Below are positions 1 through 64,000 of a stretch of 64,000 nt of DNA, piece by piece. Under the pieces are notes generated by a model, which saw only the letters and a list, made by a program, of their open reading frames with translations, searched no databases and had not been told where the DNA came from. The number at the start of each line of letters is the position of its first letter. Positions within the stretch are counted from its first letter, which is position 1. Source of the stretch: Morinoia aosen (Eukaryota > Arthropoda > Malacostraca > Amphipoda > Talitridae); assembly GCA_030386875.1 (NCBI GenBank), contig CM059569.1, positions 50,011,842 through 50,075,841 of the forward strand, written 5' to 3'. The translations under genes and the position numbers were made by a program.

Positions 1-49
1 TGTTTTCATCAAAAACGTCTTACAACGGAGGGTCCTCAAAATGATACAG
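1..49 (+). CDS. Unrecognised gene, exon a (5' part outside window)
   Basis: The frame starting at base 2 reads through to CAG and a GTGAGA donor. It ends in phase 0 and fits the next exon after a 93-bp intron. Confidence 0.5.
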
Positions 50-3000
50 GTGAGATCGTAAATGCTAGATCACATAAAAGATGAGAAATATGAAAGTAAT
101 GTATTGCAGTAAAACTTTGACGTGATTGTCTGTTTTGTCAAGGAAATCGACACAAGTGGGTTGAAGTGCTTGCCATCGGATTTGAACCACATGAAGAATA
201 ACGAAGAATGGGTGATCAAAAACGAAGAAACCGCTCAGAGCGCCCTCTTAACTATCTGGATGACGAACAACAAGCCGTCGAGTGCTCTCGTGAGAGATGC
301 TCCTCACGAGAGCATCCCTTTCATGGACATCTTCCTGCGCAGCTTGGTGCAGGTCTGCGACCGCATCGACCTGCAGCTCCTTAGCTCGTTCTGGCAGACT
401 TACTACGGCCAGGTAGGTGAAAGAAACGTATTTTATCCCTAATGATTTTCGTCGTATTGTGCAAATACATTTTTCTAGTTCCTTTAAACTGAAGTTTAGT
501 ATTCAACTTTAATTTAAAGTCAGTTCTTGTAAATAGTGTTTAAAACATTAACTGGATCGTGCCTTCATTTAGTTTTCATTAAGTATGTGTGAAAATTGAA
601 TTTTTGACTACTGGTCGGTCAGCAGCCCTATGAAAATTCCCTCCGGGTACCACCGGTGGCTCAAGTCGCAGTCAAGGTATTAGCCTAAAAAAAGGAAGTG
701 AGGGGCGAAGGTTTAATGAGTACCAGAATCCCCCTTTAGCTAATCTTATCCGTTTCCCTTTTTGTGGTAACCATCAGATAAGCTACGCTCTGAATACAAC
801 TGATGTTAAACTGCTATCAAACCAAGATTTTCTTGTCCAAATTGTGATGATTAACTCTCGCGCCATGCGAAAACAAAGCGCAAAGAAGTGAGCTCTTTTC
901 CTCGCCATCATCAATATGCCAGAAACGATTTCAGCCGTAGAGTTGCAGTCATAAACAAAATATTAATGAGATAGACGAATACTGATCAGTGCGTGAAATC
1001 GGGTTTTCTGTCAATATAAAATCAGCGCATCAGACCCATTTGTGAAGAGAATATAATTTAGAGATACAAAAGCACTTAGGTACTTTTCGTACTTTGATGC
1101 ACAGTTTATTCCCCTCCCGATAGGCTGGCGTAGGAGCCTTGTGGCTTCTTTGCCCCTCAACGATAAGGTTGGTTACTATTAGACAGTAAATTAGAGTCTT
1201 ACGTGTAAATATGGGCATGGTTAAGGCAAACGAACCTTTCAAATCTTGCAGGTACATGTAGATGACAGTCTACTGGCGCCTCTACTGGAGGGGAAATCGA
1301 GGTGAGGAGCTTTACTCGTACTCTTCAGTGCAACTCTACTTCTGTGTATACCTTGATACTTCTCTATACTTTTGTGTTAAATGCAATTGGAGAACAGAGA
1401 GCCATGGCGAACACTAGAGCTCATTTTTACGTTTTTTTGTCCTGTAATTGTTCAGGCATATAATATTCAACAAAACTATTGGATCCACAATTTTTATTGT
1501 TTTGGTTCAAGTGTAACTTTGAAATTAGTATACACTATTGAACGTAGCAAGTAGAATGAAATCATCGCTTTGATGTTTCAAATCTGAAGTTCAAAGTATA
1601 TTATCAGGGCAAGCGTACCGTGTCAGTCTTTTTTTAATTCGATCCATGTCAACAATGGTTTCTGTGATACATAATTCTGTCACATCCTTTCCTCAAAGTT
1701 GTCATGCTCGTCTCGAAAGAAATTTTGATTTACAGAATTCCACAACGGGACATACATGTAAACTACAATTTTATTCTTTCCTTGGAAAATTTCAATTCAA
1801 ATTTCTTGTAGATTTAGATTCAACAGAAAATCATTCAATAGCGTAGTGCAGAAACTTGTGTATAAGTATTATTATTTTGTAATTCAAAGAGAAATTTTCA
1901 TACGAAGCTTGACTATACCAGCTATCCCCTCCATCCCCATTTGTGAAGCAAGCTGCGCACGTTCTTCGGCCGCATCTCCGAGGAGTTGGTCGCTAAATTG
2001 TGCAGCAGGAAACTCTTCTGCTTAGGCCTGAGAGTGGACCGGGCATCTGACGTCTCCATAGTCAACGCTGTGGCCGACACCTGCTGCTACTCCCTCCGTA
2101 AGTCACACCTAATGGAAAGTCCGCTCTTCCCAAACTTTCACTCTGTAAAAATGACTCATTGATATTCCTTGTTGTAGCATGATGGAAGTTAAGGTATTTT
2201 TTGCAATGAAAGTTTGATGCAACCCATTTTGAACTCAGCAATGCTGATTTCAAGGCTCTGAAATCGGGTGATAAAGATGCAAAACGAAGTATTGGAGAAC
2301 CATATAATGGCAATCTTTTGTTGAGTCCAGGCAGCTCACTGAAGAGTAGTGTGTTTGACATTCATGCATTATTTGATAAAAATTGCTCAAATTATTCGCG
2401 GTGACCAGAGATAAGCTTTGTGTTGATTTCGTCGTAAGGCTTGGGTGAATGACGAACGTGAACATGTTTGAGCTCTGTAAACCTCTTTTTTCTTGATGTA
2501 ATTAAGCTTTAGTTAGTGAGCTGCCTCAGCTCGGCCACAGGAGATTTTCTGAATACTTTCCCTCAATGCCACGTTTCTTAACTTTTCTATCAATTTTACC
2601 GCCTTGAAGGTTTTCCCTCTAGTGATTAGAATCTATCGCATCATACCTTCAATGTCAAAAACTAGACCTTGGTTCTCTCCCCGTTGTAGCAGCGATAGTC
2701 AGAGACGCTCATGGGTGTAAACCAGCAGGTCCATGGCGTAAAATACAAGGATTGGTTATCAGAGTAGAGAGAGAAAGTTATATTCAGTAACGAAACGCGT
2801 TCTGGTTGGTCGGTAGCAAATTTAAAGGCGTTCATCTCCCCAGTGACTGATACGATTCGCGGTACGCGATTCAAGCAATAAATCACTTGGGCAATATGAT
2901 GGTACTAAGATACTATGGGCAGAGGTAGTTTTTTTGTGAAAACAAAGTCAACGCGGAGTAATGGAATTTAACTGAGTTTTACTGTTTATAAATTCCAAGA

Positions 3001-4221
3001 CGTCGTCGTATTTTTTAAACCACAATACTTATTTCTGCACATTTTCAACATATGCGTTTGCGGCTCATAAGTATTTTTTACAAATAAACAATTTAAACAA
3101 TAACTCAATGCTTATGTCAGTCTGTACAAATTTGATTTACTGCAATATTTTTAACAGTAATTCAAAGTTTTACACACCATTTGTCTCACAGACATCGCTA
3201 TTTGTGAGCAAGTCGGTCGGGCAAGTCTGGGTCCGATAGCGCCGAGACTCGTCTCCAAGTGTTGCATTTTCCTGCACTTCGTCGAGCTGAACGACGGTGA
3301 CCTGGCATGGATGATGCAAGTTATAGACGCGCTGCTGCCTGAGGAACCCAAAACTCACAAAAATTATCACGACTCGACAAATCGGTAAGATCGACGACGT
3401 GTCGCCATCAAAACGTCGCAGAAGAACGCAGAAGAACTGCGTCCGTTAGTAACAGTGTCAGTAAGGAGTAATAAGAAAAGTAATGATAATGACACATTTA
3501 TGACTCCAAAAAATATTGACGATGAATGTTACATGAATTTCAACATTTATGACAAGTAGGTCACCTGTAATCGGGTCAGAGTCACTGAAAATTCTGCTCA
3601 GATTACTTCAGACATCAGTCGTGCATTGAAGAACGCGCAACGATGTTCTCATTGTTGTTTGTTCGATGTATAAAAACAGTCACACGTTATTCATTTTTCA
3701 TCGATACTTACAATTAAGACCAATGAATCTCACTACCCAAGATCCGCCTTTGAAGCTTTTAACAAGCACGTTCAAGTGCAGTGGATCCTCGCGTATTCCA
3801 TTATCACGTAATGGGAGCCTTACTTTGTACGAATAAAAATTAGTCCCAATTAACATAAATCGAGCGCCGTATTAATCGAATTAATGGGACTAATTCCTAT
3901 CCGCATGAATTGGAGCTCGTATTAGACGATGTCTCATGACCCTATGTTAGTCTGCATCATTATTATCACTCGGTTTCGATGTAACGTTCATCCTACGTTT
4001 CCAGAATCGCTGGTCTGTACCTCATCAACTGCCATTTCACGACGATAGAAGCCGCCAAACTACTCACGTGGATACACGAGACGCGGCTGACCGCATCTGT
4101 GTGGTACCAGACGTCCTCACACGACGACTTCAGCAAGAAAATCCTGGAAGAACGGGCGGTGACGTGCAAAGTTCAGCTGTCGTGGAACGCTGTCCTGCCG
4201 CGGGCTCCTAGGGTGGCCCGG
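1..4221 (+). CDS. Partial spliced gene, product not recognised (five exons)
   Basis: Five exons join in one open frame with matching splice phases: 1-49 (ends CAG|GTGAGA, phase 0), 143-412 (acceptor TCAAG, ends CAG|GTAGGT, phase 0), 1953-2097 (ends CTCC|GTAAGT, phase 1), 3192-3384 (acceptor CTCACAG, ends ATCG|GTAAGA, phase 2) and 4005-4221 (acceptor TTTCCAG). Four independent phase agreements make chance unlikely. The translated stretch is about 290 residues, leucine-rich and apparently all-helical, without a signal peptide or membrane segment. This would fit a HEAT/ARM-type helical repeat protein, but I do not recognise the family and name no function. The 5' end lies before the window. The 3' end is ambiguous: CGG is followed directly by TGA at 4222-4224, yet GTGAAA at 4221 could also be a weak donor. 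Confidence 0.72.
143..412 (+). CDS. Unrecognised gene, exon b
   Basis: Ninety codons between a pyrimidine-rich acceptor (TGTTTTGTCAAG) and a strong donor (CAG|GTAGGT). The peptide is helical, with the readable stretches EEWVIKNEETAQSALLTIW and IPFMDIFLRSLVQVCDRIDL. Confidence 0.72.
1953..2097 (+). CDS. Unrecognised gene, exon c
   Basis: Open frame encoding LRTFFGRISEELVAKLCSRK and onward to a perfect GTAAGT donor. The acceptor at AG 1951-1952 was chosen because it keeps phase 0. The AG at 1947-1948 would break the frame. Confidence 0.68.
3192..3384 (+). CDS. Unrecognised gene, exon d
   Basis: Acceptor TTTGTCTCACAG and donor GTAAGA. The two leading bases complete the split codon of exon c, and the frame then reads IAICEQVGRASLGPIAPRL without a stop. 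Confidence 0.7.
4005..4221 (+). CDS. Unrecognised gene, exon e (possibly last)
   Basis: Acceptor CGTTTCCAG. The first base completes a phase-2 codon, and the frame then reads IAGLYLINCHFTTIEAAKLL and onward to a TGA at 4222-4224. Base composition is clearly richer in GC than the flanks. Confidence 0.66.
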
Positions 4222-4224
4222 TGA

Positions 4225-5987
4225 AAAAAAATTCTTCATTCCAGCCAAGCAGAGGGCGCCTTTTTGGAAGTATGGGTTTTTGAAAGTTAGGGTTAAAATC
4301 CGATGTTGTATTTTGAAAAATTCTGCGTGTCAGATATTTCTAGTTTCCTTACGGGTTTTAACAGTTTAGTTCCCGTATTTTTTGGAAATCGTATGCGTTG
4401 TCGTATTTGAGATGAACTCCAAGAATGACGGTGTAAAGCTAAGCTCATACTTGACATTCTCAATAATGAACTTGCAAAAACCTTGGAATCAATATCAGGG
4501 TGCAGTGACTCTTATTTTTTTTCAGCCCTATTTTTACACCTGGGTCAAGTGAGGAAATGCGATTGAACTTCGTTTTCTTAGGAAAGAACACTGTGAATAA
4601 AGTGAGAACGAGCACATGACCTTACAGAAACATATTAACGCCAAAATATCTGCACACGAGACAATGTAGTTATTTTTAAAGTATTGTGAAGAGGTAATTT
4701 TACCATTTAGAATAGTGATGAGTAACCTCGAGTATTAATATAGATGATAAATTCAGTTAATGGGATCAAACCAAATCGTATGTTACCTCGGTGAGAACTG
4801 GGATGTTCACAACAAACAAGATTACTTCGTAGGATTTTCAAGACTTCAAGATGATGATACGAAGCAAAACTGAAGTACAGAATTTTGCGCTACAGAGAAA
4901 TTCTCAACATCAGCCTTGTTTTGCCGTTTTCATCGTAGCTATCTTCAGACAATCATTCAGTTATTTGTTGTTACTTTGACACGTTGACAAATAACTTTAC
5001 TTGTTATTTGTTGTTACTTTGACAAATTGCATTTGTAATTCAGTCTTCTGCTTCAGAGCGATGCTCATAATGGTAAGTCTTGATCCTAATATCATTGATG
5101 GGTATTTTGAACTTTTGTATGTTGACTCAATAATTTCCGATCATAGAACTATATAAATATATATATATATATATATATCCTCCCACGTACATATATATAG
5201 ATATGTGTGTACATAAACCTCATCGCGATGTGGCTGTCTTATGGAAAACTTCTCGCCTATAATTATATACCATGAAAATTTTTTTTCTGGCCACACGAAT
5301 AAGATTGCCATTATATAAATACATTGTAACGAAGAACGAAGTACTTTATTTTATTGAAAAATTACTGAATATATATTCACAGTCAACAACAAGCAATCAT
5401 AAAATTAATCACAAGAAAACTTTCATGCTTTCTCATTGTTCGCAATGCTTTTTGCGTATGTACATCAATGAATACAAATAACCTGAGGAAGAAATAATTA
5501 AATTATTCCTAATAATAGAGTTTTTACAAGTAATTTATAAGAAATAACTTAGTTCTAGTCTAGTGATGATGAATCTTGTTTGACGTTGGGAAAATACCGA
5601 CCAGAAAATTGTTATTGTTTTTATCTGCGTTTCTTGTTTCCACATATTCCTTAGCCTTATGATTGAGTTAAAGCATTATTAATTAAGCTGTAGCCTATCG
5701 TATGAAATTTTTTCATGCTTTATCATTAATCGGTATTTAGTAAGGTCTCACTTAAGTTCAATAAAAAAAAATGTTGTTGGACGGGAATACTTTTCTCAAG
5801 TTTTTCAGACTGCACATCGATTAGTATCTATTTCCAACATGCTAAATGCAGTTATTTATAGACTCAACACTATCAATCACGGGAGTAGATTTTTGAAAAG
5901 ATTTAACCATGATTTTTTAACTGAATGCCTCGAGAAATAAATGTAACAACCTCAGTTGTCCTTCTTATTGAAAAGCACCTACCTCCC
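4225..5987. other. No gene seen; AT-rich spacer with simple repeats
   Basis: No exon or transposon coding sequence is recognisable. A 21-22-bp direct repeat (TTATTTGTTGTTACTTTGACA) occurs at about 4961 and 5004, and a (TA)n tract at about 5155-5178. Confidence 0.5.
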
Positions 5988-6066
5988 TTTCTTTTCTGAA
6001 ATCCACTCTGACTAGAAAAGAAAAAAAAGAAAAACCTTATGATTGAAAACTTAAAATTTAATTTGA

Positions 6067-6180
6067 AAAAAAGAAAAACCGTTTATTCATATGTAAAGTT
6101 CATACATGAGATGTATAACCACACATTGGATTTTAGAGCAATGATGCCTGTGCGTGATTACTGCCGGACATTACGAACTT
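6067..6180 (-). repeat. Possible 3' fragment of an older LINE copy
   Basis: The purine run ending in AAAAACCGTTTATTC, followed by a degraded tail, resembles the 3' termini of the LINE copies at 36897 and especially 56877 (shared spacing up to ACATTGGATTTTAGA). It is short and diverged, so this is tentative. Confidence 0.35.
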
Positions 6181-6467
6181 GCATGGGGAGCAACTCGAGA
6201 TTGGATCACTCGTCTAATTTATGTTAGCAAATTTCCTATGTCTGCCTATTGTTTTTCATTATGAACTGCCATATACACAAAATACATGAGGTACTGTATA
6301 TCAGTTCACACGACGAAGAAAACCTTGAAACACTTCTTTTTTTTGATAGGTCAGGTAAATGTAATATAGGTTTAAATTGATTATCTAGAGTCCATTAGAT
6401 CAGCCGTGAAAAATCAATTAAAGTGACAGATCTGATTAGGATAACAAGCTTGGCAAAACATAGACGA

Positions 6468-8480
6468 CAAAAGAAAAGAAAGAAAAGAAAAAATTTTATT
6501 TCCTATAGAGATTGTACAATATTACAATCATTGGTTTTTAAATATCTTAAAGTTAATACACTTAGATGATACACACACATGAGTCTTGTAATACCCATGT
6601 CACTAGTCGAAAAGAAATGATTGAGGGCAATGTAACCCTAATCATGCTTAATCTACATTTGATAATACATGTAATGATAATTATAAGAGATAACACAATT
6701 TCATGGACGATGCATTTTCATTGTGGGGTGAAAACACTTTTGACAGTTTACATGTACATGACATAAAACTTCGCAATTATTGATGCCAGGAAATAATATA
6801 TGAATCGCTTGTTTCGGCCAATGTTCAAAAGTGTCATTTTAAGGAAGCATGAAAAAAAAATATATAAATACATATCCATATACATATATATATATATATA
6901 TTATATATATATTATATATATATATATACACATACACACATAGATATATATATATATTTGTATATGTGCACATAAGCATGAGGACTAAGAAGATTATAAG
7001 TTTTGTATTTCTAATTCAACAATTTTAACGTAACGGTCGTTAGTTAATAAGCATTATATTTAAATAGAAATGGATGATCGCACAACAAATGTATAGTTTG
7101 TACATGAATGCTTTACAATAATAAAGAGATGACGAGTTAGGTAATGTTACAAGTTGAGAGTGAACAGAAAAAAGACCATTTTCTCTAGTAAAATGCTAGT
7201 TGTCAGTCTAGTACACACATATGTGCACATATACATGTAAATATATCCACATGCACATGCACACACATACCCATGCACATACTTACACCAAACTCGTAAG
7301 CATACACAAAGGCATTTCTATGCATCGAGGCAATTACAATACATACGCGTTCTATAAAGTGTCATACGCATAGCGTGCACACGTACACATATACACAAGT
7401 AAGCATGTGCGCAAATATCAGCGTAATCTAATCAGTATAAACCATCATTCCAATCGGGGGAAACGGAGAAAATATCTTTTATTATAGCATGAATTTTATA
7501 CAATTTCCGTACTGAAATTAGTGGCACAAAACAGTCTACCTAAGTCAGAAACATGAAAACGATTGTGGGACGGGAATAAGAAAGAAAACATTATTGTCCT
7601 ATAAGGGTTTCATATTAGAAAAAAATCACATTATCTATGAAATATGGCGCAAATTGTCGGCAATTGATAAACATATATAGGTATCACATTATTGTAAGCA
7701 TATAACTATAAGCCTTATGAGCATATTACTGCAGTATAAATGGATGATCACACAACGAATTTATAGTTTTTTTACATGGATGCTTTACAATTTCATATTA
7801 GAAAAAAATCACATTATCTTTGTAATATGGTGCAGAATGTCTGCAATTGATAAACACACACACATATAGGTACCATGACGGTCTAGTTTAATGCTTGCAC
7901 AGAAACGGAGAGGGATGACATAAAATGCAACCTTCGACTGGTTTATCTATTCTAGTGCACACAGGTGTACATACACACATATACAAATAGGCATGTTTGC
8001 AAATGGCAGCGTATAGGCAATCAAATCATAATACCTACGCATACTTGAAAACTGTTGTGTGATGTCTTGAATTTTAAGACAATGATCGGGGGAGATTGTT
8101 CAGTAATGGAGATACCAGGCAAATGAGATTCGTCAATACTTATTCAGTATGTTCTGTAACTAAGAATTATTTTTGAGACACAAGATGACGAGTTATTTTG
8201 ACTTTAAATTCTCTCGGTCTTTGAGGAATTTTAATACTCAGTGGAAGTTTGTTCCACAGTAAGGCGCCTGATATGGATGTAAGGCGCCCTATGTGAGATG
8301 AACGATAGTTGACTAAGACATTATTGTTTCTGTTCGGTTTTTGATTGGTTACAGTGGGTGGATAGAAACGCGCTATTTCAGCATTGCTCTGACGAAGATA
8401 TAACGAGGAGAATACGTACTGGGCCTTCTGCATGAGGAGCCTTTCTTGGATTGGAATCCAGCCGAGTTTATTGAGGAGAA
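6468..8480 (-). mobile_element. 5'-truncated CR1/L2-like LINE copy
   Basis: Minus-strand fragment of the same family as the element at 36897-44263. It keeps the end of the reverse transcriptase ORF (8167-8480, with the peptides NKLGWIPIQERLLMQKAQYV and ALLWNKLPLSIK) and the whole long 3' UTR with its CA/TA-rich blocks. It ends at an AAGAAAAGAAAGAAAAG run (TTTCTTTTC tail in the sense direction). Similarity to the longer copy stops abruptly at about 8480, as expected for incomplete reverse transcription. The terminal ORF carries an indel relative to the longer copy (around 8275-8285) and is not functional. Confidence 0.88.
6885..6960. repeat. TA/CA microsatellite in LINE 3' UTR
   Basis: A run of TATATA with CACACA interruptions. 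The same block recurs in the other LINE copy near 37300-37400, so it belongs to the element. Confidence 0.8.
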
Positions 8481-9995
8481 ACACGGTGTTGAGACAACGA
8501 ATGCAAGTAACAAATTGAGATGAGAATAGTACCGCTCCCTATGAGGACTGAATCTCGTCTTTTTGAAAACGTAAGCAAAATCCCTTCGTTACGGACATAA
8601 CTTTAAGGCTAAAAAAACGAAAGATAGCTAATGAGCGAGAACATAATGGAATCGTTGAAAATATCAGAAGAATTATACAGCAACACAAAACTTTGCAAAA
8701 AGGACGATTCACAACAGTTAAATTACTTACAGCAGTAAAAGTCACCCGTAGAATGTAAAATTCTAGAACGCCTGAGTTGTTTAATTTTACAACTGACACC
8801 AATTTCATGAAAATATCGCATAAGACTGTGTTTTTCCTACTCCTAAGGTTAAAACTGCTTACAGAAACCGAGTGTCCTAACAGAGTCGAAAGCTAGTGAT
8901 ATGTCAAGCACGAGCAATGCATACAAATTTTCATCTGCTTTAACCATACATATTTGTCTTCAGAATGCAACAAAGAATGTCTTGGTCTCTAGTGCTTTAT
9001 CTTCAGCTAGCTTATGTGACGTCGATGTCGATTTGTACGAATGGGGGTTCATCGAACTGGAATACTTGTACGAGAATGATTCTGAAATAGCAAAGGTATT
9101 CCATTGATAACTTTCGCTTGCTTTGCATTTAGCGATACTTAACACCTGAGTTGATTATGATACCATACTCTTTTTTTCTCCTGCTTTTTACGAGTAACTC
9201 TGTATTTACGAAAATTCTTTCACCATCGTTTGCGTAATTTATTGAAGTTCAGCTGCCTGTTCATTCACACACTAATGTGCACGGCCCGCCAGAAATGAGG
9301 GAAATTTTTTTCAAAACCTTTCTTAAACAAACTTTCCAGACGTGGATGGCTAACAAATATATCATCCTAACCGCACCCGTGATGAAAATTATTATTGCAC
9401 TTGCGCACTGGTGAAACTCGTACCACAGATACGGTCATTATCGCTATCAGCATGACAAAGAAATGGAAGAAGCGTACTCAAAACAGATAAACAATCATTA
9501 TTGTTAGGTAGTAGCAGGACCCGTGGAAATTCCTCGGACCCGTGAAAATTCCTAGGTGGACCCGTGTAACAATTCTTTCAATATTACCTAACCTATGGCA
9601 ACCCTACCTCATATCCTAATCTAACCAAACCTAACCTTTATTATTATTATAGAAGAAAGTTTTAGCCTACCTTAACCACGACAAAGATGTTCCAAGAGAG
9701 GAAAGAGGAAGGCACCATTTAGTATGGAGTTGAGGGAACGCGGAATCTATGCACAAGGTGCACAGAAACAGCAAGCTAGGAAAGAAGTTCATGGAACAAG
9801 AAAAAATTTGAAGAAGAAAGTAGTAGGTGCTGAAAAACAGGACAGCAGTGAACCGAAAAAAGATGGTCCGTAACAAAACAAAAACCTATTTTATTACTAC
9901 AAAAAAGAAGCCTACCTAACCTTTAGCTCGGGCCCTCACATGGTTCCCCTGGGAGCGCTAATTCCCATAGATACAATAGTTGTATTCCCCTGAGG
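8481..9995. other. No gene seen; spacer left of the gypsy array
   Basis: Short chance ORFs only. At 9518-9575 an imperfect tandem motif (GGACCCGTG followed by AAATTCCT) is repeated about three times. Near 9590-9645 there are several CCTAACC-type motifs. Confidence 0.45.
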
Positions 9996-9999
9996 GGAC
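9996..9999. repeat. Target site duplication GGAC, left
   Basis: GGAC directly before the first LTR base matches GGAC at 22662-22665 directly after the last LTR. Four to five base pairs is usual for Ty3/gypsy integrases. Confidence 0.85.
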
Positions 10000-10934
10000 T
10001 GTCGGGTTTTCTTGCCGTTGGGTGGTTGAGTGTAAATATTAATTTGAACGGCCAAGAAAAACTCGATCAATTCTCGAAGCGTAAGGGAAAATTATGAGAG
10101 GGATAATGAAAAACGGATTTGGGACTCAGCTTAGTGCAGGTGGAGTTTATTGGAAGAAGAACCAGATGGGTTTCGATGAGCTGGACTGGAATCCCAGTGA
10201 GGTCCGGAGTGCAGGAGGTGAGCTTCGGTGAGCGCTGGCGTAGCTCCGGCCGGTGGATGAGATTTTTAAGTGTATCGAGTTCAGGATATTATTTACTGTG
10301 GGCAATTTCTAAACAAGCACAACAATCGGTGCGTAGCTATTCGTGTGGGGCAAAGCCTGCTTAATTTTTGGAGCAGGTGAGTTTGATCAAGGAGCCGAGC
10401 CTGATGGCGATGATGGCTCTTGGTTTGAATAGTACTTAAGATCCAGGCACGCGGAATTTCAGCGAATGCAAGGCTAATTCAATGGTGCCCGTACTTGTAC
10501 TTTTAGGCAGTTGAGAATTAAGGCCCGTAATTAGGGAATGTATCCGGCTAAAGGCCCAGAACATTTGCCAAATCCAATCCAAGTAGAAGAACCAAAAACG
10601 GCCCAGGGAGAATGTTGTAAGTGGTGTGTGTGATGACGTTGAGGTCGAGAATTTGCTGTAACACTGCCAAAGTAGGACGCCAAAGTAAGAGTGGCTGTTT
10701 GAAAGAAGAGACGCGCAACTGCGCAGTGTTGCCACCAGAGGGCTTCTCTCTCGAAAAATGTCAAGTGTTATTTTTATTATTTTATGCATTTACACAAAAA
10801 CTTCAATGATTACGAATTAGAAGTAGAAAATACTTAATAATAAATTAGAGTAATATTTTTAATGCTACTAATTAATTTATTTAAGTATGAATGGCAAATT
10901 TATAATTTTTACGCTTATGTAGCGGTATGCTACA
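10000..10934 (-). repeat. LTR 1 (3' LTR of the array)
   Basis: Bounded by TGT at 10000 and ACA at 10934. It is followed inside by a short G-rich tract on the minus strand (CCTTGGGGGGTAA) that would serve as polypurine tract. Small ORFs inside recur in all three LTRs and are not genes. Confidence 0.93.
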
Positions 10935-10951
10935 TTACCCCCCAAGGCGCA
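10935..10951 (-). other. Polypurine tract, copy A
   Basis: On the minus strand the last internal bases before the 3' LTR read CCTTGGGGGGTAA, a short G-rich primer for plus-strand synthesis. Confidence 0.6.
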
Positions 10952-10975
10952 GACCGAAAGGTCCACCCGCTGCAA

Positions 10976-13900
10976 TCATCTGTAGCGGGAAGGAGGGCGA
11001 ACTACACGACCCTGCCGAGTTCGGCAATTGGCAAATGATACTGAGCGGGGAAGTTTCACCAAACGGGTCTGCAAGTTTAGATCGGCAAGAGTCCTAGGAA
11101 CAGGAGTTACTGCAGCGGGCTCGTCTGGTCTCTCCAGACTTGTCGCTGTGTCAGTAAGAGGGCTAGAGTTAGAATCTACGACAGGGTTAGAGATAGGGTT
11201 TGAATATACAGACACGTAGAAAGGGTTACACTCAAGTTGACTAGGCAACAAGGCAGCCAACTGAGGAAGCTGAGATGGTAGATATGATCGAGTCTCAGTG
11301 GGAAGGGAAATCTGCGGAGAGGATGATGAGTTATAAGTTACACTATGATCCGAAGTGTATGCGACTTTTAATCGATCAATGCTCACAGGATCGTGTGAAC
11401 CGAATCGTTCGATGATGAAATATTTTTGCTTGCGTTTAAGTACTTTGAATGGGCCATCATAAGGGCGCGTGAGTGTAGGTTTTATAGCATCATTTCGGAC
11501 ATACACATGTGTGCAGTCTTGCAGGGCGGAATCTAGTTTGTCCTGAGTCTGAGGCATTCGTGGAGCCACATACTTGATCTTACGCATGCAATCTTTGAGA
11601 CAGGTTACATAAGCGGAACGGTCAGCGGATGAAAATTCAGGCAAAGGTTTTGGGTCAACAATGTCGCCGGGGAGACGAAGCGTTTTCCCGTACAACATTT
11701 CAGCCGCTGTGCATTGCTGATCCTGTCTGTGTAAATTTCGAATGCTAAGTAGTACTACTGGAAGTCTATCAGTCCAATCGTGACTGCAATTAAGGCAGCG
11801 CAATGCAGCCTTGAGGTCTCTGTGGACTCTCTCAATAAGTCCATTTGACTGCGGATGATACGCAGTAGTTGATGTATTTGCACACCCTAAAGCGGTGCTA
11901 AGCTCACTCCAGAATTTGGAGGTGAATTGTGATCCCCGGTCATGTGTGACACTTAAGGGAACCCCAAATCTAGAGATCCAGTTTGACAAAAACGCGCGCG
12001 CTAGTCTCAGTTTGGGTATCAGGAAGAGGGACAGCCTCAACCCAACGCGTGAACCTATCGATGATGGTCAACAAATAAGAATAACCGCGCGATAACGGCA
12101 AAGGACCCACCAAATCTAGGTGTACAGAGTCAAACTTGTGACCTGTGAATGCACAACTCTGCAGCGCCGCACGATTATGTTTCACCACCTTACTACTCTG
12201 ACACGCATGGCAATTTTGCACAATTTGCTTGACCTCCTTACGCATCGCTGGCCAGACGAAACGATCAGAAATCAAACGCACTGTACGGTTAATACCTGGG
12301 TGAGAGAGGGAATGGTAGTGGAGGACAGCTACTCTGCGGAGCGTCGCAGGAAGATACAAACGAGAAGGTCGCTCGGCATCACGGTACACGCCGTCAACCA
12401 AGGTTAGTTTTGGAGGGGAAGTGTTAGGAGGTTTGAGAAGGTCCTGAAGTTCCGGATCCTCCTTCTGCGCTCTTTCAATGTTGCCGAAGGTGATTTCACC
12501 ACTGGTTTGGACAGAATTAATTCTAGAGAGACAGTCAGCTACAGTATTGTCGAGACCTTTGATGAAGCGGATATCAGTGGTAAACTGACTTATAAACGAC
12601 AAGTGTCGAGCTTCCCTAGGGAATGTCTTTCAGAAGGCATTTTGATCGCTGAGGTCAGAGGTTTGTGATCTGTGTAGATCACAAACTCTCTCGCCTCTAG
12701 AGCATAGCGAAAGTGTCTCACAGATAGGTAGATAGCAAGAAGTTCCCTACCGAACGCGCTATAACCACGCTCAGTGGGCGACAGCTTTTTGGAAAAGAAA
12801 GCAAGAGGAGAGATATTAGTACCTACTTGTTGTTGCAACACAGCACCTACGGCGGTACTGGATGCGTCCACAACGAGGCTGAAATCAGCGTTAGCAATAG
12901 GGTAGGATAGTTCAGTCGCGGAAGCTAACTTGTGTTTGATTGTATCAAAAGCTTTGCGCGCTTCTTCCGTCCATTTTACCTCAATAGATTTGCCTTTTCG
13001 TTTCGGTTCGAGGAGGTCAGACAAGGGCGCTAAAGTTTGAGCACAGTTGCGTATGAAACGATGGTAGAAGTTAACAGAACCTAGGAACCTTCTTAGTTCC
13101 TTCTGGGTCTGTGGAAGAGGAAAGTTTTTGATCACTTCTACTTTGGAAGGCAAAGGTTTTAGACCTAGGCTAGAGATTTCATGACCTAAGTAAATCAGTG
13201 ATGGCTTTCCGAGCTCACATTTTGCAGGATTTACGAGGAGTCCATTGTCGGACAATCTTTGAAAAACGACCCTAAGATGGTCTTTGTGCAACTCTGGGGT
13301 TGTGGATGCCACTAGGATGTCGTCTAGATAGACATAAGCGAAAGTGAGATCAGAGAAAATTTCAGCCATGTGCCTTTGGAACGTCTGAGGAGCGTTCCTC
13401 AAGCCGTAAGGCATTTTTAGGAATTCGAAAAGACCAAACGGAGTGATTACCGCGGTCTTAGGAATCGCAGACTCATCCAAGGGAATTTGATGGAAGGCAG
13501 ACTGCAGGTCTATCTTAGAGAAAATTTGTGCTCCCTCTAAATTTGCACTGAAATCGTGAAGGTAGGGGATAGGATATCGATCAGGTAAAGTAACGGCGTT
13601 CAACCTGCGGAAGTCCCCGCACGGTCTGAATTCACCGTTAGCCTTGGGTACTAGCAAAAGAGGGCTAGCCCAAGGGCTTTTGGAAGTGCGAATGATGCCG
13701 CTTTCGAGCATCCTAGCGAATTCTTTCTTAGCTAACGCCAATCGATCAGGCGGCAGTCGCCTAGCACGGGAGAAAACTGGCGGACCTTGCGTCTCTATGA
13801 AGTGCTTTGTGCATGTTTGCATGCTATTAGAGGCTAAGTTAGGGTTTGTTAATGCTGGGAAATTTTTAAGTTCCTGTTCAAACATGCACTCCTCCTTGAA

Positions 13901-14296
13901 AGCAATCGAGAAGGAATGCAAGACATTTGCTCTAGTTATGCTACAAGCGGGAATTGAGATCTGTGTCTCCTCGTCCCTAATACACCGATTCTTAATATCT
14001 ACAATTATACCATACTTGGCTAAAAAATCAGCACCAATTATTGGTTCTTGAACATCAGCTATCATGAAGGTAAATACAAATTTTCTCCTCAATCCCAGAC
14101 CGCACTCTAAATTTCTCTCACCGTAACAAGGTATTGGCGTGCCGTTTGCGGCGCGTAATGTCGCCAATATTTGGTTGTTTTTGTCTTTCACCGTGGCTGG
14201 GATAATTGATACACTGGAGCCAGTGTCTATTAAAAATCGATACTTGGTGACGGGATCGTGAATGGTCAAGAGGCGAGTAGTCTGGGAATGAGGCAA
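10976..14296 (-). pseudogene. pol: Copy A pol, frameshifted (protease-RT-RNase H-integrase)
   Basis: Same protein as the intact copy at 16835-20164 but split over three frames: 14296-12590 (protease with DTGS, RT with YLDD, RNase H), 12602-11970 (integrase zinc finger and first catalytic Asp) and 12040-10976 (rest of integrase). Against copy B there is a 1-nt loss in a G run near 12620, a 2-nt loss near 12002 and an in-frame 6-nt loss near 11194. These total 9 nt, exactly the length difference between the two internal regions. The 1-nt homopolymer change could be a sequencing or assembly error; the 2-nt one is less easily explained that way. As read, this copy cannot make full-length pol. Confidence 0.92.
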
Positions 14297-14335
14297 CGCA
14301 GTACTCGCTACTATGCGTCGCTGATGGCGTTTCCC
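14293..14335 (-). promoter_or_regulatory. -1 ribosomal frameshift signal, copy A
   Basis: GGGAAAC (14335-14329 on the minus strand), 7-nt spacer, then an 8-bp stem GCGACGCA / TGCGTTGC (14321-14314 with 14300-14293). Identical to the signal in copy B. Confidence 0.75.
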
Positions 14336-15282
14336 GAAGTCATTTCGGTATAACGAGGACAGTATCTAGAGGCACATTTGCGAGCTTGGTCACCAAATTT
14401 CATGTGGTACCAGCATAAATTGCTACTAGCATCACGAGAGCGCGACCTGAAACGGCGGTCTTGATTTGACCTATCATAAGATCTACCTCTATCAAAGCGT
14501 TGAGGAGGAGGAGAAGGATAGTTAGGGTGATAGTCAGAGGGATAGTCGTAGGCATTTTGGTGGCTTTGGAATCTCCCTGGGCCTTGCTGAATGTGAGCCA
14601 CACTTTGACCTATTTGAAAATTTTGGAGAGCTTGCTTTATTTTAGCGATGTCCTGCTGCAGCTTATCTATTGTGGCTGAGGATTGATTTTGCGCCGTATT
14701 TGACGGGCTAAAAGTTGTAGCTCCTACATTCAGGGAAGCAACTTGTGGTTCTCGTGGCAAATTAATATTTCGGATCACCGTCTCTGCGGCTTCCGCTAAT
14801 TTTTCTAACGTTTGCTCGGGCCCTGCTAAGGATAGAAAAGGACGAACGTTAGGTGGAAGCTTAGTCATGAAAACTTCCTTCAGAAATCCCTCAGCTACGG
14901 CAACACCCGTAGCGAGTTTCCGCAGCTCTTTAACTAGCGAAGAGGGAGAGAAAGAAAAAGAGACAGATGGAATTGCTGAGGCGTCTACAAGACTTCGGAA
15001 TTTGTCCGCATCGGACATCTGAAGCCTTGCCAAGATTTTGCCTTTCAAGATTCCGTAAGGATTGGGATCTGGAGGGTTTTCTAAGATGTCGTTAGAGTTA
15101 TTTAGTAGTTTTGTGGGCGCGGCGCTCACAAGAGCATAGAATTTGTCTATCTCATTACTTATTTTATGGTACCTAAATACTGCTTCACACTGCTGGAACC
15201 AGGTGTGAGCGTCCTCCGGAATAAAGGGCGGGAGCCTAATGGGATTTGTGTGTGCTCGATCTTCGTTATCTGAGTCAGGCAT
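14311..15282 (-). CDS. gag: Copy A gag
   Basis: A 323-codon ORF encoding the capsid/nucleocapsid precursor of the retrotransposon. It starts MPDSDNEDRAH and has the central region WFQQCEAVFRYHKI typical of gypsy gag. The C-terminal arginine/serine-rich stretch is followed by a CHCC-type finger, C-x2-H-x9-C-x4-C (CWYH through CASRYC). It differs from copy B gag by at least two residues (Phe for Val in the SVSxSFSP stretch; Lys for Glu in DIAxIKQ). The ORF is open although the downstream pol is broken. It ends at TAG 13 codons before the first in-frame pol leucine and is linked to pol by a -1 shift. Confidence 0.9.
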   Translation of the reverse strand: MPDSDNEDRAHTNPIRLPPFIPEDAHTWFQQCEAVFRYHKISNEIDKFYALVSAAPTKLLNNSNDILENPPDPNPYGILKGKILARLQMSDADKFRSLVDASAIPSVSFSFSPSSLVKELRKLATGVAVAEGFLKEVFMTKLPPNVRPFLSLAGPEQTLEKLAEAAETVIRNINLPREPQVASLNVGATTFSPSNTAQNQSSATIDKLQQDIAKIKQALQNFQIGQSVAHIQQGPGRFQSHQNAYDYPSDYHPNYPSPPPQRFDRGRSYDRSNQDRRFRSRSRDASSNLCWYHMKFGDQARKCASRYCPRYTEMTSGNAISDA

Positions 15283-15858
15283 GCTAGCAATCTCTTTTGG
15301 GGATGCGCAATTAATGATATCAGTGCCTAAGACTTGGGATGAGGCAGCAAGGGTTTGCGTTAATTCTTTACCTACTCAATCATTCAGATAGAGTTGAAAC
15401 AGAAGGAAGGAAATATGAAATTGGAAACGAGAAAAATTTTTGCGGTATGCGGCAATTTGCGTAGGCACGAAAATAAAGCAGGTGAGAAAAAATTATCTTC
15501 CTACCTACTCAATCAATCAATAACGTTGAAGAAAACGGAAAGAGAGAGAATGGAAGCGAAGATTTTTACGGTAGTCAGAAATAAATGCACAGCACGGAAA
15601 TAAAAAATATTCTCCCTACCTACTGAGGCACATAAAACAAACAAACAAGGACAGGATAGCGCTGACGCTGAAAAAAAAACTTTGTTAGAGCTGCTCAGAG
15701 AGATATTAGCACGGAAAAACTCCACAGGAAATTTCTCAAACTACCACGAAATGGGAAAATTTATCACTACAATGATACGCCAACATTATCCTCTCACAAT
15801 CTCTCAAACACTTCGAGTTGAGTTTTGATTTTTAAGAGATTCCCGGCCGATGCACCAG
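15283..15858 (-). other. Copy A 5' leader with tRNA-Gly primer binding site
   Basis: Untranslated leader between the middle LTR and gag. The bases next to the LTR (15857-15838 on the minus strand) read TGGTGCATCGGCCGGGAATC after a 1-nt spacer. This is the complement of a tRNA-Gly(GCC) 3' end including CCA. Short plus-strand ORFs here are chance. Confidence 0.82.
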
Positions 15859-16793
15859 TGTCGGGTTTTCTTGCCGTTGGGTGGTTGAGTGTAAATATTA
15901 ATTTGAACGGCCAAGAAAAACTCGATCAATTCTCGAAGCGTAAGGGAAAATTATGAGAGGGATAATGAAAAACGGATTTGGGACTCAGCTTAGTGCAGGT
16001 GGAGTTTATTGGAAGAAGAACCAGATGGGTTTCGATGAGCTTGACTGGAATCCCAGTGAGGTCCGGAGTGCAGGAGGTGAGCTTCGGTGAGCGCTGGCGT
16101 AGCTCCGGCCGGTGGATGAGATTTTTAAGTGTATCGAGTTCAGGATATTATTTACTGTGGGCAATTTCTAAACAAGCACAACAATCGGTGCGTAGCTATT
16201 CGTGTGGGGCAAAGCCTGCTTAATTTTTGGAGCAGGTGAGTTTGATCAAGGAGCCGAGCCTGATGGCGATGATGGCTCTTGGTTTGAATAGTACTTAAGA
16301 TCCAGGCACGCGGAATTTCAGCGAATGCAAGGCTAATTCAATGGTGCCCGTACTTGTACTTTTAGGCAGTTGAGAATTAAGGCCCGTAATTAGGGAATGT
16401 ATCCGGCTAAAGGCCCAGAACATTTGCCAAATCCAATCCAAGTAGAAGAACCAAAAACGGCCCAGGGAGAATGTTGTAAGTGGTGTGTGTGATGACGTTG
16501 AGGTCGAGAATTTGCTGTAACACTGCCAAAGTAGGACGCCAAAGTAAGAGTGGCTGTTTGAAAGAAGAGACGCGCAACTGCGCAGTGTTGCCACCAGAGG
16601 GCTTCTCTCTCGAAAAATGTCAAGTGTTATTTTTATTATTTTATGCATTTACACAAAAACTTCAATGATTACGAATTAGAAGTAGAAAATACTTAATAAT
16701 AAATTAGAGTAATATTTTTAATGCTACTAATTAATTTATTTAAGTATGAATGGCAAATTTATAATTTTTACGCTTATGTAGCGGTATGCTACA
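15859..16793 (-). repeat. LTR 2 (shared middle LTR)
   Basis: 935 bp, TGT to ACA. It serves as 5' LTR for copy A and 3' LTR for copy B. No target duplication lies on either side, as expected if both copies entered together or arose by LTR-LTR recombination. Confidence 0.93.
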
Positions 16794-16834
16794 TTACCCC
16801 CCAAGGCGCAGACCGAAAGGTCCACCCGCTGCAA

Positions 16835-19800
16835 TCATCTGTAGCGGGAAGGAGGGCGAACTACACGACCCTGCCGAGTTCGGCAATTGGCAAATGATAC
16901 TGAGCGGGGAAGTTTCACCAAACGGGTCTGCAAGTTTAGATCGGCAAGAGTCCTAGGAACAGGAGTTACTGCAGCGGGCTCGTCTGGTCTCTCCAGACTT
17001 GTCGCTGTGTCAGTAAGAGGGCTAGAGTTAGAATCTACGACAGGGTTAGAGATACGAGTAGGGTTTGAATATACAGACACGTAGAAAGGGTTACACTCAA
17101 GTTGACTAGGCAACAAGGCAGCCAACTGAGGAAGCTGAGATGGTAGATATGATCGAGTCTCAGTGGGAAGGGAAATCTGCGGAGAGGATGATGAGTTATA
17201 AGTTACACTATGATCCGAAGTGTATGCGACTTTTAATCGATCAATGCTCACAGGATCGTGTGAACCGAATCGTTCGATGATGAAATATTTTTGCTTGCGT
17301 TTAAGTACTTTGAATGGGCCATCATAAGGGCGCGTGAGTGTAGGTTTTATAGCATCATTTCGGACATACACATGTGTGCAGTCTTGCAGGGCGGAATCTA
17401 GTTTGTCCTGAGTCTGAGGCATTCGTGGAGCCACATACTTGATCTTACGCATGCAATCTTTGAGACAGGTTACATAAGCGGAACGGTCAGCGGATGAAAA
17501 TTCAGGCAAAGGTTTTGGGTCAACAATGTCGCCGGGGAGACGAAGCGTTTTCCCGTACAACATTTCAGCCGCTGTGCATTGCTGATCCTGTCTGTGTAAA
17601 TTTCGAATGCTAAGTAGTACTACTGGAAGTCTATCAGTCCAATCGTGACTGCAATTAAGGCAGCGCAATGCAGCCTTGAGGTCTCTGTGGACTCTCTCAA
17701 TAAGTCCATTTGACTGCGGATGATACGCAGTAGTTGATGTATTTGCACACCCTAAAGCGGTGCTAAGCTCACTCCAGAATTTGGAGGTGAATTGTGATCC
17801 CCGGTCATGTGTGACACTTAAGGGAACCCCAAATCTAGAGATCCAGTTTGACAAAAACGCGCGCGCTACAGTCTCAGTTTGGGTATCAGGAAGAGGGACA
17901 GCCTCAACCCAACGCGTGAACCTATCGATGATGGTCAACAAATAAGAATAACCGCGCGATAACGGCAAAGGACCCACCAAATCTAGGTGTACAGAGTCAA
18001 ACTTGTGACCTGTGAATGCACAACTCTGCAGCGCCGCACGATTATGTTTCACCACCTTACTACTCTGACACGCATGGCAATTTTGCACAATTTGCTTGAC
18101 CTCCTTACGCATCGCTGGCCAGACGAAACGATCAGAAATCAAACGCACTGTACGGTTAATACCTGGGTGAGAGAGGGAATGGTAGTGGAGGACAGCTACT
18201 CTGCGGAGCGTCGCAGGAAGATACAAACGAGAAGGTCGCTCGGCATCACGGTACACGCCGTCAACCAAGGTTAGTTTTGGAGGGGAAGTGTTAGGAGGTT
18301 TGAGAAGGTCCTGAAGTTCCGGATCCTCCTTCTGCGCTCTTTCAATGTTGCCGAAGGTGATTTCACCACTGGTTTGGACAGAATTAATTCTAGAGAGACA
18401 GTCAGCTACAGTATTGTCGAGACCTTTGATGAAGCGGATATCAGTGGTAAACTGACTTATAAGCGACAAGTGTCGAGCTTCCCTAGGGGAATGTCTTTCA
18501 GAAGGCATTTTGATCGCTGAGGTCAGAGGTTTGTGATCTGTGTAGATCACAAACTCTCTCGCCTCTAGAGCATAGCGAAAGTGTCTCACAGATAGGTAGA
18601 TAGCAAGAAGTTCCCTACCGAACGCGCTATAACCACGCTCAGTGGGCGACAGCTTTTTGGAAAAGAAAGCAAGAGGAGAGATATTAGTACCTACTTGTTG
18701 TTGCAACACAGCACCTACGGCGGTACTGGATGCGTCCACAACGAGGCTGAAATCAGCGTTAGCAATAGGGTAGGATAGTTCAGTCGCGGAAGCTAACTTG
18801 TGTTTGATTGTATCAAAAGCTTTGCGCGCTTCTTCCGTCCATTTTACCTCAATAGATTTGCCTTTTCGTTTCGGTTCGAGGAGGTCAGACAAGGGCGCTA
18901 AAGTTTGAGCACAGTTGCGTATGAAACGATGGTAGAAGTTAACAGAACCTAGGAACCTTCTTAGTTCCTTCTGGGTCTGTGGAAGAGGAAAGTTTTTGAT
19001 CACTTCTACTTTGGAAGGCAAAGGTTTTAGACCTAGGCTAGAGATTTCATGACCTAAGTAAATCAGTGATGGCTTTCCGAGCTCACATTTTGCAGGATTT
19101 ACGAGGAGTCCATTGTCGGACAATCTTTGAAAAACGACCCTAAGATGGTCTTTGTGCAACTCTGGGGTTGTGGATGCCACTAGGATGTCGTCTAGATAGA
19201 CATAAGCGAAAGTGAGATCAGAGAAAATTTCAGCCATGTGCCTTTGGAACGTCTGAGGAGCGTTCCTCAAGCCGTAAGGCATTTTTAGGAATTCGAAAAG
19301 ACCAAACGGAGTGATTACCGCGGTCTTAGGAATCGCAGACTCATCCAAGGGAATTTGATGGAAGGCAGACTGCAGGTCTATCTTAGAGAAAATTTGTGCT
19401 CCCTCTAAATTTGCACTGAAATCGTGAAGGTAGGGGATAGGATATCGATCAGGTAAAGTAACGGCGTTCAACCTGCGGAAGTCCCCGCACGGTCTGAATT
19501 CACCGTTAGCCTTGGGTACTAGCAAAAGAGGGCTAGCCCAAGGGCTTTTGGAAGTGCGAATGATGCCGCTTTCGAGCATCCTAGCGAATTCTTTCTTAGC
19601 TAACGCCAATCGATCAGGCGGCAGTCGCCTAGCACGGGAGAAAACTGGCGGACCTTGCGTCTCTATGAAGTGCTTTGTGCATGTTTGCATGCTATTAGAG
19701 GCTAAGTTAGGGTTTGTTAATGCTGGGAAATTTTTAAGTTCCTGTTCAAACATGCACTCCTCCTTGAAAGCAATCGAGAAGGAATGCAAGACATTTGCTC

Positions 19801-20164
19801 TAGTTATGCTACGAGCGGGAATTGAGATCTGTGTCTCCTCGTCCCTAATACACCGATTCTTAATATCTACAATTATACCATACTTGGCTAAAAAATCAGC
19901 ACCAATTATTGGTTCTTGAACATCAGCTATCATGAAGGTAAATACAAATTTTCTCCTCAATCCCAGACCGCACTCTAAATTTCTCTCACCGTAACAAGGT
20001 ATTGGCGTGCCGTTTGCGGCGCGTAATGTCGCCAATATTTGGTTGTTTTTGTCTTTCACCGTGGCTGGGATAATTGATACACTGGAGCCAGTGTCTATTA
20101 AAAATCGATACTTGGTGACGGGATCGTGAATGGTCAAGAGGCGAGTAGTCTGGGAATGAGGCAA
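16835..20164 (-). CDS. pol: Copy B pol polyprotein, intact
   Basis: An uninterrupted 1109-codon ORF. In order: aspartic protease (FLIDTGSSVSIIPA, residues 21-34), reverse transcriptase (PYGLRNAPQTFQRHM; active site YLDD near residue 324), RNase H (VVDASSTAVGAVL, then IYTDHKPL), integrase with an HHCC zinc-binding finger (HSLSHPGINRTVRL to CHACQSSK) and the catalytic D-D-E (HLDLVGPL, THDRGSQFT, YHPQSNGLIERVHR), and a GPF-type C-terminal module (RPYDGPFKVL). The apparent start at 20164 is a TTG. The protein is more likely made as gag-pol by a -1 shift upstream, since the frame is open back to the slippery site. All catalytic residues are present, so this copy could be autonomous. Confidence 0.95.
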   Translation of the reverse strand: MPHSQTTRLLTIHDPVTKYRFLIDTGSSVSIIPATVKDKNNQILATLRAANGTPIPCYGERNLECGLGLRRKFVFTFMIADVQEPIIGADFLAKYGIIVDIKNRCIRDEETQISIPARSITRANVLHSFSIAFKEECMFEQELKNFPALTNPNLASNSMQTCTKHFIETQGPPVFSRARRLPPDRLALAKKEFARMLESGIIRTSKSPWASPLLLVPKANGEFRPCGDFRRLNAVTLPDRYPIPYLHDFSANLEGAQIFSKIDLQSAFHQIPLDESAIPKTAVITPFGLFEFLKMPYGLRNAPQTFQRHMAEIFSDLTFAYVYLDDILVASTTPELHKDHLRVVFQRLSDNGLLVNPAKCELGKPSLIYLGHEISSLGLKPLPSKVEVIKNFPLPQTQKELRRFLGSVNFYHRFIRNCAQTLAPLSDLLEPKRKGKSIEVKWTEEARKAFDTIKHKLASATELSYPIANADFSLVVDASSTAVGAVLQQQVGTNISPLAFFSKKLSPTERGYSAFGRELLAIYLSVRHFRYALEAREFVIYTDHKPLTSAIKMPSERHSPREARHLSLISQFTTDIRFIKGLDNTVADCLSRINSVQTSGEITFGNIERAQKEDPELQDLLKPPNTSPPKLTLVDGVYRDAERPSRLYLPATLRRVAVLHYHSLSHPGINRTVRLISDRFVWPAMRKEVKQIVQNCHACQSSKVVKHNRAALQSCAFTGHKFDSVHLDLVGPLPLSRGYSYLLTIIDRFTRWVEAVPLPDTQTETVARAFLSNWISRFGVPLSVTHDRGSQFTSKFWSELSTALGCANTSTTAYHPQSNGLIERVHRDLKAALRCLNCSHDWTDRLPVVLLSIRNLHRQDQQCTAAEMLYGKTLRLPGDIVDPKPLPEFSSADRSAYVTCLKDCMRKIKYVAPRMPQTQDKLDSALQDCTHVYVRNDAIKPTLTRPYDGPFKVLKRKQKYFIIERFGSHDPVSIDRLKVAYTSDHSVTYNSSSSPQISLPTETRSYLPSQLPQLAALLPSQLECNPFYVSVYSNPTRISNPVVDSNSSPLTDTATSLERPDEPAAVTPVPRTLADLNLQTRLVKLPRSVSFANCRTRQGRVVRPPSRYR

Positions 20165-20203
20165 CGCAGTACTCGCTACTATGCGTCGCTGATGGCGTTT
20201 CCC
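20161..20203 (-). promoter_or_regulatory. -1 ribosomal frameshift signal at gag-pol junction, copy B
   Basis: On the minus strand the heptamer GGGAAAC (20203-20197) sits in the gag frame as G GGA AAC, the X XXY YYZ pattern. Seven bases later GCGACGCA (20189-20182) can pair with TGCGTTGC (20168-20161), eight pairs with one G-T, enclosing a 13-nt loop that contains the gag TAG. A -1 slip enters the pol frame (KRHQRRIVASTA, then LPHSQTT) without a stop. Confidence 0.78.
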
Positions 20204-21150
20204 GAAGTCATTTCGGTATAACGAGGACAGTATCTAGAGGCACATTTGCGAGCTTGGTCACCAAATTTCATGTGGTACCAGCATAAATTGCTACTAGCAT
20301 CACGAGAGCGCGACCTGAAACGGCGGTCTTGATTTGACCTATCATAAGATCTACCTCTATCAAAGCGTTGAGGAGGAGGAGAAGGATAGTTAGGGTGATA
20401 GTCAGAGGGATAGTCGTAGGCATTTTGGTGGCTTTGGAATCTCCCTGGGCCTTGCTGAATGTGAGCCACACTTTGACCTATTTGAAAATTTTGGAGAGCT
20501 TGCTTTATTTCAGCGATGTCCTGCTGCAGCTTATCTATTGTGGCTGAGGATTGATTTTGCGCCGTATTTGACGGGCTAAAAGTTGTAGCTCCTACATTCA
20601 GGGAAGCAACTTGTGGTTCTCGTGGCAAATTAATATTTCGGATCACCGTCTCTGCGGCTTCCGCTAATTTTTCTAACGTTTGCTCGGGCCCTGCTAAGGA
20701 TAGAAAAGGACGAACGTTAGGTGGAAGCTTAGTCATGAAAACTTCCTTCAGAAATCCCTCAGCTACGGCAACACCCGTAGCGAGTTTCCGCAGCTCTTTA
20801 ACTAGCGAAGAGGGAGAGAAAGAAACAGAGACAGATGGAATTGCTGAGGCGTCTACAAGACTTCGGAATTTGTCCGCATCGGACATCTGAAGCCTTGCCA
20901 AGATTTTGCCTTTCAAGATTCCGTAAGGATTGGGATCTGGAGGGTTTTCTAAGATGTCGTTAGAGTTATTTAGTAGTTTTGTGGGCGCGGCGCTCACAAG
21001 AGCATAGAATTTGTCTATCTCATTACTTATTTTATGGTACCTAAATACTGCTTCACACTGCTGGAACCAGGTGTGAGCGTCCTCCGGAATAAAGGGCGGG
21101 AGCCTAATGGGATTTGTGTGTGCTCGATCTTCGTTATCTGAGTCAGGCAT
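20179..21150 (-). CDS. gag: Copy B gag, intact
   Basis: A 323-codon gag precursor that would form the particle and bind element RNA. Starts at ATG (MPDSDNEDRAH). It has a helical capsid-like region, a short Gln-rich coil (SATIDKLQQDIAEIKQAL), an Arg/Ser/Tyr-rich basic stretch and a terminal C-x2-H-x9-C-x4-C finger. The CHCC arrangement instead of CCHC is the mark of the CsRn1 group of Ty3/gypsy elements. It ends with SGNAISDA then TAG, just after the slippery site. Confidence 0.92.
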   Translation of the reverse strand: MPDSDNEDRAHTNPIRLPPFIPEDAHTWFQQCEAVFRYHKISNEIDKFYALVSAAPTKLLNNSNDILENPPDPNPYGILKGKILARLQMSDADKFRSLVDASAIPSVSVSFSPSSLVKELRKLATGVAVAEGFLKEVFMTKLPPNVRPFLSLAGPEQTLEKLAEAAETVIRNINLPREPQVASLNVGATTFSPSNTAQNQSSATIDKLQQDIAEIKQALQNFQIGQSVAHIQQGPGRFQSHQNAYDYPSDYHPNYPSPPPQRFDRGRSYDRSNQDRRFRSRSRDASSNLCWYHMKFGDQARKCASRYCPRYTEMTSGNAISDA

Positions 21151-21726
21151 GCTAGCAATCTCTTTTGGGGATGCGCAATTAATGATATCAGTGCCTAAGA
21201 CTTGGGATGAGGCAGCAAGGGTTTGCGTTAATTCTTTACCTACTCAATCATTCAGATAGAGTTGAAACAGAAGGAAGGAAATATGAAATTGGAAACGAGA
21301 AAAATTTTTGCGGTATGCGGCAATTTGCGTAGGCACGAAAATAAAGCAGGTGAGAAAAAATTATCTTCCTACCTACTCAATCAATCAATAACGTTGAAGA
21401 AAACGGAAAGAGAGAGAATGGAAGCGAAGATTTTTACGGTAGTCAGAAATAAATGCACAGCACGGAAATAAAAAATATTCTCCCTACCTACTGAGGCACA
21501 TAAAACAAACAAACAAGGACAGGATAGCGCTGACGCTGAAAAAAAAACTTTGTTAGAGCTGCTCAGAGAGATATTAGCACGGACAAACTCCACAGGAAAT
21601 TTCTCAAACTACCACGAAATGGGAAAATTTATCACTACAATGATACGCCAACATTATCCTCTCACAATCTCTCAAACACTTCGAGTTGAGTTTTGATTTT
21701 TAAGAGATTCCCGGCCGATGCACCAG
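21151..21726 (-). other. Copy B 5' leader with tRNA-Gly primer binding site
   Basis: Leader between the 5' LTR and gag. The primer site TGGTGCATCGGCCGGGAATC lies at 21725-21706 on the minus strand after a 1-nt spacer and matches a tRNA-Gly(GCC) 3' end. Confidence 0.82.
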
Positions 21727-22661
21727 TGTCGGGTTTTCTTGCCGTTGGGTGGTTGAGTGTAAATATTAATTTGAACGGCCAAGAAAAACTCGATCAATTC
21801 TCGAAGCGTAAGGGAAAATTATGAGAGGGATAATGAAAAACGGATTTGGGACTCAGCTTAGTGCAGGTGGAGTTTATTGGAAGAAGAACCAGATGGGTTT
21901 CGATGAGCTTGACTGGAATCCCAGTGAGGTCCGGAGTGCAGGAGGTGAGCTTCGGTGAGCGCTGGCGTAGCTCCGGCCGGTGGATGAGATTTTTAAGTGT
22001 ATCGAGTTCAGGATATTATTTACTGTGGGCAATTTCTAAACAAGCACAACAATCGGTGCGTAGCTATTCGTGTGGGGCAAAGCCTGCTTAATTTTTGGAG
22101 CAGGTGAGTTTGATCAAGGAGCCGAGCCTGATGGCGATGATGGCTCTTGGTTTGAATAGTACTTAAGATCCAGGCACGCGGAATTTCAGCGAATGCAAGG
22201 CTAATTCAATGGTGCCCGTACTTGTACTTTTAGGCAGTTGAGAATTAAGGCCCGTAATTAGGGAATGTATCCGGCTAAAGGCCCAGAACATTTGCCAAAT
22301 CCAATCCAAGTAGAAGAACCAAAAACGGCCCAGGGAGAATGTTGTAAGTGGTGTGTGTGATGACGTTGAGGTCGAGAATTTGCTGTAACACTGCCAAAGT
22401 AGGACGCCAAAGTAAGAGTGGCTGTTTGAAAGAAGAGACGCGCAACTGCGCAGTGTTGCCACCAGAGGGCTTCTCTCTCGAAAAATGTCAAGTGTTATTT
22501 TTATTATTTTATGCATTTACACAAAAACTTCAATGATTACGAATTAGAAGTAGAAAATACTTAATAATAAATTAGAGTAATATTTTTAATGCTACTAATT
22601 AATTTATTTAAGTATGAATGGCAAATATATAATTTTTACGCTTATGTAGCGGTATGCTACA
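21727..22661 (-). repeat. LTR 3 (5' LTR of the array)
   Basis: 935 bp, TGT to ACA. Followed by the right target duplication GGAC at 22662-22665. As the 5' LTR it would carry the element promoter, but its transcription runs away from mRpL12. Confidence 0.93.
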
Positions 22662-22739
22662 GGACCAAACCTAACCTAAACGAGCACATCCTGATACAAT
22701 TCTAACATATCAATGAATGTAATGGTTAGGTTAGGTTAA

Positions 22740-23014
22740 CATCGGCATCTTTGGGATGCTTTATTTCCAATCAAGCCTGATACATATGATCTTAGCATTG
22801 TTTTTTCAAATGTTTTATAACTACCCTATATATAGGACACCATGACGGTTCCCCCGTAAAGCCGGTACCCATTTCCGACATCTGGGTTGAGTGGGGTATT
22901 GTGCTTGAGCTTTCCCTTATACCCAACGGGGAAAATCTCCGCGCCAGCGCCGGGATACGAACCCGCGACTCCAACATGCGAGCCCGATCCCTTAACCACT
23001 GTACCACGGAGAGC
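22740..23014 (-). mobile_element. tRNA-derived SINE (family 1)
   Basis: Read on the minus strand it starts with a tRNA-like head: A-box-like TGGTACAGTGGTTAAGG and B-box-like GGGTTCGTATCCCG, about 70 nt. A unique body follows (GTTGGGTATAAGGGAAA, CAAGCACAATACCCCACTC), and a tail ends TTGATTGGAAATAAAGCATCC. A second copy lies at 48249-48531 and a tail fragment at 47998-48110, so this is a repeat family, not a functional tRNA gene. Confidence 0.85.
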
Positions 23015-23312
23015 ACTTACATTTGGCCATCGTTTAATGTTATACTGAGGAATTCGATATCCATGATACCGCAAACTCAGACATCCTATGTTAATTTTTA
23101 AATATGGCTTTTATTCCTAATAAAGAATACATGTGTGAAAATGTTTCCTAACGAGTTTTATCACGTTCCGCAAAAGCCGAAGAATGTGTAGTAATATCAT
23201 CAGCATTCCGTGTTCTTACCGGTGTTTGACTTCGTGTGGTCGGTGTGGAGACTCACGCGTCTGCAATACTGTGCTATTGAGTTCGTATTCTTCGAAGCTT
23301 ATAAGGATAACA

Positions 23313-23371
23313 ATGGCTACAACAAAACTTATGGCACTGTCACGACTGTTACCGTATACTTGTGTTGTTCG
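23313..23371 (+). CDS. mRpL12: mRpL12 exon 1 (start codon, targeting peptide)
   Basis: ATG in the context AACAATGGC, then a short positively charged, hydrophobic leader, ending GTTCG|GTAAGT in phase 2. Only about 650 bp separates this ATG from the gypsy array, and a SINE lies between them. Confidence 0.75.
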
Positions 23372-26300
23372 GTAAGTCATGGTTGCATACCTCTCAAGTT
23401 TCGTTAAAATGAAATCCTGAAGAGCTCTTTTGAAATATGCGAGATCTTGAAAAAAGTATGAATTTATCACGATTTGAAAATGAAATGCATAAATACAGCG
23501 ATTGAGATGTGTAATTTTATCTAATTATGTTTGCTAAACTATAGGTATAGTGTGTAGTTAGATTATTATTTGTTTTTGTAAGGACTGGCTTGTCATATTT
23601 TTGAGGTACAGATCAATTATTGTTCGAGCACTGTACGTCAAGGTTGCTGAACATGCAGGTCAAAGTCATTGTATAGGTCACTTGCTAACTTCTCTTACTC
23701 ATTCTAGTATCAGACAACATTGTAACTAGTAATGAATCCCGTGAACAGATTATAGACAGCAAATTTAAAATATTAGATACCTACTTGTACCGCTAACTTA
23801 GACCTACGTATTTTGGTCATTTTTCATTCATAAACCTGAACCTTCACTCGACAAAAGGTAAATCTTAAGAATATGTCAGTTATCGATCTGGTAAATCTGA
23901 AGGATATGTCAGTTATCAATTTTGTAAATTTCGATGTCTAAGCATAGTTAATTAGATCAAAATAAGGTAAATGTTGAGGACTGGACCATAATCGATTTTC
24001 CACTCTTTGATCAATAAAGATTGTTGACGAGACCAAAATAAACAAGTTTTCTTCAATGCGTTTTCCGGCGGAAATAAGTATTTTGAAAGTTATGACATTA
24101 AATGAGTTACCGTAACTCCAGTGTTTGAGGCGGTGAAAAATATACCGCGCGGTCCGACGTGAAAGTAAACAGGCGTTCCCGCGCGCCAACCAAGCCGACG
24201 TAGAGCAAACCCCCTATTACAAACGTTAAGAGGTTGGGTCGTGAGGGGTAGCAACAGTTCTTTTAGTGAAAATTATGGTAAATGTTGAGGACTTGACCAT
24301 AATCGATTTTCCACTTTTTGATCAACAAAGATTGTTGATCAGACCAAAATAAACAAGTTTTCTTCAATGCACTTTCCGGCGGAAATGAGTATTTTAAAAG
24401 TTATGGCGTTAAATGAGTTACCGGAACTCCAGTGTGCATCACCCTATTACAATTGTAAAGAGGTTGGGTCGTGAGGGGTAGCCACAGTTATTTTAGTTTT
24501 ATAGTTTTCACTAAAAGAACTGTTGCTACCCCTCACGACCCAACCTCTTTACGTTTGTAATAGGGGGTTTGCTCTTCGTCGGCTTGGTTGGCGCGCGGGA
24601 ACGCCTGTTTACTTTCACGTCGGACCGCGCGGTGTATTTTTCCCCGCCTCAAACACTGGAGTTACGGTAACTCATTTAATGCCATAACTTTTAAAATACT
24701 TTTTTCCGCCGGAAAGTGCATTGAAGAAAACTTGTTTATTTTGGTCTCATCAACAATCTTTATTGATCAAAGAGTGGAAAATCGATTATGGTCAAGTCCT
24801 CAACATTTACCAAAATTATAAAACTAAAAGAACTGTGGCTACCCCTCACGACCCAACCTCTTTACGTTTGTAATAGGGTGATGCACACTGGAGTTCCGGT
24901 AACTCATTTAACGCCATAACTTTTAAAATACTCATTTCCGCCGGAAAGTGCATTGAAGAAAACTTGTTTATTTTGGTCTCATCAACAGTCTTTGTTGATC
25001 AAAAAGTGGAAAATCGATTATGGTCAAGTCCTCAACATTTACCCAAAATAAACAAGTTTTCTTCTATGCACTTTCCGTCTCAAATGAGTACGTTATTAGT
25101 TATAGCGGTAAATGACTTACCACAACTCCAGTGTTTGAAGCGGCAAGTAATTGAAGGAGCACGTTGGACAGCAACACTACAATGCGCACTCGCTTTCAAC
25201 GCGATCGTCATCAAAGACGAAACAAAACCTACCGCTCTACCTTGTTAAATACTCATTTGAAGAAAAAAGTGTATAGAAAATAAGTTGTTTATTTGGATGT
25301 TATTACCATGATTCAAGCAACAAAAATTCGGAAATCGATGAGTAGCTGTTTATTCGAGCGCATTCGTCATCAAAGACGAAACTAAACTTACCGCTATAAA
25401 TCGTAAAATACTTATTTGAGACGGAAAGTGCATAAAAGAAAACTTGTTTATTTTGATTTAATTAATTGGGTTCAGGCACCAAAAAGTGGAAAATCGATAA
25501 CTGACATATCCTTCATATTTACCATCGATTTTCCACTTTTTGGCGCCTGAACCTAATTAATTGAATCAAAATAAACAAGTTTGCTTCTATGCACTTTCAG
25601 TCTCAAATGAGTATTTTACGATTTATAGCGGTAAGTTTAGTTTTGTCTCTGATGACGAATGCGCTCGAATAAACAGCTACTCATCAATTTTCGAATTTTT
25701 GTTGCTTGAAACATGGTATTAACATCAAAATAAATAACTTTTCTTCTATACACTTTTTTCGTCAAATGAGTATTTAACAAGGTATAGCGGCAGGTTTAGT
25801 TTAGTCTTTGATGACGATCGCGCTGGAAGAGAGTGCGCATTGCAGTGTTGCTGTCCGACGTGCTCCTTGAATTACTTGCCGCCTCAAACACTGGAGTTGC
25901 GGTAAGTTATTTACCGCTATAGCTAATAAAATACTCATTTGAGACGGAAAGTGCATAGAAGAAACTTGTTTATTTTGATCTAATTAACTATGCTTAGGCA
26001 TCAAAATTTACAAAATCGATAACTGACATATCCTTCAGATTTACCTGACAAAATGCAAAGTGCATACCCTCTGAAAATAGTCAACCGATGAATTATTATT
26101 ATTATATTTCTTGTTTGTTTTTTGTGCTTCTGTAATTTGGGTATAACTACTGACTACTATTATTTAATTTGCAGACTTTTTGTTGAGAATAAGCCTAGGC
26201 TCAAAAAATTCAGAGTAAATGTTTTTAAAGCACTTCTTCTCCGTTTCTTTCAATTATTGTTGGTGCAGAGAAGCATTCCATGATTGCTTTCACTGCTAAG

Positions 26301-29300
26301 CAGTAAAAGTTTTGAAATTTATTGGCATCAAGAGTTGCTTAATTAGAGACCAGGATGTAATTTCAGAATTGCAGGGCATAAATTAGAAAAAAGTTCAAAA
26401 AATTTTTGATCTAACGTTAAAATAGTTCACATTTTCCAAGTATCTATTTGGTTTTGAAAAATTTCAAAATCTGTTCGTGAAGTATAGGGCCTAGTTCATT
26501 TCATTAAAAACCTTAGAAGTTATTCAAATATCAATATCATTGGATAATTTATAGGGCTACCAGGTACCTAGAAGTAAATGATTGGCAATTCCTGATAGCT
26601 TTCAAGTATTGAATTCAGTTGAGTTTTGAAGTAATATAAGTGTAGTGAAACTAGCCTGCTCACTAATTGTCTCACCACTAGGACGCCGTTCTGTCAGAAT
26701 GCCAACCAGGCAAGGGTTAGCTATTCAGGCTAATTAGCTAGGCCCAGACACTAGGGTAAGATGCGGGATGGACAATTAACAATGTATTAAAACATGACAA
26801 GTATAATAGACATAACACGTATAATCTCAGGACGTGTCTTGCAAGAGCCGTCTCTCTATTACACGAGATCGTAGCTCTTCCGCCGACTAAACATCCCGCA
26901 AAAACACCTAAAGTACAATGGTAAAAGAGGGCGCAGGATTACCCAAGCACGGTATAGAGACCATGGTACCATGATAGAGACTAACACAAGCATCAGGCTG
27001 AATTCAGGCAAGAAGCTTAATTTAGCCTAATCGTAGTCAAGTGCACTGCATGAAGGTCCTAACGCAAGTTACACAACAGCCGTGCAAACGTTAACTTTGG
27101 CTTTCGAATGGCTTAAGCCAGGCGGTCGCAGTATGGAGCGCTACGTACCGTACAGCACTACCCGCAAGGTACAAAACACGCAGTGAAATAGTTTCACTAC
27201 ATAAGCTAGCTGCCGAAACAATAAATAGCTATTTTGAATCCATGTTGTTGATATTCTTTCTCGTTATTACGATGTTTAGTAACACCATATTGTAAACCTC
27301 TGTAGAAGACATATTTTTTTAAATAATGTTTTTAACCTCCGTGCACTTGGTTAAATTATTGTGCTTGTCTAAATTAGTCTCAAAATTAATTTACATAATA
27401 CTCAAAATTTCGAATCTTTCTCCAGCAATACCAATCATTTGAGTTCTATGAGCTTCACGACAATGTTCTGGAAAATAAAAACATCTTAGAACGAAGAGAC
27501 CTGCAGAGCACTGATAATGATAGAATCTCAACTCTTCGATTACTCGGGCTTTTCGTGCACTGTACAACTTTGTATTTCTCGTAAATCCGGACGAATCCTT
27601 CAAAAGTTCTCAGCTTTCTCTCGTCGTTGTGTGAAGCACAACAAAATTTGAAAATATTTGCATTTATTTCAAAAAATTGATACTGTGTTATTGACATTTA
27701 AACTGTTACTTACAAGAGCTTCTAGAGTACCAGACGTCAAAAATTACCTTTTTTAAAATTAAACTCTTATGCACAGTTAATCTTCTCGTAGCAAAATAAA
27801 ACTATAGAGAAAGCATGGAAAATATGATATCTCTAAAATTCATGTTCTTCCGATGAAGCGCTGTTTCGATGTAACTCAAACTACTACGACTGACAATAAT
27901 GAGTTAGTTGCGTGTTTTTCTAACAGGCCCTTTACGCGATAATATTTCATTCAAATCTTGTTAAATATTTTACAGGAATTTAAATAACTAGCAAGCAAAA
28001 CCTCATTAGTATTGCGTGAGTAACCGGTAAAATAATAATAATAATAATAATTTTGTGGTCCTCAGAATGTTTGGCAATACACCGGCATGTGTATTTACTT
28101 ATATAAAGACTACAAATCTTTAAACTAGTTGCACAACTGCTGCACATTCTGCCGAAAATCTCTTTAAAACATTGGTTACTTACGAATAAAAGAGGTAAAA
28201 ACTACAATTGGCGAAACCACCGAATCAGAATAAAAGTGAGTAGAAACGCTTCAACGCACCCACACTTTTCAACCTTCAAAATTTTACTGACACGATTTAT
28301 AAATAGTTAGCGTCAGCGCAATGACTGCGGATGGATTGGTAACTTAAATTTCAAAGCACTGGTTGCAATTGTAAATGGAACACTCAATGTCTCCACAAAT
28401 TGCGAAACATGTTTAGAGTCGTTAATTGTATTTTTTCAAACAATTTTGCTCCTCTGGCATTGATCAAGAACAAAAAACTGTAATGTAGGAAATTTTTGCA
28501 CAACATTCAAAATTTAAATATGTTATCGTAACTTACATGTATCAACTGGCATTACTGAACACAAGAGTGTCATGTTAAATATTTTGTTTTACGATGATTG
28601 TGATTCATAATTTTATTATATATGAAATTGTTATGATTTCAATTGAGGACGTTTTACATTAGGAAATTTTTAAACCCCAATATGTTGTAAGGCATCCCAT
28701 GTATCATAATTTTTGGAAATGAATGGGTTTTCTTTCTTTCTTATGCCATCTAACTTCACCGAGAAATATCCAGTAAAAACTTTGGTAGAGTAATTTTATC
28801 GGATATCAAATAACTACTAAATTTACAATGAATCACATTTATCAATGTTGAAATTATCTGTGCGATGGATTTTATTAATTTACATAGATGTTCCCTTTGT
28901 GTATTTTATACTTAAAAACCGTTAATTGCATTTTATCCGCAAACGTGAACAACGAAAGAAAATCATTCCAAAATACCTGTTCAAGACACCCACTGTCATT
29001 TCAAATGCCACGCTTCGCTCACATTACATTTTTTAGCCCTAATGCTTATTTGATTTCAAGCCATCAAATTGATTGGCAGAAATTGGTTTTCTCTAACTTC
29101 ATGACGTATTTAATTATAAACGAAATATAAAAAGTATCATACAACTTACTCTAAGACAAACCAAAATAATGTGTGAATATTTACGCACTCTAAAGGAAAA
29201 ACGGAATAACCATATAATATTTCAACAGCATGTATACTCTACCTTGCATACAACTGCTAGGTAGCTGCGGTGCGGAAGGAACAGCTTTCCGGAGCAAATG

Positions 29301-32300
29301 GAACTCTCGGAAGTTCATTTCTCGTGAACGAGCTCAATTTGTGTCTCGTACAAGGCCGAATAGCGAATCATTCTCGTAAGAATAGCATTAAGGGATTCGT
29401 CTCGTCTGGTTCACAGGGAACAATAATGAATAACTATTACTCTGAAGGGGTTTTTGACTAAAAAATTTACCTTTTCCTAAAGCTGAAAGTTTCCTTTTTC
29501 CGACGAAATAACTTAAAGGCCATTTAAAGCAAGATATATGGTATAAAAATGTCTTTTAATACGATGAATGACGTTTTCTTGGAAAGCATTCGTTCATCTG
29601 CGCGGCCTCGCTTATCAGTTCATTACGAAACATGGTCTGAGGAGGTGTGCGACGCTCCTATCACTCGATCCAGTCTACGTTGATTCTTTCACGTATAAAA
29701 AGAAAAATGTATATAATAACAATTATTTTATGATAAAAACCTTTTAAAAACCAATTTTAAGTTGTATTTGTTTCAATTTATTGTGCCAATTTTGATTATA
29801 AGGTACTTCAAAATACTTCACAGAAATTCCCTGGATTGCTACATCAAGTTCCAATTTGCCATTGTGTCCAGGCATAAAAAAGTTCCCTGAAATTCTTCCC
29901 TGTTAGAGACAGATGAGTAAATTGAGAGAAGTTCAGGATGCTCTGTTTCCCCACATAATATATCTGTAACTAATTAGTTCTTTAAATACTTCATCTAAGA
30001 AAATGTTCATTACAATTTTTCTATACTTTTACTAGAAGTTATTTGCATATTTTTGGTGCTCTTTCTTAAAGTTGTGACATTTATTTCAATGTTGGAACTA
30101 AAATTCGGGTTGATCCCAATCAGTAAAGGAAGCTGATAGTCTGGTTATTTTGATCATGTTCAAACCATACTTTTGTAGTCTTATTGTTTCACGCTAATGT
30201 TTCATTTCAAAACTTGTTCACATTAGGAAAACCGTTACCTGCATTACGTTGAAGAAGACAAATACATATTAGTATGAAGGATTGAATTATTATTCAACTC
30301 ATTAACTGTGTGTTGTGACATGTGTACCAGAAGAAAAAAGCTAATGGTATAGGTATAAATGAACAGCATTGTGATTTATTCATAGCTATTTTAAATTAGA
30401 TCTTAGTGTAAATAGTGAAATATTTCTGTATAATTATAGTTTTCTCTCTTCTTGAAAGATAGAACTGTATAGCCTTTGTGCAGTAAAGTTGGTTTTTCAA
30501 TTCTGCTATGTTCAGCCTAAGTAACCTTGTTGCAATTATGCTAACATAGTCAACATATTGAATTATTTATTTATTTTTCCACTTTGATGTTATTTTTTAT
30601 TATATTTTTTTTTAATATTAATTAAGAAATTTCTCTTTTGCTTTCATACTCATCAATTTTTTCTAATTTGCATCTGAGAAATTGTGCTAAGCTAGTTTAG
30701 AAAATATTTATTGTATTGAGGTACTAAACTTGCAGTTATTAAATTGCAATAAATAGATCTAAAATTCTAAATTTTTGAAAATATTGTATAAAAGTATTTC
30801 CTTGCTCTAATGTAAAAATAACTTGAAAATTAAAGCATAGTCATCAGAGTTTTTTCCATAAATAATGGTGACAGTGTTCCAAGTCTATAAATTAATTCTG
30901 GCTTTTTCTCAGTTTATTTTAAAAATTAAAGTTATCTTAATTGTATTCATTCACCATTTACTGCATCACAAAGCTTGTTTCATAGAATTTGTGAGTATTG
31001 CTTTAATTATATTAACCAATGCATTGTATATGGCAGACCCCTGAGGTGCACTGGACAGCGTTTTATCAGCCAGTCATGTGTGGCTCTCTCTGAGTCCATG
31101 CCACTACCTGTTCCTGAAGGAGAGAAAAAAGTAAGTTGTTTGCAGTGATTCCTTATAGCTTTAATCAAACCTGTTAGCTGAGCTTCTAGATTAAATAAAA
31201 TCATTCAACACTGGAAATTTTTGGAATTTATCTTCCAAGATCCATTGGGAAACAGTAGTCTCAATTTATAAGTGGAGTTCTTCCAATTTTTTTAGCACTC
31301 AGCTATTTAATTTCCTAAGTTTATTTGTTAAGTTGATCATCTATACAGTTAGTTAAATATTTTGTATTATAGCCTAGTTCACTTTTATGTAACTGAACAG
31401 TTAGTTTCTGGCAGTTCTTCAGTCTTTGCTGTAGTAAAATTGAAGTGTTGAACAATTACTTCCATCTCATTCAGCTTTCAGTTGACTGAAGTCTGCTGCT
31501 GTACATAGACAAAGAAAATAATTTTCCAGAAAATTCTACTGCAATCCTGTTTAAGAAAGCACTGTAAAACTTTCAAGCCTTTTAATTATAAGCATTATTT
31601 GCTCTCTTCTCATTTTTGGGATTATAAACTGATGTCTTCATCAATATTATAGCAATGCTTCACTATTTGTGCATTCTTATACTGAATTTATAATCAGCAT
31701 TCAAAAACACTTGAGATGTACAATTCTTGTTACTTTACTTTGGTGTAACTACAGTAATAAAACTTTGACTATACGTTAGATACTAATTGCACCTGCTGTG
31801 TTTGTATTGCAATATTGCTGGGTTGTATTGCAAGAAATGTCAGCTTTGATTGATTTTTAAGATTTTATTGAGTGTACCTATTACATGCACCCTCTTTAAC
31901 CCTTTAACGCCCCAGAGGACACCAGTGTCCTCTTTCAAAAATACCCTCAATATATTGAATTTCTTATTCAATTAGTTCCCTAATGTGTTCTTTGAAGTTC
32001 TCTGCCAAGTGGCAGTTCCTATCCCATCCTGATACCGGTGACTGCCTGATGCCAGCGCCAGTTTAGTGACGGTGGTTGTGTTAACGGTAATATGAGTACA
32101 AAAATTCGGACGTTAAAGGGTTAAACTGGGAACAAACTTGGATGCACTTTTTGCTATAGCTAGTGCTTGTAATTTTCTGAATCTGAAAGTATATCTATTT
32201 GAAAGCCTTAGTAGTATTCCTTTCACTCTTTTCCATGAGCATATTGGAGTGTCTGTTAGTGTTCTTGAAGTTAGAAGAAAATAATTAGTTGATTTGAAAT

Positions 32301-35300
32301 TGTGTATCAGATTAAATTATGTCCAATTAATTTTTAGGAATTTATTTGGTAAAAATTGATGAGCATTTTTATTTGTCAAATGTTGAACTAATGCTATTCA
32401 ATTGTAAATGTATTTATAAAAAATTTATTTTTTCAATTTAGATTTGAAAATTAGCTCACTCCTTGAATTTTATTTTTTAGGAAACATTAAATTCATCCTA
32501 AAGTATAGCTTCAACCTCTGTGTTTTCTTCTTTTATTGAAAAAACTTTCCCTAATTGACTGAGACAAACATTGCTCATTTTTGAACACACATTCATGTTA
32601 GAATTACGGGGGCAAGGACGACAAAGTTTGTTATAGGATTTACTTGATAAATCCATAACACATGAGGATAGAGCGAGAGTCACACATCCTTACAGCAATG
32701 AGTACCGACGGCAACTGACCGAGTCAGAATGTCAGACTATAAACTAATGCGCATTACGTCTAGACATCTAACTTCTAGAACATTCCAGGAAAAAATACTA
32801 ATATGAGTAATGTAATAAAACGTCACATTTTACAGGTAGAAACAAATATTCCTCACAATAAATAAGAAAAGACTATATACTGTGATTTCATACATGAAAA
32901 CAGTCGTACAAATTATGGAACTAGTTTACCGCTGCTTCCAAGAGAAATGTCTGGGACAATTAATATCTATAAACATAAGAAACAGAAAAAACACTCAAGG
33001 TGTAACTTTAACAATTTACCTCTAAATTTTCTAAGAAATTCAAGCCAAACTTCGAGGTGAAGTCTACATTCTCAGTACATATACCAGTACACTAAGGTAC
33101 TTCAAACTGTCTATTGAGGTGTACCCGGCGCACATCGAGAAGATAGTGAGCGACATCTCACAACTAACACTGCTGGAGGTTGCCGACCTCAATGCTGCTC
33201 TGAAGGAACGCCTCCACATCCCTGATGCTGCACCAATGGCTGCTTTCCCTGCTGGTGCCATGGTAGCTGCCGCACCTCAGGTAACGGGCACGGGTGTGGC
33301 TTCTTGACACAGTGTTGTGTATGTGTGTGTGCTGAATGGCTTCTATCTGAACACTAGATGTGGGAGCATTAATACCTTGCCATCTGATCTTGTAGTTATT
33401 TTTGGGATGTGGATATAATAAAATTCTTGATGAGATGGCCTATGCTTAAGAAAGCTTAACTTTCCCAAGCTATGGAGTACAATGTTTTGGAAGCAGGTAT
33501 AAATAAAGTGGGGACAATTGTTGGAGATTGAAATATTAGACTGGATAAATAATAATCTTCTCAGATAGTAAATTCATTATTGGTATTTACTCTTTTTTCC
33601 TTAGAAAGCAGTGTGATATATTGGTGAGCTAAATGTGTAATATTTTTGAAGGGAACTAACGTCAGGTATAGATAAAACTTATTATGTGCATTACAGTGAC
33701 ATCTGAATATAAATAATTTTATGTGAACCAACATTCATTGCAAATGTGTGGTTATATTTAAGGAAAATTTCCAGGATTAAGGTTGGTTCAAACTAGCATG
33801 TCAGAAATGTTGCCCAATTTGTAAATCATTTTCTAGATACACATTTTTGTTGTGGGTCACCATTTCTCAACTCGAAATGACAATTTTCATACTTTATTAT
33901 TTAGAACTAATATATGAGAACTATCAATATTTTGCAGCTCAAGAAAGCCTAACGATTGTCCAGGTTATATTGTATTTCTGGTTTAATTTTTATCCTAATT
34001 TGGTGATTAAAATTCACTGTAGTGTGGTAGTGTGATATTTCTCTCCTCATTCTGATGGTAAAAGCCTGACAGCAGTGCTAGTCTTATACCAATGGTTGTG
34101 ATAACACTAATATAAGAATAAACAAATATTCAGATAGCAAGAGATCAAAAATCTCCAGCTCCATAAGTTCATTCTCATAAATTAGGTTGAAGAAGAAGCT
34201 GAGGCTCCAAAGGAAGTAAAGACAAACTTCTCGGTGAAACTGACGGCTGTGGACCCTGCAAAGAAGGTGGCTGTGATCAAGTTCATCAAGAGCTGCATGG
34301 AAGGCTTCAACTTGGTTCAGGTGCATATGTGGTGTGTTGTGACTTTGGTTTCAGGTCATTTGTGGATGTAGATGACCAAAACTTGCACATGTTGTTGACC
34401 TTGAGTGAACGAGCATGATTCTTACTTTGGTTTTGGTTGGTCGTGGTTTGATTGTGTCGATCTTATGATTGGTCTTTTGTCATGTGTAGTACTTCATTTT
34501 TCTTTGATCTGTCTTATGTGTAAGTGTGACTCTTCAATTTGGTCCAGTTTGCCCGTTTAAAAGCAATAGCTGTGTAGACTTTGTGCTATCAACATAGCTC
34601 ATATGCTGTGATTTTTTAGGGTAGACCACTAAGAGGGAGACAACTATTGTATCTTAAGGGTTGCCATGTAACAATTCATAGTATCAATATAATTCTTGAA
34701 ATAACTGTCATACAGCGCTTTAACACTACTCAAACTATGCTAAAATATAATGATTTTAATTTAATCTTTTTAATTTCTATTTAAACGCCATCTATTCTAT
34801 TTCTATTTAAACGCAATACGCTTGAGCGCTTGCGTTCTATGCTTCATGCCCAGGTTCGATCCCTGTGAGCGGCAGTTGGCGTGAAAAACGCTGATGCGGC
34901 AAATCAGGGTCGTTGCCTGCAGTATGGTCACTGTCCTCAAGGAATGTTACCTGAGCACTAAACGAGAGAAAAATGAGGCCTAAAGCTCGGGCGTGACTAG
35001 GGGCCTGGGGAACCCCTATCATGTACATTCCCTGTAAAGTATCATGTAAATGATGCTAGCCACCCTCTACTTGAAAAGAGGAAAAGGCTTGGTATATAGA
35101 ATATATATAGAAGTTCTATTTAATGAACGAAATGCTGTTTTGTTACACCAAGCATAAAAATATAAATGTTTTGTTGTACCAACATGGTAAATTAGCATAT
35201 TACCATTGATACCCTTATGGAAATAAAACTATTGTATCCTCATAAAACTGTTGTATCTATAGGAATTGGCACTCCCAGAACAAAGATGTAAGATCACTAG

Positions 35301-35756
35301 CTGAAGGTTAGATATGCTGCAAAAAGTTTTTTGTATTGTTACGGGTGATCTTTTTGTTGGTTCACTACTGTCTTTTTCAGCATCTATTATTTCCTCATCC
35401 AACTTTTATCTCATTTCACAAACTTCTTTCAATTGTACTCCTTCTATGCTCAGGGTGGATACGTCTTCTATTCCCTTACTTCCTTACTGAATAGTGCCTT
35501 TCTCCTTCCTCGTTCTGGAACATCTTTGCCCTGGTTAGGGAGGTTTAAACTAACTTATAGCCCAATAAAATTAAAAGTTTGTACTATATTTTCACTTCAC
35601 GAGTTTATCTTGGTTGATAATCTGCTTGTTAATTTGCAGGCGAAGAAATTCGTGGAGGAGCTGCCGGTGTTGGTGAAGGCAGACCTCGGCAAAGACGAGG
35701 CTGAAAAGCTCCAAGCAGATCTGAAGGAAGCAGGGGCAGAAGCCACCGTAGAGTAA
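23313..35756 (+). CDS. mRpL12: Mitochondrial ribosomal protein L7/L12, five exons
   Basis: Nuclear gene for the bL12m stalk protein of the mitochondrial large ribosomal subunit, which recruits translation factors. Exons: 23313-23371, 29265-29375, 33097-33280, 34186-34320, 35640-35756. They total 606 nt (201 codons plus TAA), with splice phases 2, 2, 0, 0 all matching. The N-terminus MATTKLMALSRLLPYTCVVR and the basic, Ser-rich exon 2 look like a mitochondrial targeting sequence. Exon 3 holds the L12 dimerisation domain (VYPAHIEKIVSDISQLTLLE), then an Ala-rich hinge. Exons 4 and 5 hold the C-terminal domain (FSVKLTAVDPAKKVAVIKFI, GFNLVQAKKFVEELP). Length is close to vertebrate MRPL12 (about 198 residues). 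Exons 3-5 are certain; exons 1-2 are inferred from splice sites, phase and leader character. The introns carry several transposons. Confidence 0.92.
23857..26045. mobile_element. Foldback-type element with nested inverted repeats
   Basis: A 2189-bp unit in mRpL12 intron 1. Its ends are inverted copies: GGTAAATCT at 23857 and AGATTTACC ending at 26045, continuing inward through GGATATGTCAGTTATC and GCATAGTTAATTAGATC. Flanks CGACAAAA and TGACAAAA look like an 8-bp target duplication with one change. The interior is built from repeated modules in both orientations (for example AACAAGTTTTCTTC with GCACTTTCCGGCGGAAA, and GGTCGTGAGGGGTAGC at 24237 inverted at 24527), with symmetry centres near 24500 and 25525. 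The mirrored ORFs at 23938-24189 and 24588-24821 are the same module read on opposite strands, not genes. No transposase is seen, so this is non-autonomous. Confidence 0.85.
26046..29264. other. mRpL12: Rest of mRpL12 intron 1; no gene seen
   Basis: AT-rich sequence without recognisable coding or transposon motifs. A short (TAA)n tract lies at about 28030-28051. Confidence 0.55.
29265..29375 (+). CDS. mRpL12: mRpL12 exon 2 (rest of mitochondrial leader)
   Basis: Acceptor GCTAGGTAG|C, donor TCTC|GTAAGA. It starts with one base and ends with two, fitting both neighbours. The peptide (FRSKWNSRKFISRERAQFVS) is Arg/Ser/Lys-rich with almost no acid residues, as in a cleaved mitochondrial presequence. 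Confidence 0.72.
31900..32120. mobile_element. piggyBac-like MITE, 221 bp, TTAA target
   Basis: TTAA at 31896-31899 and 32121-32124 flank inverted termini CCCTTTAACGCCCC and GGACGTTAAAGGG. TTAA duplications with CCC...GGG ends are typical of piggyBac-type transposition. No ORF. Lies in intron 2 of mRpL12. Confidence 0.85.
33097..33280 (+). CDS. mRpL12: mRpL12 exon 3 (dimerisation domain and hinge)
   Basis: The acceptor ACTAAG at 33095-33096 is preferred over the AG at 33117-33118 because only it restores the reading frame from exon 2. It adds YFKLSIE before VYPAHIEK. Donor CCTCAG|GTAACG. The hinge is Ala/Pro-rich (PMAAFPAGAMVAAAPQ). Confidence 0.9.
34186..34320 (+). CDS. mRpL12: mRpL12 exon 4 (C-terminal domain, part 1)
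   Basis: Acceptor AAATTAG|GTT, donor GTTCAG|GTGCAT, 45 codons in phase 0. Acidic start (VEEEAEAPKEVKT), then the conserved L12 fold FSVKLTAVDPAKKVAVIKFI. Confidence 0.95.
34805..35100 (+). mobile_element. tRNA-derived SINE (family 2)
   Basis: A perfect B-box (GGTTCGATCCC) within a tRNA-like head near 34810-34870 is followed by an unrelated body of about 230 nt (GTCACTGTCCTCAAGGAATG, GGGGCCTGGGGAACCCC) ending in an AT-rich tail. Located in intron 4 of mRpL12, same strand. Only one copy is seen here, so the boundaries are approximate. Confidence 0.65.
35640..35756 (+). CDS. mRpL12: mRpL12 exon 5 (C-terminal domain, part 2, stop)
   Basis: Acceptor TTAATTTGCAG, then AKKFVEELPVLVKADLGKDE to the final acidic helix and TAA at 35754-35756. 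A degraded paralogous copy of this exon lies at 62166-62283. Confidence 0.95.
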   Translation, partial: AKKFVEELPVLVKADLGKDEAEKLQADLKEAGAEATVE

Positions 35757-36890
35757 TGGACACAAAAACTGTAGCTTCCATGAGCTGCGAATTGCCTTCT
35801 TTCTTGATTGTTGTTCCATGTAATTTTATGAACCATACATGCAGTGCGAAGTCCCATTCAATGCTCGTTGCGAGTATTAGCTTTGAACTTTTTACCAGGC
35901 TGTAGATTCTATGACCTGTATTGCGAAATAGGCTTGTTTTTATTTCTCATTCGTGACTGACTGGATCAATTACTTCGTGGTAAAGGCAACGAGTCCATTA
36001 AGAAACTAATCTAACCTCATAAACGAATTCATTCAGCGGCATGTTCTTGATGTATCAGAACTTAAGAGTGTTATTTTCCGAATGGTCTCCTTGATCATAA
36101 ACACCAGTCAAAAATGTCTCTTTGTTCATGAAAACTGTACATCTCATAAATTAAGAACTTGTAATTCATTCTTTTTACCCCAAACTGGCTGTTGATAGGA
36201 CTGGTGCAAGAAAATGTGCGCCGTAAACGTTTTTGTATTGAGAGCATGATAATGAAGCGTAAATGTAGATGTAAAACGGACATCGGTTGTCGCAATACTG
36301 AGACGACGTTAAAGTCAGAATATCTTTTATGAAATAATTTCAATGCTGCCTGTTTTTATATACGAGCGAAATGTATTGTAAATTTTGACGCTGCGTTATT
36401 TGGTGTGGCTAAATTTCTAATCCCATTTGCCCTACGAAACATTCACTGGTTGAACAAATTTTTTCTAGTCAAGAACTGTTAACTATGATAAAAGAAATTG
36501 ATTTCGTGCTTGTACTTCGATAAAATGTGTTCCAATATTTCCTCAATTGCGGTTTGGAGGTTATTTTTAGTGAAAAAAAAACATATCCCTGCGCAATTGC
36601 GTCAATCATTCGATAGCATGACCTGGAATTCGGAATTACAGCATGTGTTGACGTTTTTTCCGCTGTGACCACAAGTGGTTGCGCACCTGCTGTTGTGGTG
36701 GTGGTGGCTGATGTGACCACGTTGCTGCGGTGCAGCTGGCTGCTCCACAAGACCTTTGGGCTTCTAGGGTTTGATTTTTAAACTAATTTACGTCGTAGTC
36801 GTGCAGCTAGTAACATATGTTGGAAGTTGATGAGAATGGATTCATGCTGCCAGCTCCGTTATGTCAATTGTTCGAAAATCCGACCCCATC
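35757..36890. other. mRpL12 3' flank; no further gene seen
   Basis: Holds the presumed 3' UTR. The sequence up to about 36435 is duplicated at 61712-62884 and 63926-64000. No clear AATAAA was found in the first 250 bases. A short (GGT)n-like tract occurs near 36690-36710. Confidence 0.5.
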
Positions 36891-36896
36891 GTATAG

Positions 36897-38621
36897 AAAG
36901 AAAAGAAAGAAAAACGGTTTATTTCCAATAGAGATGGTACAAAAGTACCATCATTGGTTTTTAAAATATCTTAAAATTAATACACTTAGATGATACACAC
37001 ACACACACACACGAGTATTGAAAAACTCGTGTCACTAGTCAAAAGAAATGATTGAGGGCAATGAACTCCTAATCTAGCTTAATCTACATTTGATAATACA
37101 TGTAATGATAGTTGTAAGAGATAACACAATTTCATGGACGATGCATTTTCATTGTGGGGTGAAAACACTTTTGACAGTTTACATGTACATGACATAAAAC
37201 TTCGCAATTCTTGACGCCAGGAAATAATATATGAAATCGCTTGTTTCGGTCAATGTTCACAAGTGTCATTTTAAGGAAGCATGAAAAAAAAAAGAAAAAT
37301 ATATATATATATAAATATATATCCATATACACACATATGTACACATACGTATGCATGTGTGTATATATCCATACACACACACACATATATACATATGTGT
37401 ACATATAAGCATGAGGACCAAGAAGATTATAGGTTTTGTATATCTGATTCAACAATTTTAACATAACGGTCATTAGTTAACAAGCATTTTATTTAAATAT
37501 AAATGGATGATCCAACAAATGTATAGTTTTTACATGAATGCTTTACAATACTAAAGATATGACGAGTTAGGTAATGTTACAAGTTGAGAGTGCACAGAAA
37601 AAAGACCATTATCTCTAGTAAAATGCTAGTTGTCAGTCTAGTACACACATATGTGCACGTATACATGTAAATATTTACACATGCACACATATATCCACGC
37701 ACATATTTACACCTAACTCTTAAGCATACACAAATGCATTTCTATGCATCGAGGCAATACATACGCATTCTACAGAGTGTCATACGCATAGCGTGGACAC
37801 ATTTACACAAGTAAGCATGTGCGCAAATATCAGCGTAAACTAGTCAGTATAAACCAGAATTCCAATCGAGGGAAACGGAGAAAATATCTTTTATTATAGC
37901 ATGAATTTTATAAAATTTCGTACTAAAAATAGTGGCACAAAACAGTCTACTTAAGTCAGAAACATGAAAACGATTGTGGGACGTTAATAAGAAAGAAAAC
38001 GTTAATGTCCTATAAAGGTTTCATATTAGAAAAAAAAAAATCACATTATCTTTGAAATATGGCGCAAATTGTCGTCAATTGATAAACAAACATAGGTATC
38101 ACATTATTATAAGCATATAACTATAAGCCGAATAAGTATATTATTGCAGTATAAATGGATGATCACACAACGAATTTATTTTTTTTACATGGATGCTTTA
38201 CAATTTCATATTAGAAAAAATACATTATCTTTGTAATATGGTGCAGAATGTCTGTAATTGATGAACACACACACACATAGGTACCATGACGGTCTAGTTT
38301 GATGCTTGCACAGAAGCGGAGAGGAATGACATAAAATGCACCTTCGACTGGTTCATCTACTCTGGTGCACGCAGTTGTACGTGCACATATACACACCCAT
38401 ATGCGCACATACACCTATATACCTACACACATATACAAGTAAGCATGTCCGCAAATGACAACGTATAGGCGGTCAAATCATAATACCTACGCATACTTCA
38501 AAACTGTTGTTTGATGCCTTGAATTATAAAACAATGAGCGAGGGAGATTGTTCAGCAATGGAGATACCAGGTAAATGAGATTCGTCAGTACTCATTCAGT
38601 ATGTTCTGTAACTAAGGATTA
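36897..38621 (-). other. LINE 3' UTR with TA/CA blocks
   Basis: About 1.7 kb of non-coding sequence that matches the fragment at 6468-8166 along its length. The TATATA/CACACA stretch near 37300-37400 yields low-complexity chance ORFs on both strands. Confidence 0.85.
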
Positions 38622-41588
38622 TTATTGAGACACAAGATGACGAGTTATTTTGGCTTTAAATTCTCTCGGTCTTTGAGGGACTTTAATACTCAGGGGAAGT
38701 TTGTTCCACAGTAAGGCGCCTGATATGGACAGAGCCTTCTGCCCTAAGTGAGATGAACGATAGTTGACTAAGACATTATTATTTCTGTTCGGTTTTTGAT
38801 TGGTTACAGTGGGTGGATGGAAACGCACTATCTCAGCACTGCTCTGAGGAAGATATAACGAGGAGAATACGTATTGGGCCTTCTGCATGAGGAGCCTTTC
38901 TTGGATAGGAATCCAGCCGAGTTTATTGAGGAGAGGGGTTACGTGGTCACTTCTTTTGAAATTACCGTTGCATACCACCTTCGCTGCAAAATTCATGCAC
39001 TTTTGTAAGTCCCTTTGAAGGTATTTAGGTAAGTCTCCCCATACTAGGCTGCAGTAGTCAATGCGCGATAACACAAGGGATTGAATTGCTAATAATCTGG
39101 ATTTTTCGTCTAGCATACTTTTTATACGATGAAAAAACATTAAAGTTCCGTAGATTTTGTTGCAAGTAGTCTCAACGTGAGATTTGAAGGACATATTTCT
39201 ATCGAACCAGATACCTAGATTTTTAACTTTTTCTGATGCATTAATTTTATCATTTCCAACTGCAAGAGTAAGATCTGAAGTTTTTTTAATTGCATCTTTG
39301 GATCCAAAAATAATGCATTGTGTTTTATTAGCATTTAATTTGAGACCATTTCGGTCGTGCCATGATTTCAGGCTAGTCAGTAAAGTTTCGGCTTTAATTT
39401 GCGTCTGTGGTATTTCCGATACAGAACTTGTTATTGCAATTTGAACATCATCTCCATACATTGAGATCCGTGTGTTAGAAGGCATTGGAGGGAAATCATT
39501 AATGAAAATAGAAAACAGTAGTGGACCAAGAATGGATCCTTCGGGAACACCAAAATTGTTTTGAATGAATGGGGACAATTTGTTTTCAATGCGGACTGCA
39601 TGAGATCGATTTGACAAGTAACTTTCAAACCATTGCGTGTCTATTCCCAAGTTCAGTATTTTACGTAGAAGTCTTTCATGTTGGACGCTATCGAACGCCT
39701 TAGAGAGATCGAGTAGTAGCAAGAGTGTTACATTCTTTTGATCGATGTCACTGTATATTTTTTCAGATATATTGAGCAGAGCGTCTTGAGTGCTAGTATT
39801 TCTTCTATAGGCATGTTGATTTTGGTGGAGTAAATTTGACTCGTCCAGATGAAATGACAGTTGATTTGTCACCACTTTCTCCAATAGTTTGGACATGACA
39901 GGCAAAAGACTGATGTGCCTGTAGTTTGATGCTGTATTTAGGTCACCACTTTTGTGCAACGGTCTAATAATGGAGTGTTTCCATTGGTTTGGAAACGTAT
40001 TGGTTACTATTGATGTATTAATTATCAGACGAATCCATGGTGCTGTAACAGGGAAACTTTTTTTGATATATTGAAGACTGATACCATCATTTCCAACTGC
40101 CTTTGTGTTTTTTAGTGAGTATAAGATGTTTCGTAACTCTGGTAAATCGACAGGGCGTGGTCTCCACTTGACATCAGTCCTCGAGGGTGCAGTGTAGCAT
40201 GAATTTTCAATTGTCGTTTCATCTGGTTTGGTACACACCTCACTGAAAACTTGAGCCCCTACTTTTGAAAAGAATGTGTTGAAATCCGTGGCTGTTGCCA
40301 AGGGATTTTCAAAATTACTTATGCGATCTAAATTTTTATATGGGGCTACCTCACTAATGATTTCCAAAGTTTGCTTCGGGTTATTTTTAGCCGTTATCAG
40401 TGCCTGGTGGAAGTGAGTTTGTTTCGCTTCAGTGATTTTCTTTCGAAGAATTTTTTCATGTTCTTTATATCTCTTGTATAAGGTACTGTTTGATCTATTG
40501 TTTTTGTACTCTCGCAAGTTAGCTTTCTTTATTCTGCTCATCTCTTTAACTTCGTCAGTAATCCAAACAGTCCGTTTTGGCTTGGTTTTTTTGGTGACGT
40601 AAGGTGCACATTCGTCGAGAGCTGCTGTGAAGTTCTCGTTGAAAATTGACACTTGTATGTCAACATCGTCAGATTGCATCATTTTCTGGAATTCGGTAGA
40701 CCTATCGAGTAGTTTTTCTTGAAATAGTTCTGCTGAATAGTGCCTTTTCGAGCGATAGGTCATTAAGCAGTATTTTTGTCTTTCCTTCGCAATATTAATT
40801 TCACATTCTATAGAGTGGTGATCGGAAATAGAAGGTGATATTACTGTACTAAGTATTGCGGTGGGATTATTTGTGATTGCTAGATCGAGGAGAGTTGCAG
40901 AGACTTTAGTGATGCGAGTCGGTTCTTTGACCATTTGTGATAAGCTTAGTTTATACAATAGTTTGCTTAGCTGATTGTTTTTGTCCGTTAGGTCAACATT
41001 GAAATCTCCGAAAGCAAAGAATGATTTTTTTGCCTGAAGGATTTCTTTGAAGGTTTCCTCAATGAAATCTAGTGTTAGATTTAGGGGAGACGATGGGTGC
41101 CGGTAAAGGCTGCCAATGATTATTGATTTGTGCTTATTTATTTGCACTTCTAACCAAACCATTTCAATGCCTTCGCAAACTTTATTCGCTAGTAGTGAAG
41201 ATGTTGAGTACATTTCTTTCACAAAAATACAAGATCCACTACCTCGGCTGGTTTTAGCGCCATCGTAGCGGTACAACACGTAATCAGGAATGTTAAAAAA
41301 TGAACTTTGGGTTCGTGAATCAAACCATGTTTCTGAGACACACAAAATGTCAATTTTTTCAGTGACCAACATTACTCTGATTTCATCCAATTTACCATTC
41401 AGGCTTCGAGCATTTACATGCTTGATTTTGATTTTACCTATATTAGCACTCTTTTTAAAGGTAGCGAGGTTACTATCTCGATGGGATCGTTCAGGGGATT
41501 TATCGATTTTGTCTAAGTTGCCCAGGGTGTTTGGCCCAGCATCTGCTATGTAAGAAAGTCTACTATTTGGCTGGGCAGCGGCACTTTG
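38622..41588 (-). CDS. LINE ORF2: endonuclease and reverse transcriptase
   Basis: The open frame runs 988 codons back to a TGA at 41589-41591. The first in-frame ATG is at 41390, but the endonuclease fold clearly begins before it (KIKIKHVNARSLNGKLDEI, about 41455-41400), so translation must start upstream, most likely at 42056. AP-like endonuclease motifs: NARSL, SETWFD, GSLYRHPSSP, GDFNVDL, SDHHSIE. RT blocks: NYRHISLLPVMSKLLEKV, LLDLSKAFDSVQHERLL, GVPEGSILGPLLFSIFINDF and the active site YGDD (39458-39447) where most LINEs have YADD or FADD. The C-terminal region holds ALLWNKLPLSIKVPQR. Catalytic acids are kept, so decay is limited. Confidence 0.93.
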   Translation of the reverse strand, partial: QSAAAQPNSRLSYIADAGPNTLGNLDKIDKSPERSHRDSNLATFKKSANIGKIKIKHVNARSLNGKLDEIRVMLVTEKIDILCVSETWFDSRTQSSFFNIPDYVLYRYDGAKTSRGSGSCIFVKEMYSTSSLLANKVCEGIEMVWLEVQINKHKSIIIGSLYRHPSSPLNLTLDFIEETFKEILQAKKSFFAFGDFNVDLTDKNNQLSKLLYKLSLSQMVKEPTRITKVSATLLDLAITNNPTAILSTVISPSISDHHSIECEINIAKERQKYCLMTYRSKRHYSAELFQEKLLDRSTEFQKMMQSDDVDIQVSIFNENFTAALDECAPYVTKKTKPKRTVWITDEVKEMSRIKKANLREYKNNRSNSTLYKRYKEHEKILRKKITEAKQTHFHQALITAKNNPKQTLEIISEVAPYKNLDRISNFENPLATATDFNTFFSKVGAQVFSEVCTKPDETTIENSCYTAPSRTDVKWRPRPVDLPELRNILYSLKNTKAVGNDGISLQYIKKSFPVTAPWIRLIINTSIVTNTFPNQWKHSIIRPLHKSGDLNTASNYRHISLLPVMSKLLEKVVTNQLSFHLDESNLLHQNQHAYRRNTSTQDALLNISEKIYSDIDQKNVTLLLLLDLSKAFDSVQHERLLRKILNLGIDTQWFESYLSNRSHAVRIENKLSPFIQNNFGVPEGSILGPLLFSIFINDFPPMPSNTRISMYGDDVQIAITSSVSEIPQTQIKAETLLTSLKSWHDRNGLKLNANKTQCIIFGSKDAIKKTSDLTLAVGNDKINASEKVKNLGIWFDRNMSFKSHVETTCNKIYGTLMFFHRIKSMLDEKSRLLAIQSLVLSRIDYCSLVWGDLPKYLQRDLQKCMNFAAKVVCNGNFKRSDHVTPLLNKLGWIPIQERLLMQKAQYVFSSLYLPQSSAEIVRFHPPTVTNQKPNRNNNVLVNYRSSHLGQKALSISGALLWNKLPLSIKVPQRPREFKAKITRHLVSQ

Positions 41589-42056
41589 TCAAGATGAGGT
41601 AACCCCGGTCTGATTTTTGCCTTGTGTGACAAGAGCACTGTAGTGATCGTTTTTACGATGGAGCAGTAGTGGAGGGTTATTATTTGATAACTCTGAAATG
41701 GGAACGACTGATATTTTCAAAACACAATGATCTCGTTCATCCAGGACGAGAAGTTTTAGGCCTGTCACATTTGAAATGATTAGTGGTATAAGGTCTACAG
41801 CAGCTTGGTCAAAATGTTTTTCGTCAATGTAATTATCTATGAGGTTTTGCATGTCGCCACTGTTCTTGTCAAAAAACTTAGCATGTGTGCTGTAGTTTGC
41901 TTTACTCTCTGTTTTGATTGCAGCCTTTAGGGAATTGTAATTCCATTTTGATGCTGGTTGTTTTGTAAGTAGATGAGCTACTGCGTGGAGGAGGCAGTGT
42001 CCATCGGCTTTGGTGGGAATCAGTTTTATGTTCCATGATCGTTTCAATTCATCCAT
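41589..42056 (-). CDS. LINE ORF2 N-terminal part: OTU-like cysteine protease domain
   Basis: 155 codons from ATG at 42056 (context CACAATGG) to TGA. PTKADGHCLLHAVAHLLT matches the OTU active-site motif (D-G-x-C; Asp18, Cys21). NDHYSALV near the end supplies the second motif with His138 in the usual place, about 117 residues later. OTU enzymes cleave ubiquitin or ubiquitin-like chains. The TGA at 41589-41591 lies in the same frame as the downstream endonuclease-RT, so one polyprotein is the likely ancestral form. The start lies 8 nt after the ORF1 stop, suggesting reinitiation. The function in this element is inferred from motifs only. Confidence 0.8.
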   Translation of the reverse strand: MDELKRSWNIKLIPTKADGHCLLHAVAHLLTKQPASKWNYNSLKAAIKTESKANYSTHAKFFDKNSGDMQNLIDNYIDEKHFDQAAVDLIPLIISNVTGLKLLVLDERDHCVLKISVVPISELSNNNPPLLLHRKNDHYSALVTQGKNQTGVTSS

Positions 42057-42064
42057 TGTGGAAT

Positions 42065-44263
42065 TCAGGCGTTCACAAATGGGGCTGGAGACGTTTTTTT
42101 CCCACTTTTTTCATCATTAAGAGGTTCTGAGAGGTGCGGGGAATTTACGTTTTTCTGGCTCTGAATTCCCGTTCTGTGGTGATTTCTCGTATGGGGATTT
42201 GCAGAGAACTGAGAAATGCTCGTGTCAATTATATTTTTCTGGTGATGATTGTGCATACCGTTGGGTAGTGGATTTTCCATCGATTGTCGACTGCAATTTT
42301 GCAGCGATTTCTCTCTTCCTGTTGATTTTACTGCTTCCGAGTATGTGATTGGATGTTGATTTATACTCGTGTCTGAGAGGGGCTTTTCATCCTCTTCATC
42401 AGCATTGGATAGCAATGAAAACCTATTTTTTTGTAGGCACTCCGCAGTTGTTTGTGGCGGATGCAGGAGAGGGCTTGTTATATGAGGGCAAACATCGGGA
42501 GGAGAGGGGAGGAGAGGGTTTGTTATATGAAGGCAAACATCGGTTTATGCTGCTGGAGGTTTCACGTGGATAGGCGGTCAAATTAGAACAATCATTCAAC
42601 TCATTTTGCTGTTTTGAATAATCATTAGAGTATTCAATTTCTTCATTCAGATCATGGGAGTTTCTGACACAGGAGATAAAATGTGAAGTTAGTCTCAAAG
42701 GTGATTTTAGAGCAATTTGTTGAAGAAAATGATGCGTGTCTTCTCGCGTAACGGGCCAAGTGCGGACATTGTTGTAAGCTTCATCAGCAGGACCGGTTAT
42801 TACATTTGCTCGCAGCGGAATCAGTTTAAGACCAATTTTTCTGCACAGGCTCGATGCCATGTACAATTGCTGCCCACTGCAGGCACTCACCACATAAATA
42901 CGAGAAAGAAGATTCTTTGTCATGATCAAATTTTTTAATTTCGTGAGATTTTGGGACGAGAGGCTCAAACCTTTGAAACTAATTATATAGTTCCTGAAAG
43001 GAGGTGCGCGTTCAATCTCATCTTAGAGATCATTTAGACGTTCCGAAGTTATGGTCTGAATCCTGCATGCACCATCAATGTCATCTCTGTTGATTTTTGT
43101 GAGACTATTGTCTCCAACGAGAAAAGTGTCTAAAGGGGATTTCGCATAAGGATGGTTACTCGCAGCTACCACCGGCGTAAAATCATGAGCGCTGATACGA
43201 TAATTTAAAGCAAAAAGCTGTTCTGTAATCACTTGAATATTTGATACAGTGGAAAAAATCGACGCTGGGCTTGGGGGACAATTTTGTCTCAAAGCTTTAT
43301 TGAAAAATGCAGCTGTAAGAGACAGCGTGTTATTTATTTCGTGAATAGTTTGGGAACTGGTCATTTGGAGAGGATGTAAGTACCCATCAAAAGCGGTAAC
43401 AGGTCTGGTTGTATTTTTCTCCACTGAAAATCTTACGTTATCCTCGCAGTTTACGCTCTGAGATATTTTACTGCCAGTATCAGCTGCTGCGTATGCATTT
43501 TCAAACATAACTTCGCCGCCTGAAAGGTCTACACACAATTTATCATTAAAATTATAATTAAAATTACCCCTTATGCTTTTTGACTGGTTGCACACATCCA
43601 AAATTTTATCGCGTTCTAACGATGACGTTGGTGTTTCCGTCGGCGGTGAACGATTTTGAGCTTTCTCAGTTACGCAGGGCAGGGGCGACGTTGCCATGAC
43701 GCAATCGTTTCGGCGAGACGAAGGAGCTCGCAGTCACGACGCAGTGCTGTGGCAGCTTCCGCCAGTGAGGACGTATCTTCTTCACTAAAGATTCTCGGCT
43801 TTGTGGACGATGAATCTTCTCGGACACAGTCCAAAGCGTGGGGTTGAGAGTCGAGTGCTGCTTGTACGGAATTTCTTGAACTCGCTTCGGGTGTGCCCGT
43901 AGCAGGTTTCAGAACTTGAGAAGATGAATTATTACTGGGAGCTGGATTATTACAAGCAGCGCCTGAGAGATTTTCGCCCGTGTCAGATGACTCTGATTTT
44001 AAAGTCATTAGTGATGCTTCAGGGGCTGAGAAACACTTGCTGATACCAGACTTCACGAACGTCCGAGAAGCATTTTTCGTTTTGACTGTTTGAGGACCTT
44101 GAACTGATGGATTCACAGGGGCGGATTTATTAGGTCTGCCTTTCCGCTTTATGGCTGGTGCTTTACGCTTTTTACTGAGCTTTTCGTGCGAAGCTGTACT
44201 GGAGGATGTTTTTTCAGATGGGGCAACCTTCCGAGTAGTTGAACGAGTTCTATATTGATACAT
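42065..44263 (-). pseudogene. LINE ORF1, interrupted
   Basis: Four open pieces in sense order: 44263-43670 (ATG; MYQYRTRSTTRKV; basic and Ser-rich, a nuclear-localisation-like KRKAPAIKRKGRPNK, a short coil near the end), 43697-43023, 42968-42423 (same frame as the previous piece, separated by TAA at 43023-43025) and 42415-42065. Frame changes are needed near 43690 and at the A7 run at 42432-42426. With two frameshifts and one stop it is a decayed nucleic-acid-binding ORF1, about 700 codons if whole. No zinc finger or esterase motif was seen. A 45-bp direct duplication (RCLPSYNKPSP twice) lies at 42469-42545. Confidence 0.75.
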
Positions 44264-45974
44264 TGTGACGTTGATAGAGAGGAAGAAAAATTAAATTTTG
44301 TTCATTAGGTTAAAATAGAAGACCTCGCCTTTTAAAGGTAGATAAAAAGAGACTGCCAGTAGGAAAGCAAGGGGGGGGGGCTTGGGGTGTAAGACAGAGG
44401 AGGACAGAGTGTGAGCGGGAGGAGGGGGCAGGATGCTTGCGGTCGGCAGAGCAGCGTTGCTTGCTGTCATGCTTGGGGAAGAAAAGAGAAAAGAAGAAGA
44501 AAAGAAGAAAAAGAACTTCAACTCTTCCATCAGAAGATTGCTCTGGTGAACTTTTCGAGAAACGTCGGATTGTTCAAGTTTACTTCACATTGTGGAATTA
44601 TGCTCTGTCTGTGAACACAGGCTTACTATGTTTAACATGGTAAATTATTTCCGAAGTTGCTGGATCAAGTTTATATAATTTTTATATTTAAAAGTTCCTT
44701 CAAAGAAGAAGAAGTTTTTTATCCTTCTCACATTTAACGTCAATAGTTAACCAAAATTGTAAATCAAAAGAACCTGATAATAAGGTAAGCTAATTTTTTT
44801 TTTCAAAAATTGAATGAGTACATTAGAAATTTTCAACATTCATGCTCTATATTAACAAAAATAGTTCACAAAAAATGGTCACTATTATTTTCCAAAGATG
44901 CGAGTTTGACAGAGCACACTTTTTATTTTGTTTCTGGAGATAACGGCACTTGTTCTTCCACGTTAAGAGTGGAGGTGTTTTTGAGGGATGGAGTGGAGAT
45001 GGAGGGGGGATGGAGGGGGCAGGGGTGTGCTTGTTCGCGCTGCCCCTCACCGGCACTGCGAGAGCAACACAAAGTTTTCACATCTCGCCACTCTGATCTG
45101 CTTGTTAAAATGATCATAATTGAATCACCGAAACACTGAAAGTTCACTTTTACCATTTAGTTAGGTAGACGGCACATTCACGGACACACAGTTCTAATTT
45201 CGTACTTCGTGGAGTTTTCTTTCCCTCACATTCTGAAACAATTTAGCTCCGGTAACATGGAGCGTGTGTCCACGGTGACAGACAGTTAGAAATTAGTGAA
45301 TTAGTTAGTGAATTGCTACGTACAACGGAATCACAAAGCTTCGATAAGAGAAGACATCGTCCATCTGGTCGTTAAAATTGCCCGATGACTAGCAGCTTCA
45401 TATTGACGTGGAAAAAGAGTGACGGCATTGAAAAAAGGAAAATGAAATAAAGTTGCGTTAATGATGAAAGTTTTATTTTAACGTGATAACGATGCACCAA
45501 AAGGAAACTTAGTGCAGATGACAGCAGGTAAATGAGATTAAACTGACCAAGGCGCTTCCGTTCACAGCTTTAATATCTACATAGTAGTGGTGGTGAACAG
45601 ATGCCACTGTTAGGTAACTGATCAAGTTGAAGACATTAATCACTTGGAACTCATTTTATAGCAGTTAAGTTCATTGTTATATATCACCAGTGTTAATAAA
45701 ATAGAATATCATGCCCAATAGATGAAATACTTGTGTTTTCAAACTGACAGTGCAGTTGAACAAGCCTGTTTCCACTCGTGCGAGTTTCAACATTGGGTTC
45801 AATGGAGAGCTGAAAATTAGGCTGAGCTAGCTAGAAAACATTGAAAATTAATTTCATTTCTACAATAATCGTACATAGTGTCCGGGTTGTATGTGTTTAA
45901 TCACAAACTTGACAAGCTGGAACGAATCATTGAAAATCAATTATAGAGTTCGTTATTCCCTGCGTGCAAATCCG
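44264..45974. other. Possible LINE 5' UTR, then spacer; no gene seen
   Basis: 44264-44470 may be the 5' UTR of the LINE and holds a G10 run at about 44370. Beyond it is low-complexity purine sequence (AAAGAAGAAGAAA near 44480) and unremarkable AT-rich DNA. Confidence 0.4.
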
Positions 45975-46194
45975 GGATCTTTTTCAGATAACCCCCGACG
46001 CTAATGCAACACATGAGTTCACCCACTTGTAACTTTCGAAATAATGCTCCTATCGACATCAAATTACTCTCAAACGGAAAAATGTTTTAATCTTTCGTCT
46101 GAGAGTAATTTGCAGTCAGGTGCATTATTCCGAAAGTTACAAGTGGGTGAACTCATGTGTTGCATTAGTGGCGGGGCTTATCTGGAAAAAATCC
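45975..46194. mobile_element. 220-bp near-perfect palindrome (foldback MITE)
   Basis: The left arm from GGATCTTTTTCAGATAA is mirrored by the right arm ending TTATCTGGAAAAAATCC. The arms include GTTCACCCACTTGTAACTTT and its exact inverse and extend almost to the centre (CAAATTACTCTCA and its inverse), leaving a loop of about a dozen bases. A MITE origin is inferred. A clear target duplication was not found (TGCGT occurs near both sides). Confidence 0.75.
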
Positions 46195-47439
46195 GTCTGC
46201 GTACATTGGGTAGGTTCAGGTTAGTTTGTCCTATGCTAAGATGACGAATGACCATAAGACGGGAGCTTTTAAGTTTCCTCACCAATACAGAAGCCTTCGA
46301 CATCTTTACCTTTCGTGCACACTTTGCTTCCTTTAGTTTTCATGCCTTCGTGATCTCTTCCTTATCTTTCCTTCCTACCTCGCTGATTCTATGCACAGGG
46401 TATCTTGTGTAGGAACACACTTTGTGCATAGATTCCTCATTTTCTAAAGTACGTACTGAATGGTTCCATCTTTTCACTTTTTGAGATCTCCTATGTTACG
46501 GCTGATGATTCGTAAAATATAATTTTTATGAAAAATCTCTAGATTAGTTAAAATGGAATGATTTCTTGGATTATCAGTATTCAGAGCGCTCTATAAATCA
46601 CAGGCTGTAGAGTTTGGTAATGGTTAATATTTCAGCGTTAAACTAATGTGTGTTTTCGTTTAATGACCATGTAGAAAAGCCTTCAGTGGAGAAGCGTTAT
46701 CGCTATTTCAATTGAAAGACTTAACATAGGAAAAGCCAGCTAACACGAACTGAACTCAGTAGTGAGAAGTATGAACAATAATTTGTATACGACTAAACTG
46801 ACGCGAATCAATGCACAATATATTTTCAATGCTAGGGGACAGCTCTAACAGCATCTTAAATTTGAAATGTAGCGAGGCATTTTGGAAGACGAAGACTGTT
46901 CCCTCTGCTGGGCACATTGCCCTTGTCCGTTCTGAAGTGAGAATTTCACGCTCTTTGTTAAATGATCAAGTATCATAGATATTCCAAAGTTTTAATTGTC
47001 ATAGCTTCCAGATTTTCAGTAGCAATTCTAAAGCTTTAGAATATTTTCAAGTCGTTGGCTACTATAATTCATATTCCCATCAGCTCGGAAAAATAAAAAG
47101 ATTCATTTGACTACGTTTTGTCCAAATGAATGGTGAACAAAATAAACGGCTTGTGCGTAACATGAATTTATGCCATATAAGTTTTAAGTCTTGATGCGCT
47201 ACGATCAAATACTAACCTACGGATGTAACCTATTATTAATGGTATCCTTTTTTCTCGACAATCTCCCGCTTGTTTCCGGAAAAAATTTAACGTCTCTCGT
47301 ATGATACCTTGCAATTTTTTTAAAAATATGTGAATGTTTGTTGAAAAATTTCACCATTTTCCCGAGAAAAGCACCTTCCTAAATTTGTAAAATACCCTCA
47401 TTGTCCTTCGAAAAGCAACCTATTTTGTCGATATAAGAG
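46195..47439. other. No gene seen; 3' flank of the sulfotransferase gene
   Basis: Holds the presumed 3' UTR of the minus-strand gene. No other structure was recognised. Confidence 0.45.
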
Positions 47440-47655
47440 CTAGTAAGTTCCGCGCGTCAGTGGCGGCTCCTCGTTAATAAAATCATAGTACTTGAGCCAC
47501 GAGTGTCCGGATATCAAGAAGTCGTCCCTGTAGACGTTGACTAGACCGTCCACCTGCTCCCTGGTGAGCTGCCCGTAATGCTGTCGCAGCAGCTCGTTGT
47601 AGTCTCGCTGTGACGAGTGTACGTGCAGAGGCGGGTACTTCTCCAGGCCTGGTAC
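47440..47655 (-). CDS. Sulfotransferase exon 3 (C-terminus)
   Basis: Acceptor CCATGGCAG, then VPGLEKYPPLHVHSSQRDYN to TAG at 47442-47440. The junction with exon 2 (ECVINH then VPGLEKYPP) aligns with the family's fold, so no exon appears to be missing. Confidence 0.9.
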   Translation of the reverse strand, partial: VPGLEKYPPLHVHSSQRDYNELLRQHYGQLTREQVDGLVNVYRDDFLISGHSWLKYYDFINEEPPLTRGTY

Positions 47656-50600
47656 CTGCCATGGTAGACGAAATAAAGTCATTTCTCGAGGGAAAAAACG
47701 TACCGATTGCTCGACTAGCCAATAGTAAGGCTTGATTTCAGAGAGGTTGGATGACGTCACTGTGGCATCATGTCGTTAGGCCAATAGCGGTGCCTGATTT
47801 GGGCTAACAGTGTTGCCAGATGCAATCTAAGCGCTGCTATTGGCCTAACGACATGCTTTTGGACGTACAACGCGAAATTGTGAATGAGGCTCTGTTCTTT
47901 TGCGCTGATGATAATTGAATGAATTTCTAATAGCATGGGACGATGGAAACGAACCGATTGACGCATTTTTGTTGCTAATTAAGCAAGTGTGGTAAGAATG
48001 ATTCTTTTATTCCAATCAAGCCTGACACATATCATCTTTGACATTGTTTTCGTTTCAAATGCCTTATTACTAACGCATGTTAACCTGTACTCGTTTCCAA
48101 TACATGGGGAGAGAGGGGAATTATTTATGTTGTTGACGAAAAATTTCTGTAACAATTTAATGAAAATGTTCTTCCTCAATTTACTAAAAGAAAGATGTTT
48201 GGTTCTTTTTCACCCTCCGTTCATGTGTGCATGCCCGAATGTTGAAATGAATGCTCATCGTAGCCGTATGTGTGGATCGTAGGACCCGCCCTTCCGTGAA
48301 GGTGGGTGGGTCGAATCCTGGCGCTGGGTGGCGACTTTTTCTGTTGGGTATAGGGGAAAATTTCAAAGCACAATACCCCACTCTGCCCAGGTGTCTGAAA
48401 TGGGTACTGGCCTTGGCCGGGGGAAACCGTCAAGCGTCCTGTTGTTAGTTATAAGGCATTTGAAAAACCAATGTGCAAGGTGATGCGTATCAGGCTTGAA
48501 TTGGAAATAAAGCATCCTTAGATGCCGATGTTTATTTGTTTGTGTGATTAAAGCCAGTATTCTGCAAGGATTCATTGTCGTTGAAATATGAAAATTAAAA
48601 GATGTATATTCGCAGATTCAAATGGGAGCCCATGAGTTAAATATAAAGGTTAAGTAACTTTCTCAATTGAAATTTTAAAGTGACTATCGTGAGACAAATT
48701 TCAAAATGTAATTTTCTTAACTTCCTAAAAAGAGCCTTAATTCGTTGAATAGAATCAAATATTCTAGCTTTATTACATATACAGAGTGACCGGCACTTTG
48801 TTGAACAAACTTTAACATGAGGTTGGGGCTGTTGAAATAGACCTATTTCACTCAATAACAATGCGATCGAAAATTAAATGCTTCGTTAAAGAGTTACAAT
48901 GAATTAAAATCTTTATGTTTTTCTGAGTGCTTCATTACATGAAAGGTTGAAATTCATTTATAATGAACATTCCCCAAAACACCGATTAAATTCTGAAAAA
49001 GATGTGATCGCTAAAATTTTCGAAGCTTCTGCAAAGATTTGTGGTGGTCCTGTTGTATTCGATCGTGTGAATGCTTGCATCGTTAGGCGTCGTGATGCAC
49101 GTATTTTCTAACTACCTATCCTAATTTAAAAATTAGTTTCTTGTGGTCATAATAATTGAAGCTGTTATTCTGTGTCTTGTGTTCCGATACCTGTCAAATT
49201 TCAAGTCCTTATAACTGTTTAAGGAAGCATTATCAACCCCGCGGTTCTTAAATAAAAAATGTTTATTTCGGCGGTCCCAACCTTATGTTAAAGTTTGCTC
49301 AACAAAGTGCTGGTCACGCTGTAAATCAGATACCCAACCCAATATTGAACCGAATTCTGGTCTCGAAATACAAAACAGGGAATATTTATACGTTGTTTAA
49401 CTCCATACGTGATTGATGACACATTCCTGCTCTTCACCAAGGGTCTCAAAGTTGAGGAAGTAGGTGTAATTGGCTTGGCAGCGCGAGCAGAAGGGCGTGT
49501 ACGGCGTCCAGTGCTCGTCCAAGCGTTTTCCAGCGGCGTGCTCTCGTACAATAAAGTCCACAAATTGTGGGAAACTCGGGTTACACTGTCGCGATGCCTT
49601 CGTTTGCTTGGTCATAAGGTACTGAACTCCATGGTAGAATTTTAAATTCGATTCGATTAATTTATCTCGGTAACTGGACAGTATTCTATCGAAGGGTTCC
49701 CTTAAAATCACGAATGATGTGTACGCAGGATCGTTCATGAAATATAAAGTATCGTCTAGCGATGGGTGGGGATAAGCATTTTTACGGGCGAGCTCAACGT
49801 CAGAGTTCTTTTCCACGTTCGGGTCAACACCCGCTATTATCATGAAATAATCAGACCACGAAGACGAAGCTGATTTGAAGATGCTGCACCACGTCAGTTT
49901 ATATCTGTGGTTAATGAGGAACTCCCAGCTATTTACCGGCACTGACTTGGCCGCGCTGCTGACATCATTCGCGCAAACTTGGCGAATTGCAGTTTTTCGT
50001 TCCTGAAGCCTCAATGTTATCTCGTCTACTATTTCATTGTCGTAGTATTTGTCTAGCTGGGAAAACTCTTCGTGTGCGGGTATACGCAAGTCCTGCAAAT
50101 AAAATTTGAACTTCGTGTATAACAAAAATATGTGATACAACCAAAAACCGAGTGATTTTATGTAATACAATTCCTCGAGTTAACTCTGGAGGATCCATTG
50201 CGATGTGAGTGCATAAATTACAGTAGTGGTATTATTTTGCACATTCAACTTTTTCGCGTTTGGAACTTGTCGGAGTACGTCCTTTTTTTCGTTTAAAAAA
50301 GAAGTGTTATTAAAATTTGCGCAAAAATTATAATCCTCGTAATTTACTTCACAGGTAGTCAAATTAATAAAAATTTCATTTTATAACAAAACATTCAAAA
50401 TATTATTTGTGCGCTACAAACCTGTGAATATAGAAATAAGGATGATAACAAAACATGCGTTTGGAAGTTTCTGAGTCAATTTCTTCGTTTTCAAAACATG
50501 CTTGAAACACCAAATAAAAATTTTTAACTGTACCCACTCACTTTTCGTGTTATTTTGCAATTAAGAAACCAAGCGCTGTACAAAAACATCTAAACAATTT

Positions 50601-52102
50601 AAACTAGCTCGATGAATGGAAAAACATCTCATTAGAAAGTTAGAAACATTGTAGACGCGTTATAAATGTGTAGTACTAGCTCTGTAGCACTTAACCCAAA
50701 ACTTTCGAATTATGCGTGTTTTTTACAGTTAAGCAGCATAATTTGTGGGAGCATAAATGAATATACTGTACAGACTTCCTTAAGATCAGAGATGTTTAAA
50801 TGGTTTGAAATTCTGATATGAAGAGCGAGCGATAAACACATCGACAGAAAACAATTGACGAACGCTGCCCGTCATTTCTAATAATTAATATTTATTCACA
50901 AGAGTTACTCTTGATAACAGGTTCATTTGCATTATATGGGACAACAAGCAACATTCCTCGGGAACAAGTACTGCGAGAAAAGACAAGAAGATGATGGCGT
51001 TTGCCACTCTCTTCGCAAAGCTTGTTTGTTTACGATGGTATAGAGGAATCCATCAACTCACACACGAATTCTTATAAGGCATCAGTTTGTGGGATATTTT
51101 TTAAAATGCTAAAATGCTCATCACATCCAATAGATACATATTTAACACAAAAAACGCTCAAATTAACGAGTGATTATGTCAATTCTCAACTCAACTTGGG
51201 CTGGATTAGTTTGAACTTGACTTGGATCAATTTGAACTTGACTTGGATTAATTTGAACTTGACTTGGATTAATTTGAACTTGACTTGGATTAATTTGAAC
51301 TTTACTTGGATTAATTTGAATTTGACTTGGATTAATTTGACCTTAACTTGGGTTAATTTAATGTAAAAAAGGTGTAGTTGCACGCAAGCCCCCCTTGTGT
51401 TCCACACTAGAGTTATGTTTCGGAGCACCTGTTCCAAGAGGGGACGTATTTTGAATACGTAATTAGTCTTCAAGTAAATGAGAAGTGAGACCTAAACACG
51501 CCTCATGGGGGACAAGTGTTTGCTAAGAGTTGAGAAAAGATAAAAGGAACTAAGAATGTTCCACGCCTTTATGTTAAAGAAAAACTGTAGCCTTGCTCAG
51601 CCAATATTTCTTTCTGAATATAATTTAAGTTTAAACTGAAAAACTTGAATTTCTTTAATTGAATTATAGCTCTTTACCTACTAAGATTGTATTTAAATAA
51701 AAGAATAATTTACACAAGTTCGGACCATTCATCGCTGAAGTGAAACGTTGTGTTTTTTCCGTTCATTTCTTTCAACTCAACTCTCTATTGCTTGTGTGAA
51801 TGTGAACGAAACAGCGTTCTCTAACAGGGGGACATCTAGAACACATAAAAAAAGAAAAAAAAACAGGTAAAAGGGTACATTAATAATGGGGGAAATGCAA
51901 AGTCACAAGCTCTGCAACCGTCTCCGCGAAACACAGAGCGATAGCATCAAATAAGGCCACGCTGAATTCCCTCACCGATAGCTCTGATGACACCTCCAGT
52001 TGGATTCCGATGATGGTCACGATACTGAAGAAAATTGCGCTTGCGATGACCATACGCAACAGAGTTCGCTTTATCTTCATCTTTGCTTCCTCCGCCAACG
52101 TC
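47440..52102 (-). CDS. Carbohydrate sulfotransferase, type II Golgi protein (three exons)
   Basis: Transfers sulfate from PAPS to glycan chains in the Golgi lumen (Sulfotransfer_2/CHST family). Exons on the minus strand: 52102-51976 (coding from ATG 52080), 50092-49409, 47655-47440, all joining in phase 0, 334 codons. The N-terminus MKIKRTLLR is followed by a single membrane anchor (MVIASAIFFSIVTIIGI). The 5'-phosphosulfate loop corresponds to WCSIFKSASSSWSDYF and the 3'-phosphate loop to VILREPFDRILSSYRDKL. The later block HWTPYTPFCSRCQANYTYFLNFETL fits the family's HW-P...C..C..Y.F...ETL pattern. The tail LTREQVDGLVNVYRDDFLISGHS matches the usual end. An untranslated exon probably precedes 52102, because an acceptor (TTTGCAG) lies there. 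Exact substrate unknown. Confidence 0.9.
47765..47855. repeat. Imperfect inverted repeat, 25-bp arms
   Basis: ATGTCGTTAGGCCAATAGC at 47770 is mirrored by GCTATTGGCCTAACGACAT near 47835, 40-bp spacer. It lies about 110 bp upstream of sulfotransferase exon 3 on the coding strand, within the intron. Confidence 0.8.
47998..48110 (-). repeat. SINE family 1 tail fragment
   Basis: ATTCCAATCAAGCCTGACAC and the following approximately 80 bases match the 3' part of the SINE at 22740-23014 in the same orientation. The tRNA head is missing. Confidence 0.7.
48249..48531 (+). mobile_element. tRNA-derived SINE (family 1), second copy
   Basis: Opposite strand to the 22740 copy but matching it along the body and tail: GTTGGGTATAGGGGAAAA, GCACAATACCCCACTC, CAGGCTTGAATTGGAAATAAAGCATCC (in pieces). 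The head keeps a B-box-like GGGTCGAATCCTGG. The A-box is degraded. Confidence 0.82.
48782..49321. mobile_element. Mariner-like MITE, 540 bp, TA target
   Basis: Terminal inverted repeats of about 46 bp: CAGAGTGACCGGCACTTTGT at the left and, inverted, CAGCGTGACCAGCACTTTGT at the right, continuing through AAACTTTAACATGAGGTTGG with a few mismatches. TA dinucleotides flank both ends (48780-48781 and 49322-49323). CAGxGTG ends with TA duplication are typical of Tc1/mariner. No transposase remnant was seen. Lies in intron 2 of the sulfotransferase gene. Confidence 0.88.
49409..50092 (-). CDS. Sulfotransferase exon 2 (catalytic core)
   Basis: Acceptor TATTTGCAG|GAC, donor CAC|GTATGG, 228 codons. It contains both presumed PAPS-binding loops and most of the catalytic domain, plus the possible N-glycosylation site NYT. 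Confidence 0.92.
51197..51364. repeat. 21-bp minisatellite, about eight copies
   Basis: Unit GACTTGGATTAATTTGAACTT repeated with small changes. Because 21 is a multiple of three, both strands carry open frames (WINLNLT repeats; IQVKFKL on the other), but it lies in intron 1 of the sulfotransferase gene and is not likely coding. Confidence 0.92.
51976..52102 (-). CDS. Sulfotransferase exon with start codon and membrane anchor
   Basis: Acceptor at 52104-52103, 22 nt of 5' UTR, ATG at 52080, 35 codons, donor CTATCG|GTGAGG in phase 0. A basic cytosolic tip, one hydrophobic helix and a Ser/Glu stem fit a type II Golgi enzyme. Linkage to exon 2 is inferred from phase and topology. Confidence 0.75.
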
Positions 52103-53740
52103 CTGCAAATAACGGGTTAGGCTTTCTGTTGAATTAATGTTCGGCTCACTCACGAGGGATAATGAGGAAAATTATTCAGCCGAGTTCAGCTTGAAAACAT
52201 TCAGGAATTTTTTTTTGAGAAGCGAGGTGGAGGGACAGATGTTTGCTGTCTCATCTCGTGAAATATTTTAAAACGCATGTATTCTGCGTTATCTTGAATA
52301 TGCAGAGCAGAATTTTAACTTTGGCAAACGATATTGTCTACAGTAGCTCATTGATTTCTACTTCACTAGAGCGAAAGGAAATCACCTTCGGAAAAACCCA
52401 AAGAAAGATCATGAGCCGCAGCTATGCGTAACTAGACGATAAAGTGACCGAAATTTCACGATTGGATCCGGCTCTGGGTCCAGCTTGGGTAGAATAAGAC
52501 ATAGATGAGTGTATAGGTGCAAGTTGAGGTGCGGTTGTATGGGTTTATTAATACAGTAGGCTTTCCCGTACAGGAACTACTTATACGGGAGACTTACTTA
52601 TATAGGAGGCCTATTTACTAGTTTCTTCACAAAGAATGTTAAAATATTTACTGTCATTATCATTGAAATCCAATTTTACGGAGTCAATTTCTTAACCAGG
52701 GAAATTTCGCTTGGTGTATGAAATTATAAATTCTTGGTTTCCCCAAACCCGTCAATTTCCGGCTCGGATGTACACATATTAATTCAAAATTTTCTCTTTT
52801 CTTGGTTTTGGTTTGCTTAACACTCGTCCACTCTATCAATCATTCGTCCGAATCTTGTGTTTTTGGCCAGTCTACGCACACATTGGAAAACTGCCAAATT
52901 TCGGTGTGTCCGTGTTTGCAAAACTGTTGGTAAGCTCCGAACACAAACTTCCGTAGAAACAACGAACACTCGCTTGTTTATGTATTGTGGATGGTGTTTT
53001 TGCTCGGAAATTGCTTGATTTCTATGTCATTTTTCTTATTTTACCGATATAATTGTATTTTTCTCGCAAATACACTAAATTAAAGAACTGCATGGGTGCT
53101 GTATTTACCGAAATTAACTACACAACCTGTACAATATTCATTCAATAATATCATTATATGTCAATAGGTTTAGATTTAATTGATGTAAATTAATTAAAAT
53201 AACTACAAACAGCCAGTGTACTGAAGCTGAATATACATAAAAACATGGTCTGGACACGATTCAGAAAAGTTTGCGCTTGTGTTAGCGTTTTAGCGTGTTT
53301 GCGATTGGCGAAAAGTGAAAGTTGAGTAGAGTGGGCGTGCCTTCAGGAAGAAAGTTGTCCTAAAAATCTGACGAAAAATTCGAATTTTAAAACGTATCTT
53401 GCATCAGATTTCGCTAAATGATGTAAAGAAATTTAGAACGCCATATGACAACTTCTAAGTATCGTGTTGCTTTCCCTCAGAAGAGTTTTACAACAACATA
53501 GTAGTCTGGCAGAGCTCCGCACCAGGCTCCTATATATGTGTATCTCATAGAGCCTCTTTCTTTTCTTGACGCTTGAATTTCAGTTTCACGGTGGCGTTTT
53601 GTATTTATTTTGATTATTTGTACCAATGCATACTTGAGCTTCTGCCCAGTCAAGCTAACAGTTCTAGTTAGTGCCAGGTAGACGGTCTGCAGGGTTTTGC
53701 CCTGATGGAGTTGTAACTTGTAACCGTACCCAAAGCCTAT
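52103..53740. other. No gene seen; upstream of the sulfotransferase coding start
   Basis: Should contain the promoter and a 5' untranslated exon of the minus-strand gene, but neither can be placed from sequence alone. Confidence 0.4.
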
Positions 53741-54006
53741 CTTAACCTTAACCTTCATCGTCCTCTAAGGCCGTTTAAACTTAATTTTAATCACACCCAA
53801 GGGCTACTTAACCTTAACATTTATCGTCCTCTAGGGCCGCTTAAACTTAATTTTAATCACACCCAAGGGCTACTTAACCTTAACCTTTATCGTGCCCAAG
53901 GGCCACTTAACCCTAACCTTAATCGCTCCCTAGGGCCATTAAACGCTTAACCGTGCACTAGGGCCCCTGAACTTTTCCCCTTGACCTCGTCCAAGGACCA
54001 TTTAAC
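53741..54006. repeat. Imperfect 66-bp tandem repeat with 33-bp half units
   Basis: Successive blocks of TTAACCTTAACxTTTATCG, CCTCTAGGGCC, GCTTAAACTTAATTTTAATC and ACACCCAAGGGCTACTTAA. The first two units are nearly identical (period 66) and the later ones increasingly diverged. Confidence 0.85.
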
Positions 54007-54399
54007 TGCTTCATTAGATTCTTGCAATTTTGAACCCTGATAATCGTGTGCTGTTTCGCAATTTTTATTTTGAAACAGTTACTTCGCTTTCGTTGGACTA
54101 GTGCTTGCTTCTGATTTCCTCTTGAAGCTCTGAACACCGTAAGGCTCTTCCTCGGCATAAAATAAAGCGAGTATGGGACGAGTTTTGCACAAGAAATCAC
54201 CAGAAATAAAAAAAATTAAGCGTTATATGATACCCACCCACATATGATAAATAAAACGCTTGTCAACCAATGATCTTTTCGTTACAATATTTGATTAAAC
54301 ATTGCTTCAATATTCCATCAGAAATTGTATGCAGTAACACATACTGAAAAAGTTGTCACGAACTTCCTTTGCTCATTATCCTATATTTCAGCAAATCGC

Positions 54400-55195
54400 A
54401 CAGCATTTTTGTAGAACGCATATGTATTGTGATTGCCTAGATGCATAGATATGTATTTGTGTATGTGTGCGTGTTAGTTGTATGTATGTGCGTAGGTATG
54501 TATGTGCATGTACGTATATGTGTATATATTTACATGTACTTATGCACCTATGTGTGAACTAAACTGACAACTGGCATTTTAACTAGAGATACCGGTCTTT
54601 TTCTTCTGTTCACTCTCAACTTGTAACATTACCTAACTCGTCATCTCTTTATTATTGTAAAGCATCCATGTAAAAAACTATAAATTTGCTGTGTGGTCAT
54701 CCATTTATACTTAAATAAAATGCTTATCAACTAATGACCGTAATGTTAAAATATTTTAATTAGAAATACAAAACTTGTAATTTTCATGGTCCTCATGCTT
54801 ATATTGATATTATTTCCAAGCTTCCTTGAAATGACATTTTAAACATCTGCCGAAACAAGCAATTCTAATATATTTCCTGGCGTCAAGAATTTCAAAGTTT
54901 TATGTCATGTATATGTAAACTGTCAAAAGTGTTCTCACACCACAACGAAAATGCATCGTCTATGAAATTGTGTTGTGTCCTATTATTATAATTACATGTA
55001 TCATCAAATGTAGATTAAGCAACATTAGGAGTACATTGCCCTCGATCATTTCTTTTCGACTAATGACATAGGCATTACAATACTCATGTGTGTGTATCAT
55101 CTAAGTGTATTAACTTTAAGATATTTTAAAAACCAATGATGGAATTTTATACCATCTTTATTGGAAATAAACTGTTTTTCTTTTCTTCTTTTTTC
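54400..55195 (+). mobile_element. 5'-truncated LINE copy (3' UTR only)
   Basis: Plus-strand copy of the 3' UTR of the LINE family at 36897-44263. Recognisable blocks are ACTCTCAACTTGTAACATTA, CATCCATTTATACTTAAATA and the end TATTGGAAATAAACTG followed by TTTTTCTTTTCTTC. It lacks ORF sequence. Confidence 0.85.
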
Positions 55196-55200
55196 TTTCT

Positions 55201-56870
55201 TATCTACTCGCTGACTTCCTCGAACTAAAATTATTTACTCTTCCTCATGAAGAATTAATCTGCAAATATTACCCCAGCTGCACCTACGCATCTTTCTGAA
55301 TTTTTCAAATGTCATCTTCTTCTCAAGAAGTGCAAAGAAAATAAAGTTTATTCATTCGTTTTCGTTGTCTTTGGTAAGAGTTTTAGGTTTAAATCTAATA
55401 TTTGTTCTGCTTTGCTTCCAATGGTAAATAAAACTAAGTAAATTAGCAGAGCGTTAATTTAGTGGAATTTTTCTCTCACTGTTGTGGTGGTGCCATCGCT
55501 TTCGCCTGATTTGCTTGTTCTCGCTTCATATCATTTTCTTGGAGAACTGCGAGGCGCCGTATTGCCGAGGGATATGTATTCCTAATAAACTAATTCTTAT
55601 TCTATTTTTGTTATTCTCATCTTCTTACAACGCAAAAATGTGACTCCAGCTTATATGAATTTTCGCCACTTGTTTATATTATTAGTCTGGCTATTTTTTC
55701 GAACATAACTCTTAAAAACAATTGTCTGAACCATGTTTTTTCATTGCATCAAGTTGATTGAAATTATACTGTTCGCTTTTTTCCTAAGAAAAACTCCGCG
55801 TAAATTTTTGATGATTGTTCCGCATTCATTGTGTACTTGCAATATGAGAAGTGTATAAAAACTATTCCTTGATACTAATTAACTGAAGTTAAGCACATGC
55901 ACAACGCTTCTATGTAGGTGCAGTTATAATACCGGTCTGAAACCGTATTAATTGACTAAATTTAGATCAAACTTCAAATTTGAATAGGCACCATTAACAT
56001 GAAATGACTAACCATTTACCAAGCCACCAAGTCTGCCTCGTAGGTTATGGGCGCACTAAATGGAATTTCCCTTAGCCCTTTGCACCCGAGACATCGATAC
56101 ATTGCTGTGCTGCATCCAGTAAATTTGTTTCCTCTATGTAGCGATATATCGGTGTGGTGAGGCTCATCTTTGACCCATAGTGTGCTTGAAAAATATGTCA
56201 AAAATGATACCTCATTTACTCTCGAGTAAGTCAAATATTCCATACTTGGCGAGAAAGCCCTGGGTAAAGAGTTTTTCGTATTTTAGAAGTTAGTGTACAC
56301 AGGGTCAAAATAATGGATGCACTAACTTCGTTTATTAAACGTGAATTTAAAATTCCCACTTATAAAATAAAAATACTATACGATTTACTATAAAATTTGT
56401 GATATTGAAGGGAATATCTGTCAACGTGTGGAAACCCACCACTGCACTAAAGTGTGACTTTGGAATACTTCAAACTGATGGCAAAATCCCCTTCACATAA
56501 CTGTCATAGATGCATACTGCTCTACAGCGATCAAAAACGAAAACGAGCCAGCACCGACCCACACACAAGTCCGCAACACAGGCCGGCAAGCAAGCAACTG
56601 AGTTTCTCAATCAGGAAACGATCACACTCATGGTCACAGTAAAAGGAGCCCCATGGTAGATATAACCCTGAGCAGCCCTCTACCACGCTCCAGCAGGCTG
56701 TTATCGCGCTCACATGTTCAGCTTGGTACGACGCCGTTCTGTCTACTTTTCGTAAAAAATGTTGATGCTTTTTCGAGTTTCATGGATATCTAAAAGATGA
56801 GCCTCGAAACTCAGAAAAACATCTAATGCCATTACATCTGCCTATGACGAAAGATGGGATTGTTTCTCCG
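55201..56870. other. No gene seen
   Basis: AT-rich spacer. No exon, repeat family or transposon end was recognised. Confidence 0.4.
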
Positions 56871-56876
56871 CTTTTC

Positions 56877-59800
56877 AAAAAAAAACAGTTTATTCACGAT
56901 AAAGATGATATATATATGAAATATTTAACATCGGATTTTAAAGTGTCTTAATATTAAGATCCTTAGTTGATATACATACATCGGTATCAAAGTGCCGATG
57001 CCAATTGTCCAAAAAAATGAATTAGAGAAAAAAAAATCATGTAAAAATTTAATCTCTATTTTGATTTAACCTAAGTTTGATAATGCATGTAAATACAAGT
57101 AATAAAAAAATAATAACCTAGTACGAGTGACGTATTGATGAAAATGTTCTTGTTAAAGCGCATTTACGTTGAAATACGAGCTTATAGGAACTTGCGATAT
57201 CAAGGATTAATGTTGAAAGTAAAATGGGTGGATTTAAATTATTTTGCGTGTAAGACTGTGAGGTCGAAATTTTCAGCAATCTTTTCACTCTTACATATTT
57301 ACTGATATGCAAAATCATTAGCTCGGAGAAAATAAAATATGTATCCACAACATAAATTTACGATATTTTCTACACAAATAACACTGGCACATAAGAATTA
57401 ACCAGACTCAGAAACATGCAAAGGAATTGTTACATATTGGAAATCAAAACTTTCACAACATAGTTGTTGTAATTCGTGAAATTAACCGCCCAGATAGTGC
57501 TGTCATAATACACGTTCCCTCGTTATCTTTGTAATTATTTCGAAAATGGGAAAAAGTCTGGGGAAACGCTCCATATTTATTTCAAAATTACATACGTATG
57601 TCAAATTTCATAGTTCTAGATCCCATACAACAAATGTGACAGCCATTTTCTTGATTCTGTGTAGACGTCCCCTGTAACTAGCTCAAAGAACATGCTGTGA
57701 ACCAACCCACAACCAATTTCCAATATTTCCTATATAGATTTATGACTTTCGATTTGCTAGATACAGGCATTGTAAATGCCCCTCTTCTAATGCCGTAACA
57801 GGGGAGTTCTGAGAATAAATTATTATTGTCCACGCAATTGAATTCTTTTAGAAACACTGAAAAAACGAAAACTTTCCTATGTCTGAATTGGATACAGGCA
57901 TTGTAAATGCTTAAATACACCCTGCGTTGTTGATTTTTTATAACGAAAAATGTGTTGTTTATAGTAGAAAATCTTTTGCCAATATATGAATACAGTTTCC
58001 TCGAATATTTTACTAATAATTGATGGTACGGAGACAGGTCTATAACTGTTAAGACAATATTTATAACCACTTTTAAAAATAGGGCTTACTCTGGCTATTT
58101 TGAGAGAATTCGGTAAAATACCTTGAAATTACCACTGGTTAATAATGTTGGAAATGAACGGTGCTGTAACAGCTAAATCTGTAAGTACTTTAGCCGAGAA
58201 CATTTTTAATTTATTTGATTTTTTTCCAAGAGGTTTAACCACGCAATTACATCGGAGGAATTAGTAGGCGTTAAGGGGACTGACGCACATTTGTGAGAAA
58301 AAATTCACTTCTTGTTTTTTCCTGTTCAAATACTTGTGCAAAACCTTCGTTGTGTTTCGTTTTAAATTTCATGTTCCTGACCTAACCGTTTAGGAGACAT
58401 CGATCGTCGAAGTTGCGTAGTTATTGGCTGAGTTGCATCGGGGAAGCTCCATTATTGGCAAGAAATCAGCCAGTGCTTGCGAAACACTGTCGAAAGCGAC
58501 GTTTTTACAGGTCAAAACTATATAGCAATAAAGCAATTAGAGCTCATGACTCAAGAAAACTCGTTAGTTACCTCTTGGCTGTCGAGGTATGAGATAACGC
58601 TATTTATTTTCCTGCTCTCATTTGCGGAATTTTTCGACATATTTCTAGAACCCTTGCAGCTCATATTTATCGGCGTAGCGACTTGGCTTTGGGCTCATTT
58701 CATTCGTAATTATATTTACTATAATCTGCATTACTCAATTTTTAATATAGGTTTTTGTTTTTTTACGATTTTTACATCGAAAAATTTTTCTTCGTATTTT
58801 CTTTTCAAAAATTCCTAAAATGTTAGTAACTACGAATTCAAATTTTAAATATCGTTTTCTGAGTGCGATGACACTAAAAACAACTTTTAAAATCAATTGA
58901 TTTGGCTTCCAAGATATTTTGAAAAGTGCCTCATAAAGCCTTTCTTATTAGAATAACTCGTTTTCTATGCAAAAATTTGAAAAATGTGGCCTGAGAAGAA
59001 AATTTTAAAATCTCAATTTGCACAGGTGGTTCATTGTTCAGATAAATCTATCCAATAGAGAAAAAGTACTTCCAAATGTGAGGTAGTCCCCTTAAGAAAA
59101 AGAGTTGTGTTCAAGGACATTATCCATGTATTCCGAGGAGTCAGTAGGTTCACTAGAAATATTATCAGCTATATTTTTTCTTGTGTTTACAAAAAGCTGT
59201 TAAACACAGTGGCAATATCTTTCTTCTCGTGATATCTTACTTTGTTTTGAACAACGGGCTCAATCGTTTTCATAGCACTATTTTCCGGCTTATAGCAATA
59301 ATTAAGCTGGCGCCAGGTTTTTTTGAACGTCATTTTTAAATTTAATGAATGTTGAGCCTAGTTTTTTTGCTGTGTTCATGCTAGATTTGACATATATTTC
59401 TTGACTGAATCTATTATACATTTATTATTTAGATATTCGCTCTCCGTTGAGTAGAGCTAGGTACGCTTTACGTTTCTTGATACTGATCACGATGTCTTCA
59501 GTAATCCAGGGCTTTTGTTTATTCTTTTGTGTAATTGTACGAGTGATGATCAGACAATATTGATTCCATGCAGTCGTTATAATTTTACTGAAGTTTGGAA
59601 TGGTTCAATCAACGTTTATTTCCCAATTGTCCTGTTGATAAATGCCCAATGTTGGCATTAATTCTTCTAAAATAGTACGCGTTGTTCCCAAATTAAATTC
59701 ATTGAGGTAACGATATGAGTCAGTTTCAGCCTGTGACTTGGTACAAGCTATTTGTGTATTTTTCTTAATAAGAAACAGGGAAATGATCAGATAAGTTGGA

Positions 59801-60450
59801 GGTTATTATAATTGTGAGAAAATTAGTCGGATCTAACGTGAAGATATTATCGAGCAGCGTAGCTGATTCGGATGAAACACGCGTAGGCTTCTTGATGATT
59901 CGAACCAAAGATTAAGACTGAAAAACCATTATGAAATTTGGATTTTGTTTGCAGCTTTCACGTTTCAAAAGATCGTAGTTGAAGTGACTGCATATTATAA
60001 TGTTATTGTACAATGACTTGTTAAACTGTGGCATCATACTAGGAGTTCATTCAGGAACGATACCGGACCAGCCGGTAGCAGTACATAGTTCCAAATACGT
60101 TGCGTTTACCGTTTTTCGTAAGTTCTACCAATAACGTTTCGATATAGTCACGATTCTTAGTAGCACATGCAATTATTTTCGAAGTTATGAGTTTAAATAT
60201 GTACGTACTGACCCCTTCGCCACGTTTATTATTATTACGTAGTGAATGGTGGCTATAATAGTTAAGCTTTTTAATCATTTCTTTCTGTAGTTGAGTCATC
60301 CAGCCAATTTTCGGTGAAACTACGAACGTCAAAGTTACAATTTTACTCAGTGATATTACTAGTTATTTCATTTATTTTTTTAATAGAATGAGCAACACAA
60401 CAGCGAAAATCATTGTAACATGTTCTCATCGATGCATTGAATTTTGAATA
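56877..60450 (-). mobile_element. Older, decayed CR1/L2-like LINE
   Basis: A diverged relative of the 36897 element on the same strand. Its 3' end has AAAACAGTTTATTC and GATGATATA blocks like the other copies. RT remnants lie at about 58000-58140 (NSYRPVSVPSIISKIFEE in the minus frame), a linker at about 59460-59520 (KQKPWITEDIV, like WITDEV in the intact copy) and endonuclease remnants at 60051-60332 (GEGVSTYIFKLITSK). Multiple stops and frameshifts. Interrupted by a TTAA-target element at 58275-59091. Confidence 0.8.
58275..59091. mobile_element. 817-bp TTAA-target DNA element nested in the LINE
   Basis: TTAA at 58271-58274 and 59092-59095. Inverted ends GGGGACTGACGCACATTTG and, inverted, GGGGACTACCTCACATTTG (16 of 19 match). 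LINE homology stops on one side and resumes on the other. The single internal 113-codon ORF is AT-rich and hydrophobic and resembles no transposase. Confidence 0.82.
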
Positions 60451-61711
60451 TTGGTATACACACAATTTCTATTTTCATTTAGGTTTGGAAACAATATATT
60501 CTAATGATTGAGATCTGTGTCAATTTCATCACATACATCGATATAATCAACCATTAAAATGACCTTTTAGCAAGTAATATTAAAATTAGCAAATCACAAA
60601 ATATTACAAAGTTGAGATAAAAATAAAGACAATAATACTTTAAAAATATGAATTGAATAGTGAAAAAAATCACCCAAAGATGATCAGACTTCAATTTAGT
60701 GTAATTTCATGATTAGTACTCGCACTCAGTCTGCGAGCGCGAACATTGGAGTGCACAAATTGCTCAAAGTCTAGTTACAAAAGCTGTCATACACCAAGTA
60801 GTACCTGCATATAATATACAACGTGTAAAAAAAGACTAAATGGATTGAAATCGAAGGTACAGTGACATGATATCTAAAATGAAGACCTTGAATGTTTAAA
60901 TTATTCTTGGATTTAGTAATATCGAAAACAAACGAATAAGATCGTAAGCAGCATATTGAAAATAGGGTTACAGGAAAATGAATAAATATTTAGTGATTTG
61001 AAATCGAAGTGAAATGTCTGACGTGAATGCCTTGGAAATGCAAAAAAGCCAATCTAGTAAAGAAAAGAACATTTGGGTAGAAATCGAAATAACCTAAAAT
61101 CATGCATGATAGTTAGTACCAATTACAAATATATTTCAAGGTCTTGCTCACTTGGTGCACCAAATATTGATCGAGCTCTTCAGGCGTGCTGAAAATCATG
61201 GTCATTTAGGTATGATTTGCCGGAGCCGTTAGTGTCGTGTGTGTCGGGATTGTTCCGCTCCAAAACAAAGTGCCTGAATTGGATGGTAAAAATGCTTTTC
61301 TATCAAGAGAGCATGCCTACTCAAACCTTGATCATCCAAGAGTATATTCAGCTAACCATAATCAAAATATCGAACGAAAAGTGTAATGTTCACTCACAAA
61401 AAGCACTGAACCCTCACTTCCTCCAGACACCAGCAAGGATATGTCACTCATTTTAAAATGGCAGGCAGAAATGCAAGGATTAAGTGTACCAGTGAGACTA
61501 CGCCAGACTTGGGTCCATTTCATAAATTACCAAATCATAGAAAGTAAGTGGTTTGTATTCTAATTAATCGTTTAAACTCAGTAATGATAAAATTTCAAAA
61601 AGAAATGAATGACTTAAAAACGATCATCCAAACACTAGCGAAGTAAGAATCTGAGCGAAAGAAAATCATAGACGATCAAAATAAGACAATAAATTGCATA
61701 GTCTCCCGTCG
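60451..61711. other. No gene seen
   Basis: AT-rich spacer with many short chance ORFs. Nothing recognised. Confidence 0.4.
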
Positions 61712-64000
61712 GGACCAATTAGCATATTACCGTAGTTACTCTCATGGGATAAAACTATTGTTTCTATGGGAACTTGGGCTCCCAAAAAGAACGAAGATGT
61801 AATATCCCAAGCTGAATGTTGGATAAGCCTTCCTTACGTTGAAATGAAACAGGTTTTTTGTATTGATGCGGATAATGTCTTTTCGGTTCATTTCTGTCTT
61901 TCATCCGCGTCTATTACTTCTTTATTCAACTTTTATCTCATTTCGCAAACTTCTTTTATTCGCAATATTTCTATACGCAAACACCCTTTGTACATATTTC
62001 TTTCGTTCCTTTAATTCAATACTAAATGGAGTCTTTCTTCCTTCCTCTTTAGGGAATATATTTGCTATGGTTAGGGAGGCCTAAACTAATTTACAGTCTA
62101 ATCAAAATTTTAGTTAGTACTATATTTTCACTTCGCCACAAGTCCATCTCTGTTGATAATTTCCAAGGGAAGAAATGTGTAGAGGAGCTGCCGGTGTGAG
62201 TGACGGCAGACCTCGGCAAAGACGAGGCTGAAAAGCTCCAGGCAGATCTGAAGGAAGCAGAGGCAGAAGCCACCATAGAGTAATGGACACAAAAAAGTGT
62301 AGCTTCCACGAGCTGCGAATTGCCTTCATTCTTGATTGTTGTTTCATGAATTCTATTAATTATACATGCGGTGCGAATTCCCCTTCTATGCTCGTTGCGA
62401 GTTTTGGCTTTGAAGTTTTCATCAGGCTGTCGATTCTATAACTGTATTGTAAAATAAGTTTGTTTTTCATTCTCATTCGTAATTGGCTGGATCAATTACT
62501 TGCGAGGTAAAGGCAACAAGTCTAATGAGGATCTAATTTTACCTCATTATCAAATTCATTTAACTTTATTTTCTCGAGGTATCAGAACTTACGGGTTTTC
62601 TTTTCCAAATGGTCGCCGTGGTCATAACCAGAAGCCAAAAATGTCTCTTTGTTGATTAATACTGAACATCTCGTAAATTAAAAACTTAGAATTTGTTCTT
62701 TCATCCCAAGCTGGCTGTTGATGGAACTGGTGCAAGAAAATGTGTACTAGTAAACGTTTTTGTGTTGAAAATGTGATAATTAAACTTATAGAAGTAAAAA
62801 AGACATCGGATGTCGCCAAAACAGCCATCGGATGTCGTAATACTGAGACGATGATGAAGGCAAAAAATCTTTTATGATATAATTAGTGTCGGATATTTTA
62901 ACAGGAACACAGGAAACGACTCACAGAGGCACTCAATTTTTTTTTAATATATGGAACCTTTTTTTAACACGACAAATTGTCTTTGATAAACTCCCAAGTA
63001 AAAGATTTCGCAGAATTAAATAGTCTTCATTCGAGTCTTCATATTGCCAGAAGACCAAACGAATTATTAGGGCGTATCTTCTTACGTCTAGACGTTGACA
63101 AAGTGAACTAGAGGCCATTAGAGTTTCGGTCCCTTCCAGCCCAACACAGAACTGCAATTTAGTAAGGAGGAATTAGTGATTAAATGTGGCACCACCGCGT
63201 CAGATAATATAACACTCTGAGATCTCACTCAAGAAACTTTCATTGATGTCGAGGTACGAACTTAGGTAATACCTAGAGTACAAAAAATAAAGTCGGAGGT
63301 GAATCACACGCTGGAGAAGAAAGTTAGGCCTGGTAGACCGAACAAAGTGGCATCTTAAAGAAGCATCCCATCCAAATCACGCTCGCCAAAGGATTCGGAG
63401 GGAGAACAAAAAGCCACAACAGAAAATTGAACCACTTCAAGTTTCGCATCTATTCCAAATCTCATGTCATCACCGGCACACCTTGAAATAGTGCCTAATC
63501 ACTACTGATTTCAAGAGGGCACCGCAGAGCCACGGGTAGTATGATATTGAAAATAATAAGAGAAGCTAAAACTCGTAGTTTTGACGAGTCACAAGGACCA
63601 AATACGTAGATGGGCAGAAAAGAGTTTGCAAACGTGCAAGGTATATCAATAAACAAAATGAACAGAAAATGTGATTGCAATCACAAATTTAAATAGTAAA
63701 GAAAAGGCGATCACAAATTCCCTGACAGGTGCAACGCACATGAGGTCAGGAACCTCCTCACAGCGCGGTACAATTCCATCTCATTTGGCACACACCCGAC
63801 ACCTGTCGAGCTAAGTGCTGCCACGAGCTGCCACTTTAACGAGATTTCGCTTGATGAAAAATAGCGACTTTAAAAACTTTTTAAGTTCAAATTTCTTACA
63901 TTAGAATGCACTTGTTCTTACACGCGGGCGAAATATTTGGTAAATTCTGACGCTATGTTATTGATTTTGTGGCTAAATTTCTAATCCCATTTGCCCTACG
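61712..64000 (+). pseudogene. mRpL12: Duplicated mRpL12 intron 4 / exon 5 / 3' flank, pseudogenised
   Basis: 61712-62884 follows 35193-36345 (for example AATTAGCATATTACC, GGTTTTTTGTATTG, ATTGCCTTCATTCTTGATTG), and 63926-64000 follows 36358-36435 to the window end. Intron sequence is included, so this is a DNA-level duplication, not a retrocopy. The exon copy (62166-62283) reads CVEELPV, stop, VTADLGKDEAEKLQADLKEA and so on to TAA. The acceptor is changed from TTTGCAGGCG to TTCCAAGGGA. With a stop and no acceptor it should not encode protein. About 1.0 kb (62885-63925) has no counterpart in the parent. Confidence 0.88.
62885..63925. other. About 1-kb segment present only in the duplicated copy
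   Basis: It interrupts the duplicate where the parent has just TTCAATGCTGCCTGTTTTTA. TGTCGG at about 62887 and CCGACA at about 63804 would suit LTR-like ends, but no target duplication was found. Unassigned. Confidence 0.45.

Follow-up and report, generated by a model that had tools for sequence, protein, structure and literature searches.

To which protein of a LINE does an OTU-type protease domain belong when a single in-frame TGA separates it from the endonuclease and reverse transcriptase (EN-RT), and how are the enzymes behind that stop translated? Both questions are raised by a locus in the 64,000 nucleotides of Morinoia aosen DNA analysed here (contig CM059569.1, forward-strand positions 50,011,842 to 50,075,841; referred to as the window). 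They bear on an older one, namely how LINEs make a small amount of ORF2 protein from one RNA, for which passages in reviews invoke reinitiation or unknown starts (PMC5972666, PMC5009743).

Position of the OTU domain within the element

On the minus strand of the window, as for all features of the element, a 173-aa frame at 42110-41589 contains the motif DGHCLLHA, and the histidine of a second motif, HRKNDHYSAL, lies 117 residues past its cysteine (codons 41996-41994 for Cys and 41645-41643 for His). A single TGA (41591-41589) closes this frame, and a 988-codon EN-RT frame follows in phase from 41588 to 38622. An earlier note on this DNA, whose core region started at 42056, had pointed out the DGxC...HYSAL pair at OTU spacing and its continuation across one TGA, and our reading bears it out. 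Past the stop, which reads UGA-CAA-AGU, a linker of 56 codons that holds neither an in-frame stop nor an ATG (41421-41588) leads to an APE-type endonuclease (40818-41420; Pfam Exo_endo_phos, E 2.9e-06). This starts with HVNARS, the Asn of NARS being a catalytic residue in APE endonucleases. The reverse transcriptase domain (39207-39947, ORF2 residues 548-794; Pfam RVT_1, E 5.2e-34) and a TAA stop (38622-38624) complete the frame. Since reverse transcriptase and APE-type endonuclease are found within one ORF, the element is a LINE.

ORF1 of the window copy is broken by frame changes and one TAA. Its basic N-terminal part (43670-44263, Met at 44263) is in a frame other than that of the OTU domain, its middle part (42423-43733) is interrupted by the TAA at 43025-43023, and the low-complexity part ahead of the OTU domain (42065-42544) is again in a different frame; the C-terminal part with the OTU domain spans 41592-42110. 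Elsewhere in the window, also on the minus strand, two similar stretches in the same orientation (10976-15375 and 16835-21243) look Ty3/gypsy-like from their translations, either one having a gag-like frame of 354 aa as well as pol frames, and a sulfotransferase exon-like frame is present at 49397-50179 (Pfam Sulfotransfer_2, E 2e-30).

The genome (1.99 Gb in 29 contigs) was searched for further copies. Candidate places numbered 4072; the 150 that were scored all matched at E below 1e-104. We read 20 long copies, picked for an open frame of about 896 aa through the OTU domain, and eight shorter ones including the window copy. The middle part of ORF1 is open in the 20 long copies, and in intact copies ORF1 is one frame of 896 codons from stop to stop, with Met at codon 10 and hence 887 aa. 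ORF1 and ORF2 are both open in 10 of the 20, ORF2 having 988 codons, or 989 in one. The long copies differ from the majority sequence by 0.2-1.6% in 19 cases, as does the window copy, and by 9.7% in L020. Each of the 28 distinct copies, and four of four further ones, has TGA as the codon that closes the OTU frame, always at the same place, and a pattern with exact flanks and three free stop bases gave 328 matches, with 98 TGA, one TAA and one TGT among the 100 listed; because the copies are young, these counts reflect their source copies and are no proof of selection on each copy. The stop is followed by CAA, or by CAG in L044 and L045, which alters the first codon of the linker synonymously. 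Open-frame lengths of up to 1909 were set aside, since for the same copies they conflict with the genome search, and L022, read directly, has the TGA. L020 departs into other sequence from about 5.3 kb and was retained in the count of 28; L022 turns to unrelated sequence soon 3' of the ORF2 stop.

A second family was found in the same genome with P0001, a public predicted protein, as query. An OTU match lies just upstream in 31 of the 32 EN-RT places scored. Eight loci were read. Seven have, behind the OTU domain, UGA-CUA in frame and a linker of 53 codons; the remaining one (L035) starts within the linker, as a 5'-truncated copy would. Extra stops occur within the OTU domain of L033 and the endonuclease of L029. 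With L030 and L037 read together, ORF1 is open for 797 aa from its Met; in L031 with L038, the second copy followed upstream, no more than 627 codons are open. Identity to the window family is 54% in the OTU domain, 61% in the endonuclease and 39% in ORF1, and the corresponding stop pattern gave 556 matches, with 97 TGA, two TAA and one GGA among the 100 listed.

These findings place the OTU domain differently from the earlier note, which had it as the N-terminal part of ORF2; in such a model the TGA would be decay of the window copy. What stands of that reading is the domain itself, the LINE and the frame: OTU and EN-RT remain in phase across the stop in both families, whereas the note had named intact members out of frame as evidence against it, and P0001 and P0002, both of them public predicted proteins, have the order OTU-EN-RT without interruption. 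These proteins, with both parts in one frame, are what speaks for an ORF2-N-terminal placement. Against it, almost every copy examined has the TGA, in the one family as in the other, and the open ORF1 of intact copies enters the OTU domain and ends with it, so that this placement has practically no probability left and is refuted for the window family. Decay of the window copy is excluded by the 28 of 28 copies and 98 of 100 listed matches with the same TGA. We consider it secure that in the window family the OTU domain is the C-terminus of ORF1 and the TGA its genuine stop.

Identity and constraint of the OTU domain

The earlier note had proposed a Pfam search and a structure prediction as checks on the domain. 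Against Pfam OTU (PF02338) the window domain scored 19.9-20.2 bits (E 0.0011 at 19.9), below the curated cut-off of 23.3, but two family-2 copies exceeded it with 32.3 and 30.2 bits. A single-sequence search of PDB sequences with the window domain gave a best match no better than E 0.5. The structure model of the window domain itself was poor (pLDDT 46.8, matches at rmsd 11 to 19 Å), but OTU fold matches were obtained to the nairovirus and cellular deubiquitinases vOTU, OTUD3, Otu2 and OTUD5, at about 11 to 23% sequence identity, and by model the domain has an OTU fold. Yeast Otu2, whose structure has also been solved on the ubiquitylated 40S, was the tied best match. DGHC and the HY of the histidine motif are invariant in the window family, P0001, P0002 and P0003 (4/4 aligned), and alignment A4, with two family-2 copies, one copy of the window family and the same three proteins, keeps DGHC, its cysteine included, and HY in each of its six sequences.

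Between the families, dN and dS are 0.33 and 2.35 for the OTU core and 0.20 and 2.25 for the endonuclease, giving ratios that are only rough because dS is near saturation; pN/pS in the linker is 0.74. From these comparisons the OTU domain is clearly constrained, to a degree not far from that of the endonuclease, and the linker hardly at all. The OTU signal, though weak by single-sequence tests, exceeds chance, and a chance motif was ruled out by the fold matches, the family-2 Pfam scores and the between-family dN/dS. The presence of an OTU domain inside a LINE is regarded as secure. In a protein search with the OTU part of ORF1, not one of the 393 candidates reached E<=0.01, the same search with that of P0001 returned P0001 itself only, and no relative was confirmed in viral contigs scanned with P0001 and OTU alignment A3.

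In the model of the corresponding family-2 part, residues 28-171 match an SGNH fold, which would assign ORF1 to type IV (esterase); the equivalent in the window lies at 42669-43139, limits approximate. By eye, GDN replaces the usual GDS of this domain both in the window copy and in family 2; L041 and L042 are among the copies with GDN, and L012 reads RDNS. With GDN the esterase-like domain may be catalytically dead. P0003 has an SGNH-like region, a long histidine-rich repeat-like stretch and the OTU domain, and ends about 100 aa after the latter.

The stop codon and the translation of ORF2

Nineteen of the 20 long loci have no in-frame AUG in ORF2 before codon 73, which is one (41372-41370 in the window); in L023 it comes at codon 46. 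UGA and HVNARS are 56 codons apart, and the AUG at codon 73 falls past this start of the endonuclease. Among 29 rows, two of which are the window copy, an in-frame ATG occurs within the first 55 linker codons of one row and an in-frame stop within those of three. Dinucleotide shuffling (10,000 trials) left the linker without in-frame stops in 1.25% of cases for the window family and 0.33% for family 2, and without either stops or ATG in 0.46% and 0.02%, respectively; the other linker frames contain 4 to 14 stops. General reassignment of UGA is excluded, since the open ORFs are without other TGA and UGA closes ORF1.

Type II readthrough sites usually carry a stem-loop. None was detected about 8 nt past the stop in either family, and local folding 3' of the stop gave z of -0.98 to +0.86 against shuffles in the two families, which argues against readthrough. 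The same is true of the linker, hardly constrained between families and with too few changes within the window family for a selection test. A search of the window with Rfam gave no match at gathering, SECIS included. The stop context of family 2, on the other hand, is UGA-CUA, and like type II viral sites (UGA-CUA/CGG, as in alphaviruses) it stands ahead of a replication enzyme; the window family, with UGA-CAA or UGA-CAG, lacks this motif. According to passages in PMC3542737 and PMC4973966, UGA-C is a leaky stop and UGA-CUA the type II motif, with readthrough of about 4% at UGA-CUA(G) in humans.

On balance, readthrough at 41591-41589 is the likely route to the enzymes of ORF2. It comes ahead of a separate ORF2 protein, made by termination-reinitiation or from a non-AUG start in the linker, with the frame inherited from a fused ancestor, which we think rather unlikely. 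Such routes have precedents, SART1 reinitiation and an unconventional, AUG-independent start in L1 being described in passages of PMC5972666 and PMC5009743. As P0001 and P0002 are uninterrupted, the shared frame could indeed be inherited; each linker also holds an in-frame CTG, and neither family has an RNA structure 3' of the stop that would stimulate readthrough. However, the two linkers do not have their near-cognate codons at corresponding places, and a separate start needs no open frame up to the stop, yet both families keep one. The UGA-CUA of family 2 also favours readthrough.

That the TGA is a fixed defect, in copies mobilised in trans whose own ORF2 is not made, would agree with the 4072 candidate places, but is very improbable: families differing at 39% of endonuclease residues share the stop at the same junction, ORF2 is fully open in half of the long loci, and the endonuclease is constrained. 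A further reading, compatible with any of these translation models, is that the OTU domain has lost the ability to cut ubiquitin and now just binds it or has a structural role in ORF1. Only Cys and His could be assigned as catalytic residues, and the GDN of the adjoining SGNH-like domain makes pseudo-enzymes possible in this ORF1; the invariance of the DGHC cysteine and HY in alignment A4 and the constraint on the domain make loss of activity improbable all the same.

A probable fused product and its possible role

The element is a young two-ORF LINE. Its ORF1 protein begins with a basic part, continues with an SGNH-esterase-like domain and a low-complexity part, and ends at UGA with an OTU-type cysteine protease; EN-RT continues in its frame and lacks a usable AUG. 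In the readthrough reading, a small fraction of ribosomes would decode the UGA as sense and produce an ORF1-OTU-EN-RT fusion, and the single leaky stop would fix the ratio of packaging protein to enzyme, much as readthrough does for viral Gag-Pol. The OTU domain, a part of both products, would strip ubiquitin or a ubiquitin-like modifier from its own particle or from bound host proteins, and deubiquitylation would thereby shield the retrotransposition complex. Protection of the particle appears the most likely role, to judge from the ubiquitylation of L1 proteins by their hosts. We favour this combination, a fusion made by readthrough and an OTU domain that protects the complex; to the full picture of a retrovirus-like LINE, with programmed UGA readthrough, a Gag-Pol-like fusion and a deubiquitinase in both products shielding the particle, we would give an even chance. 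As a bolder thought, at which the predicted match to Otu2 only hints, the nascent OTU domain might deubiquitylate the ribosome at the leaky stop and so favour continued translation.

Dualen/RandI non-LTR elements, which may also carry a protease-like domain, are a lead for comparison. Passages of PMC3905857 and PMC4120745 describe ORF1 type IV LINEs (CR1 and L2 lineages; ZfL2-1) with an SGNH-like ORF1 followed by an EN-RT ORF2, as here; unlike these, the present element has an OTU domain after the SGNH-like domain, GDN for GDS, and ORF1 and ORF2 in one frame across the stop. The main text of PMC4120745 contains neither the word OTU nor protease. Ginger1 and Helitrons/Helentrons also carry OTU domains, with a presumed role in the ubiquitin pathway according to passages of PMC2836005 and PMC6431247, but these are DNA transposons, whereas the domain described here lies in ORF1 of an APE-EN/RT retrotransposon. 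Among the papers listed by our literature search there was no report of OTU or of readthrough in a LINE, and passages on an "in-frame stop codon" in PMC2861651 and PMC2734521 concern broken copies. The novelty of an OTU-bearing LINE with readthrough is thus provisional, and an earlier naming in Repbase or Dfam is possible.

For the question of how LINEs make a small amount of ORF2 protein, two diverged families that both keep a UGA in frame, one of them as UGA-CUA, offer a case open to a reporter test. Ubiquitylation is reported to restrict LINE (L1) proteins in mammals (PMC5570191, PMC10716122). Carried in ORF1, an OTU domain would counter such ubiquitylation directly, and the contest between the two would be testable within one element.
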